NCBI GenBank assembly: GCA_026419785.1
Contig: JAODTK010003632.1
Location: 204,153 to 268,152 of the forward strand
Direction of reading: 5' to 3'
From: Sclerodactyla briareus
Taxonomy: Eukaryota > Echinodermata > Holothuroidea > Dendrochirotida > Sclerodactylidae
Length of the DNA: 64,000 nucleotides
The notes beneath the pieces are model-generated. The model made no database searches, was not told where the DNA came from, and saw only the letters and a list, made by a program, of their open reading frames with translations. This document shows positions 1 through 64,000 of the stretch, one piece after another (position 1 is the first letter of the stretch; each line of letters starts with the position of its first letter). A program made the position numbers and the translations under genes.

Positions 1-180
1 TGTCGCAGCAGAAGGTTACCATACAACACTATACCACACCCTCATCCAGAAATGTTTTCGCTCTATGAAGCCATCAGGTGGGACAGTTTGCAACTTTGCA
101 TTTACATTGATATTACATGATTTGAATGTCTTCCGCAGCAGTAGGTAACCATACGATATTATACCACATGTTGCATAGAC
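1..180. repeat. Two copies of a CGCAGCAG-containing unit at window edge
   Basis: A stretch beginning CGCAGCAGAAGGTTACCATAC near position 4 recurs near 134 as CGCAGCAGTAGGTAACCATAC, followed in both cases by an ACTATACCACA-like run. The spacing is about 130 bases. The left copy starts at the window edge, so this is probably the end of a longer tandem repeat that continues outside the window. Confidence 0.5.
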
Positions 181-2120
181 ATGTAATCACACAGTAGGCC
201 CTTTAGTCTGTTTTGAACTCCGCGCTCTAATTTAAAACGGTTCGAAGGAATGGGCAACTTGCGAGTGGCATTGTATATTAATTAACATAGTAGTGGAAAA
301 CGACTATTTTGTTGTCGAAGTGAATCGAATTACGGTCCAGCGATAGCCTATTCCTTTGAAAATCACATCCAGCGATCGCTTACTACCGATACTGTCACTG
401 TGTAGACGTGGCACTAACTTGGCAAGACGCAGCTATTATATACAGATATAATTTTTAATTTCTCGGAACGTTTAGGAAAACTGTCATTTAATGTTTGAGC
501 CCTAAAGGGCATTAAAAAAATGGGCTTAAAATTGGAACAAATTTTGGGTAACTGTACGGGCGTGGTATACTTGTCATGACGTTATTCGAATCCTGAGGAT
601 TTGTTCCTTGAGTGTACAAGGTAATCGTTTGCCTCTGACTGGACCTGTTCTTCGTACGATACGGACGTTTTTTCTTACACGGCAAAATCACGGTTCGCTA
701 GTTGTATCTATCACACATAAATCCTTCGGGAATTTCGGGGAAAGGTGACGAAACGTATGCCATGTTGTCATGTCAAGATGTCGTTGCCGTTAACTGCCTG
801 CACGTTAACGTGACAGCATAGTTTGTTCATAAGACGAGTGTTTCTTCTGACGCAGCACTATTGCAATTGATGGCGCTCTTTAAGAACTCTGCAGAGAATT
901 ATAATATTTTCATCACAGACAGACAGGATAGTAGCGTATCTGTCAATGGTGGATGGGGGAGGCGTGGTGGAAGGGTCCTCCGGAAGAAAAGGGTGAAAAT
1001 ATCGGGAAGGATGTCGACGATGTATGGCGAATGGAGATGATAAAAGGGGGGGGGGGGGGTGGAATGGGTACACGAGAAACATAGGCATTGGAACCAAAGG
1101 GGACGATATAACTCCCGAAATTCTGGTAAAAATCACAGCCCCCCTCAACTCTCCAACTGAAAGTTTCAACAATACATGCGCATTCTCCGGCTGTTCGTTG
1201 TCTGGCATAATGTGGAACGACTTTTCTATCGGACTATTACACGATGTTTGTAGTAGAAAGATGACTAAATGAATCGAGTGCCATAAGACTGTACAGCACT
1301 TAACTACCTTCTCTAAATCGAGTTAATCTAAAAAAACAAGCTACATTCCCAAGTGAGGTAATGACGGAAAACGCAGCGGAAAACATACGATAAATTGTAT
1401 AGAGCTTCAACGATAAATAATCCCGAGCTGAGTAAATATCAAAAGTTAGAAAAGAACTATTCCACAAAATAACCGAATCAGCGCCCTTTTTCTTTGTAGC
1501 TGGGCGCTTCAGCCATACAAAAAAAACTTGGTATTATTTTGGCCCAAAATGAAATAAAATGTAATATAGTGTAACCGGCCCTAGTGATATTTTTGTTTTT
1601 TCATTGACGTTGACTTCAGTTCCCCTATATGATTCACTTCCTCAAGTTCAAATCGTGTAAACATTTCACGTACACAACTTAGCCAAGTCCGTTATGTGTT
1701 TCCGCTTGTTTTGTTTATTTTTTTTTTTTTGTTGAAGAGTTGAAAAAACGATACATTTATGAAAACGCGATTGTATAAGGCAATCGGAATTCCGGATGCA
1801 TTGACATATAAATACCAATGTATGTATCCAAGCTATTAACAAAAGATCGAAGTTTTACACACAAACATATATGATATGAGTTCGGACTGTACATAGTGAC
1901 ACATAGTGACAGCATGACACCCAGTCAGGTCAGCAAAAAAGAGGAACCTGCTCACTGACATTTGTTGATGTTGGTGATATCTCTGACTTTGTATACTGGG
2001 CAAGAGTGTTGCCTCGTTTGGTAGCGCGCTCCAAAGAATCTTTCAAATAGGTGTCAAGTACAAGAATGAATATGTAATATAACCAGTTGTTAATAAAACA
2101 GTCACCCAGGTAATTGACAC
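181..2120. other. No gene seen
   Basis: I see no recognisable protein homology, RNA gene or intact transposon. The 116- and 82-residue open frames around 858-1272 overlap on opposite strands, are low in complexity and cover a run of 14 G (1046-1059). A short direct repeat of ACATAGTGAC occurs near 1893-1912. Confidence 0.5.
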
Positions 2121-2124
2121 TACG

Positions 2125-2900
2125 GCAGATGATTCTGTGACAGTGGAACTGCTCCTTGTTTCAGTGTGATCGTGTGACAGTGGAAGCTGTCTCCTTGTTT
2201 CAGTGTGATCGTGTGACAGTGGAACTGCTCCTTGTTTCAGTGTGAATCGTGTGACAGTGTAAGCTGCTCCTTGTTCAGTGTGATCGTGTGACAGGGAAGC
2301 TGCTTCCTTGTTTCAGTGTGATCGTGCGACAGTGGAAGCTGCGCCTTGTTTCAGTGTGATCGTGTGACAGTGGAGCTGCTCCTTGTTTCAGTGTGATCGT
2401 GTGACAGTGGAGCTGCTCCTTGTTTCAGTGTGATCGTGCGACAGTGGAAGCTGCTCCTGTTTCAGTGTGATCGTGCGACAGTGGAAGCTGCTCCTTGTTT
2501 TCAGTGGATCGTGTGACAGTGGAAGCTGCTCCTCGTTTCAGTGTGATCGTGCGACAGTGGAAGCTGCTCCTTGTTTCAGTGTGATCGTGGTGACAGTGGA
2601 AGCTGCTCCTCGTTTCAGTGTGATCGTGTGACAGTGGAAGCTGCGCCTTGTTTCAGTGTGATCGTGTGACAGTGGAAGCTGCTTCCTTGTTTCAGTGTGA
2701 TCGTGTGACAGTGAAGCTGCTCCTTGTTTCAGTGTGATCGTGGTGACAGTGGAAGCTGCTCCTTGTTTCAGTGTGATCGTGTGACAGTGGAAGCTGCTTC
2801 CTTGTTTCAGTGTGATCGTGTGACAGTGGAAGCTGCTCCTTGTTTCAGTTTGATCGTGCGACAGTGGAAGCTGCTCCTTGTTTCAGTGTGGTCGTGCAGC
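2125..2900. repeat. 38-bp minisatellite, about 20 copies
   Basis: The core is TGTGATCGTGTGACAGTGGA followed by AGCTGCTCCTTGTTTCAG, 38 bases in its full form and repeated head to tail about twenty times. Copies differ by GTG/GCG substitutions and by many one-base length changes, for example CTCC against CTTCC and TTTCAG against TTTTCAG. The last copy decays near 2895 into unique sequence. The short open frames over its right edge are read-throughs of the repeat. Confidence 0.9.
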
Positions 2901-3154
2901 TAGTAAGGGATCGGTAGAGGTGAATTGTGCAATTACTGTATGCTATGCTATATACGGGTTGGTAGAACGTTCGGCCTTCGACTGCTGAGAGTTTCATCAG
3001 GCATTTCTGTTCTTGCCAGCTTGTTAAGGAGATGGGTTGACTTGGAATTGTTATGGCATGGCAGGGCTGTTTCATCAATAACAGTGAGTGCGCTTGGGTT
3101 TGAATAAATTTGTAGTTTCAGTCGATGTCTCTGTTGATCTGGCAAGTACCATAA

Positions 3155-3550
3155 GGCCGGGATTCCATAGATGCGTATGCGTATGTGAAAAATCGCCGAT
3201 TTACGTGAACTGAGCGGGGGCTAGTGTTTGAATATGTGCTATTTAGTTTGCAAAGATAGATATTGGTCCCACGGAAGCCAAAAAATCATAAATAAAGGCA
3301 AACCAACACTGAATAGGCGAATAAGCACATGTACCAACGCGTATGCAGATGCGTATCACCGCGATTGAATTCTATGAAATAGCTTCCTTAAAAAGCCAAA
3401 CAACGACAATATGCATGGGCAGCTGCCTTTTTATGGTCTTTTCGCCTACACTTATAGTGTTTTCTCTCCTGAAACACACGTTCGTTTTCGTAAATATGTG
3501 ATTTTCGCATCCAGCCCGGATTACGCATACGCATCTATGGAATCCCAGCC
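3155..3550. mobile_element. PIF/Harbinger-type MITE, 396 bp
   Basis: The left end GGCCGGGATTCCATAGATGC continues GTATGCGTA. The reverse complement of the right end reads GGCTGGGATTCCATAGATGC and continues GTATGCGTA, giving a terminal inverted repeat of about 29 bases with one mismatch. TAA stands directly before the left end and directly after the right end. A 3-bp TWA-type target duplication with ends starting GG is the usual signature of PIF/Harbinger elements. The interior is AT-rich and encodes no transposase, so this is a non-autonomous element. Open frames inside it (3372-3641) are not genes. A related right end lies near 13.5 kb. Confidence 0.85.
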
Positions 3551-3559
3551 TAAGCCTCC

Positions 3560-6455
3560 CATGCGGGTCCTTCTTCAAATCTACAATGTTGTCCTGAAGT
3601 TTTACTGTAGTCATTCCTTTTCCATATCTTGTTCTCCCTAACTAGGGCTCAAACGCTGAATCTCTTCATACACATTGTCTAACCAAGCCGAATAGACGTT
3701 ATAATTCCAGATCTGTGGTTCATGCTCATTATAGGCATACGGAATCTGTATCTGTTGATGACTGTGAAAACATCTCGCGCAGGGCACAGACGCGGTAGAT
3801 GCAGCAATTGGTGTCTGTAATATATATCAAATCTCTTCTATTTATTCTGGTCCTAAAAATTTGGCAGAATGGACTCTCTAATGATAGCAGGCAGTGCACT
3901 CCATTAGACTACCGTTATTGGAAAACAAATAGTACAGAATAACTCCGATAATGTCCAGTATATCTCTTTGTATAATAGTAAGATCCAATTCGAAAAATAA
4001 ACATTTAAGGCTAACCTTGAGTCAATGTTTGAACCGCCTAGTCAGTCATCAGCCCTCACAACAAGTTATTACGACTTATCAATGTCACTTCCACAAACTC
4101 GAACAGAATTATGCTCCCCGAGTCGGGTGGAAACATTATTCCCGTTCGTGTTGTATAACTCATGAAATTCCAATTCAAACACCGACTCGAGGTACGCCTC
4201 GTTGAACTTCAAATCTTTGTACCACTCACGTGATCAAACGAGACTTGAATGAGAGTGAAACCCTAGTCCCGAAAGACACTCTCTGCTAAGACAGAGCCTC
4301 CGGGCTGTTATGCTCCATTTCCCTGCCGAGAAGCAAATGTTCGAGCAGACGCCCACCCTGCTTTCTGAAGAATAGGCGAGACAGACATGGACCTCTGCTT
4401 CGCTCTTGACACCGAGGTGCTATGCGCTCTAAAACCTAGAAAGATCAATGCCTGACTTTGGCATTACTTCTTCTGTCCATCTTAAGATGGTGTCTCCTGA
4501 CACCGGAACAAAAGGTTTAACATAACTTGAATACAGTTCAGAATAGCCTCCCCTTACATCTTATGCGTTCAACATCCAGTATACACAAATTAAACACAAA
4601 TGTTCCTGTTAGGAGGAAATTCTTTTAATATCCACTGTGGGTGATGGCCTGTATACGTTACCCAGGCCGGCTCTGTTCAATCAGGCTGGGGAAACAAAAA
4701 ATATTTCTTTCCCTTCTGTCTTATTACATTGTTAATACATGATGAGTCCATCTTGTGGAGAGATTGTGGTCTTGCTGCATTAGTCGGAGACACTAGCAGG
4801 CCTAACTTTGATGTCAACAATCGTTAGGCTCTGTCTTCAAGTGGCGGAAGGGTCCATAAATAACTCACAACTGCACCTACATGTTATTTTGTCAGTAGTC
4901 AGGATAAAGTGGCGAGTCACTTGCATGCCCTGAACCAATCTATGTGGTTGTGCGTATGCATAGACTACTGTCCCTCTGTCCTACCCGGCCCTTGGTGCTC
5001 GCTCATGAGAGGTTATGTGTGTAGATCTGTTGACGTGTATGGTGTTTGCTGACCTTTCGTGGATGGTTGTGTATGGTGAGTTTTGTGATGAGCTACTTTC
5101 GGTATTTCAAATTTCACGGCTGCTTGACCTGGTGTTTTGCCCTGTCCCCGCATCGCAGTTTTCCTATGTGTGCGCATCCTTGCGTTCTTTATTGCACTAT
5201 CATTTTTCGCATGCAATAATGAGGCTTGTATACAGCACTGTAGTACAGCATTTCACATGTTTTTTCCCCCTGATATTCACTATGGTTATGTTGCTTGTAG
5301 CAATGTAGGTGCTATCGACGTGCCTTGTATTTGCTTGTGCCTGTGGTGTGTATTTCCAGTTAATTCGTAGCATCTTTTCCCCCCTCTTTACTTCATAGTG
5401 GATTGCGTATTACGGGAGCAATAAAGCATGGTTTCTTTAAATCGTGTCTCGATTCTGCTGATTCGGTTGGTGGTGTTCTAGTTCCTAAATGTAAAGCGTG
5501 CCGCACTCTACCGCGGATGCAATATTGTCCCATTTGGCTTCCATTGTCCTTGTTCCCAGTGTACCAACTCCGCTTCCTCCATCTTTCCTCTCATCTCCGG
5601 TCTGAGATACACTTGGCAATGTAACTTATTCAAGACTCTTTCTTTTTGGAGAAGGTATCCAATTATGGCACTCTTCACAGTCACGCTCCTCATTTTTACT
5701 ACAAGAATCTGTAGTCCTATAAGAAAACTCGTTATAATTTATCCGGTTCATAACGATTGAAGAAAACCCATCTAACATGTCTAATGTTAAAACTGTAGAT
5801 GTCCACTAATTAGATACCAATGTTCCCCGCGCATTTTGTTTACACCCCTCCCCCCCCTCCCTTTTTGCTCTCATCCTTTCATATCTCCAGCCGCAGCCAT
5901 CCCTCTAAGCGTATTTCTCTCGGTTGTTACTGATTATCATTCTTGACAGCGCCACACCACCATTCCTACCTGCACTAGTATCAGTCACAGAGCGCCACAG
6001 GCTATTCGCTGCTGCATTGCAAAAGCAGCTTACTTGGATATAGACCTTGCGGCATGGCGTATGAATATCGATTCCATTCCAGGTATGGTAGTTGCCATAT
6101 GGCACTTTTGATGTCCATAGTTGCAGTATATTCCAAGCTATGAAAAATGAACCAAGAACATTCTGAGGCGGAAACCAGAAGAGCAGTAATCATTAATGTA
6201 CCGGTAGTTGATGTGTCGGATCATAGCTGAGGGTGGGGTGATAGGACTGCCGGCTTGTTCAGGTTATGGTGCACTGATCACGGTTGTCAACCGACTGTGT
6301 CAAGATATTGCTGCACTGACGCGGGATTTTCAAGGGGCACATTAGTCATTTTTCCCGTCTATTGGCATTCCATGATTAACTTAGTTGTTTTCAGACACTT
6401 CCGATTTTGAGAGGTTCCCGGACAACTCCCACACAAACAATCCCCACCTGGACAA
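3560..6455. other. No gene seen
   Basis: The stretch holds only short open frames of 60-97 residues with no motif I recognise. A 12-base inverted match, AAGACAGAGCCT near 4293 and its complement near 4827, is too short to call an element. A C-rich run lies near 5847-5863. Confidence 0.4.
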
Positions 6456-6458
6456 TTC

Positions 6459-6514
6459 CCTCCCAAACGTGACCTTAATATTTAGACCCAATTGTCCGGT
6501 CACGTTTGAGAAGG
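6459..6514. repeat. Inverted repeat hairpin, 16-17 base arms
   Basis: The left arm CCTCCCAAACGTGACC and the right arm GGTCACGTTTGAGAAGG are nearly perfect complements, separated by about 23 bases. I do not see transposon ends around it. It may be a structured relic or a coincidence of a decayed fold-back element. Confidence 0.5.
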
Positions 6515-6519
6515 TTTTG

Positions 6520-7780
6520 CGATGGTGCACAAGTAGTCATGACACTTATCACCACACAGACCCTCCTCTCCCAGGTCCAGCTTGAATCTGAAGAGATCGT
6601 GTAGCAGAACGATGAAGAATCGTTATAGCGTGACCGGCCCTTTAGTCTAATATTCTTCCGAATGGGAATCACATTGTCCATTCTACATGCCACCATATTA
6701 TACTCCTGTTAATGGAGGCGCTGTCAGGAGCACAGCGAACGGTTTCACGCTGAATTAACTTTTGCATAGGCGCTTCAGTACAGCGTGCCTGAGGAGTGAT
6801 ATGTTCTGCATATCAATTCCAAAAGGGCGCCATCGATTACAACAGCGGTGCGTCAACAAATGCTGTTATCAACAACATTAACAAGACAATTATCAGTTAC
6901 TGCAATAACTTGGTGTGTCTAGTACGTTCCGTCAATTCTTCCAAAATAGTTATGTGTATTTAATGGAACTAGCGAACAGTGATTGTGCTGTTTAATGAGG
7001 AACGACTGTATCGTATAACATTGATCAAAATGGAACCGCTCCAGTCAATTGTAAACTTCTGGCCACTAATGCGACTAGAGCATCACGCCTGCATAAATCC
7101 ACCCGCGTAAGTATCATTTCAACTGTACCCAACAATGGTTCCTATTATAGTCCTTGAACTGTAATGTTTAGTGGCTCGTCCGAACAACCTAGGCCTATTA
7201 TCATCTCCAAATAAGGGTCCAAATATATCTCGATTCAAGAACAAGATATGAAATGTGTGGATGTGTGGTAAATACCGCAAGGTGAACTTTTGCGACAGAT
7301 CAAGTAGCCTCATATATGTAAATGCAAACTTTTTCATCTGATTAACTGCAATAATATTCATTTTTAAAAGAACAGCACTACCAGTCAGTATTTTATTTTT
7401 GCCCCGAGATTATTGCAGTTGGGCGGAACCACGTTTCGGACTGCGCCTAGCTGGGAGGGCCTATGGTCCCGACACCTTGTCTCTAATTTTCCTCTGATAC
7501 CATACACACTGTTTCCGGGAGGTAATCGTCAGCTTGTATGCACATTTAACATCCTATACGCAGTGGCGTTCCTCGGTGGGGGTGGTTACAAAATGGCGAA
7601 TCACAGAAACTGCTTGAAAACACACAGGAAGTATGCAAAAATTTGAGTACAGTCGGTTGATGCCTAATGCACTTTGATCATTAAGCCTTCATTCTGATCA
7701 TGTGGACTCTTCTTCTATTTCTTAAAATCCACGATGACGGCCTCATAGGAAGTTTGCAAAATATTTTGGAAAATCCAAAT
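6520..7780. other. No gene seen
   Basis: No open frame here has recognisable homology. Toward the right end the sequence grades into the CCAAAATGG-rich repeat described next. Confidence 0.4.
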
Positions 7781-7787
7781 GGGGGCC

Positions 7788-8300
7788 AAAATGACTACCG
7801 AAGTAGGGGGAATTATGAAATATGCATGAGAACACGCGTTGAAACACATACGAAGTATGCAAAATTCAGACAACAATCATTATAGCCTGATTCCCAGTAA
7901 TCATTATGTCCCATTCATAATAATTGGGAATCTTCGTCATTTTCAGAAATCCAAGATGGCGTCCAAAATGGCTGGAAAATCGGAAAGCCCATAATATTAT
8001 AGCAACTTGACAGGAACATGTGGGGAGGTACCGTGATTCGAGGATCAGTGATGACTCCAGAAAGTTGGCCATTGTTGCCATACAAAGACACGAGCGTATA
8101 TCTAGGTGATTCCCAATCGCCTCTTCTCCGAAACCCCTCTGCATCAGTCATACTTTCTCAAAAAGATCTCCGATATTGGGAATAAGGCTTGATGATCACA
8201 GAGAATCAGGCCATACTGCGAGTTCTCCAATTTTGCTCAATTCTTGTGCGTTTTCATGCATATTCCGTGGTTACCCCTTTTTCGGTCGTCATTCTCATGA
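7788..8300. mobile_element. Fold-back repeat with ~120-bp diverged arms
   Basis: The block at 7788-7912 (AAAATGACTACCGAAGTAGG, then an AATATGCATGAGAACACGCG-like part, then GCCTGATTCCCAGTAATCAT) matches the reverse complement of 8176-8300 (ATGACGACCG, AATATGCATGAAAACGCAC, GCCTGATTCTCTGTGATCAT) at roughly 70-75 percent by eye. The centre and left flank carry repeated CCAAGATGGCGTCCAAAATGG-like motifs. The structure fits an old fold-back or MITE-like element. I could not find outer target duplications. Overlapping minus-strand frames at 7866-8151 are read-throughs. Confidence 0.6.
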
Positions 8301-9119
8301 AGTTGGGTGACATTGAACGTGTCCAGGCAGCAAGTAGCCTCAAAATTCCACTTTCAGCCAACTGAGTAATGTGTTAGGTTTTTACAGTGCTGAGGTGCAT
8401 ATTATATAGCAAGTCTGCGTCAATATGTCGCTGCTCGTATGCCAGATCAATTCTACCACTGGTGAAATAATAATATTACTATTCAATACTGGTTTATTAC
8501 TAGTCACAACCCCATTATATTTTTTTTTGTCACTGGTATCTCGGCTATTTATCTCATGCTTTTCATCTCATGCTTTTTATCTCATGCTTTTCCTCAATCC
8601 TTCAGTCCTTGCTGTTTTTTACCGGGTCTTGTTCATCCTATTAACTTTTACCGCCTTGCTGCTGTGTTGATATGCATGGTCCCGAGGCGACTGAACTGAC
8701 CTGGAAACTCTCCTCTCCAGGATTGTGGATCTATTGCCTTGGTCCGTCGTCTCACCTCCCCCTGGATCACCTCTGGCCGTGGTGAACTAAAGTTCTGCAT
8801 ATCTATTTTTGTTCTTTCATTGTCTTACCTATTTACCTGTTTTATCTTGCGCTGATCTGGATCTGCTGCATTCAGCAGGTTTGTTGTGCTTTTCATTCTT
8901 GTATTTTTCTTATTTTTTATTTTTACTGTTCTTATCTTTGTATTTCCTGAGTGCATTGCTTTTATCTATTCTCTACGATGTGCACTCTCGATAATCGTGG
9001 ATGCGTGGTGGAAACACAATAGCACTCTGTGTCCCCCCATCAATTACTGGTCACAGGAAGCCGGCCACTTTTCATAAGCGTGGTTCTAGCATCAATGCAA
9101 GTAATCTAATTTTTATATC

Positions 9120-9640
9120 TCCAGTGAGCTCCAACCCCTGGCGCTAACCATTCTCCTCAAGTTCGTTTTACATCTTGGAATGCCAGATCCATTCGTGCCA
9201 AACAAGTGTTCTTCCTTATGTGACTTCGTTATTAGTGTCCAACTTGATGTTGTGGCCATTACTGAAACTTGGCTGACTGGCGACCGCAGAGATGGTCAGG
9301 TCATGGCCGACTTTCAAAATACTTTGCCTAACTATAGATTTCTTTTCTCCTCCGTTCCATCGTCGTGCTGGTAGAGATGGTGGTATTGCTCTTCTGATTC
9401 GTGATGGTCTCCATGTTGATGTCAACGACATATGTATGTTCAATTGCCTCTGAATATATGCATGTAACATCTCTTCTCCTGTCACATCTTTTCATCTCAT
9501 GGTTCTTTACAGACCTCCTCCAAACAATAAGAATAAGCTTACTTCCTCATTGTTCTTTGATAAATTTTCTTCCCTTCTTGAAATTTGTTGTCGGTGTGAT
9601 TTTCTCATTCATTGACGTTCTTCTCATAACCACTACAAGA
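9120..9640 (+). mobile_element. LINE fragment, ORF2 endonuclease domain, frameshifted
   Basis: Three frames joined in order give the N-terminal apurinic-type endonuclease of a non-LTR retrotransposon. A first frame reads SWNARSIRAKQ near 9174. A second reads DVVAITETWLTGD (9241-9290 region), the diagnostic block with the catalytic Glu. A third reads RRAGRDGGIALLIRD near 9364, followed by [11 protein letters not shown] near 9500. At least two frameshifts and stops interrupt it, and no reverse-transcriptase part follows. The motif order WNARS, AITETWL, GGIALL, YRPP matches CR1/L2/Jockey-like LINEs; the exact clade is inference. The 5' flank from about 8690 may be part of the same insertion, but nothing there proves it. 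Confidence 0.85.
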
Positions 9641-9644
9641 ACAA

Positions 9645-11220
9645 ATAGTGTAACATGAGACAGACTATTCATGAGTCAACGTAGGTTACACTGTTGAACA
9701 TTATCCTGTGAATTTATAGAAAAAATGGCACCTTTTTTTTTAATCGAATTATGTTTTTCTAAACATTCGATACATGGTGATGTAAAAATATAAAGTATAT
9801 GTTTTTTACATTTCGTTCTGTATTTTTTATTACATATCGTTTCTGTAAGAAAAATTCGAAGCCATATTTTGTTATGGGAATTCCCCGCTCATATCTGTAC
9901 AATAAACATGAGTAAATCGATATAACAATCAACACATTAAGCAGCCGGGCCAATGTCCTTTTACAAGCCAGTCACTGGTCTGCTGTTTATGCAATAGAAC
10001 ATTACAGTGAAAACTCCCGTCACAATCGTTACGGTGATAGGATGAACTATTGTTTTGCCGACAGTATATACATTGCATATATTTACTATAAGCCATTATA
10101 TGAAACACATATATAAAATCAGTCAGATTTTACTTTATTTTTTCCAAGAAAATGATCTTGAACCGATTTTAGACTTTGCAAAGCAATTAACAAAAACAGC
10201 TGTGTTATGTAAAACAAAAACAATGTAATTGAACGGCAGCAGTGTAATTTTACAGAGGTTTTGTCAACCACTAAAGTCAGAAGATAAGCGGATTGTTTCG
10301 GTTAAAAATTGTCTGGTAAAATTAAGGAAAATCGAAAACATGAGTGTGTGTTGAATTAACGAATAAATGAAAGAACAAGTGTGTATGATCGCACATTCTC
10401 ATGTGAATCGGGCCAAAAAACAGACAATCCTCTGTAAAAAGTTTGTGAATTGACAGAATTGTCAAAAGTGTACTAGCTGACGAGTGGAGTTGGGGATACA
10501 TTCTAAGAGGGGGCCTCCCGAATTTTGAAAGACAGCATCGCTCTTCAGCTAGAAGAACATACTAAACAGGCGTATGCACGGAATGATGGGGCTCATGCAG
10601 TCATGGTTAATTAACCAATTAACGGTAACGGATGAAGAGCTGATTTCATAGCGATATATCAAGCTGGTACAGTAGGCCTAGCCCCAAAAATATGTTGGGA
10701 AATTTCGCGAGAGTTTATTTTGCGTGGTGAACCAATTGTCAATTGTCATATCATTTTTTCCACGCAGTATCCACAATTAATGAATTGCAGCGCTCACTCA
10801 TTGAATCAAAAGTTGGTGGCGCCATGTCGTGCAGTGGGGGTCCGTGTAGAGCCCCAACTAATCGATGGAAACATCCACCCTATCCTTGCCCGAGGGCCCA
10901 GCGCCCACTGGCAAAAACCGAAGGATCAGTGGTACCGAAATTTAGGAATTGTTATCTGCCAAGGAGACGATTGTATTCCCGATAGTAACTGCGATAAATC
11001 TGATGATGAATAGTCAGGCGACTCGCTTGCCAACTCTGTTCAAGTTTTTTCGTGGCATGCTTAGCTTGGTGGATTTCGTCGGTTCTACCACTGACAACTG
11101 GGCCTGAGTGTGATGACCTTGGTAGTGATCGGTGAATGTTTACCCTAGGACAAATAATCCGTTTACAGTAGCATCACAAAGATTCTGCCTGATGACCCCG
11201 ACATGCGCCTGAGCGCGGGG
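9645..11220. other. No gene seen
   Basis: This is AT-rich sequence up to about 10.5 kb. A 97-residue frame at 10720-11013 has no motif I recognise. Confidence 0.4.
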
Positions 11221-11224
11221 AGTC

Positions 11225-11870
11225 AACAATGTCCTGCAAAATGATTAGATTTGTCTATATTGGACAGCTTCCTTTAAGAGGCATTTTTGCGAAAAGTAGG
11301 GGGTTGTCATATAAGCTGCAAAGTGGTCACGTGACGACCTGCCTTCGAAGTCACAAAGAGCGGGATCCGTGACGCTCACTGCTAATGCGTGCCCGTGGAC
11401 GTGCGTAGCCTCGTTGGCGTGTTGTGGAGCCATGAGAGTCAATTTTTTTTCCCGGTTGCGATGAATCGTTGTGCATTGTGGTCTGCTACGTCATGAGAGT
11501 GAGTTGAAGTCCCCGACAATAAAGATTTCCCGGTGATCAACAGCGTAGTCGAACAAAAATGTCGACCATTCGTCTAGGAGGAGGGGGGCCGTCGACAGAC
11601 CATTACTATGAGATGGAGTTGGTCGGTATATGACGGCAACCGCACCTGGAGAAGCGCCAATGTCGACATCAAGGTCACAATCCATGTATTCGAATTGTGT
11701 GAAGTTTGCATCGCCAATCTGCCTACTGGACGATTAAGAGGTAACATGGTCTCTGTGAGTGCCAAAAAATGTCAAAAACGGTTTGCTTGAATAGAATCGC
11801 AAATTGCGGGATTTTTCTTTACCGAACGAGTGAGGATTTAGACAGCTTATCTGAAGACGATGCATACTGG
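11225..11870 (-). mobile_element. LINE fragment, ORF2 endonuclease domain, minus strand
   Basis: Read on the minus strand from about 11870 down, the order is LNPHSFGKEKS (degenerate LNARS-type start), ALTETML near 11760 (the TETW block), then AVIYRPTPSHSNG and IFIVGDFN (11500-11650), then HANEATHVHGHALAV and SSRDHFAAY (11290-11430), ending in KEAVQYRQI. These match the YRPP, GDFN, THxxGHTLDL and SDHF blocks of CR1/L2-like endonucleases in correct order. There are frameshifts near 11690 and 11480. No reverse transcriptase follows below 11225. The element is in opposite orientation to the one at 9.1-9.6 kb and different in sequence. Confidence 0.85.
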
Positions 11871-11874
11871 TCGT

Positions 11875-13505
11875 GTTATCTGCTGTCGATTTGCTCACTT
11901 CCACGAGGTTAGCCGATGAATATACGGGAAGTCATTGGTAATAGAGTACGGAGCCGTTCACGAATGCAAGTGGTTATAGGAACGGCAACAGCTTGGGCGT
12001 ACGTTTCCGTGAGGTCAGAATTTATTTTGAAACACAGCCTCCATCCTCCAACCCCGGAGAATGTTTTCACCAGGTGTACACCACCCACCACTGTTTTAAA
12101 GCTAAAAACCAACCCAGTATGGCATCTCCAAATAACCCATACCACTGACCAGGAGGTTCGAGATCACGCGGCTCGAGTTTAGCAGACATGGTTCTACATA
12201 CTGTCAATGGATGAAATCCATTCACTAATAGATAGGGAATATTTCGAAAAAGGGGGAAATATAACCAGATCTATACTTAATGTATACAAGTCGCCCAGTC
12301 GAATGTGACAAGGGCAGAATCGAGCCAGCATAGAAGGCTAAACCCCAAATCTGGTCAAAAAGAGAAAATAATAACGGTCTTATACAGTGTTATTACTAGG
12401 GAGAAAATCAAGATTGATAACACAATTAATGACATATGTATTCCGGATCAGTTTACTTCGCGGGCCATTTACACAAAGTGAGCAGTACAAAGAAGAAATT
12501 GATGACTTCACAAACAAGTTTCCATTCAGCGTTTGATATATAGTAAGTAAGTATCAATGATATTGGAAATGAATCGTTCGATACCTCATCTACAAGAAGC
12601 ACTTCAGTCAAAATTACAGCACTCAAATCATTTCTATTCTTGGAGAAAACGGTGATTAGTACGCGAATTTCGAAAAACCGGTCGGCCGCAACAAATGTAT
12701 ATGTTCCGCCACAGGAAACCAATACCACGAAATTACGAATTTTGACCTAAGACTTGTTTCAACGGATTTTGTTCAAACTGTTCTTGTATCAGTTAATACA
12801 ATGAATTGCCACACTATGGGTATCTTCAGGGGAAGGAAAAAAGAAGGCATGAAATATAAGGCGAATGGAACTTTAAAACTATCAGCATTGATGGGTTGAG
12901 AAAGAAACTTGAGCCTGATAGATACCAGGATCGTGTCCCGGGAAGAAGGCGACTAGTAGGGCCACTCGCGTCGCGGGCTGTGTCTGACATGTGTCACATT
13001 GTGATCGCTTTCTGACCATCCGCTCATTGCCGTGGATTGATCGAAATAAATCGGTACGTGGTTTCGTAATGCAATGATATTTGCAGAATATTTGGAGATT
13101 GGATTTCCTGGGATGCCGATGAGAGTATGAGATCATGCTACTCCGGGGATTTCCCTCTTCTTTCTTGGTTTTAATTGCCCTATTTTGCCACCTCCCCTTC
13201 TCGTTCCACGCCTCGTTTCCTCCTCTTTTTTTAAGTGTCCTAACCATAATGTTCAATGGTTGGGCGCTCCTTGTAGAGATTTACGTTGTATATAGTTCCT
13301 GAAATTTTGGAACACCCCAGTACCACTCACCAAATGCGTTAATTACGTAATTTTACGTTTTTGTCGATTCTTCGTTCTTGTTTTTTCCTCTTTGCTCTTC
13401 CTCTCCCGTTCCCTTCTTCCCCTCATCTAACTCAGCAATGCGTATCATCGCTTCTAAATATAAATATGTATTCTCCTTCAACGAAATTGCGATTTTCATA
13501 TTCAC
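11875..13505. other. No gene seen
   Basis: A 124-residue minus-strand frame (12882-13256) and several 60-90-residue frames show no domain I can name. Confidence 0.4.
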
Positions 13506-13510
13506 TTCGC

Positions 13511-13541
13511 ACATCGCAGTCGCATATATGGAATCCTGGCC
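13511..13541. mobile_element. Partial right end of a Harbinger-type element
   Basis: The sequence CATATATGGAATCCTGGCC is followed directly by TTA. It matches the right terminus of the MITE at 3155-3550 (CATCTATGGAATCCCAGCC followed by TAA). No matching left end was found upstream within the window, so this is a solo or truncated end. Confidence 0.5.
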
Positions 13542-13895
13542 TTATACGTTGGATCGTATACTACTAAATCGTATAAAGGAGCTTATGACAAAACTTACTG
13601 GGATATCGAAAAGGGGTCTTGACGTAAACAAGTTGTGCAGTGAAATCAGCCTCGCACCAAGAACAAACGACTAATTTTTCTTTATCCACGACTTTCCTGT
13701 CGCTCTCACCTGGAAACATTTAGAAGACACGATTACCCAGTGGTTCTCATAATTCAATGATAAACCATTCACGTTCTATTTTTTTCTCTCCGAGGACACA
13801 TTGTCGCATTTTTTTCGTGGTCCATTTGTTGTTTCTGCAATTGGATTTTTAGTTATCATGGTAAGACTGCATTTTGGTGACGCTTTGAATGAATT

Positions 13896-13926
13896 CCCCC
13901 CCCCCCCCCCCCTCTCCCCGCCCTTA
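13896..13926. mobile_element. C17 tract and hAT-like right end
   Basis: Seventeen C are followed by TCTCCCCGCCCTTAG. Its reverse complement, CTAAGGGCGGGGAGA followed by the G run, resembles the ends of the elements at 25827-27491 and 31095-32092 (CAAGGGCGGGGATCAT followed by a G run). I found no paired left end, so this is a likely truncated copy. Confidence 0.4.
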
Positions 13927-14040
13927 GAAGGCAATAGCATTTAGGTGGACTTGGTTCCAACTTCAAACGAAATTAGTGATAAGGAGCACCTTTGAGATGC
14001 CCATGTCAAATGTTTCCAGACAAATGGCAATGCGAAATCA

Positions 14041-14355
14041 TCAAACCGAGTGGTCGGCACATTTGATTGAGCGTCGGCCTTTCAACCTCGGAGACCGGAT
14101 TTTTTCGATATCCCGGTCGAGTCGTACCAAATACTTTAAAAAATGGTAATCTGGTGCATTCCTCGCTGGACGCTCAGCACAAGGGATTGGAGCAAGGACA
14201 AACGAGGGTAGGCACTTGCAGTTGCCCCGTCGGGGTGTGATTACCCCCCCAATCCCAACATTCAGTTCGCCAAAGAGGCATTGCCTTATTCTCCGTACAA
14301 CCTGGGAGGGATTCTCAGCGGACAATAGGTGTAGTATCCATGTCTGCACCACCAC
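14041..14355 (+). mobile_element. tRNA(Ser/Leu)-like SINE
   Basis: The head reads CCGAGTGGTCGGCAC (A-box region as in class II tRNAs), then CTTTCAACCTCGGAGACC, then a degenerate B box TTCGATATCCCGG followed by TCGAGTCGTACC. The body follows, with TTTAAAAAATGG near 14138 and GGGATTCTCAGCGGACAATA near 14309. The head-body structure is that of a pol III SINE. The B box has drifted, so activity is unlikely. The body segment recurs at 38.3 kb, which confirms an interspersed family. The 104-residue minus-strand frame here is a shadow. Confidence 0.7.
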
Positions 14356-14359
14356 GTCA

Positions 14360-15210
14360 TGAACGTTTGATGTTTTCCCAGAAAGGAAGCTAACTCATGA
14401 ATTGGCATATCATGGTATTAGAGGGAGTGTGCAAAAATGATTGAACCTTTCTTGACTGGGCGCATGCAGAGATTGGTTGTAAATGGCGAAACTTTGGAGT
14501 GGCGAATTGTTCTCAGTGATGTCCCCCAGGAATTGTCTAGGTCATTTGTTCTTTTTATGCACATTCATTCATTGTAATTCCACCTACCCTGCGCTGGCGT
14601 GTTTACGACACTCCAATCTTGCATACGGGGGGCTAATCCTTATCTAGCGCTCCATAACTTCGAAACATTTAAGAAGCCACGGCTGATCCTATCAACTCAA
14701 ACATTAGCGTACGGTCGAACTGTTTTTCTGTGCATTCACTGCATGCGAAACGCTTTTGGGGCAATTCGGGTATTTTCGCAAACGACTCTGAGCACACGTG
14801 TTTGCGACTCCGGGCAAGTCGGATTTGTTGTTGGTTTCGTTTGCTATGACACTTCGGTCTTTTCGGTGACGTCATGCCTGCCGTCATAGCGAGGAAATCC
14901 TTGATTTCGCCCAAAATAATGTTTTTTTTTTTTTTTCCGGGATAGTTCGCATCGTTTCCTAGCCCTTTGGAGGATTCGAGGTATTCTGCGTTAAAAACCG
15001 TGACAGGGTGGCCTGCCTCAACCAGATCTGGTCGTCTAAATCATTACCTAAAAATCTCTGTGGAAGGATTGCATGTGTTTCGTCAAAGCTTTCATGTGTG
15101 TTGCCACCTCGCGGTGGGTTCGGGAATTTTGCGTCAGGTATAATGGCTGACTGACCGCTTGTTCGATCCCAAAACAGGGAAATGCCGGGGCATTGATTGT
15201 ATTTTCATTA
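14360..15210. other. No gene seen
   Basis: No coding or repeat signal was recognised apart from a poly-T run near 14922-14937. Confidence 0.4.
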
Positions 15211-15213
15211 GTG

Positions 15214-16370
15214 CTGTAGTACTCAAGTCCGGACTCGGACGCAAGTCCCGACTCAAAGATTCATACTCCGGACTCGTGACTCAAGCCTATTGGACTCGCC
15301 TTCAAAGACTCGGATTCAACTGTCCGGACTTGGGCTTTTTCAGCATGAGACCAGAGATGAGTCCTTCAATTTTTAATATTTTCCCTCATTCTTGTCAATT
15401 CAAAGGAAATAGAACTGTAGGAATTGCAATATTTCTTCATTTCAGCCTATTCAGTCTTGAGTTTACAGCTTCTCAGGCTAGTTCAATAGTTTTGGGGCAT
15501 GGGATGGAATTTTCCAGTGGAATATCGTCTGACCGTTTTTTTTTCAATGTTGGGAACTTGATTTGTGAGTCTCTCATCAATTGTTAACTTTGAGTTCCAC
15601 AGGTTCCCAGGCATAATAATTAGGTTCGGAGGAGTGGGGATAATGACCAATGAGTTTCATGATTTTAGGTGATTTTCCCACTTGTTTTCGAATGATTTGT
15701 GAGTCCCTCATCAATTGTCAACTTATAGAAAGGAAAAAAATATCTATCCAAATTGCTCAACTTGGCAATCATTGAATTTCAGCCTGAAAATTGTTATTGT
15801 TTAATTGTAAAGTGTATATGTTTTTCTTTTCGTTCTTTCAATAATAATCGACACTTTTGAGAAGGATATTTGCTGGCTCTTGTTTAGGATTGGTAATAAT
15901 GTGTAGTGTGCATGTATAGTGTGCCAACTTGTCAAGGGACAAGTGATGGTGGTTAGACCATCGTGATACCAGCGTGGTTTATCTGTCAGTTCAATAGCTG
16001 AGCATGTGTTGTGTCCAACCCACGTTTATTTAACATTATATCATACAACATAGATTCTCAACTGTTATCGATGTGCACTAACCAGGCACGCGGTCACAAC
16101 ATAGTGTGTATATTCCTGCGAATGATACTGTCTACTTGAGTGCATTGAGAACTTCTTCGCCCTCCAGAAATATAGATAATAGTACATCCTCGCTCTTAGG
16201 AACTAGAATAGAATAATGTTCCCTGAAATTCTCATTACGGTGCCTGTAACATCGAGCGTGTCGAAATTACACATGGACTCAGTCATGGACTCGACTCGGA
16301 ACTCACACTCGGGCACTGGACTCAGACTTGGGCTCACTGCTCGTGACTCGAACTCGCCTGAGCGGACTTA
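15214..16370. mobile_element. Composite repeat with GACTCGG-rich ends
   Basis: 15214-15330 is made of short variants of AAGTCCGGACTCGGACGCAA and GGACTCGTGACTCAAG. 16270-16365 again is GGACTCGACTCGG, GGACTCAGACTTGGGCTC and CTCGTGACTCGAACTCG. Between them are about 900 bases of AT-rich sequence. Paired CTCGGACTC-rich ends around a non-coding body suggest one non-autonomous element, but I did not find a target duplication. A 142-residue frame at 15159-15587 runs from the left end into the body and shows no homology. Confidence 0.45.
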
Positions 16371-16374
16371 TATG

Positions 16375-17395
16375 CAATACGAGCAGCCAAGCAGGATTCA
16401 ACTTGTCTCAGGTGCGATGCCTGCGAAGGGGTGAGAACAACGAATACTTGTCTCGTACAAATTCAAGAGTAACCATGAAAGTGAAAAAAAACGTAGAAAA
16501 AGGAGGCTGGGATTCAAATGAAAACAGAAATGAATTCGGGATCTGAATGGAAAGGGATCTGGAACAGGAATTTGAATCAAGAATCAATAAGTCGGGTCTT
16601 CATTTAATATTACGCAATATGTACGCAATCCATGAACGTCTGTTCTATGAGTGAGGCACAGAATCAAATACATCTTCTTCATATTTTCTAAAGAATCTCG
16701 TCAATCAAAATTACAAAAGTACCCCCCGTTGCATCATATGAGAAGACATGAAAGTCACGGCCTGTATTTTTCCAAACGTCTGGTTTATGATGCACATCAT
16801 GATCCGGATCTTTTTTGATATTTCCAATATCTTTCAAAATCACGATAAAATGTTCCCAAAATGAGCCTCAATTTGCACTAGAGAGCATCTAGTGCCCTTG
16901 ACCCACGCCTAAAAGGACTTCGCGCTATGCGCTCGTGATGTTGCGCATCGCGCATATATGGTTTGGTCTGTCTGCACTCGATTCACAGCACGAATATCAT
17001 CCCCTCTCCCCTTTGGGACCACTGTAATTCGCGCCTGAGTACGTACTTAAGTAGACCCTATATAACATCAATAGCCAATGCACGTACGGTAACAACATTA
17101 TGTCTATACCTACTACATTACATCAGTACGTACGTGATAAGATGTACGCGAAGCCTGCGCATCCCATGTTTGCAAGTGCCTACTAACAATGGCCATCCTA
17201 TGGTTGACTCACTTTTGTGCCATCCATATCGCAAATAGATATGCTGTCACTATTTAAGCGACTGTTGTAAGACTACATCATGCATATTCATAACCGAAAG
17301 GAAATTTCTAAACTCGTTACTTAGAGTATGTGATTTTTCTGACGAATCATCCGAACCACCCGAAACCTATACGAGCGTGGAGGTTAAATATCAGC
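16375..17395. other. No gene seen
   Basis: No recognised repeat or coding motif. This is upstream flank of the DUF1647-type gene; I could not identify a promoter. Confidence 0.35.
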
Positions 17396-17398
17396 GGT

Positions 17399-17600
17399 GA
17401 CGACGAGAGCCATCCCGAAGACCTCGTTCCGAAAATCGACCTGGATATCGCGTTTAACCCTCTGTCGACAAACTATTCGAGAAACTGGTGCTCGTGACGT
17501 CATTCTCCTCCAATCATTACGACGAGGCGCTCGGCTTCATCGAGACCGCACAGGATACGATGCCTAATAAGACGATCATCGTTATGACCTCGGTTGACGG
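17399..17600 (+). CDS. DUF1647-type protein, N-terminal coding block, frameshifted
   Basis: Frame 2 gives PEDLVPKIDLDIAFNPL (to about 17463). Frame 1 then gives VDKLFEKLVLVTSFSSNHYD, continuing EALGFIETAQDTMPNKTIIV (17464-17583). Frame 2 returns with YDLG (17583-17594). The order VTxxSSNHxxE, a (V)Q..P.K spacer, then IIVYDLG is the N-terminal signature of a metazoan family of unknown function that I know as DUF1647. These are secreted or membrane-anchored proteins, glycosyltransferase-like in layout. The two frame changes fall next to T runs (GTTAT where GTTTAT would keep frame; GGTTGA where GGTTTGA would). They could be one-base sequencing losses or true decay. Possible weak continuation to about 17696. 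The signal-anchor exon is not found. The family name is from memory. Confidence 0.6.
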
Positions 17601-17699
17601 AGGGGAACAGAGGCGAACGTGATAAATCTCTGGCTGGGGAAATGCACAACCAGTTTGGGCAACTGTCGCTAGCCATTAACTATCCTCCTTCATTCCGAT

Positions 17700-19750
17700 A
17701 AGGGTGGCCCAAGGGATGCGTATCACGAAAGAAGGCGGCAGTGGCGGAGTTGGATTCCGCCCCGCCTCTGTTAAAAAAAACAAACAAACAAAAAACGACA
17801 TTACATAGGCAGCAGTGATTGATCGATTCCAGTCGGATTTTCTTCTTTCTGGGACGGCAGGCAATCACAATATAGACGTGGTTTCTTTCGATTCACATCA
17901 ACGAGCCCTTCAAATGCAATTCCAAACGCGCTTGGATAGTAAATGATCAATAGCCACATTACATAACAAACTACCAGGGAGGGTCATTTCCGACGATCTG
18001 GGGCTTAGAGGAAGAAATTACGCTCCGCAGCAACCATGATAGCTATCCGATTAGGTCAATTTTTTTTAATCAAATTATGGTCTTCTCAGATTCTCAGATG
18101 CACGGTGAGCCCCGGATTGCATTTTTCATGTAGTCAACTGAAAATCAACTATTTTTTGCAAATTAACATGAATTTCATCTTGGCTATTGTATGTTGAGAC
18201 GGCTTTATAATATCCATTCGAAGCGGCACCATAGTTGCCACGCAGCGTAGGATTTTTTTTTTTAATTAATCATTATTAAATGCCAAATGGTGATTTCCAG
18301 ATGGCCATTTTCAATTAAAGGTAACTTTACAAATTAGAATGAATAGCCTCTCTATGTTCATGTGGCACAAAGTGGTCAAAGAAGGGAGGGATATTGGGGG
18401 TCGCAAAATGTTAGTTCTAGATATGCATTAATAAGAATACAACAACCTATAGCCCAGAAAATATATAGTGGTCACAATATTAATTGACTTAAAGTGATTT
18501 TTATATTTCATTGATAGTTACATTTTAAACATGTATCGACGTTTTCCCAGCGTTTATGACTTTCGTTAATGATTCCTACCTTTTCCTGTCTGAAAAACCT
18601 AAAAATATTTTTCCTAACTTGGTATTTATGGTGTGCGGATTGCATCATCTGGCGGGCCGCTTTCACATCCCGCGGACCGCCATTTGGGAACCGCCTGATG
18701 TTTTTTGTGTATGATTGAACACATTTCCATGGATAGAACAAAACAACTCAGAATATCAGAGGGATCAGCGTGTAATTTACGCAAATTTTGATGCATCAGT
18801 TCGCACTTTCTCGGCCGGTATGAGTCTTGAGCTGTGATGATAAGGTTGGTCAGTTTGTAGACCGCTATATTCGATATCAAATAACAAGCGCGAGCTTAGA
18901 GCAGACATATTCGAAGGCAATGGATCCACTAACCTCGATATATTTTTAAGTGGAGGTAGGGGGGGGGGGGGGATTCGCAACGATTATCAACTTAAAGAAC
19001 AATGACTATGTATTATACTTTTCGATTTCGATAATACCTTTTTTATTTAAATCTTGACAAAATTTTATGGCACCTCCTAAACCTGAACAATGCTAGCAAT
19101 GTTACTTGATGTAGTACTCCAACCAATAATTTTTAGACATTCTTAACTGATAATGAATATAAGGAACTAGCATTGCTGCAGGTGTGAAATTGCTCCCATC
19201 ATCTCAGTAAAGTTTTATTGTATAATATGCAGTGAACGTGAAAGTCATAACCCGTGCTAAACATTTTGGTCAATTTCTAAACTGAGGGAAATCTACCAGC
19301 AGATACAGCTCATTTAATAGGCCAATTATCTTACCTTATCGAATTTTCTTGAGGTATCTCTCCCTTCCATTTAGATCGATCCCTCTGTGACGTTCATTTG
19401 CGGAGGTTTCCGTTCGAAAAGTATCCACCGCACATGAAGAACCTCTATTATTATGCCTTCAAGCCTACAATCATTATTGAGTAGAGCCTCATATAGTGCT
19501 GTAACGCCTAACTTCTTTCTGCATAGGCCTAACTAGTAACTATATAACATAACGATGTACAAGTACGGTATTCGATTCCATATTAGATAAGGGTGGCAAT
19601 ACTTGGCGTTTCTGTTACTGCACCAGAAATATTAACGCTGGGTTTATCATACTGCATTACAGAAATTGGAATCCTATGATCAGAGTGATCGAATCGGAGC
19701 TTTTCATACTGTTCCAAAAATGGGACAGAGGCCGTGGCAATACACACTAC
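17700..19750. other. Presumed intron or gene-internal sequence; no exon seen
   Basis: The family's middle segment (usually containing a YPPH...AWKP-like block) should lie between the two coding blocks, but I cannot find it here. A run of 14 G is at 18959-18972. Frames around 18508-18980 have no homology. Confidence 0.35.
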
Positions 19751-19758
19751 ATTAGGAT

Positions 19759-19907
19759 CAGGCTCGGTTCTACGGGGGAGGGGGGCTTTGGGGCTCACCC
19801 CCCCCCCTCACCAGAGGTTGTGTATACATTTATGCTATATATGCGTATTTTGGTACTCAAGCCCCCTCCAACGCCCCCCAAAAAATCTTGGTCTAGAACC
19901 GCGCCTG
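19759..19907. mobile_element. hAT-type MITE, 149 bp, intact 8-bp target duplication
   Basis: The element starts CAGGCTCGGTTCTA and ends TAGAACCGCGCCTG, whose reverse complement is CAGGCGCGGTTCTA: a 14-base inverted repeat with one mismatch. ATTAGGAT stands at 19751-19758 and again at 19908-19915, a perfect 8-bp duplication as made by hAT transposases. The inside is G-rich on the left and C-rich on both sides (C10 at 19798-19807) and has no coding capacity. Perfect flanks suggest a comparatively recent insertion. It lies between the two coding blocks of the DUF1647-type gene, most likely in an intron. Confidence 0.9.
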
Positions 19908-20084
19908 ATTAGGATGATTGACGTCTTCCTAATCAGATTATATCAGAATAATTTGAGTGAAGTCGACCATACTATGTTTAAATAACTTAATTCAAGACAA
20001 TCATACATACTAGAATTATTGAAGCGAAGTTCATACTGTATCAGAATAATTAGGCGAAAGATTGTACTGAACTGCCGACTCAAG

Positions 20085-21100
20085 TCACTGAAAACGGTTT
20101 CAATGGGGAGTTACTCAAGTCACTGAACTGTTTCAATGGGGAGTTACTCGAGACACTGAACTGTTTCATTCGGAGTTACTCGAGTCACTGAACTGTTTCA
20201 ATGGGGAGTCACTGAACTGTTTCAGTGGGAAGTTACTCGAGTCACTGACTGTTTCAATGGAGGGGGGGGGGGGGGGAGTTACTCGAGTCACGAAACTGTT
20301 TTGGGGAGTCACTTGAGTCACTGAACTGTTTCAGTGGGAAGTTACTCGAGGCACTGAACTGTTTCAATGGAGGGGGGGGGGGAGTTACTCGAGACACTGA
20401 ACTGTTTCAATGGAGGGGGGGGGGGGGGGAGTTACTCGAGTCACTGAACTGTTTTGGGGAGTCACTGAGTCACTGAACTGTTCAATCGGGAAGTTACTCG
20501 AGGCACTGAACTGTTTCAATGGGGAGTTACTCGAGACACTGAACTGTTTCAATGGGGAGTCACTGAGTCACTGAACTGTTTAATTGGGAAGTTACTCGAG
20601 TCCACTGAACTGTTTCAATGGTGGAGTTACTCGAGTCCACTGAACTGGTTCAATGGGGAGTCACTTGAGTCACTGAACTGTTTAATTGGGAAGTTACTCG
20701 AGTCACTGAACTGTTTCAATGGAGGGAGTTACTCGAGTCACTGAACTGGTTCAATGGGGAGTCACTGAGTCACTGAACTGTTCAATCGGGAAGTTACTCG
20801 AGTCACCGAACTGTTCAATGGAGGGAGTTACTCGAGTCACTGAACTGGTTCAATGGGGAGTCATTGAGTCACTGAACTGTTTAATTGGGAAGTTACTCGA
20901 GTCACTGAACTGTTTCAATGGAGGGAGTTACTCGAGTCACTGAACTGGTTCAATGGGGAGTCACTTGAGTCACTGAACTGTTTAATTGGGAAGTTACTCG
21001 AGTCACTGAACTGTTTCAATGGGGGAGTTACTCGAGTCACTGAACTGTTCAATGGGGAGTCACTGAACTGTTTCAATGGGAGGACACTGAAGTCACTGTA
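20085..21100. repeat. GAGTCACTGAACTG minisatellite with higher-order units
   Basis: The basic unit of 30-50 bases is GAGTTACTCGAGTCACTGAA, then CTGTTTCAATGGG. Variants alternate (GGTTCAATGGGGAGTCACTGAG, TTTAATTGGGAAGTTACTCG) so that a larger unit of roughly 100 bases repeats between about 20600 and 21060. Three units carry G runs of 11-15 bases (20262-20276, 20372-20382, 20415-20429). XhoI-like CTCGAG occurs in nearly every unit. Degenerate GAATTATTGAAGCGAAG-type sequence flanks the left side. The 74-residue frame at 20719-20943 is a repeat translation. Confidence 0.9.
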
Positions 21101-21129
21101 CTGTATCAGATGGCAGTAGTAGCGAGCCA

Positions 21130-22020
21130 GCGGGTGGGCGGGGTGGACCGGAAGAAAGGGTGGGGAAAAATATGGAAGAGGAAGAAGGAAAAAAGTGGGG
21201 GGGGAGAAGAAGGGGGAGAGAAGGGGGAAAAGAAAAAAGAATAGATGGAGGAAGGAAGGAAAGAGAAAGAAGAAAGAAGAAAGAAGGGAAGAAAAAGAGG
21301 GGAAGGATAAGAGAGCTAGAATTACCTAAAAATGTGTGGGGAGGGGAAGCCCGGAAGGGCAAACAAAAAAAAGGGGAATAATGGTGCCCTGTCAAAGGAG
21401 GACGGAAGGCAGGGGAGAAGGGAGATGGAAAGAAAGGAAGAAGAAGCAGGGGCGAGAAAAAGAGGAAAAGCAATACAGGGAAACGAAGGAAGGGAAAGAA
21501 AGGGGAAAACGGCGAGAAAAGAAAGAGGGACCGGACGGGGGAACAAGAAGGAAGAGGGAAGACGGAGGGGAGCGAGCTTAATAAATTCCCCTAAGAAATG
21601 AAAAAAAGAGGAGTGGAAACGAAGAGGGGATTGGGGGGTGTCAGAGGTCAAAGGAGGAGAAAGAGGAGGGGATCAGGGAATAGAAAGAGGGGAAGAAAAA
21701 CAAAAGATACAGGGTAGAGAATTAGCGAAAGACGGGAAGTATTTTAGGGAAAAAGAGAAGGAGAAAAAAGAGGAAAGAAGACAAGGGGAAGGACGACGGG
21801 AGCTAGCCTTACCTGGAAATGAGAATAGGGAAAGGGGAACAAGAGATGTGGAAATGTCAAAGGAGAGAAAGGAAAGGGAATAGGTAAAGGGAAGGAAAAA
21901 AGCAGAAAGGAAGAGAGAGGGAAGAAAGAGCTAAGACAGGGAAGGGAAACAAGGGGAACAAGAGAATGAAAAAAAGAGGGGAAAAAGAAGAACGGGGAAG
22001 AAAAACGGGCCGCTTGATAC
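21130..22020. repeat. Polypurine block, about 0.9 kb
   Basis: The plus strand is almost wholly A and G, apart from scattered pyrimidine islands. Those islands recur: AGAGCTAGAATTACCT near 21310 against GGAGCTAGCCTTACCT near 21798, and GTCAAAGGAGGA/GTCAAAGGAGAG-type motifs near 21391, 21645 and 21857. This implies internal repeats of a few hundred bases. The highly charged or proline/phenylalanine-rich frames on both strands (81-126 residues) are compositional artefacts. The tract could form triplex DNA. It interrupts the GAGTCACTGAAC array, which resumes at 22040. Confidence 0.85.
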
Positions 22021-22029
22021 ATGGGATCA

Positions 22030-22160
22030 AGGGAAGTTAATCAGTTCACTAGAATATTTCGATGGGGAGTGAGTTACTCGAATCACCGAATTGTTCAATA
22101 GGGAGTTACTCGAGTCACTGAACTGTTTCAATAGGGATTTACCTGGGTCACTGAACCATA
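22030..22160. repeat. Right-hand remnant of the GAGTCACTGAACTG array
   Basis: Three or four degenerate units occur (GAGTTACTCGAATCACCGAA, GGGAGTTACTCGAGTCACTG, TTTACCTGGGTCACTGAACC). Their presence right of the polypurine block shows that the block lies inside the array. Confidence 0.75.
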
Positions 22161-22415
22161 GCAGTTAAGCAGCATACTGTATTTGGAGAAGTAGTGTCGA
22201 GTCGTTGATACTGAACCTGAATTATTGTAGCCGAGCTGATCATACACTGTCATAAGTTGAGTGTACTATGTCGTGTATTTAAATGGAGAAAGAAATGACA
22301 TCCTCGTTCGATAATGCTCCTTTTTCGATAGTCCGAAAAATTCTTCCCAAAGTCAGCGGAGTCTATTTCAAAACAATTTCATGTCCTCTACCGTCGAGAT
22401 TGTCTCTTCTTTCAG

Positions 22416-22890
22416 ATTGTTTTTGGATGAATTCGGGATCGTTTACTACGGAGACGCTTCTATTCGGTTCAACATGCCCCTCAGAGAGTTGATACCCATG
22501 CCCTCAAGCATCGTGGCTGGGCGGTACACATCCGATCATTTGACCCGAAGTGGATCAGATCAGCTTCTAACTCACGTTGAAAGAGATGTTACACCTTCTT
22601 CGGCGTGAACAGAACAGAAGTATTCCACTCGAATCTATCCTTCTTGGTTTTTTGTTTGCTTTTCGGAGTTAGTGCGTTATTTAGTGTTGTTCCTTGTCAC
22701 ACCATTGTGGCTTCTGACAAAGAAATCATGAAACCGTGGAGGGAGTGCGCAGTGAAAGAAGCTTATTGCGCCAGAAGGCGCTACGCTGGAGAACCACCGT
22801 TTCGACCAATCTGCGTTGTCTTTATTGGCATACAAAAGCATGTACAGAGAGTTTCACTGGAAAATCACCTTACAGCACATCACATGAAAT
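22416..22890 (+). CDS. DUF1647-type protein, C-terminal coding block, frameshifted
   Basis: A strong splice acceptor TCTTCTTTCAG ends at 22415. Frame 1 then reads LFLDEFGIVYYGDASIRF and LRELIP (to ~22495); the YGDASIRF block is a hallmark of the family. Frame 3 carries RGWAVHIRSF, one stop near 22578, then CYTFFGVNRTEVFHS and IVASDKEIMKPWRECAV (to ~22760). Frame 1 resumes with IAPEGA, ENHRFDQSALSLL and MYREFHWK (22764-22870). GTGAGT at 22891 is a good donor, so a further 3' exon may follow. Block order (DASIRF, FGV, KPWxxCA, CIAPxGA, HRxDQSAL) agrees with complete family members. Two frame changes and one stop argue for a pseudogene, unless they are sequence errors. It pairs with the block at 17399-17600, separated by about 4.8 kb. 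Confidence 0.7.
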
Positions 22891-22899
22891 GTGAGTATT

Positions 22900-23630
22900 T
22901 GAGAGGAGGGCGAAGAAATTTCCGAAGATCTGCAAGGATAAGGTTTTAATGAAAAAAAAATTATAGAGCAGGGGTGGCGCCGTTTTGGGCATGGGGAAGT
23001 TAAGCTTCTCCTGTTGGGACAACATAATGAAACGTCTGGGAAAACCGTGTCAGGACAATAAAGTTATTCAATGCCGATCGAACAGACTTAGAACAAGGCG
23101 ATCGCGACAAATTCTCGTAAAATTAGACCACTTCAGTTTTTGCTGACACTCCATTAATTGCCCAAATTTAGCAATTTCTCGACACAGTTAATGACCTTTA
23201 GTGGACCCTTACATTACCCCAGTGAATTCTCAAAATCAACGAATTGTTAAAAACTTCTATGTGAAACAACTCTATAAATTTTGCATGAATTAGGCCAATT
23301 AGTCACACTACATGAACTTCAGTTTTCTCGGTCCACCATATATTCTCGTGGCTGGAAGGTAGAGCATAACCACGCAATTTCGTAGCACGAACGTAATTGA
23401 ACAAAAATTTTTCAATTAGCATACACTTATGCCCGGAAATTTATTCACCAGTTCGTGTCCACAGTTGTCATATCACCGGACTCTATCACCCACGCTTTAC
23501 AGAGCAAAGACATCTTTACACATACTGCAAGCTAATTTGTTTTTGTAAAATGTTAGCAGATCTATCAATAAGTGAATCGACCAGACACCAATGTCAGCAT
23601 GATGGCATTCACGGTTTAAAAGGCGCCGTA
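22900..23630. other. No gene seen; possible solo hAT-like end at 22969
   Basis: CAGGGGTGGCGCCGTTTTGG at 22969 resembles hAT left termini (CAGGGG followed by GGCGCC), but I found no partner. The final exon of the DUF1647-type gene, if present, was not recognised. Confidence 0.3.
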
Positions 23631-23740
23631 CAGACAGACAGACAGACCATACCGACAGACGCAGACAGACAGACGACAGACATACCCTACGAGCAGCCGA
23701 CGGACGGACGGACGGACAGACCGACACACGTCGCATAAAG
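23631..23740. repeat. (CAGA)n/(CGGA)n microsatellite
   Basis: Interrupted runs of CAGACAGA and CGGACGGACGGACGGACA make up the tract. Frames on both strands (100-113 residues) pass through it and are not genes. Confidence 0.9.
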
Positions 23741-23744
23741 ACTA

Positions 23745-24320
23745 CTAGGTCTTTCCCCGGAAAAGTTCCTGGGTGACAAAGAAAACAAAAGATCAACATG
23801 ATATTTTTTACGAATCTAAGTAAAATGAAAACTATAGAGATGCAGGTGATCGGGTGAAAAGGATATCAGGGTGTGATATACATTCCCCCTCTTCACGTCG
23901 AAATAATTTTTGGTTCCCCCTCTCCTTCCCATTGTGGGGTAATGAGAAGCAAAATGTTTAAACATGAATATTATTACTTCTCGTATATAACATTATCTTG
24001 GATGTCATCATACTATGGATGACATGCCGTTCCCATCCAGAGAATCGAACCTCATTTCTACAAGTTGGAATTTGCGTGGAGCTTTCCCTGTTGGTGACTC
24101 GATTCATGCCACATATAGTTAACAAGAGGCCCATATCAACCCCGTACGAGTATTTTTAACAGTTATTTCCTCTATTTCCAGTGGTATGTGTGTTCGACAC
24201 CCTGATCCCTCCCTTTCAGCCGATATTCGGATCGCAACATGTACCAAGTTCACTTAGGTATGTGGGTTGGACATATGCGAGGATTAACTTATTGTTTGTG
24301 AGATCAAGTCCATGTCATGA
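23745..24320. other. No gene seen
   Basis: No recognised coding or repeat signal. Confidence 0.35.
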
Positions 24321-24321
24321 T

Positions 24322-24365
24322 GGGGGGGGGGGGGGGGGAGGGGTGGAAAGGGGGGGAGGGGGAGA
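24322..24365. repeat. G17 run and G-rich tract
   Basis: Seventeen G (24322-24338) are followed by AGGGGTGGAAAGGGGGGAGG and GGGAG. Four or more G blocks on one strand could form a quadruplex. Confidence 0.8.
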
Positions 24366-24529
24366 TAACCCACAGAAACTGTCTACACGATATCTAACCA
24401 ACGCAACATGTATTTGCCTGAGCACTCCACTGAATTAGCCCAAGACGCATTGGACCAAGTACGTCAGTTCTGATTGTATTATATTCAATGGGTGTGTGTT
24501 CCCAGACCTTTCTACAATGATCATGATAT

Positions 24530-25250
24530 TATAATTAAGATGTTTTTATTGTACTGTGGAACTGCTTCAAATCGGTTCAGCAGATCATGTTCAAGCCATC
24601 GTAATGAGTGTCTCAGGGTTCATTGCTTGGTCCACTTCTTCAATATCTATATGAATGATATTTTTTATTGATCAATACAGCGGAATTATCATTTTGCTGG
24701 TCGTACCAACGTATTTTTTTAAGTAGAGAGTTTATTCCCTATCATACTAGCTCCAACGGAGTTAGCTAAGTTCTGCGGAGGTTTTCGCTAACAAGTTATT
24801 ACGCAATGTAAAAAAACTACTCAACATGATTTAATAAGAAGCAAAAATAGAAATTTAAGAAGGATGTTAAAATGATGGCATTTATTGACCAAGTCAGCTC
24901 TTCACAACTAAGTTTCTATGGGTTTATCCTGACGACAAGCTCACCTGGCGAAACATATTCCAGAAATTTCCAAGTAAATGTGTATAATCGTGTGGTATTC
25001 TATCTAAGCTCAAGCACTTACTCCCCGAAATATTATCAGAACACTCATTCAGACGCGGATAGTTAACACACCTAACCTAATGCTCAACTATTTGGAGTGG
25101 AAGGCGCCAGTATAACCCTGACCAAAGAAAGTATTTCAAAAGCGCGCAAGTACGCCATGTTGCTCATGAACACCGCCGTGAACATAATAGTTAGCATCCA
25201 GGAAGCTCAGGTCATTGAAATGACTGGTATTATTTTTACATGTTGCTTGC
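24530..25250 (+). mobile_element. LINE fragment, reverse transcriptase palm to C-terminal region
   Basis: Shifting frames give the expected order of a non-LTR reverse transcriptase. A degenerate VSQGSLLGPLL-like block (near 24608) is followed by FNIYMNDIFY (24640-24670), then INTAEL and a ruined ADD box. Then DDKLTWRNIF (near 24932-24962) corresponds to the LGVxxDxKLTW block, with RNIIRTL near 25035 and IWSGRR-like residues near 25095-25110. Stops and frameshifts are frequent, so this is a dead copy. The upstream endonuclease is missing. The layout fits CR1/L2/Jockey-like elements. The 64- and 108-residue frames at 24872-25423 are partly this relic. Confidence 0.75.
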
Positions 25251-25429
25251 TCAGCTATATAGGCTTGGACTCATTGCGTCTGACACGTCAACGGATACCC
25301 CTATCATACATAACAAATAGTCATGGCGCACTGATCAAGCTTATCAACGTAATTTGTAGCAATATTTCAACATTGAGTTGGCGAAATCGTGCAACTAAAA
25401 TCGGGCATTCTCTACCGGCTTGACTAAAT

Positions 25430-25820
25430 AACTGCCCTTCAATGGTGATTCTGAGAGGATGGTGATCAAAAAGACATTTTAACAACTTAACTAGCAAAAT
25501 TGATCTCACCATGCAGCTACACCCTATAAAATCTCCTAACTCTCCATTTCCGTATATACTAGGTATCTAGGTCATTGTATTTTTGGCCTGTAATACATAT
25601 TTGGGTTATATCTGTTAATCTGGGTTTAATAATCGCTGCTTGTTATTGGTTGTTACGGGAGAATACTACTTCGTTAAGCATACTTGCTTTTTTCAGTACT
25701 TATAGCAGCAGTGTACATATAACATAATTGCTACGTTGTTGGTATTAATTTTCTCGGTCGACAATTCATTTAAGCATCGCGATAAACAATTGAATAAATG
25801 GAATGAAATGATTTTTTTCC
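25430..25820. other. No gene seen
   Basis: AT-rich sequence between the LINE relic and the hAT-like element. Confidence 0.35.
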
Positions 25821-25826
25821 CCTCCC

Positions 25827-27491
25827 CAAGGGCGGGATTTGTGTTGGCGGTGGGGGGGGGGGGACGCAACAAGATGAATCCCATCTAAGCGGAGCGCCAC
25901 CACAGGTTGGCGCGTAGCGTACAAAGGAAAATTTTTCGTTTGCCAGACCCCCTAGATTGCAGGCAACGCAATTCCCATGCCGCAAGGGACAGTAGGCAGC
26001 ATTCCTAACATTGATAACAATTTTTATTTCAGGAAGAGTTCTCCAGAAAAAATTACTCGAAATAGGGATCAATTTCAGGTTGCGTTGGGTGCTGTGACAT
26101 TCTGAAATACGATGGAAGTGAGGTTTCTTCATGACGGATCAAGTCGAATGGCACAATGCCACCAACCATTACGTTCGCGAGGAACGCGAAGATTTTGCAG
26201 ATCCATTTGACCAACGATCGACATTGTCGACTGACCACGGTCTCTGACCTATTACTTACGATAGGGCAGGCTGATTGTTTTTACTTAAAGATTCCGGCCC
26301 CCGTTTTTATCTTCTTTGCGGAGCACCGGCCGCATGGGGGGACATTTCTACTTTGAGCCAGACTTGTGTCCCAATGATATACCACAAAGTAAAACCGTAG
26401 CTCGCGAAGCGCGCGCGGAAAATTTTTACACGTTTGGACATTCCATTCAAAAGACAGGCAATCTTTTGGATATAAACCTTGTCTTCACCAAAATTTTAAT
26501 CCATGTCTTTGCACGAATTGTGGCGTTTCCTGGCCTAATCTTCGATGGACTATTTTATGGGTTTCCACCCCCCGTGTGCCTTCCCCCTAGTATTGCACCG
26601 TGCACTGCAACCAATTTTCAAAAGGGTCGCACCCATAAAGTGATTGCCGAATACTCTATTTTAATCTGCAGATAGACCATATTTGCCAAACAAATTATAG
26701 GTCCCGCCAGGTGGTAGACTTAGCCTCATCGCCCCACATTCTTCCCTTCAACGACACAGAGTTTACACTTTTTGGGCATTCCATCAAACTTCATCATAAT
26801 TTGGACTTCACTTTTGGACATCTTTTTCTTCACTTGAATTTCGAGTCATGCCTTTCTGACAACGCAATTTTGGTGGCGTTCCCTGTTTGCATTTTCGATG
26901 CCGCACCGTGTGGCCTCTAGTGATATATGTTCACAGCAGTGCACTCACCTTCAACAAGTGGTCGCACCATAAATAACTAAAAATCACAGACCCGCCAGGT
27001 TGTAGACCTACCCCCGTCTCGCTCACCTCAACCCCCTCACCTCAAGTAGCGCAGTTGTTTTGAACAACGTCCATGAAGTTAGAGACACACCTTAACTGTG
27101 AAGCTAGTCTTATGTACACGATAGGGATTGGAGGAGACCTTCTTCCAATTGGTAATTGAGAAAACCCATAGTAAATTTCAGGCATTTTTTTTGTTAAGGA
27201 ACATCGTAATGCTGCAGACGGCACATCAATGTCTGACCTACCAGACACATGAAATATCCCGCGCACGCGCAAAATTTAGAAAATGGAGCAGCAGAATTCC
27301 TCAACTCGATCATTTATGTCATATGCATTTGTTTAAACATCGTTGCTGATGATATGTCGGATACGGTCAGCGGAAATAGCAGTCTGGCTCAAATATTTGG
27401 GGGAACAAAATGCATTGCGTCCCCCCCAACCCAATATTGGGGGGACGCCGTAACCCCACTTCCTCCCCCCCCCCCATGATCCCCGCCCTTG
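25827..27491. mobile_element. hAT-like non-autonomous element, long copy (1665 bp)
   Basis: The left end is CAAGGGCGGGATTTGTG, then G12 (25852-25863), then AACAAGATGAATCCCATCTA and AGCGGAGCGCCACC. The right end is C11 (27465-27475) then ATGATCCCCGCCCTTG, whose reverse complement starts CAAGGGCGGGGATCAT. Flanking octamers CCCCTCCC (25819-25826) and CCCTTCCA (27492-27499) agree at 6 of 8, as a decayed hAT duplication might. Both ends align with the element at 31095-32092, which shows this is a family. The interior has two diverged copies of a segment with CATTCCAT and GTGGCGTT motifs (from 26440 and 26775), and the phrase CCCGCCAGGTGGTAGAC recurs as CCCGCCAGGTTGTAGAC near 26700 and 26990. The 119- and 120-residue frames inside show no transposase motif. 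Confidence 0.7.
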
Positions 27492-27499
27492 CCCTTCCA

Positions 27500-28135
27500 T
27501 CATCGCGCGGTGCTGTCAGTTGGCTGAGTGAAAAGTGAATGAATACATAAGACCGCGAGAAAGGCCTGACTGAAAAAGTAGTTTCAACTATTCGGACTCT
27601 TTCCGGCCGATTACTGTTAAATCGCCCATCGCGCCAGTAAAAGAAAAATACTGTCGCTCATACTGGTTGTCACGTGAACCTCCGGCTGAATCGGAACTTA
27701 CTTGGCCATAACTCCTGTTTTTCGTGCGGCGTTGCATGTTTTTGACTCAACTCCGAACTCATTTAACCGATCAGTTTTCTATCTGACTGCAACACTGAGA
27801 TCTGTCCAACTCACGTCAGGTATTTAACATATTTATGTCATATTATAAACATTCGAGTTGACACAAACACGGTATAGAAGGAGTCACTCTGCCAACAGAC
27901 AGTATAGGATGGAGAGAAGACCTACGCATAATCTATTCGGAGGTTTCGGTTTCTAGCATAGAGCTGGATATTATGATTGTCAAAGGACTTTTTTCAAGAT
28001 ATATTTACTACTACGGTACTGTTCCAGTTACACGGACTTGAGTCATTGGTGAAATACTGTACCTGAGTGAGCTGTGTGCTATCTCTGGTTGTTGTTGTTG
28101 CTGTTTTTTCTTTTTCTTTCTTTCCACTTTGGATG
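27500..28135. other. No gene seen
   Basis: No recognised coding or repeat signal. Confidence 0.35.
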
Positions 28136-28143
28136 AATATATT

Positions 28144-28200
28144 CAGGGGCGCCGGACTTTTTTTTGAGTGGCGGGGGCAGCCCCTTGGGAAAGGCACTTT
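28144..28200. mobile_element. Solo hAT-like left end
   Basis: CAGGGGCGCCGGACTTTTTT followed by GAGTGGCGGGGGCAG parallels the start of the truncated copy at 28657 (CAAGGGCGCCGTTTCGTTTT followed by TTGGTGGGGGCG). No right end was found. Confidence 0.4.
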
Positions 28201-28656
28201 CAGTAGTAAGAGGGGAATTCACTCAAAGGGCGCCCTCACTATGCAATTTTTTTAATGCTATTTCGAAATTTGGACTTGTTACAAACAGTGTGGCATTGAA
28301 TAAAATCAAGATTCAACCTCATTTTCCTTTTATTAGCCTTTAAAATTTCCGTTTTCCCCCTCTTCTCTATTGCTGGAGCTTGAAAGTTTGTTTTACCATG
28401 GGCACGGACTGCAAATCACATCCAATTGTTACATAACTCAGCTCCCGACCACTAGGATGTGCATTTTTTTCTGCTAATCTCCTTTAATGGAATTTCGCAT
28501 TTTCACGAAATTTGGGTTGATTTTGCAGAATTTTTTTTCTACACTGACCCCCTTTCAATGCTGCTATTTTCATTTATAATTTATTAGCTAAAAAATGAGC
28601 TTTAAATCAGAGCTGTTGGGTTCACTCTACTACAGAAACTATTTCTCTGAAGCAGA

Positions 28657-28800
28657 CAAGGGCGCCGTTTCGTTTTGAAAATTGGTGGGGGCGTGACCAT
28701 CTAAGCGGAGCGCGACAATGGACAGGTGGATCTGCGCGGAGTGGACCAGAATGTTTTGACGGATGACCCCCAGATTGCCGGAAATTGCATTTCCAGATCA
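28657..28800. mobile_element. Truncated relative of the CAAGGGCGG hAT-like family
   Basis: After the end CAAGGGCGCCG, the sequence has CCATCTAAGCGGAGCGCGAC and then GACCCCCAGATTGCCGGAAA. These match CCATCTAAGCGGAGCGCCAC and GACCCCCTAGATTGCAGGCA of the copy at 25.87-25.97 kb. Similarity stops near a T27 run (28806-28832), which may mark a deletion or insertion point. Confidence 0.65.
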
Positions 28801-28805
28801 TTATG

Positions 28806-28832
28806 TTTTTTTTTTTTTTTTTTTTTTTTTTT
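28806..28832. repeat. Poly-T tract, 27 bases
   Basis: A pure T run at the broken right border of the truncated hAT-like copy. It could be the poly-A tail of a minus-strand retrotransposed segment, but no such segment is recognisable. Confidence 0.7.
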
Positions 28833-28839
28833 AATCTGT

Positions 28840-31090
28840 CATTCATTTTAATATTTCACGGTTTTAAATGTTCCATGAAAAATAGTAATTAAAAAAATAC
28901 AAGAATAAGAGTTACGGATGATAAATTTATCGAATACAAACACCACATAGAGCCGATATAAAACAAAAAACTATGGCTTCCCCTTCCTTCACCGCCCTCT
29001 GGGCATTTGGGCGTGGGTTCCCATTTATATGTGCTGGGCTGAGCTACACGCAACGCAAGTTTATGCAACTGAAAGCGGCAACAACAACAACTGACAATGG
29101 AATACACAAACAAGACTGAACAGCGAGTCCTGCATGCCCTCGGGTTTGACCGCTGGGTTCTGCATTACCTCCTAGACAAACGGATAACAATTACGAAACA
29201 AAGCAGATGAAATAGAATATTGTACTGGAGAAAGGCAAACAGAGTCAACTAGAGGTATGATGGCAGGCATCAGTCATTGGAATATGAAGTCCAGTGGAAG
29301 GGGGAGAAGTGGCAAGCGTGAACTTTGGAAAACCGGTACGAAAGTGAATCAATATGGTACCCACGTACTCTTATCTTAAGATTAGAGGCCAGGTAGGGTG
29401 GGTATCCTACCATCAGGACTTCCATTTAGCGTCCTCGTCTGAGGGACCACGCGGCTACACGCAGCACTTTGGAAATCGCTTTTCCATTTTTTCAACTGTT
29501 AATTCCAGCGTTTTTAAACCACCCCTAATCATTTATTATCCAACTTTTTGTATTTGAGACGTGTCTAACGTTTTTCTAGCTCATGGTGGACTCAAACTGG
29601 TAACACCTTCACCCAGCACTATCAGTAATCGTTAGCGAACGGTACCTTGTGGGACCTACATTCCTAGTTGAACTCGAATACTTTCTCCATGCTCCTGGTT
29701 TATTAGAGATGAATTTCTCCGCGATAATTTGGGAGTCCATCTTATTCAGTAGGTCCCTGTGTGCATTGCACAACATGAATAGTGAATGTGATGGAGACTT
29801 GATTGCGTCACCGTGCTTCTAATAATGTCTTCATCGTCTCATGAACGAAATGATCTCTCAGATGCGCAAGAACTGGCTGGATTGACGAGAATGATTCTAA
29901 GAAATCGTTCAACTTGTTGAAACATCTCTCGGACTTCTGCCAATTACTATCAGACTTGTTCCATCTTTTGCTTAAACATTCGCTCATTCGTTACTTTTGT
30001 TGCTTATTTTGATAACGCCTATAGGTACTTGAGATAGCAGGCCCGGAGATCATGGATAGTCGGACATCCAAAATTCACTCGAAAGATGGTATACCATGTC
30101 ACCATCTCTGAAAGTTTTGATGGTGACAGTCCCGTGTCCCTATGGGAAACGGCGCCTGGAAGCAGAGTAAACTGAATCGGTTTACACGGCATATGAAGGG
30201 TTAAAGCTCGCTATGCCGCTGTCCCTAATATCCGGCATGACAATAGGCCGTTTCAAAAGCAACGCGGCCGACACAGGGGAGCATGGTGCGTTTGTCGACG
30301 TTAGTGATAGATAATTACGTCATTGGCCGTCAATTAAGGGACCTGATTAGCTGACGATCTGTGACACCATTACTCATCCAAAGGAGCAACAGTCCCGGGA
30401 GACTGATAGTTAGGCCACGCCCACTGCTAGCACTAGTTTTGTACACAAAATTATAACTTCCCTGACAACATAACTGATCACTGATCACGTGATCACTTTG
30501 CGTTCGAGTCGCCGTGCAAAATATCTATCACTAACAGTCGACAAAAACGCACCCATTGGCTACCCGCGCCGCGCATATGCGGGAACATCTAAAAGTAACA
30601 ATTGCCATGCAATTTGCTCATGTACTATTTTGCACAGCCGGCCAATCACGCGCCGCAAATAGTCAGATTGTATTTTCAGGAAAAGGGCCACCACGCTTCC
30701 CCCGCTGCCCCCGCGCGGAGGCAGGGGGGTCAGCTGACCCCCCGCTGCCCCCGTGGGTCGGCCGCCCCGAATATATGCCAAATGCCGTTGAGTGAATGAG
30801 GGCAACTGCAGAAGGAATTTTCCAGAAACTGAAATGATAGATGTGGAGAAAGACGCGATTGCGTCAGTCGAAACCGACATTCCTAGACGTTCCTCTGAAG
30901 TTCAGCATGGGTATCGCACAAGATCGGAAAGATCCCATCATGCAATAGTACATGATGTCATGCACAAGCCTGCAAATAGTATTTGTTCACTAATAAAATG
31001 TACACATTACCTTCACTTCGAAAAATTAATTAGTCAATGGGAGAGGATCGCTGTAGTGGTTGCATGGGAGGTGTCGATAATTACTTTGCG
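28840..31090. other. No gene seen; two GC-rich palindromes
   Basis: TGATCACGTGATCA (30482-30495) is a perfect 14-base palindrome containing CACGTG. GGGGGGTCAGCTGACCCCCC (30724-30743) is a perfect 20-base palindrome inside a longer imperfect GC-rich hairpin with CCCCCGCTGCCCCCG on both sides. Frames of 79-118 residues over 30556-31148 show no homology. Confidence 0.5.
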
Positions 31091-31094
31091 TGAG

Positions 31095-32092
31095 CAAGGT
31101 CTGCGATTTGTATTGGCGATTTGGGGGGGGGGGGGGCGAACAAGATGAATACTATCTAAGCGGAGCGCCACCTAGGTTGACGCGGATCGTTCAAGTAAAT
31201 TTTTCGTTTGATAGACCCCCTAGATGGCCAGGAAACGGCACTTCGGCCTTATGAGACAGTAGCAGCATCTACAATTGAATAACATTTTTGTTTAGGAAAC
31301 GAATCCCAAAACTTATCGCCTTAGGGATCAATTTCAAGGTTCGGGTGCTCTTGAATTCTAAAATACGATGAAAGTGAGGGTACGGTCCACGAAAGGAGCA
31401 ATGGACAACCCATGAGCAAGGAACAACCACTACATTCGCGCGAAGCGTCGATTTGCAGGATACAAATTGACCAACGACATTACACTGACCCGCTGTAACT
31501 CTTCTGCTCTTCACAACCAGGCGTCACACACATACATACACCCACACACACACACAACACACCACACACAACACACACACACACACTAACTGGCTGCATA
31601 TATTCCTGACTAAGTCAAGGAATAAGGAAATCAAGATCGTGCCGGTGGTAGACCTACTCCGTCGCACCGGGCCGTCGCCTCAACCCCCTTCACCAACATA
31701 GCAAGTGTATGTTAGTTTGTTTGTTATTCAAATAAACTGCTCCCCTAACAGGAAATCAAACCAATGTGGAATGAGGAACAATTAACACACCAAGTGGTTA
31801 AAGCGAGCTTAGGCAAACGATGAGCGAAGGAAGAACACCCTTATTTCATGATAATAAGAAAAACCATTGTAAATTCGGGCATTTGTGTTAAAGGAACTTC
31901 ATATGTCTGCACAAGGCACATCACTATGTATGAACACTACCGGCACATAAAAAACCGCGCGCATAGCCGCAAAAATTTTCGCCTGGAGCAGCAGAATTCA
32001 TTCACTTGATCATTTAGGTCATTATGCATTCATTTAAACACAGGTTGACACTGGACGCACCCCCCCCCGTCCCCCCATGATCGCCACTCTTG
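31095..32092. mobile_element. hAT-like non-autonomous element, short copy (998 bp)
   Basis: The left end is CAAGGTCTGCGATTTGTATT, then G14 (31123-31136), then CTATCTAAGCGGAGCGCCAC. The right end is CCCCCCATGATCGCCACTCTTG, with the reverse complement starting CAAGAGTGGCGATCATGG. Flanking octamers TGCGTGAG and TTGGTGAG agree at 6 of 8. It aligns with the 1665-bp copy along its first ~400 bases and last ~270 bases (GGAGCAGCAGAATTC near 31995 and near 27283), so it lacks about 0.65 kb of interior. A (CA)n tract (31523-31590) lies where the deletion would be. Confidence 0.7.
31523..31590. repeat. (CA)n microsatellite
   Basis: Interrupted CA/CACA repeats inside the short hAT-like copy. Confidence 0.9.
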
Positions 32093-32099
32093 TTGGTGA

Positions 32100-32925
32100 G
32101 GATACTTAATTGTTACATTATTCAACACATACATCGTTTGAGAAGTAACACAATTATCTGTGTTGTTCAACTGTGATGTCTTGCGTTACCGCATCTAAGC
32201 CCCTGGGTGTGCTACCCAGATGGTTAATAGCCTCGGTTTGGATCCCCTTGAAGTCCGCAGAAAAACAAGACGACTTTGTATTGTTAAACAGCAAGCTTAG
32301 GTCAATTGTCCCTGCCCATAAGTCACCGCTTACAACTTTCCTGGCGTCAATCACGGCACACGGACCGCAATTCATACACCACCATTGCGGCAAACAAAGA
32401 TTGCTACAAATTATGTTACGTACCAGAAACTTGTCGAGACTGGAAGCATGCCATTCAGCATTGTATCCATTGAGGATATAAACAGTTCCAAGGAGCTGTG
32501 GCAATACCAGCTACACTTGGCTTGGAGACGGGACTAATTGGTTTATGTTGGGCTGCCAGCCCCATCCTGGTCATCTTGCTCCTCGTAGGAGTGTTGGACA
32601 GTATCTCTACCAAGTGACAAGGTACCGCCGACGAAAGGGGGATTTGTCTCCAATTTACTCTGCAAATGTACGAACTGCATGGAGGCCGATAATACACATA
32701 GTAACATAGTATTGAAATGGGCTTGGCGTGGTTTTTAGATCTGCTTGAGTATGTCAGATTTCTAATGCAGTACAAGGTGATATATTCGAACGTAAAGCAT
32801 AATTGCGTTGTTCTGTAGTTATTCACTGACTGTGTTACGACAATTGCGCGGGACTGGTCTTGTGGTTCCAGCCATTCTGTTACTGACCGGGACAATTATA
32901 CAACGGAAGCAACTGGACAGGTTGA
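32100..32925. other. No recognised gene; overlapping open frames of 102-146 residues
   Basis: Minus-strand frames 32154-32504 (116 residues, Cys-rich middle near CMNCGPC) and 32455-32895 (146 residues) and a plus frame 32173-32481 are unusually long for this window. I recognise no domain, and there is no convincing splice or promoter signal. One of them could be a lineage-specific exon. Confidence 0.3.
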
Positions 32926-32929
32926 GTCA

Positions 32930-33620
32930 TCTGCCGCTTGTTAACACGGATAACTCGATCTCAACCTGGTGGATGAAGCTCATTACTTGTGGATCCCAAT
33001 AATGGGACAATGACCTTTATTGTGTTCGGGGGGGTCAGGTCGAGGTCACCAAGAGTGTGAACGTAGCTGTTGTTAACACCCGATAAGGTCCAAGAAGCTT
33101 GGCCCGACTCGGCTCAAATTTGTGTATGTTGCTTCCTCGTAGGGAAGCACCCTGTCGTTTTTGGTTGTGTGACGCGGGTTCACACTCTTGAGGGAAAAAA
33201 AGTAATAGTGTTAGCCAGTTTTAGTTTGGTTAACACGATAACTTAACCCCCCCATATGGATTGATGAAGCTCTACTTGGTATGTGGGTTCCCTCTATGGA
33301 GTACATAAACCCAATTCTTTCAGGGTAGGGCAGAAGTCATATGAGGTCAGCAAGAGAGGTCAAAGTCTCTGAAAAGGGCCAGAATGCTTGATCCAGCAAG
33401 CTGAATTTGTTAATGCAGGTTCCTAGGGGAGTACAAGAACCCTAGTCGTTTTTTGTTGTGGGCGGTCGGTTTTGGGAAAAATGTGGAAGGGAGAAAATGA
33501 TGTTTTGGCTAACTTTTAGCTTGTTAACATGATAACAAGATTTTTTCCACGTAGACTGCAGTCATTGTAGGGAAAATGGTGAAATATGATTTGTACCCAA
33601 TTCGTGGCATTCCCCGTGTC
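32930..33620. repeat. Diverged units of the 310-bp satellite
   Basis: TTGTTAACACGGATAACTCG (near 32939), TGGTTAACACGATAACTTAA (near 33226) and TTGTTAACATGATAACAAGA (near 33522) head successive units, each followed by GGATGAAGCTC-like and GTCAGGTCGAGGTC-like motifs. They are about 290 bases apart. The same phrases build the array at 42.7-44.1 kb. Confidence 0.75.
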
Positions 33621-33629
33621 CCCATTGTT

Positions 33630-34300
33630 CAGTATAGTTAGTGACAAAGGATTGCACAATAAAAACTCATTCGACGAAATATGGAGCTGATGAAGAGGAA
33701 AAATATTTCGAAGGCGGTAGTATTCGTGTTGGTATGGAAATCATCAAAGACAAAGGAAAAGGAAAATGCGGAAGGGAACCACATGTAACGGCACGTGTAC
33801 ATATGAAATAATTCACTCTGTAAAAATATTGTAGAACTAGCACAACCTATCCGGGATGTATAAAAAGGATGACACAATCATGGGCATACTCTGCACAATT
33901 TGTGAAATTGTTTACAAACCTTTACACAATGTTATGTTAATCCTTACATCACAGTGTGTGTGCATTCACATCATTTTGAAAAGCGGGTAGTTCCTTATTA
34001 ACTGAAAAAAACGTGCCTCCTAATTTGAATTTTCGTTCAATCAAAAAGTTGTCTTCTCAGCAAAAATCCCAAAAACATTTACTTGCGATCTCATTCGTTA
34101 ACCCCAACAGTTAGTTTTATTGTTTATTCCTTTTTGCCTTCATTCATAAAAGCAACGCCTTTCGCAGTCACCGTCGTCAAAAGATCAAACTGATTTATCG
34201 CAAACGGAACACACACGTTTTAGACGGGGTTAAGCGAAACGGACTGGAAATGAATCCGCCGGTGAGACGCGGTGCCTACTTGCGGTGGACCTATGGCCGG
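33630..34300. other. No gene seen
   Basis: AT-rich sequence with no recognised coding or repeat signal. Confidence 0.35.
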
Positions 34301-34309
34301 CCGGTAAAG

Positions 34310-35180
34310 ATTCCGTTCCACTTTAGTGACGGCGGTGAGTATGAATGAGCTTAAGACAGACAACATATTCGGAAGGCCTATTCCAACTCATGATACCTCT
34401 TGCGAGAAGAAACTGTACGGTGTCCAACTACAAGCGTTTGCCACGAAGCTTGAGCAATGATTAATGATTGGTAGTAACATTGGAAAAACCCAAGGAAATC
34501 GTGAGAGAACAGGCCCCTAATCCATGGAAAATTTAAAAACCTGAATCAACACCCTGAATTCGTCTCAGCGGGATCCATCAATTTATATCAGACGCCTTGA
34601 TCTTTTCCGTAAGGTAATTTCCAAGACAGTGAATTAATCTAGCGGCCATCCGCTGAAAGTATAATTACCTGCTTATCTTCGAGAAGTAAGGACTCCATAC
34701 TAGGGACATAATATTCCAGGTGCGGTCTTATCAGTTGCTTAAACAGCCTGACTACAATTATCATTATCAAGAAACGAAGTGAAGTCTAATCAAGCCAAGA
34801 ATTCAATACCTTTTCTCGCACCTCAGCACACTGCTTGGAGGGTGTCAAAGAAAGAATCCGAAAGGAACTCCGAGATCCTTTTCAGAAGTCACCTGATGAT
34901 ATTGTTTCCCGGCACCCTTCTTCGAATTTTGAAGGAGGCCCTGCGATTGTGGGAACCACACTGTTACCTTTGCACCATACGGTATTAAAACATTTGCCAA
35001 TAGAGAGACCAGATTATATCAAGATCCTGTGAAACAATTGCAACATCTTTTCGAAAACATTTCCAACAAATTGGTGTCGTCCGCATCTCTGGAAAGCACG
35101 GAATCGCAGGGGAAGATTCAAAGGTCCCGTACCAAACAGAACACACAGTGGTGAGATCGTTTGCCAGGAGGCAGTTTGAG
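34310..35180 (-). mobile_element. LINE fragment, reverse transcriptase to C-terminus, minus strand
   Basis: Reading the minus strand downward from 35180, there is a degenerate VLFGTGPLNLP block, DADDTN at ~35065 (the catalytic FADD box with F replaced), and QDLDIIWSL (near 35030). These are followed by VTSEKDLG (near 34885), QCAEVREKV (34830), VVRLFKQLIRPHLEYYVPSM (near 34705-34755), a KLPYGKD-type block (near 34600) and IMSWNRPSEYVV (near 34385). The order is that of the palm, thumb and C-terminal SWNxLPxxVV tail of CR1-like elements. Frames change repeatedly and stops occur. The tail resembles the fragment at 46.7-47.2 kb, so both probably come from one clade. Confidence 0.85.
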
Positions 35181-35184
35181 CGCA

Positions 35185-36520
35185 CTGACCCTCACATACA
35201 GCCTCCCTGAGACCCATGCATTGGATACATGGTCCTGCCAGCGGTAACTAGGATACAGCGAATTTGGGGTGATAACAAAGGAACCAAGTCTTTGCTCGGC
35301 CCGACAGTGATGTTTTGCTCCCTGGACCGGAAAACGTGATGAGTAAAAAACCGAAGATTGATCTCTCTGCTGAGATATCGTGACCGGCCACACGCCACTA
35401 TCAAGTGGCCTCATCACCAGGCCCCAAGCCCAAGTGTCGACATACCTCGGGCTCAATGATACACAGCCCACTACTGACACTGCAGAGTGGAGGAGCTCAT
35501 AATTGGTGTGTGACCAGAATGAGTACATGATCCCTGTTATCTGGAAGTCGGTAGAAGGTAATCTGAGGGTTAACAAAATTTGAGGGAAAGGGTCATGAAG
35601 GCATCAGGAATGTACTGAATCTTTAGACTTTCGGGTTCAGGTTCAGACTTCGAACTGATACGATGTGTGTGGTTTCCCATAATGAGTACACAGTCCCTAT
35701 TGTTTCGGGGCAGTTCAAAGGTATCCATTTTATTTTACGGGTCGTGAGAAGGCAAAGGGCTTCGTCAAGGAACCCTGGGCCCGTATTGGCCGTTGGATGA
35801 CAACGGCGATTACTGCCTTCTTGTCTTGAAAGCTGCGCAAATGATATCGAGGGGGGGTTGTAAACTAACCCAATCTGCTCTTTCACGTCCATTCGAAGGA
35901 CGTTATTTTTAAAAAGCGCAAGTCGAAAACGTCTTGATAGCTGGGTACGGCAAAGTCCTGTGGAGGAGCAATACGCTGCATGTCTTCACCAATCCACCAG
36001 GATGTTAATTCACATTGAATTGACCTTTATGAATCGTCTCATAACCTGATGCCTTGGAACCTGTCTACCACATTAGCCTAATCATTGCGATCAGTGCCCA
36101 GCACAAAGTTACCGCCACTAATCATCCAAAGGCCTGTATATTAGCTATATGTACTCACCAAAACTGTGTGTACCCAGCACAAACTACTTAGGGCATGTAG
36201 CAGGACAGTGGAACCACACTTGGATCCACAATGGAAAGTCTAGCCAACACCTACATCATGAAAAAAAAACGGTGATGAAGATCTTCACCAGAACTGCCCC
36301 CTGATCCCCCATCATTGCCTGTATTCCAGCCACCTCAGTGCTGACAGACAAATTAAAAACAGTCTCGGCTCGGCCAGATGGTCAGCCTGCAGCGCGCGGA
36401 GAGTATATAAAACAAACCACTTTAACGAGAGTTCAATGGGAAGGGCTGTGGGCAGACAATTTGGGTAATAATTGGATTTATTTAAAATCTAATCAACACT
36501 ATGCAAAAAAAAGGTAACTC
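35185..36520. other. No gene; partly satellite-derived
   Basis: CCAGAATGAGTACATGATCCCT (35516 region) and CATAATGAGTACACAGTCCCTA (35680 region) are like the GATGAGTACATGAACCC phrase of the 310-bp satellite. A 152-residue minus-strand frame (35118-35576) crosses the LINE border and shows no domain of its own. Confidence 0.35.
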
Positions 36521-36539
36521 GACCTAGCCGGTGGATGCT

Positions 36540-36760
36540 TCATCCACCACCAAGTTTCAACCTGCTGCATGACGTTCAGACGTTAAGAATGAACGTGACG
36601 ACAGGAACGGACGACGAACGTAGTAAAATCAGGCTTAGCCATTGACATGTGATCCACCCACCAAGTTTCAACTTGATAGCATGTACGGTTCAGGAGTTAC
36701 GGATGAACGTTGACGAAACGAACACGACGAACGAACGAACGAACGAACGGAGAGACATGA
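36540..36760. repeat. 111-bp direct duplication ending in (ACGA)n
   Basis: CACCACCAAGTTTCAACCTG (near 36546) and CACCCACCAAGTTTCAACTT (near 36656) head two similar units that end GAACGGACGACGAACG and GACGAACGAACGAACGAACG. The second runs into a pure GAAC microsatellite. Confidence 0.8.
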
Positions 36761-36764
36761 TGAA

Positions 36765-37735
36765 TTGTAGAACGCTGCTCACCCGCAGCTAAAAAGGGGT
36801 TAGTTGTGGGACGGAAATCCATATTTTCGCTAATTTAGCTTGTTAACATGATAACTCGAATCCACTAGATTTAGTGGGTGCTACCTACATGAAACGACAG
36901 TGCGTTAGAATTGGCCAGGATGAGACCAGCAAGGAATTACTTAGCATTTGGGCTCCTGGTTTTAAAGGGCGTTGTCACCGTCACACGTGAGATTCGACAT
37001 CACTGCATCTCTCGCTTGAACACCCAAAGTAGGAGCGCCTCCACATGTTGCCGCTTAGCATCGAACGAGGATTTCCGTTTCGATACATCCAGATCACCGG
37101 AAATAACCATTTCCTAGACACCACACAAAATGAAAAAACCGCTTCATTCTTTCAGCCATGAATTGTTTGGAATTGCATGGCACTGTCACACGCTAGGTTC
37201 GACTTCATCGCATCTCAAGTGGTCATTGTTTTTAGTCTCAGCACAGAGCATAAAGCATTTAATCTTCGTAAAATTTCACGTTGGACACCAGTCATGGTTT
37301 TGCATAGATGTCGTCACGTACAGCTAATCAAGGTCTGGGTTAGGGTCGATATGATGGGAAAAGGACGCTCGAAAAGTATTCAGAGAGGTAGAGAGGGTCC
37401 ACGACCGTTTATGCTGAAGAGTGAGCAAAAAATTATGCTCCTGCTATGCGTTATGTAGCATCTTTTCAGTAGTCCGGTCGATAGAAATGCAGAAAATATA
37501 TATTGTTTCAGTTACAAAACGGACAGTTCAGCATGGAACCTGGACCCCTATCCCCTGGGCCGGGTAATGGTATGCAAGATATGAAAGTCATGATTCATAT
37601 GTACACTGAGAAAAAGAAAAGTGTTGAATGATTTCCCTCAGCGCCACCATACGTTTGCGTGGAGTGCAGAAAAGTTCGTTAAGTGGGGTCCTTCTAATGT
37701 AGACGTCTCAAGTCTGAATGCCGGATCTATTGAGG
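36765..37735. other. No gene seen
   Basis: A satellite-like phrase TTGTTAACATGATAACTCGA occurs near 36840. A short direct pair (GTCACACGTGAGATTCGAC near 36980, GTCACACGCTAGGTTCGAC near 37186) is noted. No coding signal. Confidence 0.35.
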
Positions 37736-37789
37736 AAACAGGGGTTCGCTAAGAAAATAAGTGCCTTTTTTGCCTTCTTCCCTCGTCCC

Positions 37790-37915
37790 TAATCTCACAC
37801 CTTTTTTTTTGAGAGGGGGGAGGGGGCGCCAGTGTCAATTGCCTCCTTTTGCTTATTTCCTCTCCCTAATATCATTTTTTTGGTTGGAGGGGGGGGGGGG
37901 GGGGGGGGCGCAGTG
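37790..37915. repeat. Diverged duplication with G20 tract
   Basis: CTAATCTCACACCTTTTTTT then GAGGGGGGAGGGGGCGCCAG (37790-37832) is repeated as CTAATATCATTTTTTTGG then G20 and CGCAGTG (37866-37914). Both halves end in a GGCGCcAGTG motif whose complement CACTGGCGCC looks like a hAT terminus. Confidence 0.55.
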
Positions 37916-37919
37916 CCTC

Positions 37920-38260
37920 TTTACACAGTAATGATATCGAGTTTCCACTTTTTTCTTCCGGTTTTTAAGTTTCTGTTTCTACTCCCTTTTCTATTTCGCG
38001 TTATAGTGTCATCCTCCTCCTAACTCCTTGTAGTTTTCCTGTTTCTTCCCAGTTCTCTCTCATTCTTTCTCTCTTTTCCTCTTTTTCTCTTGACTTATTC
38101 CTCGGAAACTTCGAATGTTTTGGGGAGGGAGATCTTATATCATAACAAGTCCACCATTTTGATGTCCAGCGCTCCTATAAAAAAACACAGGGCACTGAAC
38201 ATAGGTCAAAGAAGTGCCATTTTCTGCCATGATTTCTCAATTGTCGCGATCCGACTTAGG
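37920..38260. other. Pyrimidine-rich; no gene seen
   Basis: T- and C-rich sequence without recognised features. Confidence 0.35.
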
Positions 38261-38264
38261 ATAG

Positions 38265-38430
38265 TGACGTGACGGCCCTCGAGTGGTGAGGGATTCGCAG
38301 CTGACAGTAGGTGCCGTATCCAGGTCTGCCTCCATTGCTTGCCTGGAATAGGAACGATCTCTATGAGGCGAGTGGTACTCATAAAGAAAAAAATTAAAAA
38401 AACGCGGCCGAGGCCGGACCTCAATATCAG
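38265..38430 (+). mobile_element. SINE fragment, 3' part related to the 14.0-kb SINE
   Basis: GAGGGATTCGCAGCTGACAG, TAGGTGCCGTATCCAGGTCT and GCCTCC match the GAGGGATTCTCAGCGGACAA, TAGGTGTAGTATCCATGTCT and GCACC of the SINE at 14.30-14.35 kb. The fragment then extends into an A-rich tract (near 38382-38403). The tRNA-like head is missing. Confidence 0.6.
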
Positions 38431-38434
38431 GGTA

Positions 38435-39190
38435 TCTGTATAAAGCCACGAGAACACTTGCTTCAATAACCGCAGGGAGGCAAGAATCCGGGAAGTGCAG
38501 CAGCCGACAATAGGGGCTAACGATAGTTCATCCTACTTGCCTGTAAATCCTCCCTCTGATGGCTAAAAAAGGTCGCTGACCGTTGCTATAACATGCCGTT
38601 AAGCACGGTTGTTTATGCACGTGCTTCGACGCAGGCGAATAACTGGGTGTGTAGGAATTTTGATGTTGCAATGGTCACCCGCATATGTTTACAACGGACA
38701 AATCGAACGCGCTATCCTTAGGGGCTATTTTTTGGTGAAGGGGATCCATTGCTTTGCATAAGATGTTTATATTGAGCGCGATTACCAGTGCCACGAGCGA
38801 CCACTTCAGAACGCTTTGAATAGAACTTGTCTGCTATCATTACGCCAAGTACAGGAAAATGACACGCGCGATTGGAATATTTTTCACGCGAATGTAATGC
38901 GGGGGCTCAAAGAGGACGCGTTGGCTTGCGACAATTAGTTATACGCGTTAAGCGTCGAATTCAGCCACGCGCTTGTGTGCGCTTATATTTCCAAATAGAT
39001 TTGAGAGAGAGACGCGCGTACTGTTGTTGTTAATTAATTTGCGCATGTACAAGGCTCTTTGCAATGTCATCAGGGGTTCCTATTTTATCATAAAGTGGGA
39101 AATCCAGAAGTGTTTGAGGACAAATTCCAACGAAATTTCGCGTTGTATGAATGAACGGGGTAATCAAACGGTAGATTGTGTGTTTATCCA
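38435..39190. other. No gene seen; CG-rich dinucleotide content
   Basis: 38840-39010 has an unusual number of GCGCG and ACGCG motifs compared with flanks. No coding motif. Confidence 0.35.
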
Positions 39191-39195
39191 CAGAT

Positions 39196-39286
39196 TATGC
39201 ACCATCGGGGGTTAATTTAACGCTGGATGCACTCGGGTGCGCCCCGCGTGCATCGCTTTAATTAACCCCCGGTCGTGCATTAACCA
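39196..39286. repeat. Large palindrome, ~43-base arms
   Basis: The left arm TTATGCACCATCGGGGGTTA, ATTTAACGCTGGATGCACTC and GGG, and the reverse complement of the right arm TTAATGCACGACCGGGGGTT, AATTAAAGCGATGCACGCGG and GG pair along almost their full length around a short loop at about 39239. A further TGATTAACCCCCT at 39309 repeats the arm motif. It may be the core of a fold-back MITE; no target duplication was found. Confidence 0.75.
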
Positions 39287-39324
39287 GTGGTAAACCACGC
39301 TCGCCGTTGATTAACCCCCTAATA

Positions 39325-40535
39325 TATTATATCAGTCAACAATATCAGACAATCCGCCATATTACATCGGTCTCGAATTACCGTGAGCGCTATCTATATT
39401 AACAGATGTGTATTGTGTGGACACGCTGCGGATACGGGAGGATGATTTTTTTAACGGCTGGGTGTGGTGTGACATTGTGCACTCGCTTTTGCATGCTGTG
39501 ACTGTGGCCTTGTAAATAGATCCGCACTTAGGTATTGTTATGTTTATGATATGTTCTATTATAGCCAAGTGGATAGTGGATACTCGCTGGCTAGCTAATA
39601 ATGCAATTGAGTCAGCGAACAGCGTGGAAATATCAGTCCTACAGCGCAATGTGTCATGTACCAGTCACAAAATAGGGAATTATTATGTAGTGTATTGTTT
39701 CATTGTGTTGCATGCCACTTTCAAACGAAGTAACCATCAACCAAATACCAACCCACTACAACTACATCAGACCATGATGTTTCAAAGGGAAATTAAAAGT
39801 GATACGTGAATTCCATAAAAAAAAACTAAAAATATTTGCAGGGTTGCGCAATTATGCAAATTATTATGGCATGATGTCCAATACTTGTCCAATACACCCC
39901 GTAGGCCCCTGTATACGGAACATCGTATTGGAATGTTGGAATGTTGTGTTCGACTCTTTCCTCAGCCATTATATTAAACTCTTTATACTTGATCAAGCAG
40001 TTGTCCTTGGAACATCTTAGTCAGGTCCGTATGCATTCCGCTGAATTTTGTGGGGGAACATTGAGAACGATATGTTCGTGAAAGCTACTCGGATAGCATT
40101 ATCAACTCTTTTTCCCTCAGCACAAGTGTCTGCATTGCGGCATCTTGGATTTCACCGCGCATGGCCGCCACAAACGTAGTGATCATCATTTTTTAACTAT
40201 TAACCTGGGGCTGCGATGTCACCACCCGATCCTACTTTCCGAGGCAATGAATTCAATGGCACCAAGATAAATGGGCTAGGTCTGATCAGAATGGATTCCA
40301 CACATTCGTACACCATTTGTTCTCAGCAACTACAGCAGGTCGAAGTTCCAAACAGAATATGAAGTTGAACTGAACGTAGTGTGTGGGGATACCGTGGCAA
40401 GCCTTGCACATTCCCTTCATCTTCTTCACTTTTGTATTTGCAGTCTTGTCTGGCTGCCACTCCGGATGATTCGTTCAGTCAGATGAGAACCGTGTGATTC
40501 ACACTGACATCTCGGTCATTCTCTCGACAATGCAT
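39325..40535. other. No gene seen
   Basis: Frames of 73-95 residues have no motif. CCAATACTTGTCCAATAC with CGTATTGGAATGTTGG (39878-39940) is a small imperfect inverted repeat. Confidence 0.35.
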
Positions 40536-40539
40536 AGGA

Positions 40540-40615
40540 GACTGGGGGGACTAGTGGGGGGGGGGGGTGGGGGGGACTGAGGGAGGGGGGGGACTGAGGG
40601 AGGGGGAGGAGCTAC
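40540..40615. repeat. G-rich minisatellite
   Basis: Units of GGGGGGACTGAGGGAG with a G12 run (40556-40567). The proline-rich C-terminus of the 142-residue minus-strand frame here is its translation. Confidence 0.8.
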
Positions 40616-40619
40616 GTGG

Positions 40620-42285
40620 TGCGTAGCAGTTTTTCTTTTCAATGGCTCTCTGAACCCTTGGGTTGGCCATCTCTCACGGAATCTAACCGTGGATTCCGCT
40701 GAGCGACACTTACGGACATGAAGGAAGATACGCCAAAGCAAGTTGGGGGTTTGTCTGATTAACCTGTTAATATCATCGGAGTAGGCAAGGCTACACATAC
40801 AAAGGTAATCGAGTGTTGACAGCATTGCCTCTCCACATCTGCCTAATCTTGGAAGCATACGCGGAACGTCCATGTAGGCACACGTGACCATATGTTGCCC
40901 TACCCCTAATGTTGTCACGTTTTTCATCTAGCACCTTTCCGTCGAAGTGCCTGAAGTGATTTACAGATATTACTCCGATCATAGGAAACCAGGTCGGCCT
41001 ACATTCTCAAAAAACAATCCCGGGGTGTAAGTTGCTGCCATTTCTGGCGACAGCAGGATGTACTCAGGTTCCTCGAAGGCCCCCAGTTATCGCCCGAGTG
41101 GGGTGAAGCACATGGAGATAAAAGTGCCTTGATCGAAGGCACACTGGAAAAGCGGATTGGGTTTCAACGGGTTTCGAACCCCAATATATTGATAATAGTC
41201 CGAAGCTCTCAACTGAGGTAATCCGATCTTCCATCGATAGGACCTCCCAGCTCGACGTAGTCCGACCTCCGCCCAGCACTGATGAAAACAACATGGTTCC
41301 GGTAATCCCCAGAGAAAGCAGTCATTCAAATTTCATCGTGACCGGGATCAAGTGTTCTGGATTCATCGTTATCCATAAGGTCCCAGACTTTGACTCTGCT
41401 ACTTCAGATAATCCTTCGATCTGACGCCAGAACGATAATGATAAATGGATCATCACAGGGCGCCGCCACTACAACGTATGGAGCTGAATCCATCAAGTGG
41501 GTCGACGAGTTATAGTGTCCTTAAATGGCCTAAAATATCAGTTTTTAACACAATCCATAGTTGTACCAACAAAAGGGCCAAAATGGCACAGTTAGTTCCA
41601 TCCTGCCTATCCATTAGGTGGACGAGACGGGAAAAGTACGTCATTTTACACCCCCCAGATTCTTGGGGGTTAATAAAATCCAAAAAGCACATTCGCTGAC
41701 GCGGAGAGGCCATGAACCAGCAGCGTACAACACAGACGAGGTAAAATGTGATCTCCCTTCAAGGATCGCGGCGCGTGCTATCGTTTTACGGATGGACAAT
41801 CGTCTAACGGCGAATCATCGCTCTTCACTCCCTCTGCCGCTCGGAGTCCAACCTTGAAAGTCAGCTCGATTACCAGTCGGTCTTTTTCGCATCCATACTT
41901 GTACTAGTGACTTAGGCCTGCAGAGGAATGTTCTTCTTGCGTCAACAGCCAATACTAGAAACACTCACAGTGTACACACAAGGTGTTAAAAAGAAGTGCG
42001 CCCATATTGGCTGACTAGTGTCACACTCTCCTGATACTCCTCGGTCATCCGCAAATTTTCGCTCCGTCGCCAAAAAAGGGGGTGGCTAGAGAGGAAAGAG
42101 ATTAGACGAGAGCGGCAGAGAAAACACGGAGCGGACTGATATTTTTCATTTCTACTTGTTGATGTTTTCATATTGGACTGTCAATTGAGAAGAAGAAGAT
42201 TTTTTGGGGAGATATTCTCTAAAAGTGTAAAGACGTCGGGCAACCATACAAAGAATACTTTCTTTTGAATGCGATTTTCCCGGAA
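40620..42285. other. No gene seen
   Basis: A 142-residue minus-strand frame (40499-40927) contains LAYSDDI, which looks superficially like a polymerase YxDD box, but nothing around it supports that. No other coding signal. A run of 14 G follows at 42292-42305. Confidence 0.35.
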
Positions 42286-42689
42286 GAGGGAGGGGGGGGG
42301 GGGGGATGCCCATATCCTAGAGGGGTCCGATGATTTCGCGCTTGGCACAAACCACCCTACGTGTGTGTAACAGTAGCTACATTTTAGATAGGTCGATTAT
42401 TTTATGGTTACGGTATTTTCGTTACTTTCCTAAACCCTTTTTTTTCGAAGGTTGTACTCGTGGCAACAGATAGAGTATGGAGACGTCGCGAAAAATTCTA
42501 GCGCAACCTGCCAGTTGTAGTTCATAGAACTGGCAATAATTCATAGAGATAGTGGTACTTCTAGCATGCGAGTCGGCACTCTTCCGAATGTTTTTCGGCA
42601 CTCTCGAGTCAGTCCCTGCGCTTCTTTTCAGCTGTGGGTGAGCAGCAGCCTACACGTCCATCAGTCTATGCCGTAGGACCCCCCGTAGG

Positions 42690-44140
42690 AAATTGTGAAA
42701 AGTCAATATTTTGGCCAATTTGGGCTGGGGAACACGATAACTCAACCCAGCCTGGATGGTTGAAGCTCATACGTGGTATGGGTGTTCCCATGATGAGGAC
42801 ATGAACCAAGTGTTTGGGGTCAGGTAAGAGGACGTCTGAGGGGCATCCAAAGGTCAAGTCTGAAACCTTGGAACACGATAAGTCCAGATGGTTAGTTATG
42901 ATCGGGTGAAAGTTTTGTGTGTAGCTTCTTATGGGGAGAACGGAACCCTATTGTTTTTGGTAAGGATCGCGGTTGGATGGATTTGGTCAAAAAAGGAAAT
43001 TGGTGAAATTCAATATTTCGGCAAATATTTGCTGGGAACATGTACCTACCCCCACCATGAATGGATGAAGCTCATACATCGTATGTGTGTTTCCATGATG
43101 AGTGCATGAACCTAATTGTTTTGGGGTCAGGGTAGAGGTAATCTGAGGTCACCACAAAGTCAAAGTCTGATAACATGTGAACACGATAAGTCCAGAATGG
43201 TGGTCTGATCGGGTTTGAAATTTGAGTGTGTTAGCTTTCTAATGAGGATTACAGGACCCCTATTGTTTTTGTCTAGGTCGGGGTAATTTTTGGTCAAAAA
43301 TGGAAAATTTGTGAAAAGTCAATATTTTGGCTAATCTGACGTGTGAACATGATAAACTCAACCCCACTGGATGGATGAGCTCATACTGGTATGTATGTTC
43401 CCAAGATGAGTGCATGAACTAATTTTTTGGGGTCAGGTCAGAGAACGTCTGAGGTCACCCCCAACAGAGATCAAAGTCCGAACACCTTGTGAACACATAG
43501 TCAGAATGGTTCGTCTGATCGGGTTGAAATGGTGTCTGTAGCTTTCTCATGAGAGTACAGGAAGCCTATTGGTTTGGTCTAGGTCGGGTTGAATTTTTCG
43601 TCAGAAAAATGGGAAATTGGGAAAAGTCAATTATTTTAGCTAATTCTGACTTGTGAACATGATACACTCACAAACCCCCCCGGGAGGGATTGAATGAAGC
43701 CCTAATCTGTATGTGGTGCCCCATGATTGGTGCATTTTTGGGAAAAAAAACCCCCTTATTTGTTTTTGGGGTCAGATCAGATGTCATATGAGGTCACAGA
43801 GGTGAAGCCTGAAAGCCTTGTGAACACGAAATCCAGAATGGTGGTCTGATCTGAGTTGAAATTTGGTGGGTAGCCTTCTTATGGGGAGTACAGGAACCCT
43901 TTGTGTTTGGGTTATTGAGGTTGATTTTTGGTCAAAATGATTTTTTTTTTTGAAAAGTCAATATTTTGGCCAATTTTGGCTTTTATCACGATAATCGACT
44001 TCAACTGGATGGATGAAGCTTCAACTGCGTACGGGGGTTCCCCAGGAGAGAATGAACCTTATGATTTGGTACCAGGTTGGGGTCATCGGAGTTCACCAGA
44101 GGCAAAAGTATGAAACCTTTAAATTTAAAATTAAAAATTT
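42690..44140. repeat. 310-bp satellite array, five units
   Basis: The phrase GTGAAAAGTCAATATTTTGG heads units near 42697, 43002 (degenerate), 43311, 43620 and 43950, spacing 305-330 bases. Each unit then carries GATAACTCAACCCAGCCTGG, GGATGAAGCTCATAC, ATGATGAGTGCATGAAC, GGGGTCAGGTCAGAG, a GAACACGATAAGTCCAGAAT stretch and TCTGATCGGGTTGAAA. Units differ by many small indels. Open frames across it are not genes. The same monomer appears at 32.9-33.6 kb. Confidence 0.9.
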
Positions 44141-44384
44141 AGTGTGTAGGTTTCTACTCAACCCTATATCAATCTAATGGGTCTGATTGGGAAAATGGAG
44201 GAAATTGGTCAGTCGTTATGTTGCCCATAACGGGTGGTCAATCTCCAATTTATCTTGTGTCCGCCTGTAGGTTGTCAGAAAGAGTCATAGAATCACTTTT
44301 GGCTTTCTGGTTTGTGGCGCGAACCCTGCCGTTGAAGAACTAAATCAAGAAAGCTATGGGCCTTTGTTGATTCCTTGCCTGGAA

Positions 44385-44735
44385 GATTGGAATTAGCTCA
44401 ATTAGTGAGCGGTGTGAGTTCAAAATCCCTTCACGATCAGCTTTTCAGGGGTGCCATTGCGGAAAGGAACTGTGTCTATTGCCCAGTGCGCCCAGAAGAT
44501 AAATTGGGGCAAGTTAGACAAACGGAGTAAAACATGAGCATGCAAGTGGCAGGAAAATGAACTATCTGCGGATTGTCGGAGATCATACCGGTTTAAGCGG
44601 AGAAATATCTAAAGAGCGCTTGAGCAGTCCACGACATGGAAGCGTGTTGTATACACCTTTGACTTATTATTATTATTATTATATTATTATTATTATATTT
44701 TATTATTATGATTATTAGTATTATTATTATATAAT
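44385..44735 (+). mobile_element. tRNA-headed SINE ending in (ATT)n
   Basis: TTAGCTCAATTAGTGAGCGG (A-box-like, ~44393) is followed almost at once by GAGTTCAAAATCCC (B-box-like, ~44416). The normal spacing is longer, so part of the tRNA-like head is deleted. The tail reads AAGAGCGCTTGAGCAGTCCA, CGACATGGAAGCGTG, then an (ATT)n run (44663-44735). A GCGCTTxGAGCA stem near the 3' end followed by ATT repeats is a familiar marine-invertebrate SINE tail. Confidence 0.65.
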
Positions 44736-44819
44736 TCACTTCAGGCTGCCCCTTTTTAAATAATTAACGTAGGTACCAAAATACAATACCATAGTACTCA
44801 CTGCGGCTCAACAAAACAT

Positions 44820-45870
44820 GTTTGAAGAAAATTATACTTATGTTGTGAAATATTGACATTTTATGACTTTTCCTCTAATCCTTGCCCAGTCCATGAATTT
44901 AATTGGCTCACTCGGTAACCAACAACAATCGGCGACCAGTTCTCAGTCACTATGGATCATCCACCACGCAAGTATTGGAGCAATATCTCTTATGGTCTGG
45001 ACCTTTTTACAACAACAGAAAAATGTCAGCGAAAGTACCCATTATGAATATGATAAGGACCAACAATAGGCCAGTTCACGGTGCGCATGCTCACCACTGA
45101 AAAGTTGGGGGAATAGAGAAGATCCACCCCCCCCCCCCCCCACAGCGATATCTTAACGGCTTATTTTCAAATGTTATTAGCAGGATTGTGTAATTTTCCG
45201 GCAGATTCGAAGTCGTTCTGCTTGCCCACTGTACGTTCAACTTCAACGTCGAACTGTCATTGTTCCCCCATGACCGTTGAACAATATCATAATCGTCTCA
45301 TTAAACTGTGACCTTGAACGGGCTTATACGATACCATTGCAGTTGTTGACACACCTATACTGATGTCATCGAAACAACAAGTATTAATGAACCAGAACAA
45401 GTTTGACGAAATAAACCAAGGGTTGTCAAATATTGACATTTTTATGATTGGCTTCTGAGCTCCGCCCACCTATGATTATAATGAGATCGGCAATAAAAAA
45501 CAATAGGGAACATCTACTCTATGAGGCATAGACCACCCAAGTATGGGAGTAATCCCTCTTTCAAAGTCTTTCACTTATCGTGTTCACAAGATATATTAGG
45601 CGAGACTACTTTAAGCCCCACTTCTAATGAATTATTGATGAGAGACCAACAATATATACCTGTATTGTTGGCCCTCCTCACGATTGTCACCCAAACAAGT
45701 TCGACGGAAATCAGACCAACGGTTGTCGAGATAATGTTATTGTACGATTTTGCTTTTGAGCCCCGCCCCATCAGAATATAAGAGATCGGCACCAAAAAAG
45801 GCACACCTTCTCACCATGGCAGACCTAATCCCTGTTTTCAGTCGTATTCAACTTCTATTCTCGAGTTACA
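44820..45870. repeat. ~300-bp diverged tandem repeat, three or four units
   Basis: Units share AACAAGTTTGACGAAATAAA (45398), AACAAGTTCGACGGAAATCA (45694), TATTGACATTTTTATGATT (45430; also 44851 and degenerate at 45731), GAGCTCCGCCCACC/GAGCCCCGCCCCATC and GAGATCGGCAATAAAAAACA/GAGATCGGCACCAAAAAAGG. The spacing of the two best units is about 298 bases. Run of 15 C at 45127-45141. Confidence 0.7.
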
Positions 45871-46299
45871 GGGTCCCGAAGCAGGTCTCAGACACCACAC
45901 ACATTAACGCCACCTGACTACATACCACAAAGAACAAGAGTACCTGCCACAGTAGCTCACCTGTCAGATCGTACTAGTTGAGTGTAGGAAAATGTGCACA
46001 AGTTTCAAAGATACCTTAAATACGTATCGTCAGTCAAAAACAGGCTGTGATAGTCCAACTTACATGATTATCAAAACTATTCTATAGAAAGAGAAGCCGC
46101 CCCAAATGTTCTAACAGATTGGAGTAGAAGTCGCGTGACCATTTGAACAAAATGGCCCATATGCCCATGCCAATGGTAATAGTGACCCAATTAATGATCA
46201 TCTGATTAATTCGATAGTAAATAGAAGCGCGGACCGTTGTTACCATTATTGGTCAATGAGTTTCATACACATTGTTGAACGTTAGGAGAAGAAGCCTTT

Positions 46300-46730
46300 G
46301 ATGATCTTTGACATGGAATTCTTGAACACCCTATATGTGCTACTGATCGATGATTTCAAATGACAACTTCATTGGTCAGCCAATCTTTGGGAGGAAAAGT
46401 TTGTTTAACCCCCAAAATGACCTCTGCTGACCATAAATTACCCTAGAGACCTGGACCACAAATTTCCTGAACACCCGAGTATGTCCAGTGTCACCAATAA
46501 TACTGCCCAAGTTTCATGAGCATCCGATCTTGAATGCGGGACGGAGAAGCCTGCTCTGACCAAAATAGCTGGGATGACCCTCGTAGATGACCTTTGGACC
46601 TCAAATTCCTAAACACCCCGTATGTACCATTAGTCAAAATAATATGACCAACTATCACGGTCATTTCAATTAAAACTCAGGGTGAAGCTGCGAGCGAAAG
46701 GTAACTGTATTCTGGCTTGATAGACGTCAC
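46300..46730. repeat. GAACACCCC satellite, left part
   Basis: Units of about 145 bases are headed by TTCTTGAACACCCTATATGT (46319), TTTCCTGAACACCCGAGTAT (46464) and TTCCTAAACACCCCGTATGT (46606), with CCAAGTTTCATGAGCATCC between. The series stops where a LINE relic begins and resumes after it. Confidence 0.7.
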
Positions 46731-46734
46731 TTCA

Positions 46735-47260
46735 ATTTCCTTGATTAGGATATTGTTGTCAGGTTGTAAGCAGCTTGGTGAGACCCCCCTGGAGGAGTCT
46801 GTCCAAGTATGGAAATCAATATTTTCTCGAACGAAAGCAGGTAATGGAAAACATTAGCGGGAGGGCCGCTAGATTAATTCACTGTCTTAGAGATTTACCT
46901 TACGAGGAGGCATCTCAATCAAACTCGATGAAATGAGGCGAATTCGCTGTGATTTGATTGAGGTTTTTAAAAAGGTTTCTAGGGCATTTTCTTCCACTAT
47001 TTTGAGTTTTCCAAAGTTACCACCAATAGGGGTCATTGCCTCAAGCTTCGTTGTGGTAAACGTTGTAGATTGGACAGATCGGAAATATTTCTTCGCCAAG
47101 GGAGTTAATTAATGAGTGAATAGCCTTCCTGAAGAGGTTGTTCTGTCTAAGAGTGTGAATGCATTCAAGTCTTGATTTTTTTTCAAGAATTGTGGGCGAA
47201 GTCTTTGAGCATCTCGGTTGTTCTTCTCTTGCGGATGTGTGGCTTTGGGGTCTCTCATGA
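46735..47260 (+). mobile_element. LINE fragment, ORF2 C-terminus, nested in satellite
   Basis: Successive frames give RAARLIHCLRDLPYEEA (near 46865-46915, the RRATRxIxxLxxLPYEER block), RRIRCDLIEVFK (near 46933), RKYFFAKGV (near 47080) and NSLPEEVVLSKSVNAFKS (47121-47175). This is the C-terminal tail of a CR1-like LINE, with a stop after FKS at about 47176. One or two frameshifts and a stop near 47110 interrupt it. Lacking the polymerase, it is a 5'-truncated insertion. GAACACCCC-type satellite lies on both sides, so it inserted into a pre-existing array. Confidence 0.85.
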
Positions 47261-47309
47261 GGATTTGTCCTTCCTGACCCCTTTCACTCAAGTAAACTAA
47301 CTAAATAAA

Positions 47310-47620
47310 CTAAGAAGCATTTTGTTTGTTTGACCCCCAAATAACCCCTTGGCAAACAACAAAAATGACCCCTAGGTGACCTGTTGACCTAGATTCCGAA
47401 CATTGGTATGTACCTTAGGTCACGAAATACTGACCAAGTTTCATGAACATTCCACTTGAACTGCGGAGAAGAATTTTGGATTTTTCACAAAATGGCCCGA
47501 ATCGACACCTAGCTGACCTTCGCCCTCAACTTCATGAACACCCCGATGCCCCTCCACTCAGTAATCATTGTGATGAGTTTCATATGATCGAACCACACAC
47601 ATGTAGGAGGAGAGCAATTT
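47310..47620. repeat. GAACACCCC satellite, right part
   Basis: TGACCAAGTTTCATGAACAT (47432) and CTTCATGAACACCCCGATGC (47530) continue the unit series seen left of the LINE. ACCCCTAGGTGACCTGTTGA (near 47370) matches the GACCCTCGTAGATGACCT-type phrase of the left part. Confidence 0.65.
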
Positions 47621-47624
47621 GAGA

Positions 47625-49485
47625 TCAATTAGGAACAGGACTAAAAACAGATGATGAATAGAACTTGCATGATCACAATAGGTCACCAGTCACAATGGCT
47701 GAGGTGAGCTGAAATGGGACCAGGAACACTTTCCTAGGACGTGTCCTGTGAGCGAGATCTCCTTTATTAATTATTCGTTACTCTGGTACCTGTATATTCA
47801 ATAAATTATCACAGCAAAATTAACACACATATCATGACAAATGTAGCAGGACCAGCAATATAATGGAATGATGGAGGAAATAAAATTTTCAATGACACAT
47901 GGTAACGGAAATATAACTAGGTAATAATATGCAGATAAGATTGATCAAAACATTGTTTGACAGCTCTACCTTCAAAATATTTAGGGCCACACCATTCCGA
48001 TTGTTCAATTCCAAGTTCAATATGACCACCGGTAGAAGCTGTTGAACATGCCAAGCAGAAACATCCGCGAAGAGTTTCCAACTGAAAATGAAACCACTGG
48101 TTTGATGCAAGGGTGCCACATTATGTATTTCTGAAACAGCCACCAAGGCCAAAACTTCAACAAACCTCGATTTGTCTTGTTGAGGCATAATTATACGAGA
48201 AATTAGGCTGCTCGGCCTTTACGGCATAGCCAAAATTCGACTACCAACGTTTTTTTCACTCCTCTTGTTCATTCATTGCTGTGGAGCCTATCTGGTCATC
48301 TGTTCTGAATTTATTCTCAGATCTTCTATTCTAAGAATGGTTGAAAATTTGAAACTAATAAAATTTTGATCCATTCTGATTTTCATTTTTTTTTGTTCAA
48401 CTGGTCGATTCAAACTCCATCATTCCTGAAACAGATATGGTTTCAAAATTGATATTGATCGAAATCTACTTCTTCCTTGTCCCATACAGGTACTGAATTG
48501 AATGATAATCAAGTACAAGTGGTTTTAGGCAGGAGAACTACAGTTCACTATGGGATTAACTCAGAGGTGGGGGCAAATCACCGAAATCTGTTCAAATCAA
48601 GTCCATTGACTGAAAATATGGCGCAAGTCAAGTCACGTCAGGCATAGTCACTGTAGAAACTTGTTAGAAGCGAGTCACTAACTCCAGGGCAAATCACCAG
48701 CATTTTAAACCTCAAGTCACAGGGGCAACTTTTCCCATCTCGGCCTTAGGCCCAGATTACCAAGTCAGCGCTTTCCTTAATTTTATTGCTGTAATCATGG
48801 GCATAAACTGCCTGATCAGTAGTAATTTGTTTTTCAAGCTAGGGAAACAAAAAACTAATTATATGGCGCCCTCCAGTGCTAGATGGGGGTTCAAGGACAA
48901 TAGTCATATTAAGAAATTCTTGTTGGATTGGTGGATTTTTTACTGATTGACACTACAGCCTCATTGAGGTATCCACCAAAAATCGGAATAAATTACCCAT
49001 TATACATCATTTGTATAGTCAGGGTTAGGTATAATTCAGATTATTACACAAATGTTCTATATTCTGATACAACTACAGAGCACAAGCAATGCAGATCCCA
49101 CAATTGCATCAGCCAACTCAATAAAAATATGGTATTAGCGGAACAGATACAGCATTAATTTTGTGTCACTGCATCACATTTCTCTTTGTAGGCGGTTGTG
49201 CATAGAAATACGGCAGACTGATGCAGCTTTTCCCTATGGTGAAACTACCTTATTTGAGGGTATGCAATCATCAGCCACTTTCCCTTGTCCCTATCAACAG
49301 TGGGTTCATGGAAAGTACTAGTCCCTATCTTTCGGCGCGATCAGTGCTTGTTTATTAAAATTTTGCATTAGTATGTTTCGACCCAACCGATTTTAGAGGT
49401 CAACAGTGAGCAAATGCCAGCTTGCAAATAATACACAGCAAAATCCAAAAGTATTATAGTGGATAAGTTTGCCAGCCCCCGAGTG
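47625..49485. other. No gene seen
   Basis: A region at 48570-48725 is enriched in AAGTCAAGTCAC/GAGTCACT motifs, possibly the end of an old element. Frames of 76-99 residues have no homology. Confidence 0.35.
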
Positions 49486-49489
49486 TGCT

Positions 49490-50105
49490 ACCTTGAATTC
49501 ATTAGGACTGGTTGATGACCATGTCTACCAAGGAATATTACGTTTTGTAGAGATGTGACTAACATGCCCGATTATGCAAATTAGACACACGCTTGACTTC
49601 CGGTGACATCTTCTCTGTGTTTACAGAAGGGGAATTACTCAGTAAATTCCATGGAAAATCCACAAATTGTAAAAGGGGATAAATCTAGCAAATTGGACAC
49701 ATTGGAAGTGTGACTTCCGGGTGACCTGAATCTATGTTCAATTTTTGAGAGAGGAGAATGAAGATATAGACCATACCAACCAAGTTTCATGGAAACAGAA
49801 CAAACGTTGAAATTTTGCATGAGTCATGCCCATTTAGTGACACACTGAATTACCCCCAATGACCGCCAAATCTGGGTTAAAGATTCAGGACTTAAAGCTA
49901 ACCCTGTCAGATTTTCACCCATAAATTAGCAAATTAGAACAGAAATGACTTCCCGGCCCTGTGAATGTTATGTAACACATTTTGGAATGGAGGATATCAT
50001 ACCCAATAGATTAATCGAATCCAACACAAACTTTTAAATTTTTGCAGGAAGGCCGCAACTAGACACATTGAATGACATCCGGTGACCAAGAAGAATCTTT
50101 GTTTA
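49490..50105. repeat. 125-bp satellite, first array, about five units
   Basis: Units contain TTATGCAAATTAGACACACG (49570), GCAAATTGGACACATTGGAA (49689), AACCAAGTTTCATGGAAACA (49779) and GACTTCCGGTGACATC. The array is followed by CAAGGCGATCGCC (50109), a phrase also found before the second array at 54.6 kb. Confidence 0.8.
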
Positions 50106-50109
50106 TAAC

Positions 50110-53100
50110 AAGGCGATCGCCAAAAAGTATCCCGCCTGGTTGCCGCGATCGGTGGTCTTCTATTATTCACTGCCACTACACACTATACACAACCTAAACT
50201 AGTTCATGCAGACCCTAGTAATGGTCAAAAGAAAACATCACATATTTTCATACTAACACTTAAAAATTCCTGAAATAAGGACCAAAAGTTTGACTCTTTA
50301 TTACAAAGTCCCTTAATGCTTTTCCTTCTTCATGCTCCTCCCCCCACTCTTCTCTCCATAAATACCAAATTTGAATAGTTTTTTATCGCTTAGTCAACTC
50401 CCTCCTTGAACCAAAACGAACTTGAAAATGTTTCTCAATCCCCTTAGCAGCCCGGCTCTTTGCCTTGTTGATCCTTCCTTCTTATTCATTGCCTCTATTT
50501 TCCAAGCAGCCAGACATGCCATCCCCCCCACACCCTCCCCCTCCCCCCCCCCCCCCCCCCCCCGCGCCAAGGCAGCAACACCCTCCCCCCCACCACAAAC
50601 TATCCCATGTAGCAGGTCGAATATGTCCAAAATATATCTTGGAAACCTCCACCACTTGTCCCAGTCCCCAGGCAGGTCAATCAACCTAATGACCTTGTGA
50701 CAGACAGACACACACAGCAATGTGACCACTATGTCTCCCCTGAATGTCATTCGGTGAGACAAAATTGTGACTGAGGGAGACATATTCCCTGACAAAACCA
50801 ACAAAGTTTTTGCAGGAATTATGGAAATAAATGACTTGATTAGCTCATTTTTAGCTGAAACTTTTATCAGATCATCTACATCCTATCCAAGTACCTATTG
50901 TTACACGCGCCATAGTACTAGGGTTTGTCAGTAAGTATCTTTGGCTAATGAGCTTAAATGATGAATTACATAAAAAAGATTATTCACCCTACAATAAGAG
51001 TGATTTCGTTGCCCAAATAAAAAATTTCATCAAAAATTGAATTACGGGGAACTGTCGAATGAAGGTCATAGTGCTGCGAAGTTCAGAAAAATTTTCAAAT
51101 TCCGGTTTCGGATGGGGTGGGGGACGTTGTTAATCTTCTTCAATGTATGGTGTGACGTTGGCGTGAAATACCTCAAGGCTCAGAAACTGTCCCATAGTTG
51201 GAATAAAGTCTTCCCTAAGATCAAATTTGAACTTACATATAGCAACATTGTAGGCCCAATAAGTTTTTTTTTTTTTTTTCTCGTTTTCTTTTCGTGAGGG
51301 GTCCTACTAGTCATTTATAGCCATCATCCTTTGTTCAAAATTAGTTATGTAGCATACATTACACATCATCAGTTTTACATGAATGGAATTTCTCAGGTAC
51401 CGCCGTCTTCAGATCAGCCATACCATTTTTTCCAAAATAGAGTTGCTTCTCATGAATCCAAGATGTGAAAGTGATTCTTAAGATATTGCATGAACATCGA
51501 TTTATTCAAAACCCGATTCTCACGAAGCATGCATTATCTCAAAAGGTACATTGAATAGTGATGGCAGTTGCAGAATTTGACCAAAAAAATGACAAAAAGT
51601 GGAATCGTGATGTATCAGAGAATAATACTCATACAGTCCAATATAGAGAGGTACTTCTAATATTAGCTGAGTTGTGATGAATTCTTTTAATTCAGGATGA
51701 AAAAGCAACTTAAATAACTAATGCTGAACGATGATTTACTGTTTTTTTGGAGGGAACTTCCCTAATCCAAGCTTATGGCCAATGGTCATGTACCAAATTG
51801 CTTAAACTGCACCGGTGGCAGAGGCAACTCAGAACCCCACAACCCAAATTTTGGAGGTTCCAGCATGCTGCTTGTTTGAGATAATTCCCAATTTACTTTT
51901 GAGAATTGAAGGAAACTATACATCACGGGGGAACAGTGCTAAGAGCCTCCCTAGACCCTAACACATAATACTGCAATCTTTCTCCATGATAACAGGAAGA
52001 CAAAAAAAGGTACGCACTTTGCGACCTAAATTGATTATTCTTTAATGTTATCTGATCCATGTTATAGGTTCCCATTCTCATTATAGGTTCAGATTACCAT
52101 AAGTACATGTTTACATTGACTTTATATTATGGGGACTAGTGGTTCCCCTGTGATGTCACAAGGCACACTTTGAGATAGCCGAGTGTGCTTATCGTTACAC
52201 TTGAATCGGCTGGAATTCGGTAGGTGTTTTGGCTGTCATAATGATACATGAAATTATGAAAGTCGAGTCTTATTTGCATGACCATTGGCCTTTAATTGAA
52301 CATTAAAAGGATGCAAGATCATAGAACAATGAGCACTCTCAAACTATAATAAAACTATGACAAAGAGAAAATTCAAGGTGGTATAAGATACAATATCTCT
52401 GAACTGGGATACTGTGAAAGACCTAACGAAGTAAACTAATTACAAAATAAATCATCATCTATCAAACTTCTGTGGAAAATCTTATAGAAAAAAAACTCAG
52501 TGAAAAAATGCACACAACAGGATGGGAACAGGGAGCCACTGATTACTATACAAGTTTATGTACATGGTTAATATATAAAGACCCAAATCCATAATGCCAA
52601 GGAATTGTTTTGTTTGTCCACCACCCCCCCCCCCCCCCCCCCCCCCCTCGCTCCTTCCCACCACACCCTAAACAAAACAATCTCCACTGCCAACAGTCCC
52701 TTAGATAAACTGAAAGAGTGATACTGGTTGAAAATGGAAGCCTGATTTTGACTGAATGTGTTATTAATTCTCTGGCCATAACAATGAGCTTCTATACACC
52801 TGATTCCGCAAAGGGTTTCCATTAAATTTCGTAGCATGCACTCATACCCTGTCCCAAAGCACTTGATGAATATGACCCACCCCCCCCCCCCCCCTTTCCA
52901 GCCCATGCGTCCCCTCCTCCAAAACAACTCCAATACTGCCAAAACATTGAACAAGGTGCCATCTTTCTACTATTATTTTTCTTCACTTCCATACCTGTCT
53001 GAAGACAATCTGTCTAACCTTCCTGAAGTCAGGGTGCTGTGAGGTGTGCTGTTGTTGAGGTTGTACACTGGCTTCAACACTTTTCACTGCATGTATGGAC

Positions 53101-53125
53101 TGTATTATCGAGAGAGTCGGTTGAT
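50110..53125. other. No gene seen; long C homopolymers
   Basis: C21 at 50543-50563, C24 at 52624-52647 and C15 at 52880-52894. The proline- or glycine-rich frames of 74-136 residues over them are artefacts. T run at 51267-51281. 50109-50175 matches the left flank of the array at 54.7 kb. No coding signal in the AT-rich remainder. Confidence 0.45.
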
Positions 53126-53129
53126 TCAG

Positions 53130-53790
53130 TTCCTTGACTTTGTGGATGATGCCACATTACTTGCTGAGTTCTCAGGTTGATGCCCTTGAGAGCAAATTCG
53201 TTCAGCCTTCGGGTGTCCAGGTGTCGGGCGGAGAACGTGGAAGTCACCAAGTGCATATGAAGTCAGAAGTCACTGGCCTAGTTATGTGTGACAGTCGCGA
53301 TATCTGAGCAAAAGGACCTATCTCTGTGTTTTTGGCTCTATTGTGCATCCAGTCTTGCTATACTCTAGAGGCCTGGGCGCTCACTGTTTGGGCTGAGACG
53401 GCGATTGGATTCCTTTTTTACTACTTCATGCATTCTTGGTTAGTACCAGCAGGATTGTGTATCTAATGCTAGGGTTCTTGCAGGACGGGAATGGTGAAGG
53501 TTAGCTGCCCAGATTTGCAATCGTCAACTGCACTTTTTTGGGCATATGACGCGCCTCCCAGTGGACGATCCTACCCACCGTGGTCCTGCTGTGAAACAGG
53601 ATCCAGTGGGTTGGGGAATGACCGCTGGGACGCCCCTGTAGGTTCATGGTTGGTGCAGCTTTGATAGTACTTCAGGTTTGGGGTGATGGGCCGGGCTCAA
53701 TTAGACTGGTCGATTGCCAGGAGGTCGGGCAATTTGAAGCGGCGGGTGGATGCAGCTAGGTGCCTTCCAGGCATGTGCCCCATGAGTGAG
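53130..53790 (+). mobile_element. LINE fragment, FVDD box to C-terminus
   Basis: FVDDATLLAEFSG (53139-53177) carries the catalytic FxDD of a reverse transcriptase. Later blocks are HPVLLYSRG (near 53348), SNARVLAGRGMVKVS-like residues (53462-53500, frameshifted), QICNRQLHFFGHMTRLP (53514-53560), DDPTHRGPAV, DPVGW, and SIARRSG with KRRVDAARC and PGMCP (53710-53770). The order ADD, LLYGxE, FGHxAR, DDPAH, RRVDAATR, CPxxCP is that of a family of LINEs distinct from the CR1-like ones elsewhere here. The clade is not assigned. Frameshifts and stops show it is dead. Confidence 0.8.
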
Positions 53791-53864
53791 TTGCTGTACA
53801 GTTCCTCCTAGAGTTCCATTCCTCAGTCACCTCCTGTAACATGCAGTCAATACTGCAGGCCCAT

Positions 53865-54380
53865 TCCACCACCCGAGCCTGCATGAGGCACCCCTCACAA
53901 TGAGCAGGAGGTGTTTGAACTGTTATTAAGTAATAGCACTACCTCGCAATCAGTTGGGATTGATGTTACCCCATCAACCTGTCATGAATCTGCTGTACAG
54001 CCCAGTGGTCAGACAGCCTGTCGCAGCAGGCAGTGAGTATTTGCTGGCTCATTTCACTAACCAAGTCTGCACAGCCACCAGTCAAGGAAAGCAGGAGGCA
54101 ACTACTATCAAGTGAAAGAAACTCCTGGCGACTTGTTAGCTAGATGTTACTCTGCCAATGTGTAATGATTGTGGGCCACACAGCTCATTGGCCCAGTAAA
54201 GTTCCTTTTATAGTCACCCCTCGCAAGAGGCCAATTACCACCCTAGCCTGCAAAAGCAACACCCCTAAACCTCATAGGCAGGAAGCGCTTCGAACTGTCA
54301 TTGGGTAATGGCAGGACCCGGCAAACACTTATCCGGATGTTGCCCCGTGAAAAGGTCATAACTCTGTGATGATATGACGA
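53865..54380. repeat. Pair of diverged ~135-bp copies
   Basis: ACCACCCGAGCCTGCATGAG... (53869-54000) and ACCACCCTAGCCTGCAAAAG... (54238-54378) share AACTGTTATTAAGTAATAGC/AACTGTCATTGGGTAATGGC and GATGTTACCCCATCA/GATGTTGCCCCGTGA. They are direct repeats about 370 bases apart; the sequence between is not clearly repeated. Confidence 0.65.
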
Positions 54381-54594
54381 TTGCTGCCATACAACTGACT
54401 CACTCGTCATCCTGTGGATCTCTCTCGGGGTCAGGCTCATCTTGCTGTGACAGAACGAAAAAACAGAAAGTCAAGAGAACTCGGTGATTTATTGACCTCT
54501 TCTGACCTCAGATGACCATCCCTCAGGCAGGGAACAATTTATCATTATTACAAATAATTTGATGACCAGAACTTAATTAATCTGTCTAGAATCT

Positions 54595-55440
54595 AGACAA
54601 GGCGATCGACCCCAGTGTCTCTCCTGTCTGTGCTATCAGCGTTTTTTTTCTTCTATTAGTCACCATGCAAACATTTACAAGGCATCCATGGCTTAGAATC
54701 AGTGACCAATTTCGAATTCACATGGAATGATGTTGACAATGTCTACCAAAGAAGTACTAAGTCTTGTGGAAATGTAATTGCAATTGCCTGAATTATGCAT
54801 ACTACACACAATACTTGATTTCCAGGACCCATTTCCTATTTTGAATATTTCAGGACCAATAGTAAACCACACTTAATGTTTCATGGGAGATCCAACGAAC
54901 TTGGAAATTTGCATCAAAGGAGCAAATTATTATACATTGAATAACCCCCAGTGACTTGAATCTACGTTAACATTTTTTAGGGCTAGAGGTAGACCATCAA
55001 GCATCATGGAAATCAAACAAACTTTGAAATCAGAAGAATCATGTGAATTAACACACTGAATGACCCCAGTCCATGTTGAAAATGTTGGGGACTGAAGGTA
55101 AACCTTACCCACCAAGTTTCATGGAAATCTGGCCAAATTTCAAATCACGCATAAGTTGTGCAAATAGACATGTTTAATAACCTCCAGTGACCCTGAGATC
55201 CGTCTTGTAAAAAAATTGAGCTGAGGTGAAACCATACCTAGTACATGGTTTCATGAAAATCCAACAAACTCAAAGATTTCGCATAAATTATGCAAATCAG
55301 ACACATCGAATGACCTCCAGTGACTCCAAATTTTGTTAAAAAGTTTTGGGACTGAAGGTAAACCATTAGTTCACGAGTTTTTGTGGAAATCCGACAAACT
55401 TTGAAATTCTGCATGAATCATGCAAATTATGACGATCATC
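54595..55440. repeat. 125-bp satellite, second array, about six units
   Basis: CAAGGCGATCGACC (54598) leads in. Units then carry CCAAGTTTCATGGAAATC, AACAAACTTTGAAAT, TTATGCAAATCAGACACATC and GAATGACCTCCAGTGACTCC with spacing of 120-130 bases up to ATCATGCAAATTATGACGAT near 55420. Consensus and lead-in agree with the array at 49.5-50.1 kb. Nearly every unit contains ATGCAAAT or a one-base variant, the POU octamer sequence. Confidence 0.85.
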
Positions 55441-55444
55441 GCAT

Positions 55445-55915
55445 ATTTTAGGCTGAAAAATCTATCTCGAGATCGTGATCCCGATAGCCAACCAAACACT
55501 ATTAACGCCTTGGCTCGTCCGTAATTTACTGACAAGCCTTAAACAATAAGTTATAAAATAGGCTAATTACCATTCTTAATTAGTGACTCAAAACGAAGTA
55601 TAATAATAATTGGTCCACCCAACCTCAATAACACATACAAAAATCAAATAAAATCGGTTCTCACCGTTTCGGCGAGAAATCTGAGGAAGGCAGGACACAC
55701 CTACATGCACACACACAACAAAGTGATCGCTAAGTGAACTTTTGAACTTTGTTCATGCGAGACTAGTGACAGGGTATGAGCATGTAATTTTCTAAAGTTT
55801 TGTAAGCTAGGCTAACAGCCCAGGCTACAAATTCAGTGTGTTGCTATGCTGTGGGTTTGGGAGAAGTGTGCAGTGGAGCTGCTCGAATATACTCATTACG
55901 TACTACTAAAACGAC
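55445..55915. other. No gene seen
   Basis: Flank of the possible minus-strand exon. No motif recognised. Confidence 0.35.
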
Positions 55916-55917
55916 CC

Positions 55918-56213
55918 ACGTACAGACCCTATTGTTTTCTCTGGCTGACCGGCGGCCTAGCTTCTCCAATTCCTGCTGCAATGCGCATGGCCTGCCTGCT
56001 CTCCTCTGTTCCCTGACTCAGCCGTTTTTCCCCTCCCACATGGTTTCATCCTCAAAGCCAGACAAGACGTTTGAGCCCTCCGCAGGCATGATGGATTGTT
56101 CATGTTCTCCCTCGGGAAATATGCTGCTATCCGCTGTACCGGGACAGTTGTAGGTCGCTGGCGACCGCTTCATGACGGGGGAGCTCTCTTGTGGTAGGTC
56201 AATTCTGCCCCTG
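55918..56213 (-). CDS. Possible exon of an unidentified minus-strand gene
   Basis: On the minus strand a very good acceptor, TTTCTCTTCTTTTGCAG, ends at about 56214. It is followed by an open frame giving RIDLPQESSPVMKRSPATYN, then CPGTADSSIFPEGEHEQSIM and on to MWEGKNG (near 56022). A shift at the run GGGGAAAAA would continue it with LSQGTEESRQAMRIAAGIGE, ending at a stop near 55937. The Ser/Glu/Pro-rich composition is that of a disordered tail. I recognise no domain. The block is less AT-rich than its surroundings. It could be the last coding exon of a gene starting further right, or chance. Confidence 0.3.
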
Positions 56214-56219
56214 CTGCAA

Positions 56220-57890
56220 AAGAAGAGAAAGGTAGGTAGGTAGTCGCTGGATTTCACTAGCATTCAAGAACAATCACAAGCATGGAATATAGCGGAACAA
56301 TGAATAAATCCAAACTAGACGTTCATATTTTTGCCTGCCAGAAATGTTATTACATGGTATTTTGTGCAGTTCTATTGTATCTGATTGAAAAGACCTTGCA
56401 TGCAATGCAGTGGCAATTTCGAACAAAACACTGCCCTATAACCGTTTGTATCTCATCTATCCTACATGTGATCCGTTTTTCACGACCAAGTTTGTAGCTG
56501 GTTTACAAAATTTCATTTACATGGGTCTTATTCATCCAAATGGATTCCTGCGGTTCTTGGCGAAACAATAGGTTCATAACTTAGAGCTAGAATCTCAACT
56601 GGATGCTGACTGAGCATTGTGGAATGAATATGTGATGATAGGTTTGGTATCTGTGGCCTGATTCTCTTCATTACAAAAGAACTCTTACCGCTCAGTGAAT
56701 ACACTATCAGGTCCATTGAAGCTCAGGGGTGTGTGAATGCTACTCTTGTTCCTGGGGTTATAACAAGAACAATGTTGGTGAGACTCGATCGAGTCATCAC
56801 AGAAGCACCAACGTCGATCAGATCACTCTGCCTGCTGGGCGGCAGAGGAATTATTTCAATAGTATTGAGTTCCCATATCTGCTAAAACATCATTTGAGAT
56901 GGCTCCAGTACAGCACTTAGTGTACAGCAGGATGGTCCAGCCTCTTCCTATTTCATTCTGGAGGGGAATGTGCTATAGCATCAAATACCTCAGAAAAAGT
57001 CTGACGCTCAGCTCCTGAAAATCAAGATGATATATTAACAACCCCAAGCTACCGTTTATGCGGCATACAGGAAGGAAATCTGATGGCTAATTACCAATCA
57101 CGAAGCCAACTGTTATTTTTGCAATAACAGTCGTGGTCAGAGTAAAAACATACAATTTTTTGTCGGCTAATTGCTCGTTTGCTGCGTCTTCAGTAAACGC
57201 AATACTTTTTGAACGCGAATATAAGGTTGCGTGAGCTTTTAGAAGTTTATGTTTAAACGCGCAGATCCGGCTTTTCAGTTATACACCCGCTTCAGGAGTG
57301 TTTGTACTGCCTCGACGAAATACAGACGGGCGAAACGACGCGTCCCTCGTTGCCTTGGTGAACGTCATGTTTCACAACGGCAGACCCTCGGTTAGGCTGT
57401 TCAGCATGGGTGGGTTGTATTGCGTCTCCGTGGAAGTATGCACCGCATGCACTGCCAATATCTTGGTGTATGATACCACTAAAATTTACTTCGTTCGAAC
57501 TAACCAATAGACTCTAGTGCTTATTACGTTTAGAGATAAGAAGATATAGATCTAGAGATATAGATATCGTTAATCGTTTGGGTTAAGTCTTAATTTGCGG
57601 GTTGTAGTAGAATAGGAATAAACTACGCAGGTCGACGTTAACTGGTGAATTAAACGTTTCGACTCTGCATTAGAACTCAATCACGAAATCGGCTGCGCCT
57701 TGTCCTTTATTTACCTAAATTAAGTGTCTCAACTGTTTTTCACCAGTAAAGTTTCTCCCAGTTGCAGTTTATTAATAAATAGTGTCCCCCAATAGCCATC
57801 TACTACATCACTGATGGTGTCCTGCCAGCATTTTGCAGATATTACCCAGTAATAAGTGTATGCTTGTAGCAATGTACCACCCATAGAGAC
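56220..57890. other. No gene recognised; GC-richer block at 57.25-57.5 kb
   Basis: 57240-57510 is richer in CG dinucleotides and has open frames of 70-71 residues on both strands with no homology. It might be a first exon or promoter region for the minus-strand exon at 56 kb, but there is no direct evidence. Confidence 0.3.
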
Positions 57891-57895
57891 TGCTA

Positions 57896-60792
57896 CAGGC
57901 ATGCAACAGGCTCCATGAAAAAAAGTAGGAGAAAAAGTAGGAAGGAAATTTTCGAAAAGTAATAGGAGAAAAATAGGATTTTGATCGGAAAAGTAGGAGC
58001 AAGTAGGACCTTCATTGATACTCAGAAGTAGTTCTCTGTCAACACTCACCAGCAGGATTCATCAGCAGAATCATGTACCTTGCACTCACCAGGACATACC
58101 AGGCCCAGATCTGAAAACTCGAACACCAATGGTGCTGTAGCTCAAACCGCACAAATGTAACAAGAAGAATGTGTTAAATGTTCAAGATCATGAGCCCAAG
58201 AATGGCGTTCCCCAAACAATGGCCTATTGTGCCCCTGTAACAACTTTGACATTTAACTTCATATGCCACGGATGTCATAAGCAGTCTATAAACATTGTTG
58301 CTCAGTTTGGTCAACGTCCATCAAAGAATGGCCAATTTGAGAGATAAAAAGGCAATTTCAACACAGTGGCCTTTTGGGTGGCCCTTTCATGACCCCCCAA
58401 AGGTCGATGAACATAGGGTCCAAGTTTGGTCAAAATCCATCAAAGAATGACTGTTTTGCTTCATTTCATCAGATATGTTACTGTTTCAATTCTAATGACA
58501 TTATATGTTTCATCCAAAATCTGCAAACCAGCTGAAAAGAACATTTTGACACAGTTTCAAGAAAATCTAATGTATTTGTAGGAGATACTTTTGGAAATTA
58601 TACACATAATTGCCCCTTTATTGACCTTTGACCCTGCTCTTCAAAAAGCCAAACATGTCCCATGGGTTTGGTTGACATCCCTCACAGATTGACTGTCAGG
58701 GGGCCAAAAAGGCAATTGTTGACACACTGGATAGAGTAGATAGGCTGTAGGCCCAGTGGGTACTCGACCAATATTTTTGAATAGCCTGTAGTATGGGCTA
58801 TTCATCATTATGATCGAACATCAGCACTGGGCACCAAAATATGTAGGAGGAGAAGCATTTTGCGTGATAGCACATGGGCCCTCAGGCTCACACTTGGGTC
58901 TCAAGTCCGAAATTCCTGAGAAGTTGGAACCCTGGCAGGCAGTTAAGATACGGCTATTAGAAGTGTCATTATGACCAAACATCAGCACTGACCTGTCATT
59001 TAAAATTTGTAGAAGCATTTTCATTGAACAGTGATTATACATGATGGGCCTCCAGGGCCCACATTAGGCCTTGAGCTAGAAGTTCGAAAACACCCCTGAT
59101 GGACCACTAACCAAGGAGCATTACATGTAACTTTGAAGAAAATCATTGACGCATGTGGAGTAGATGCATTCAAAGCTCATTGCGTGAAATATCATAAAAT
59201 GGGCCTCAAGCCAAGTCGGACATTAGACCAAAGAATCATGAACACCTCAAAGGTACGGCTATTAGACCATCATTATGACCAAACATCAGCACTGTGCAAC
59301 TAAATATTTAGGAGATACAAGATTTTGCGGTATTTCACATAATGGGCCCTATGGCCCAAACTGGGCCTTGGGCCCAAAATTCCTGACATCTCCAATGGCC
59401 CTCTACCCAAGGACCATTACATGCACTCTGAAGAGAATCAATGGAAGCTTGTGGGAGGAGATTCATTTTGAGCACCATTGTGTGAAATATCATAAAATGG
59501 GCCTTCAGGTCCAAGTCGGAATCAGATCAAAAATCCTGAACACCTCAAAGGTACGGCTATTAGACCATCATTATGACCAAACATCAGCACTGTGCAACTA
59601 AATATTTAGGAGATACAAGATTTTGCGGTATTTCACATAATGGGCCCTATGGCCCAAACTGGGCCTTGGGCCCAAAATTCCTGAACACCCCCAATGGCCC
59701 TTTACCCAAGCAGCATTACCCCTCTGTAACTATTGACAAAAAGAAATTATTGAAGTGTAGGAGAGATGAATTTCAAGTAATCCTAGGTGTGTGTGAAATT
59801 CATAAATGAGCCCTCGGGCCCAAGTGGGACCTGGGACAAAAATTCCTGAACACCCCAAAGGTATGGCCGGATAGATCATCAGTTTGACCGAACATCAGCA
59901 TTTGCACCAGAATTTGTAGGAGGAGATTACATTTGAAATTTACAATAATGGCCTATATTTGCCCTTAATAAACCGTGGACCGAACCTTCAACAAGGTCAG
60001 ACAGGTATCAGGGTCAAGGAACATTGTTGTGTGTCCAGCAAGAATGACTGTTTGGGAGGCAAAAAGGCACTTGTTGACACACAGGTACGGACAGACAGAC
60101 AGGGAAGATAGAAGATAGATTGACATACAATAGATTCATAGCTTGGTTTGAGCTAAAAAACAATATAGGCCTATCACACATTCATTCCTGTTCTTCTCGT
60201 TATCATCACATCAATAGAGAATGTGCACTCGGTCACGCAGGAGGGACAGAAACTGAAAACCCTACGGTATGTAACTGCACATAGCTTAGGTGAGTTGTAG
60301 TACATGCCATGATTATTTCAGTGATTGATACCTCACCGTCTTCAATTATTCAAAAGGAGATTGGACAATACTGGAAGGATCAAGAGAATTTATACCAATT
60401 CAAGCGACTTGAAACTTACTGACGAAGACTAACCAAGGATCTGAGTACGTGGCTAATAGCCGTGATCAGAGAGGATCTGTAGGTACGTAAAGTGTTACTT
60501 GAACAATATGTAGTAAATGTATACATGTCATTTGCATCTTTATGCTGGAGCTTGTAGTCTGTCTGGAACCTGCAATGACTAGCTACTTCTGTGAATTACA
60601 ATTTTGGTGTTTATTGCCTGGAAATTTTGGATGGAACATAGGCCTACTCAGGATTCTTTTCATTACAACAAACCTTTAGAAAAAGTAGGAGAATGTAGGA
60701 TTTTTCAGGAAAAATGTAGGAGAAGTAGAGACCGGCAAGAACAATCAAAAACGTAGGAAGTTAGAAAAAAGTAGGAGCTGTTGGCAGCCTGT
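57896..60792. mobile_element. hAT-like 2.9-kb element carrying a tandem array
   Basis: The left end CAGGCATGCAACAGGCTCC and the reverse complement of the right end ACAGGCTGCCAACAGCTCCTAC are similar inverted termini. GACTGCTA occurs at 57888-57895 and 60793-60800, an exact octamer directly outside them. Both ends then carry AAAAAGTAGGAG repeats (57917-58020 and 60679-60780). No transposase-like frame is present between them. The middle (58690-60085) is a tandem satellite. The structure fits a non-autonomous hAT-type element that has captured or amplified internal repeats. Termini CAGGC and 8-bp duplications agree with the MITE at 19759. Confidence 0.7.
58690..60085. repeat. 150/298-bp higher-order satellite inside the hAT-like element
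   Basis: CATTATGACCAAACATCAGC recurs near 58808 (variant), 58967, 59269, 59567 and 59875 (variant), with spacing 159, 302, 298 and 308. Each 298-300-bp unit is a dimer of two related halves, both with ATGGGCCT...GGGCC and CCTGAACACC phrases. 59239-59386 and 59537-59684 are identical over 148 bases by eye, while sequence on either side has diverged. Boundary phrases GGCAATTGTTGACACAC (58711) and GGCACTTGTTGACACAC (60066) bracket the array. Confidence 0.85.
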
Positions 60793-60799
60793 GACTGCT

Positions 60800-62540
60800 A
60801 TCTGAAACTTCAGTACAGTGTGCATGACATGGGCCACAATAACAGGAAGAGCTGTAAAAATTACCCTGGGGGGACAGTTTTTTCCACATTTTCTCAGCAG
60901 ATATTTCACACAAAATAAATAATCAATTAGGCCTCCCCCGAATACAAACAAGAGAAAACAACATCTATAATACATTCTATAAAAGATCCCTAGATAAAAG
61001 GGCAGTAATGGAACTATGATCAAAGATATTAAAGGGCAGCAATGGAACTATGCATCAAAATAAACTTGTGGAGAATTATACTCCTTGAGAGAAACACCAC
61101 AGACACCCCATGTCCCGGATATGTGAGTAATCAGAACTAGCCAATAGGCATGTGATTACCTATGTGCTGAATTCAACTCAAGGCAGTAGGCGTGGGTAAG
61201 GTAAATGAGACTGATTAAAGATCTAGTCAGGATTGAATCTCTGGCTGCATTACCAAGACCAGTGCCTACTAGCAGATGGCCTCACTTTGTCCATTTCCTC
61301 TCTGAGAAGAAATCCTAGATTGCCACTCTACAAAATGCCCACTGCTTTGATGGGTCATACAGATGTTGCACTGTTGTCCACAAGATGTCATCAAATGACC
61401 ATATGATCACTCAACGCAGCGTGGCGGTCAAACCTGCAAAAAGGGGGTAGAGAATGCTGCGGCCCTAGCCAACTTCTGTCAATGTCAGACCATTGGGCCA
61501 GTGCTGCCTGTCAGCAACCTGTCAAGCCTGAAGAGAGTTTGAATCATGTATAGGACTGGTCAGCTTTACCGATGTGCCACTGAACAAGGCACCTGAACTC
61601 CATACTACCTACCTACCAACGGGACCTGTGGTAAACCTATATTTGCACTTGAAGAGTACCATGGGCATAATGCTATCAGAGATGACCGCCCCAAAATGGA
61701 CCATATCGGCACTCAGCAATCAGAGATTGTCAATGGGCTGTATCGGCACTCTGATATCATATTCACTCTGAACATCTACGCCCTTCTATTCTCCAACAAG
61801 AGTTAATAGGCTACGGGATGTTTCCTTGTCACATGTGATTGTTGGTGAGGTGCTGACTCACCTCACAGAGTACATCCATGATATCACTAGAAGGCAGAGC
61901 CTTCAACAAATTAAAGGCAAGATTTACTGTTTCTCAAACAGCTACATCCCAGTTTCAGTATTGTGTTAGGGTTCAATTGAGTTCCAGTTGTGGCGCCTCT
62001 TAGATGTTGTCGACTCCATGGGTATATCAAATGTTGACGAGCAATAGCTTGGCTTCTAGATGCTGGGTTTTTTATTTGGGACTATCCCAAATTGACCCCC
62101 GTTCCTTACCGGAATTGTGGTGTCCTCCGTGGGGGTCATATCTGACATCGGGGGGCTTCCAGAGGCTACCCTCCTCCTACCCCGGAATCCTGCAAGAAAA
62201 GAATTCTATAGGGTTTTGCATCAGACAGTCACAATTATATTTAGTGATGGGCCAGGGAGAAGTGCCGATATAGGGGAGGGTCGCAGTATGTTAATGTGTG
62301 TAGTGCAGGAGTCGCAACATATGATCACAAAGGGATATTGGGGGTCATCCGAAGCGTAGCATTCCACGTACGAGAAAAATTATGCAGAAATTCCGAAATT
62401 CTGGAATTTGCTGACTACCTAGAATTCCCCCCCCAATCCTTGTTTTACCTCCTCTGACTCTGAGAACCGAGTACAAAGACTTTTTGCCCATGTGATTCCC
62501 TGACCAACGACATTGCACAAATTCAATTGGTTGCAGACCA
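60800..62540. other. No gene seen
   Basis: Frames of 65-92 residues show no homology. No recognised repeats. Confidence 0.35.
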
Positions 62541-62544
62541 CATT

Positions 62545-63085
62545 ACATGTATACTTAACGGTTATGGTTTAACCCATGTGTAGGGGGTACCGGACAATTA
62601 CATGATAACTTAACGGTTATGGTTGAACCATGTGTAGGGTACCAGAAAAACAGTATACTTAACGTTATGGTTGATACCCATGTGCAGGCGGTACCAGAAA
62701 ATTACATGTATAATTACAGTTATGTTGTTGAACCCATGTGTAGGGTACCAGCAAAATGACATGTAGACTTAACAGTCTGGTTGTTGAACACCATGGAGTA
62801 GGGTTACCGGAAAATTACATGTATAACTAACAGTTAGGTTGAACCCATTGGTAGGGTACCGAACATTACATGTAAACTTAACGTTATGGGTTGAAAACAC
62901 ATGTGTAGGGTAAGACAATGACATGTATAAACTAACGCTTCGGGTTGAACCCATGTTGTAGGGTACCGAACATTACCATGTTATAACTTAACGGTTATGG
63001 GTGAACCCATGTGGAGGGTACCGGACAAGTACATGTCATAACTTAGCGGGTTGTTGTTGAACCCATGGTAGGGTACCAGAAAATT
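62545..63085. repeat. 55-bp minisatellite, ten copies
   Basis: The unit is ACATGTATAACTTAACGGTT, then ATGGTTGAACCCATGTGTAG, then GGTACCGGAAAATT. Ten copies are countable, each with small indels (51-58 bases). GGTACC is present in most. The 61-residue minus-strand frame at 62769-62954 is a translation of the repeat. Confidence 0.9.
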
Positions 63086-63089
63086 TTAG

Positions 63090-64000
63090 GAAAAGAGGAA
63101 GTCAGCCTGCAAAGAGACACAGGATTAGTGTCAATCAGAGCTTCTAGCTAAGGGCCCGCCTCACTGTCAGCCAATTTTTTTATGACATGTCAACCCAGAC
63201 GGTCAAAGGTCAGACTCATGGCTATATAGTAGGCTATTCATTCGGTCAGTTTCTTTCCAAACTTACCCAGATACACAATAATATGACCCAGGGTCAATTA
63301 TAATCCGACCAAGTGACTCCCTGATGTAGGCTTACTAGTGCTCAAACCTTCAACCTCAAATTAGGCAAAAACCAGTCACAGTAAAAGGTGACTGGGTACA
63401 ATGTAATGTGGAAATGAAGTGGGGGTGCGTGCTGCTTAGGGACCCACAACCATCCTAAACCAGTTATGGACTTCAAACATTTTTCTAAACCATATTCTGC
63501 CATCTTTTTCCTGTGTTTAAATGCTCAATACTGTGACATCGTTCTCAAGCCATGGTAGCGATAAACTGTTAGGAGTAGGTGTGTTTCAAAAGTGGTCAAC
63601 AACAGTAATTCCAAAGTGTTAGTTCCTAAACACTTTGTTAGTTTCTAGAGTGTTAATACATTTTCAGACCCAGGCAGTTTCGTGTTGAGTCATCCTGTGC
63701 AGAGGACACCCCCATTAGAACCCTGCTGAGGCGCCCTGCTTCTACGGACATGTACATGAAAAAACAACCATGATTGGAACTATGCCATCTCATGTCTGAT
63801 TACCACCATACAGTAAATGCAGTGGCAGTAGATTTATGCAGGATAATTAACACACAGGTTATGTAAACGGGTTCACTGCACAGTTACAAAGTGTGGAATG
63901 GACCAGAATGGGCGGACATATTGAAAGAAGGTCTATCACAGAGCTCACGATACAACTGTATGAGTGGAGTGTATATCATTGTTCAAATGTCACTGACCTA
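63090..64000. other. No gene seen
   Basis: Unique-looking AT-rich sequence to the window end, with no recognised feature. Confidence 0.35.

Follow-up and report, generated by a model that had tools for sequence, protein, structure and literature searches.

Tandem repeats carried by HINEs, non-autonomous Helentron-like elements, are a known route of repeat spread, for which Cg_HINE of the oyster Crassostrea gigas is a published precedent (PMC7492417). According to the available part of that report, Cg_HINE combines a 5' subTIR of 11–12 bp and a complementary IR with a microsatellite, mostly of 4 nt (GTCY-like), central satellite-like repeats, mostly of 140–180 bp, and a 3' subTIR plus palindrome; its arrays are short and have one orientation, and its copies are dispersed, some of them within other repeats (PMC7492417). 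More generally, the accessible text on HINE and DINE-1-like elements describes subTIRs, terminal palindromes, a microsatellite, central repeats, T-rich or TT targets and a non-coding sequence, in elements reported from mites, insects, molluscs and a sea urchin (PMC4067079). Internal-array expansion in Helitron/Helentron elements is given, in the available portion of a review, as a common example of satellite origin (PMC12628747). Among the matches listed in a literature search for echinoderm or dimeric HINE satellites, none was a closer case than PMC4067079.

Here, we describe a 2.9-kb unit (57896–60792; 2,897 bp) in a stretch of 64,000 nucleotides of Sclerodactyla briareus (the window; G000:C2294:204153-268152). 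The genome searched is a 319.5-Mb assembly of 3,171 contigs. The unit is a composite of two mobile elements, one inside the other, and we are highly confident in the following reading of it: a HINE with a satellite-like array lies inside an old, internally deleted TIR transposon.

Two mobile elements within one pair of flanking repeats

The outer borders at 57896 and 60792 are those of a real TIR element with an exact 8-bp flanking repeat (Table 1). As the first-pass annotation of this DNA had stated, the octamer GACTGCTA directly borders the unit on both sides, and its occurrences at 57888 and 60793 are the only ones on the + strand of the window. The annotation also held good in finding no transposase: six frames of 57896–60792 gave no Pfam match above the cut-off (best F-box, E 0.037). 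An Rfam search of the window likewise gave no match. The annotation's inverted termini are valid for the outermost ~18–19 bp only, with one extra T (60792) between the right inverted repeat and the octamer; the AAAAGTAGGAG repeats that lie beside both outer ends (the annotation's CTCCTACTTTTT; GTAGGAG) have the same orientation at both, and so are not inverted termini. What had to be given up is the view of the 2.9 kb as a single, hAT-like element.

Table 1. Features of the outer element, the nested element and the array (positions in the window)
Feature	Position	Strand	Basis or remark
Outer left flanking repeat, GACTGCTA	57888–57895		exact match to 60793–60800
Outer left terminal inverted repeat, CAGGCATGCAACAGGCTCC	57896–57914	+	common to outer family
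Outer element, left part, ending in the A-run target (58114–58117)	57896–58117	+	alignment with 20 copies
HINE (non-autonomous Helentron-like), 2,038 bp	58118–60155	-	empty site in 18 of 20 outer copies
HINE native 3' end: palindrome (58122–58136) and 11-bp subTIR (58138–58148; TAGCTCAAACC on + strand)	58118–58148	-	16 left ends aligned
Central array, eight ~150-bp monomers, A A B A B A B A	58803–59999		pair A-B = 298-bp dimer
GACA/GATA microsatellite beside native 5' end	60090–60119		sequence
HINE native 5' subTIR (GGTTTGAGCTA on + strand)	60145–60155	-	exact inverse of 58138–58148
Outer element, right part	60156–60792	+	pairing with copy L012
Outer right terminal inverted repeat, CAGGCTGCCAACAGCTCC on - strand	60774–60791	-	sequence
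Outer right flanking repeat, GACTGCTA	60793–60800		exact match to left octamer

A genome search with the first 201 bp of the outer left part gave 127 candidate places, and 40 of these were scored (81–100% identity with the window's own place included, 81–93% at the 39 others). The best 20 of the 39 non-self places were fetched with ~6.5 kb downstream of each (L009–L028; L026 ends early at a contig end, and only 1.7 kb of it was read). In 18 of these 20 copies the site is uninterrupted: the left 222 bp run directly into the sequence found in the window from ~60156 onward, showing that 58118–60155 is an insertion nested between two outer ends. By a stricter 150-bp test, the outer continuation is present in 13 of the 20. 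There are two exceptions to the empty site, namely (i) L023, which is internally deleted, and (ii) L009, which departs from the family at the same A-run. L009 is the outer copy closest to the window's; it enters other sequence at the A-run (~1715–1730), suggesting that the A-run of the outer element takes other insertions too. It also contains HINE-body pieces, without the array, 1.3–2 kb downstream.

Near 60530–60551, the window copy is without ~1.9 kb of the outer family's middle, a decayed coding relic; positions 217–593 and 2505–2733 of copy L012 pair with positions 2277–2635 and 2656–2896 of the window element. The 2.74-kb body of L012 aligns as one piece with L013, L016, L017, L018, L022 and L024 (77–84%), and the remaining outer copies align to it in pieces or partially. 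The relic lies on the opposite strand and is interrupted by stops in 88 of 98 match rows, with only L012 spanning 171 aa free of them. No Pfam match was obtained in six frames of L012 (only a stray one at E 0.05) or in the coding-strand frames of L013, L018 and L024, and no hAT profile was matched. The window's own contig has a further match to the relic ~5 kb upstream, at G000:C2294:198848-199051.

Flanking repeats were compared in 14 outer copies: that of the window and 13 of the 20 fetched (seven were dropped, with the right end missing or degenerate). Identical repeats of 6–8 bp flank six of the 14 (6, 6, 6, 7, 7 and 8 bp), while the other eight have none longer than 5 bp; in a control, 1 of 182 mismatched left/right pairs gave such a repeat, placing the observed ones beyond chance. 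The outer element is thus a real TIR transposon, and its membership of the hAT superfamily is unproven. It shares with hAT elements the 8-bp flanking repeat of the window copy, together with CAGGC-type ends that we take to resemble hAT ends. It differs from them in that the flanking repeats of the family are mostly 6–7 bp, as opposed to 8 bp as a rule, and in that its decayed relic matches no hAT profile; for these two reasons, the label hAT-like is not established. Dada was considered for its target duplication of 6–7 bp and dropped, because the available text on Dada reports that no terminal inverted repeats were found and that small-RNA genes are the target (PMC3706591).

The nested element has, as read from its sequence, the anatomy of a HINE, and would be a non-autonomous Helentron. 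We assign it to the HINEs because of its subTIRs, palindromes, GACA/GATA microsatellite, central repeats and T-run target. It is inserted with its native 5' end at 60155 and its native 3' end at 58118, and profiles of the HINE ends (16 and 10 rows, the window copy itself included in both) match 58113–58331 (E 1.3e-70) and 60087–60164 (E 3.6e-9). The two subTIRs are complementary at 11 of 11 positions, a length within the 11–15 bp expected of HINE subTIRs. Along the minus strand, the order is T-run, 5' subTIR, IR, microsatellite, central repeats, 3' subTIR, palindrome, CTAG, T, the window copy having CTCG where the family has CTAG. A GATA/GACA run lies beside the native 5' end of many relatives, some of which have longer GATA runs; the microsatellite and central tandem repeats are accompanied by no coding capacity.

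When aligned, the left ends begin with CTAGAGCACCAATGGTGCTGTAGCTCAAA directly after an A (the window plus 15 copies, without L032), and the right ends close with AATAGCTCAACCAGCATAGCTGGTTTGAGCTA directly before AAAA (the window plus nine copies, without a doubtful match in L036). At least one A immediately precedes CTAG/CTCG in 14 of the 16 aligned left ends, and two or more do so in 11 (again leaving out L032); two or more A's follow all 10 aligned right ends (leaving out the doubtful L036 match, which is followed by CG). These bordering A's, and the A-run target in outer relatives, correspond to the T-rich or TT targets of HINEs. The hairpins vary in quality. The native 3' palindrome, AGCACCAATGGTGCT, is exact in seven of 16 aligned ends and altered in the rest, and folding of three 3' palindromes was no better than that of shuffled sequences (z -0.5 to -0.9). 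At the 5' end, the IR forms a family hairpin, TAGCTCAACCAGCATAGCTGGTTTGAGCTA (z -5.8 in L033, z -3.4 in L030), which is degenerate in the window's own copy (z -1.7). Compared with the empty site, the window copy shows no recognisable target duplication; the A-run obscures the precise target and would mask a duplication of 1–4 bp.

The array and its carrier

The dimeric 298-bp tandem array of the first-pass annotation is confirmed: Tandem Repeats Finder reports a period of 298 (2.1 copies, 59089–59719, score 1000), and the monomers alternate as A and B. Identity is 98% between A3 and A4, 81% between B1 and B2, and 48–67% between A and B; the outer monomers are divergent (A-A down to 55%, B-B down to 62%), and only the central units fall into clear pair classes. 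Searching the genome with the 298-bp dimer gave 3,975 candidate places, and 40 of them were scored. Adjacent dimer matches on 14 contigs—hand-picked among the scored places, with that of the window included—are spaced 253–308 bp apart (mean 295 for 28 spacings; gaps of at least 400 were excluded). The same dimer spacing at other loci suggests that the A-B dimer arose before these copies spread.

The outer family does not contain this array elsewhere. In the 15 copies whose outer ends were both located (degenerate ones in L022 and L024), no monomers lie between them, nor were any found in the stretch read downstream in the five copies without a right end (L009, L010, L015, L020, L026). The only monomer matches among the 20 copies are those of L013 and L022, outside the element past its right end. 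The genome search for outer ends, arrays and target duplications that the first-pass annotation had proposed recovers the family and its flanking repeats with the array in 0 of 20 fetched copies; the outer termini come almost entirely without the 298-bp repeat, which is close to the outcome that the annotation had named as refuting its reading.

For the left end of the HINE, the genome search gave 1,851 candidate places; the 40 scored are 80–89% identical besides itself. Sixteen stretches (L029–L044), covering 18 of the 39 non-self places, were chosen by this left end alone; C144, C993, C2358 and C606 ranked among the left-end places and were left out of the sample, and the left ends of L033 and L040 were placed by BLAST. 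Downstream of the left end, monomer matches occur in 12 of the 16 stretches, all on one strand with 0 on the other, a count that includes part-length matches and L036, whose far end is unsure. A search with the monomer profile, which was built from the window's own monomers, gave no match in L032, L033, L041 and L044. The nine stretches with both HINE ends contain 8, 2, 0, 5, 9, 9, 8, 0 and 6 monomer matches, and the number of monomers per HINE copy ranges from 0 to 13. The array travels mainly with the HINE. The earlier proposal, that the array moves with the element around it, is therefore right in that a mobile element takes the array to many places, and wrong as to which: the main carrier is the HINE, not the outer element.

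Some related arrangements were seen along the way. In L035 (G000:C2198:147500-151500), three HINE left ends, 95–97% alike, stand in a row at a spacing of ~540 bp. A rolling-circle concatemer was considered; the repeated unit includes ~58 bp of flank, making a local tandem triplication across the element boundary likelier. Within the window, 46121–47623 contains weak matches to the array monomers (best E 7e-6 at 47465–47558), with no HINE ends found there, and is probably an older, broken HINE array. The 64 kb contain four other tandem arrays, at 2136–2897 (38/115 bp), 20078–21066 (33 bp and longer periods), 42688–43670 (307 bp) and 62540–63085 (55/217 bp); the inverted repeats around the 307-bp array are no more than weak.

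A candidate helper was sought through the Rep domain. Helitron_like_N (PF14214) gave three matches at two loci. At one of these, C2413 (L048 = G000:C2413:97000-106900, 2106–6669), a HINE 5' end (~2110) and array monomers, the last of them reaching 5413, are followed directly downstream and on the same strand by a Rep relic (~5598–6669). A search of the + frames of L048:3001-9901 and L054:1-5400 found no helicase there, and the 19.8 kb read showed no HINE 3' end downstream of the relic; the second locus, L049, contains no HINE pieces. The genome search found no intact Helentron, Rep matches being present at the two loci only. The C2413 locus is possibly what remains of an autonomous partner, a lead that falls short of proof.

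Probable recurrent insertion into one A-run

The window's copy is not the only outer element with a HINE in this A-run. A query spanning the left junction (40 rows: 1 own, 1 C2496, 12 confined to the outer side, 26 to the inner side) aligned end to end with C2496, at 80%. One spanning the right junction (40 rows: 1 own, 4 crossing, 28 without inner bases, 7 confined to the inner side) ran across it at C2496, C2437, C2214 and, judging from coordinates, C1193. C1193 was first taken for a composite from these coordinates; its letters show at best a distantly HINE-like start, and it is not counted. In C2496, the HINE 3' end follows the A-run, giving the same order as in the window (outer left end, HINE end, outer continuation), with only ~15 bp of HINE end, and without the hairpin arm, on the right side. 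The 5' subTIR GGTTTGAGCTA precedes the outer continuation in C2496, C2437 and C2214. After GAGCTA, there are A's only in the window, G plus A's in C2496, and 9–12-bp fillers, similar by eye, in C2437 and C2214. These differing letters rule out one junction shared by all HINE-bearing outer copies and, because the junctions differ, insertion into the A-run recurred. The simplest reading is that there were at least two separate insertions; C2437 and C2214 perhaps share one, and the window and C2496 may share another.

The sequence of events that we favour runs as follows. A transposon of an old family (~2.7 kb, with ~19-bp inverted ends and 6–8-bp target duplications) inserted at 57896/60792. The window's outer copy lost ~1.9 kb of its middle, and a HINE came to lie on the minus strand in the outer A-run (a T-run on the HINE's own strand); the deletion may have come before or after the insertion, and the HINE may have arrived directly or inside an already loaded outer element. 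Presumably, an autonomous Helentron supplied the Rep/helicase that copied the HINE in trans, through rolling-circle transposition that took the array along. Arrays would later have grown and shrunk locally. Several observations count against this account: the native 3' palindrome is inexact in most ends and folds no better than shuffled sequences, the window's own 5' hairpin is degenerate, no intact Helentron was found, the A-run obscures the target, and three further outer copies have a HINE at that A-run. One of these three, C2496, has three small HINE variants in common with the window, a pattern not expected from a single independent insertion.

A less likely alternative gives the satellite two vehicles: HINEs would have hit one A-run repeatedly, and some of the resulting composites (C2437/C2214, perhaps also window/C2496) would then have moved by cut-and-paste. 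That the composite moved as a unit, with the outer element carrying HINE and array onward to sites that include the window's own, is rather unlikely. Such movement would fit HINE 5' ends that meet the same A-run in C2496, C2437 and C2214, the similar junction filler of the latter two, and the left flank of C2496, 45 bp of which have no match in the window's 300-bp flank (best 8 bp, E 0.14). It would also fit the shared variants: of the variants private to the window, C2496 carries two of 10 in the inner left end and one of 11 in the outer left part, and both copies have an extra T in CTTGGTTTGAGCTA at the right end that nine other HINEs, C2437 and C2214 are without. However, C2496 has the common letter at most window-private sites (7 of 10 inner, 8 of 11 outer), and two private variants are also shared between ordinary HINE pairs. 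Furthermore, the filler of C2437 and C2214 is absent from the window's junction; the window's outer part is 85–93% identical to 20 copies without a HINE there, as against 78% to C2496; and the window's inner left end scores lower with C2496, a long branch, than with any of 15 other HINEs. Since HINEs favour T-runs, repeated insertion into one A-run is in any case expected. Phylogenetic trees, resting on 213 and 154 columns, neither back nor reject a single window/C2496 lineage: the two are weakly supported sisters in the inner tree (61/76), and their pairing is not rejected in the outer one (p-AU 0.47).

For the nested element, a foldback or MITE-type DNA transposon is a highly improbable alternative to a Helentron derivative. 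Its hairpins and short inverted ends would suit such a transposon, as would the failure of the searches to identify a helper, but the window copy shows no recognisable target duplication apart from the A's, and the layout of its ends—subTIR, IR and microsatellite at one, subTIR, palindrome and CTAG at the other—is that of published HINEs. Scarcely credible is the original idea that the satellite is the own central part of a hAT-like element whose transposase-driven jumps seed arrays: exact octamer and inverted ends do enclose the array in the window, and C2496 repeats the order of parts, but the empty sites rule out the array as part of the outer element as such, elsewhere it sits between HINE ends, and the outer family has neither consistent 8-bp flanking repeats nor a hAT profile match.

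Comparison with published HINEs

The reading that we prefer, a HINE nested in a TIR transposon, adds a further genome in which dispersed satellite-like repeats, here dimers, are carried by an element of rolling-circle anatomy. It also illustrates how nesting can make the clean target duplication that surrounds an array misleading. Where HINEs hit one target repeatedly within a different repeat family, insertion and array change can be followed in natural replicates and, if the two-vehicle reading were true, the array would have a second route of spread, by the outer element.

Set beside the HINE and DINE-1-like elements in the available text of PMC4067079, the nested HINE has all of the subTIRs, palindromes, microsatellite, central repeats, T-rich targets and non-coding character; it differs in that autonomous partners were identified there, as opposed to only a truncated Rep relic here. 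In layout, it is likewise similar to Cg_HINE, as far as the accessible part of that report describes it, in its subTIRs, IR, microsatellite, central repeats, palindrome, array orientation, short arrays, dispersal and occurrence within other repeats (PMC7492417). Unlike in Cg_HINE, the repeat here is an A-B dimer of 298 bp; otherwise, the element agrees with the published HINEs of oyster and fly.
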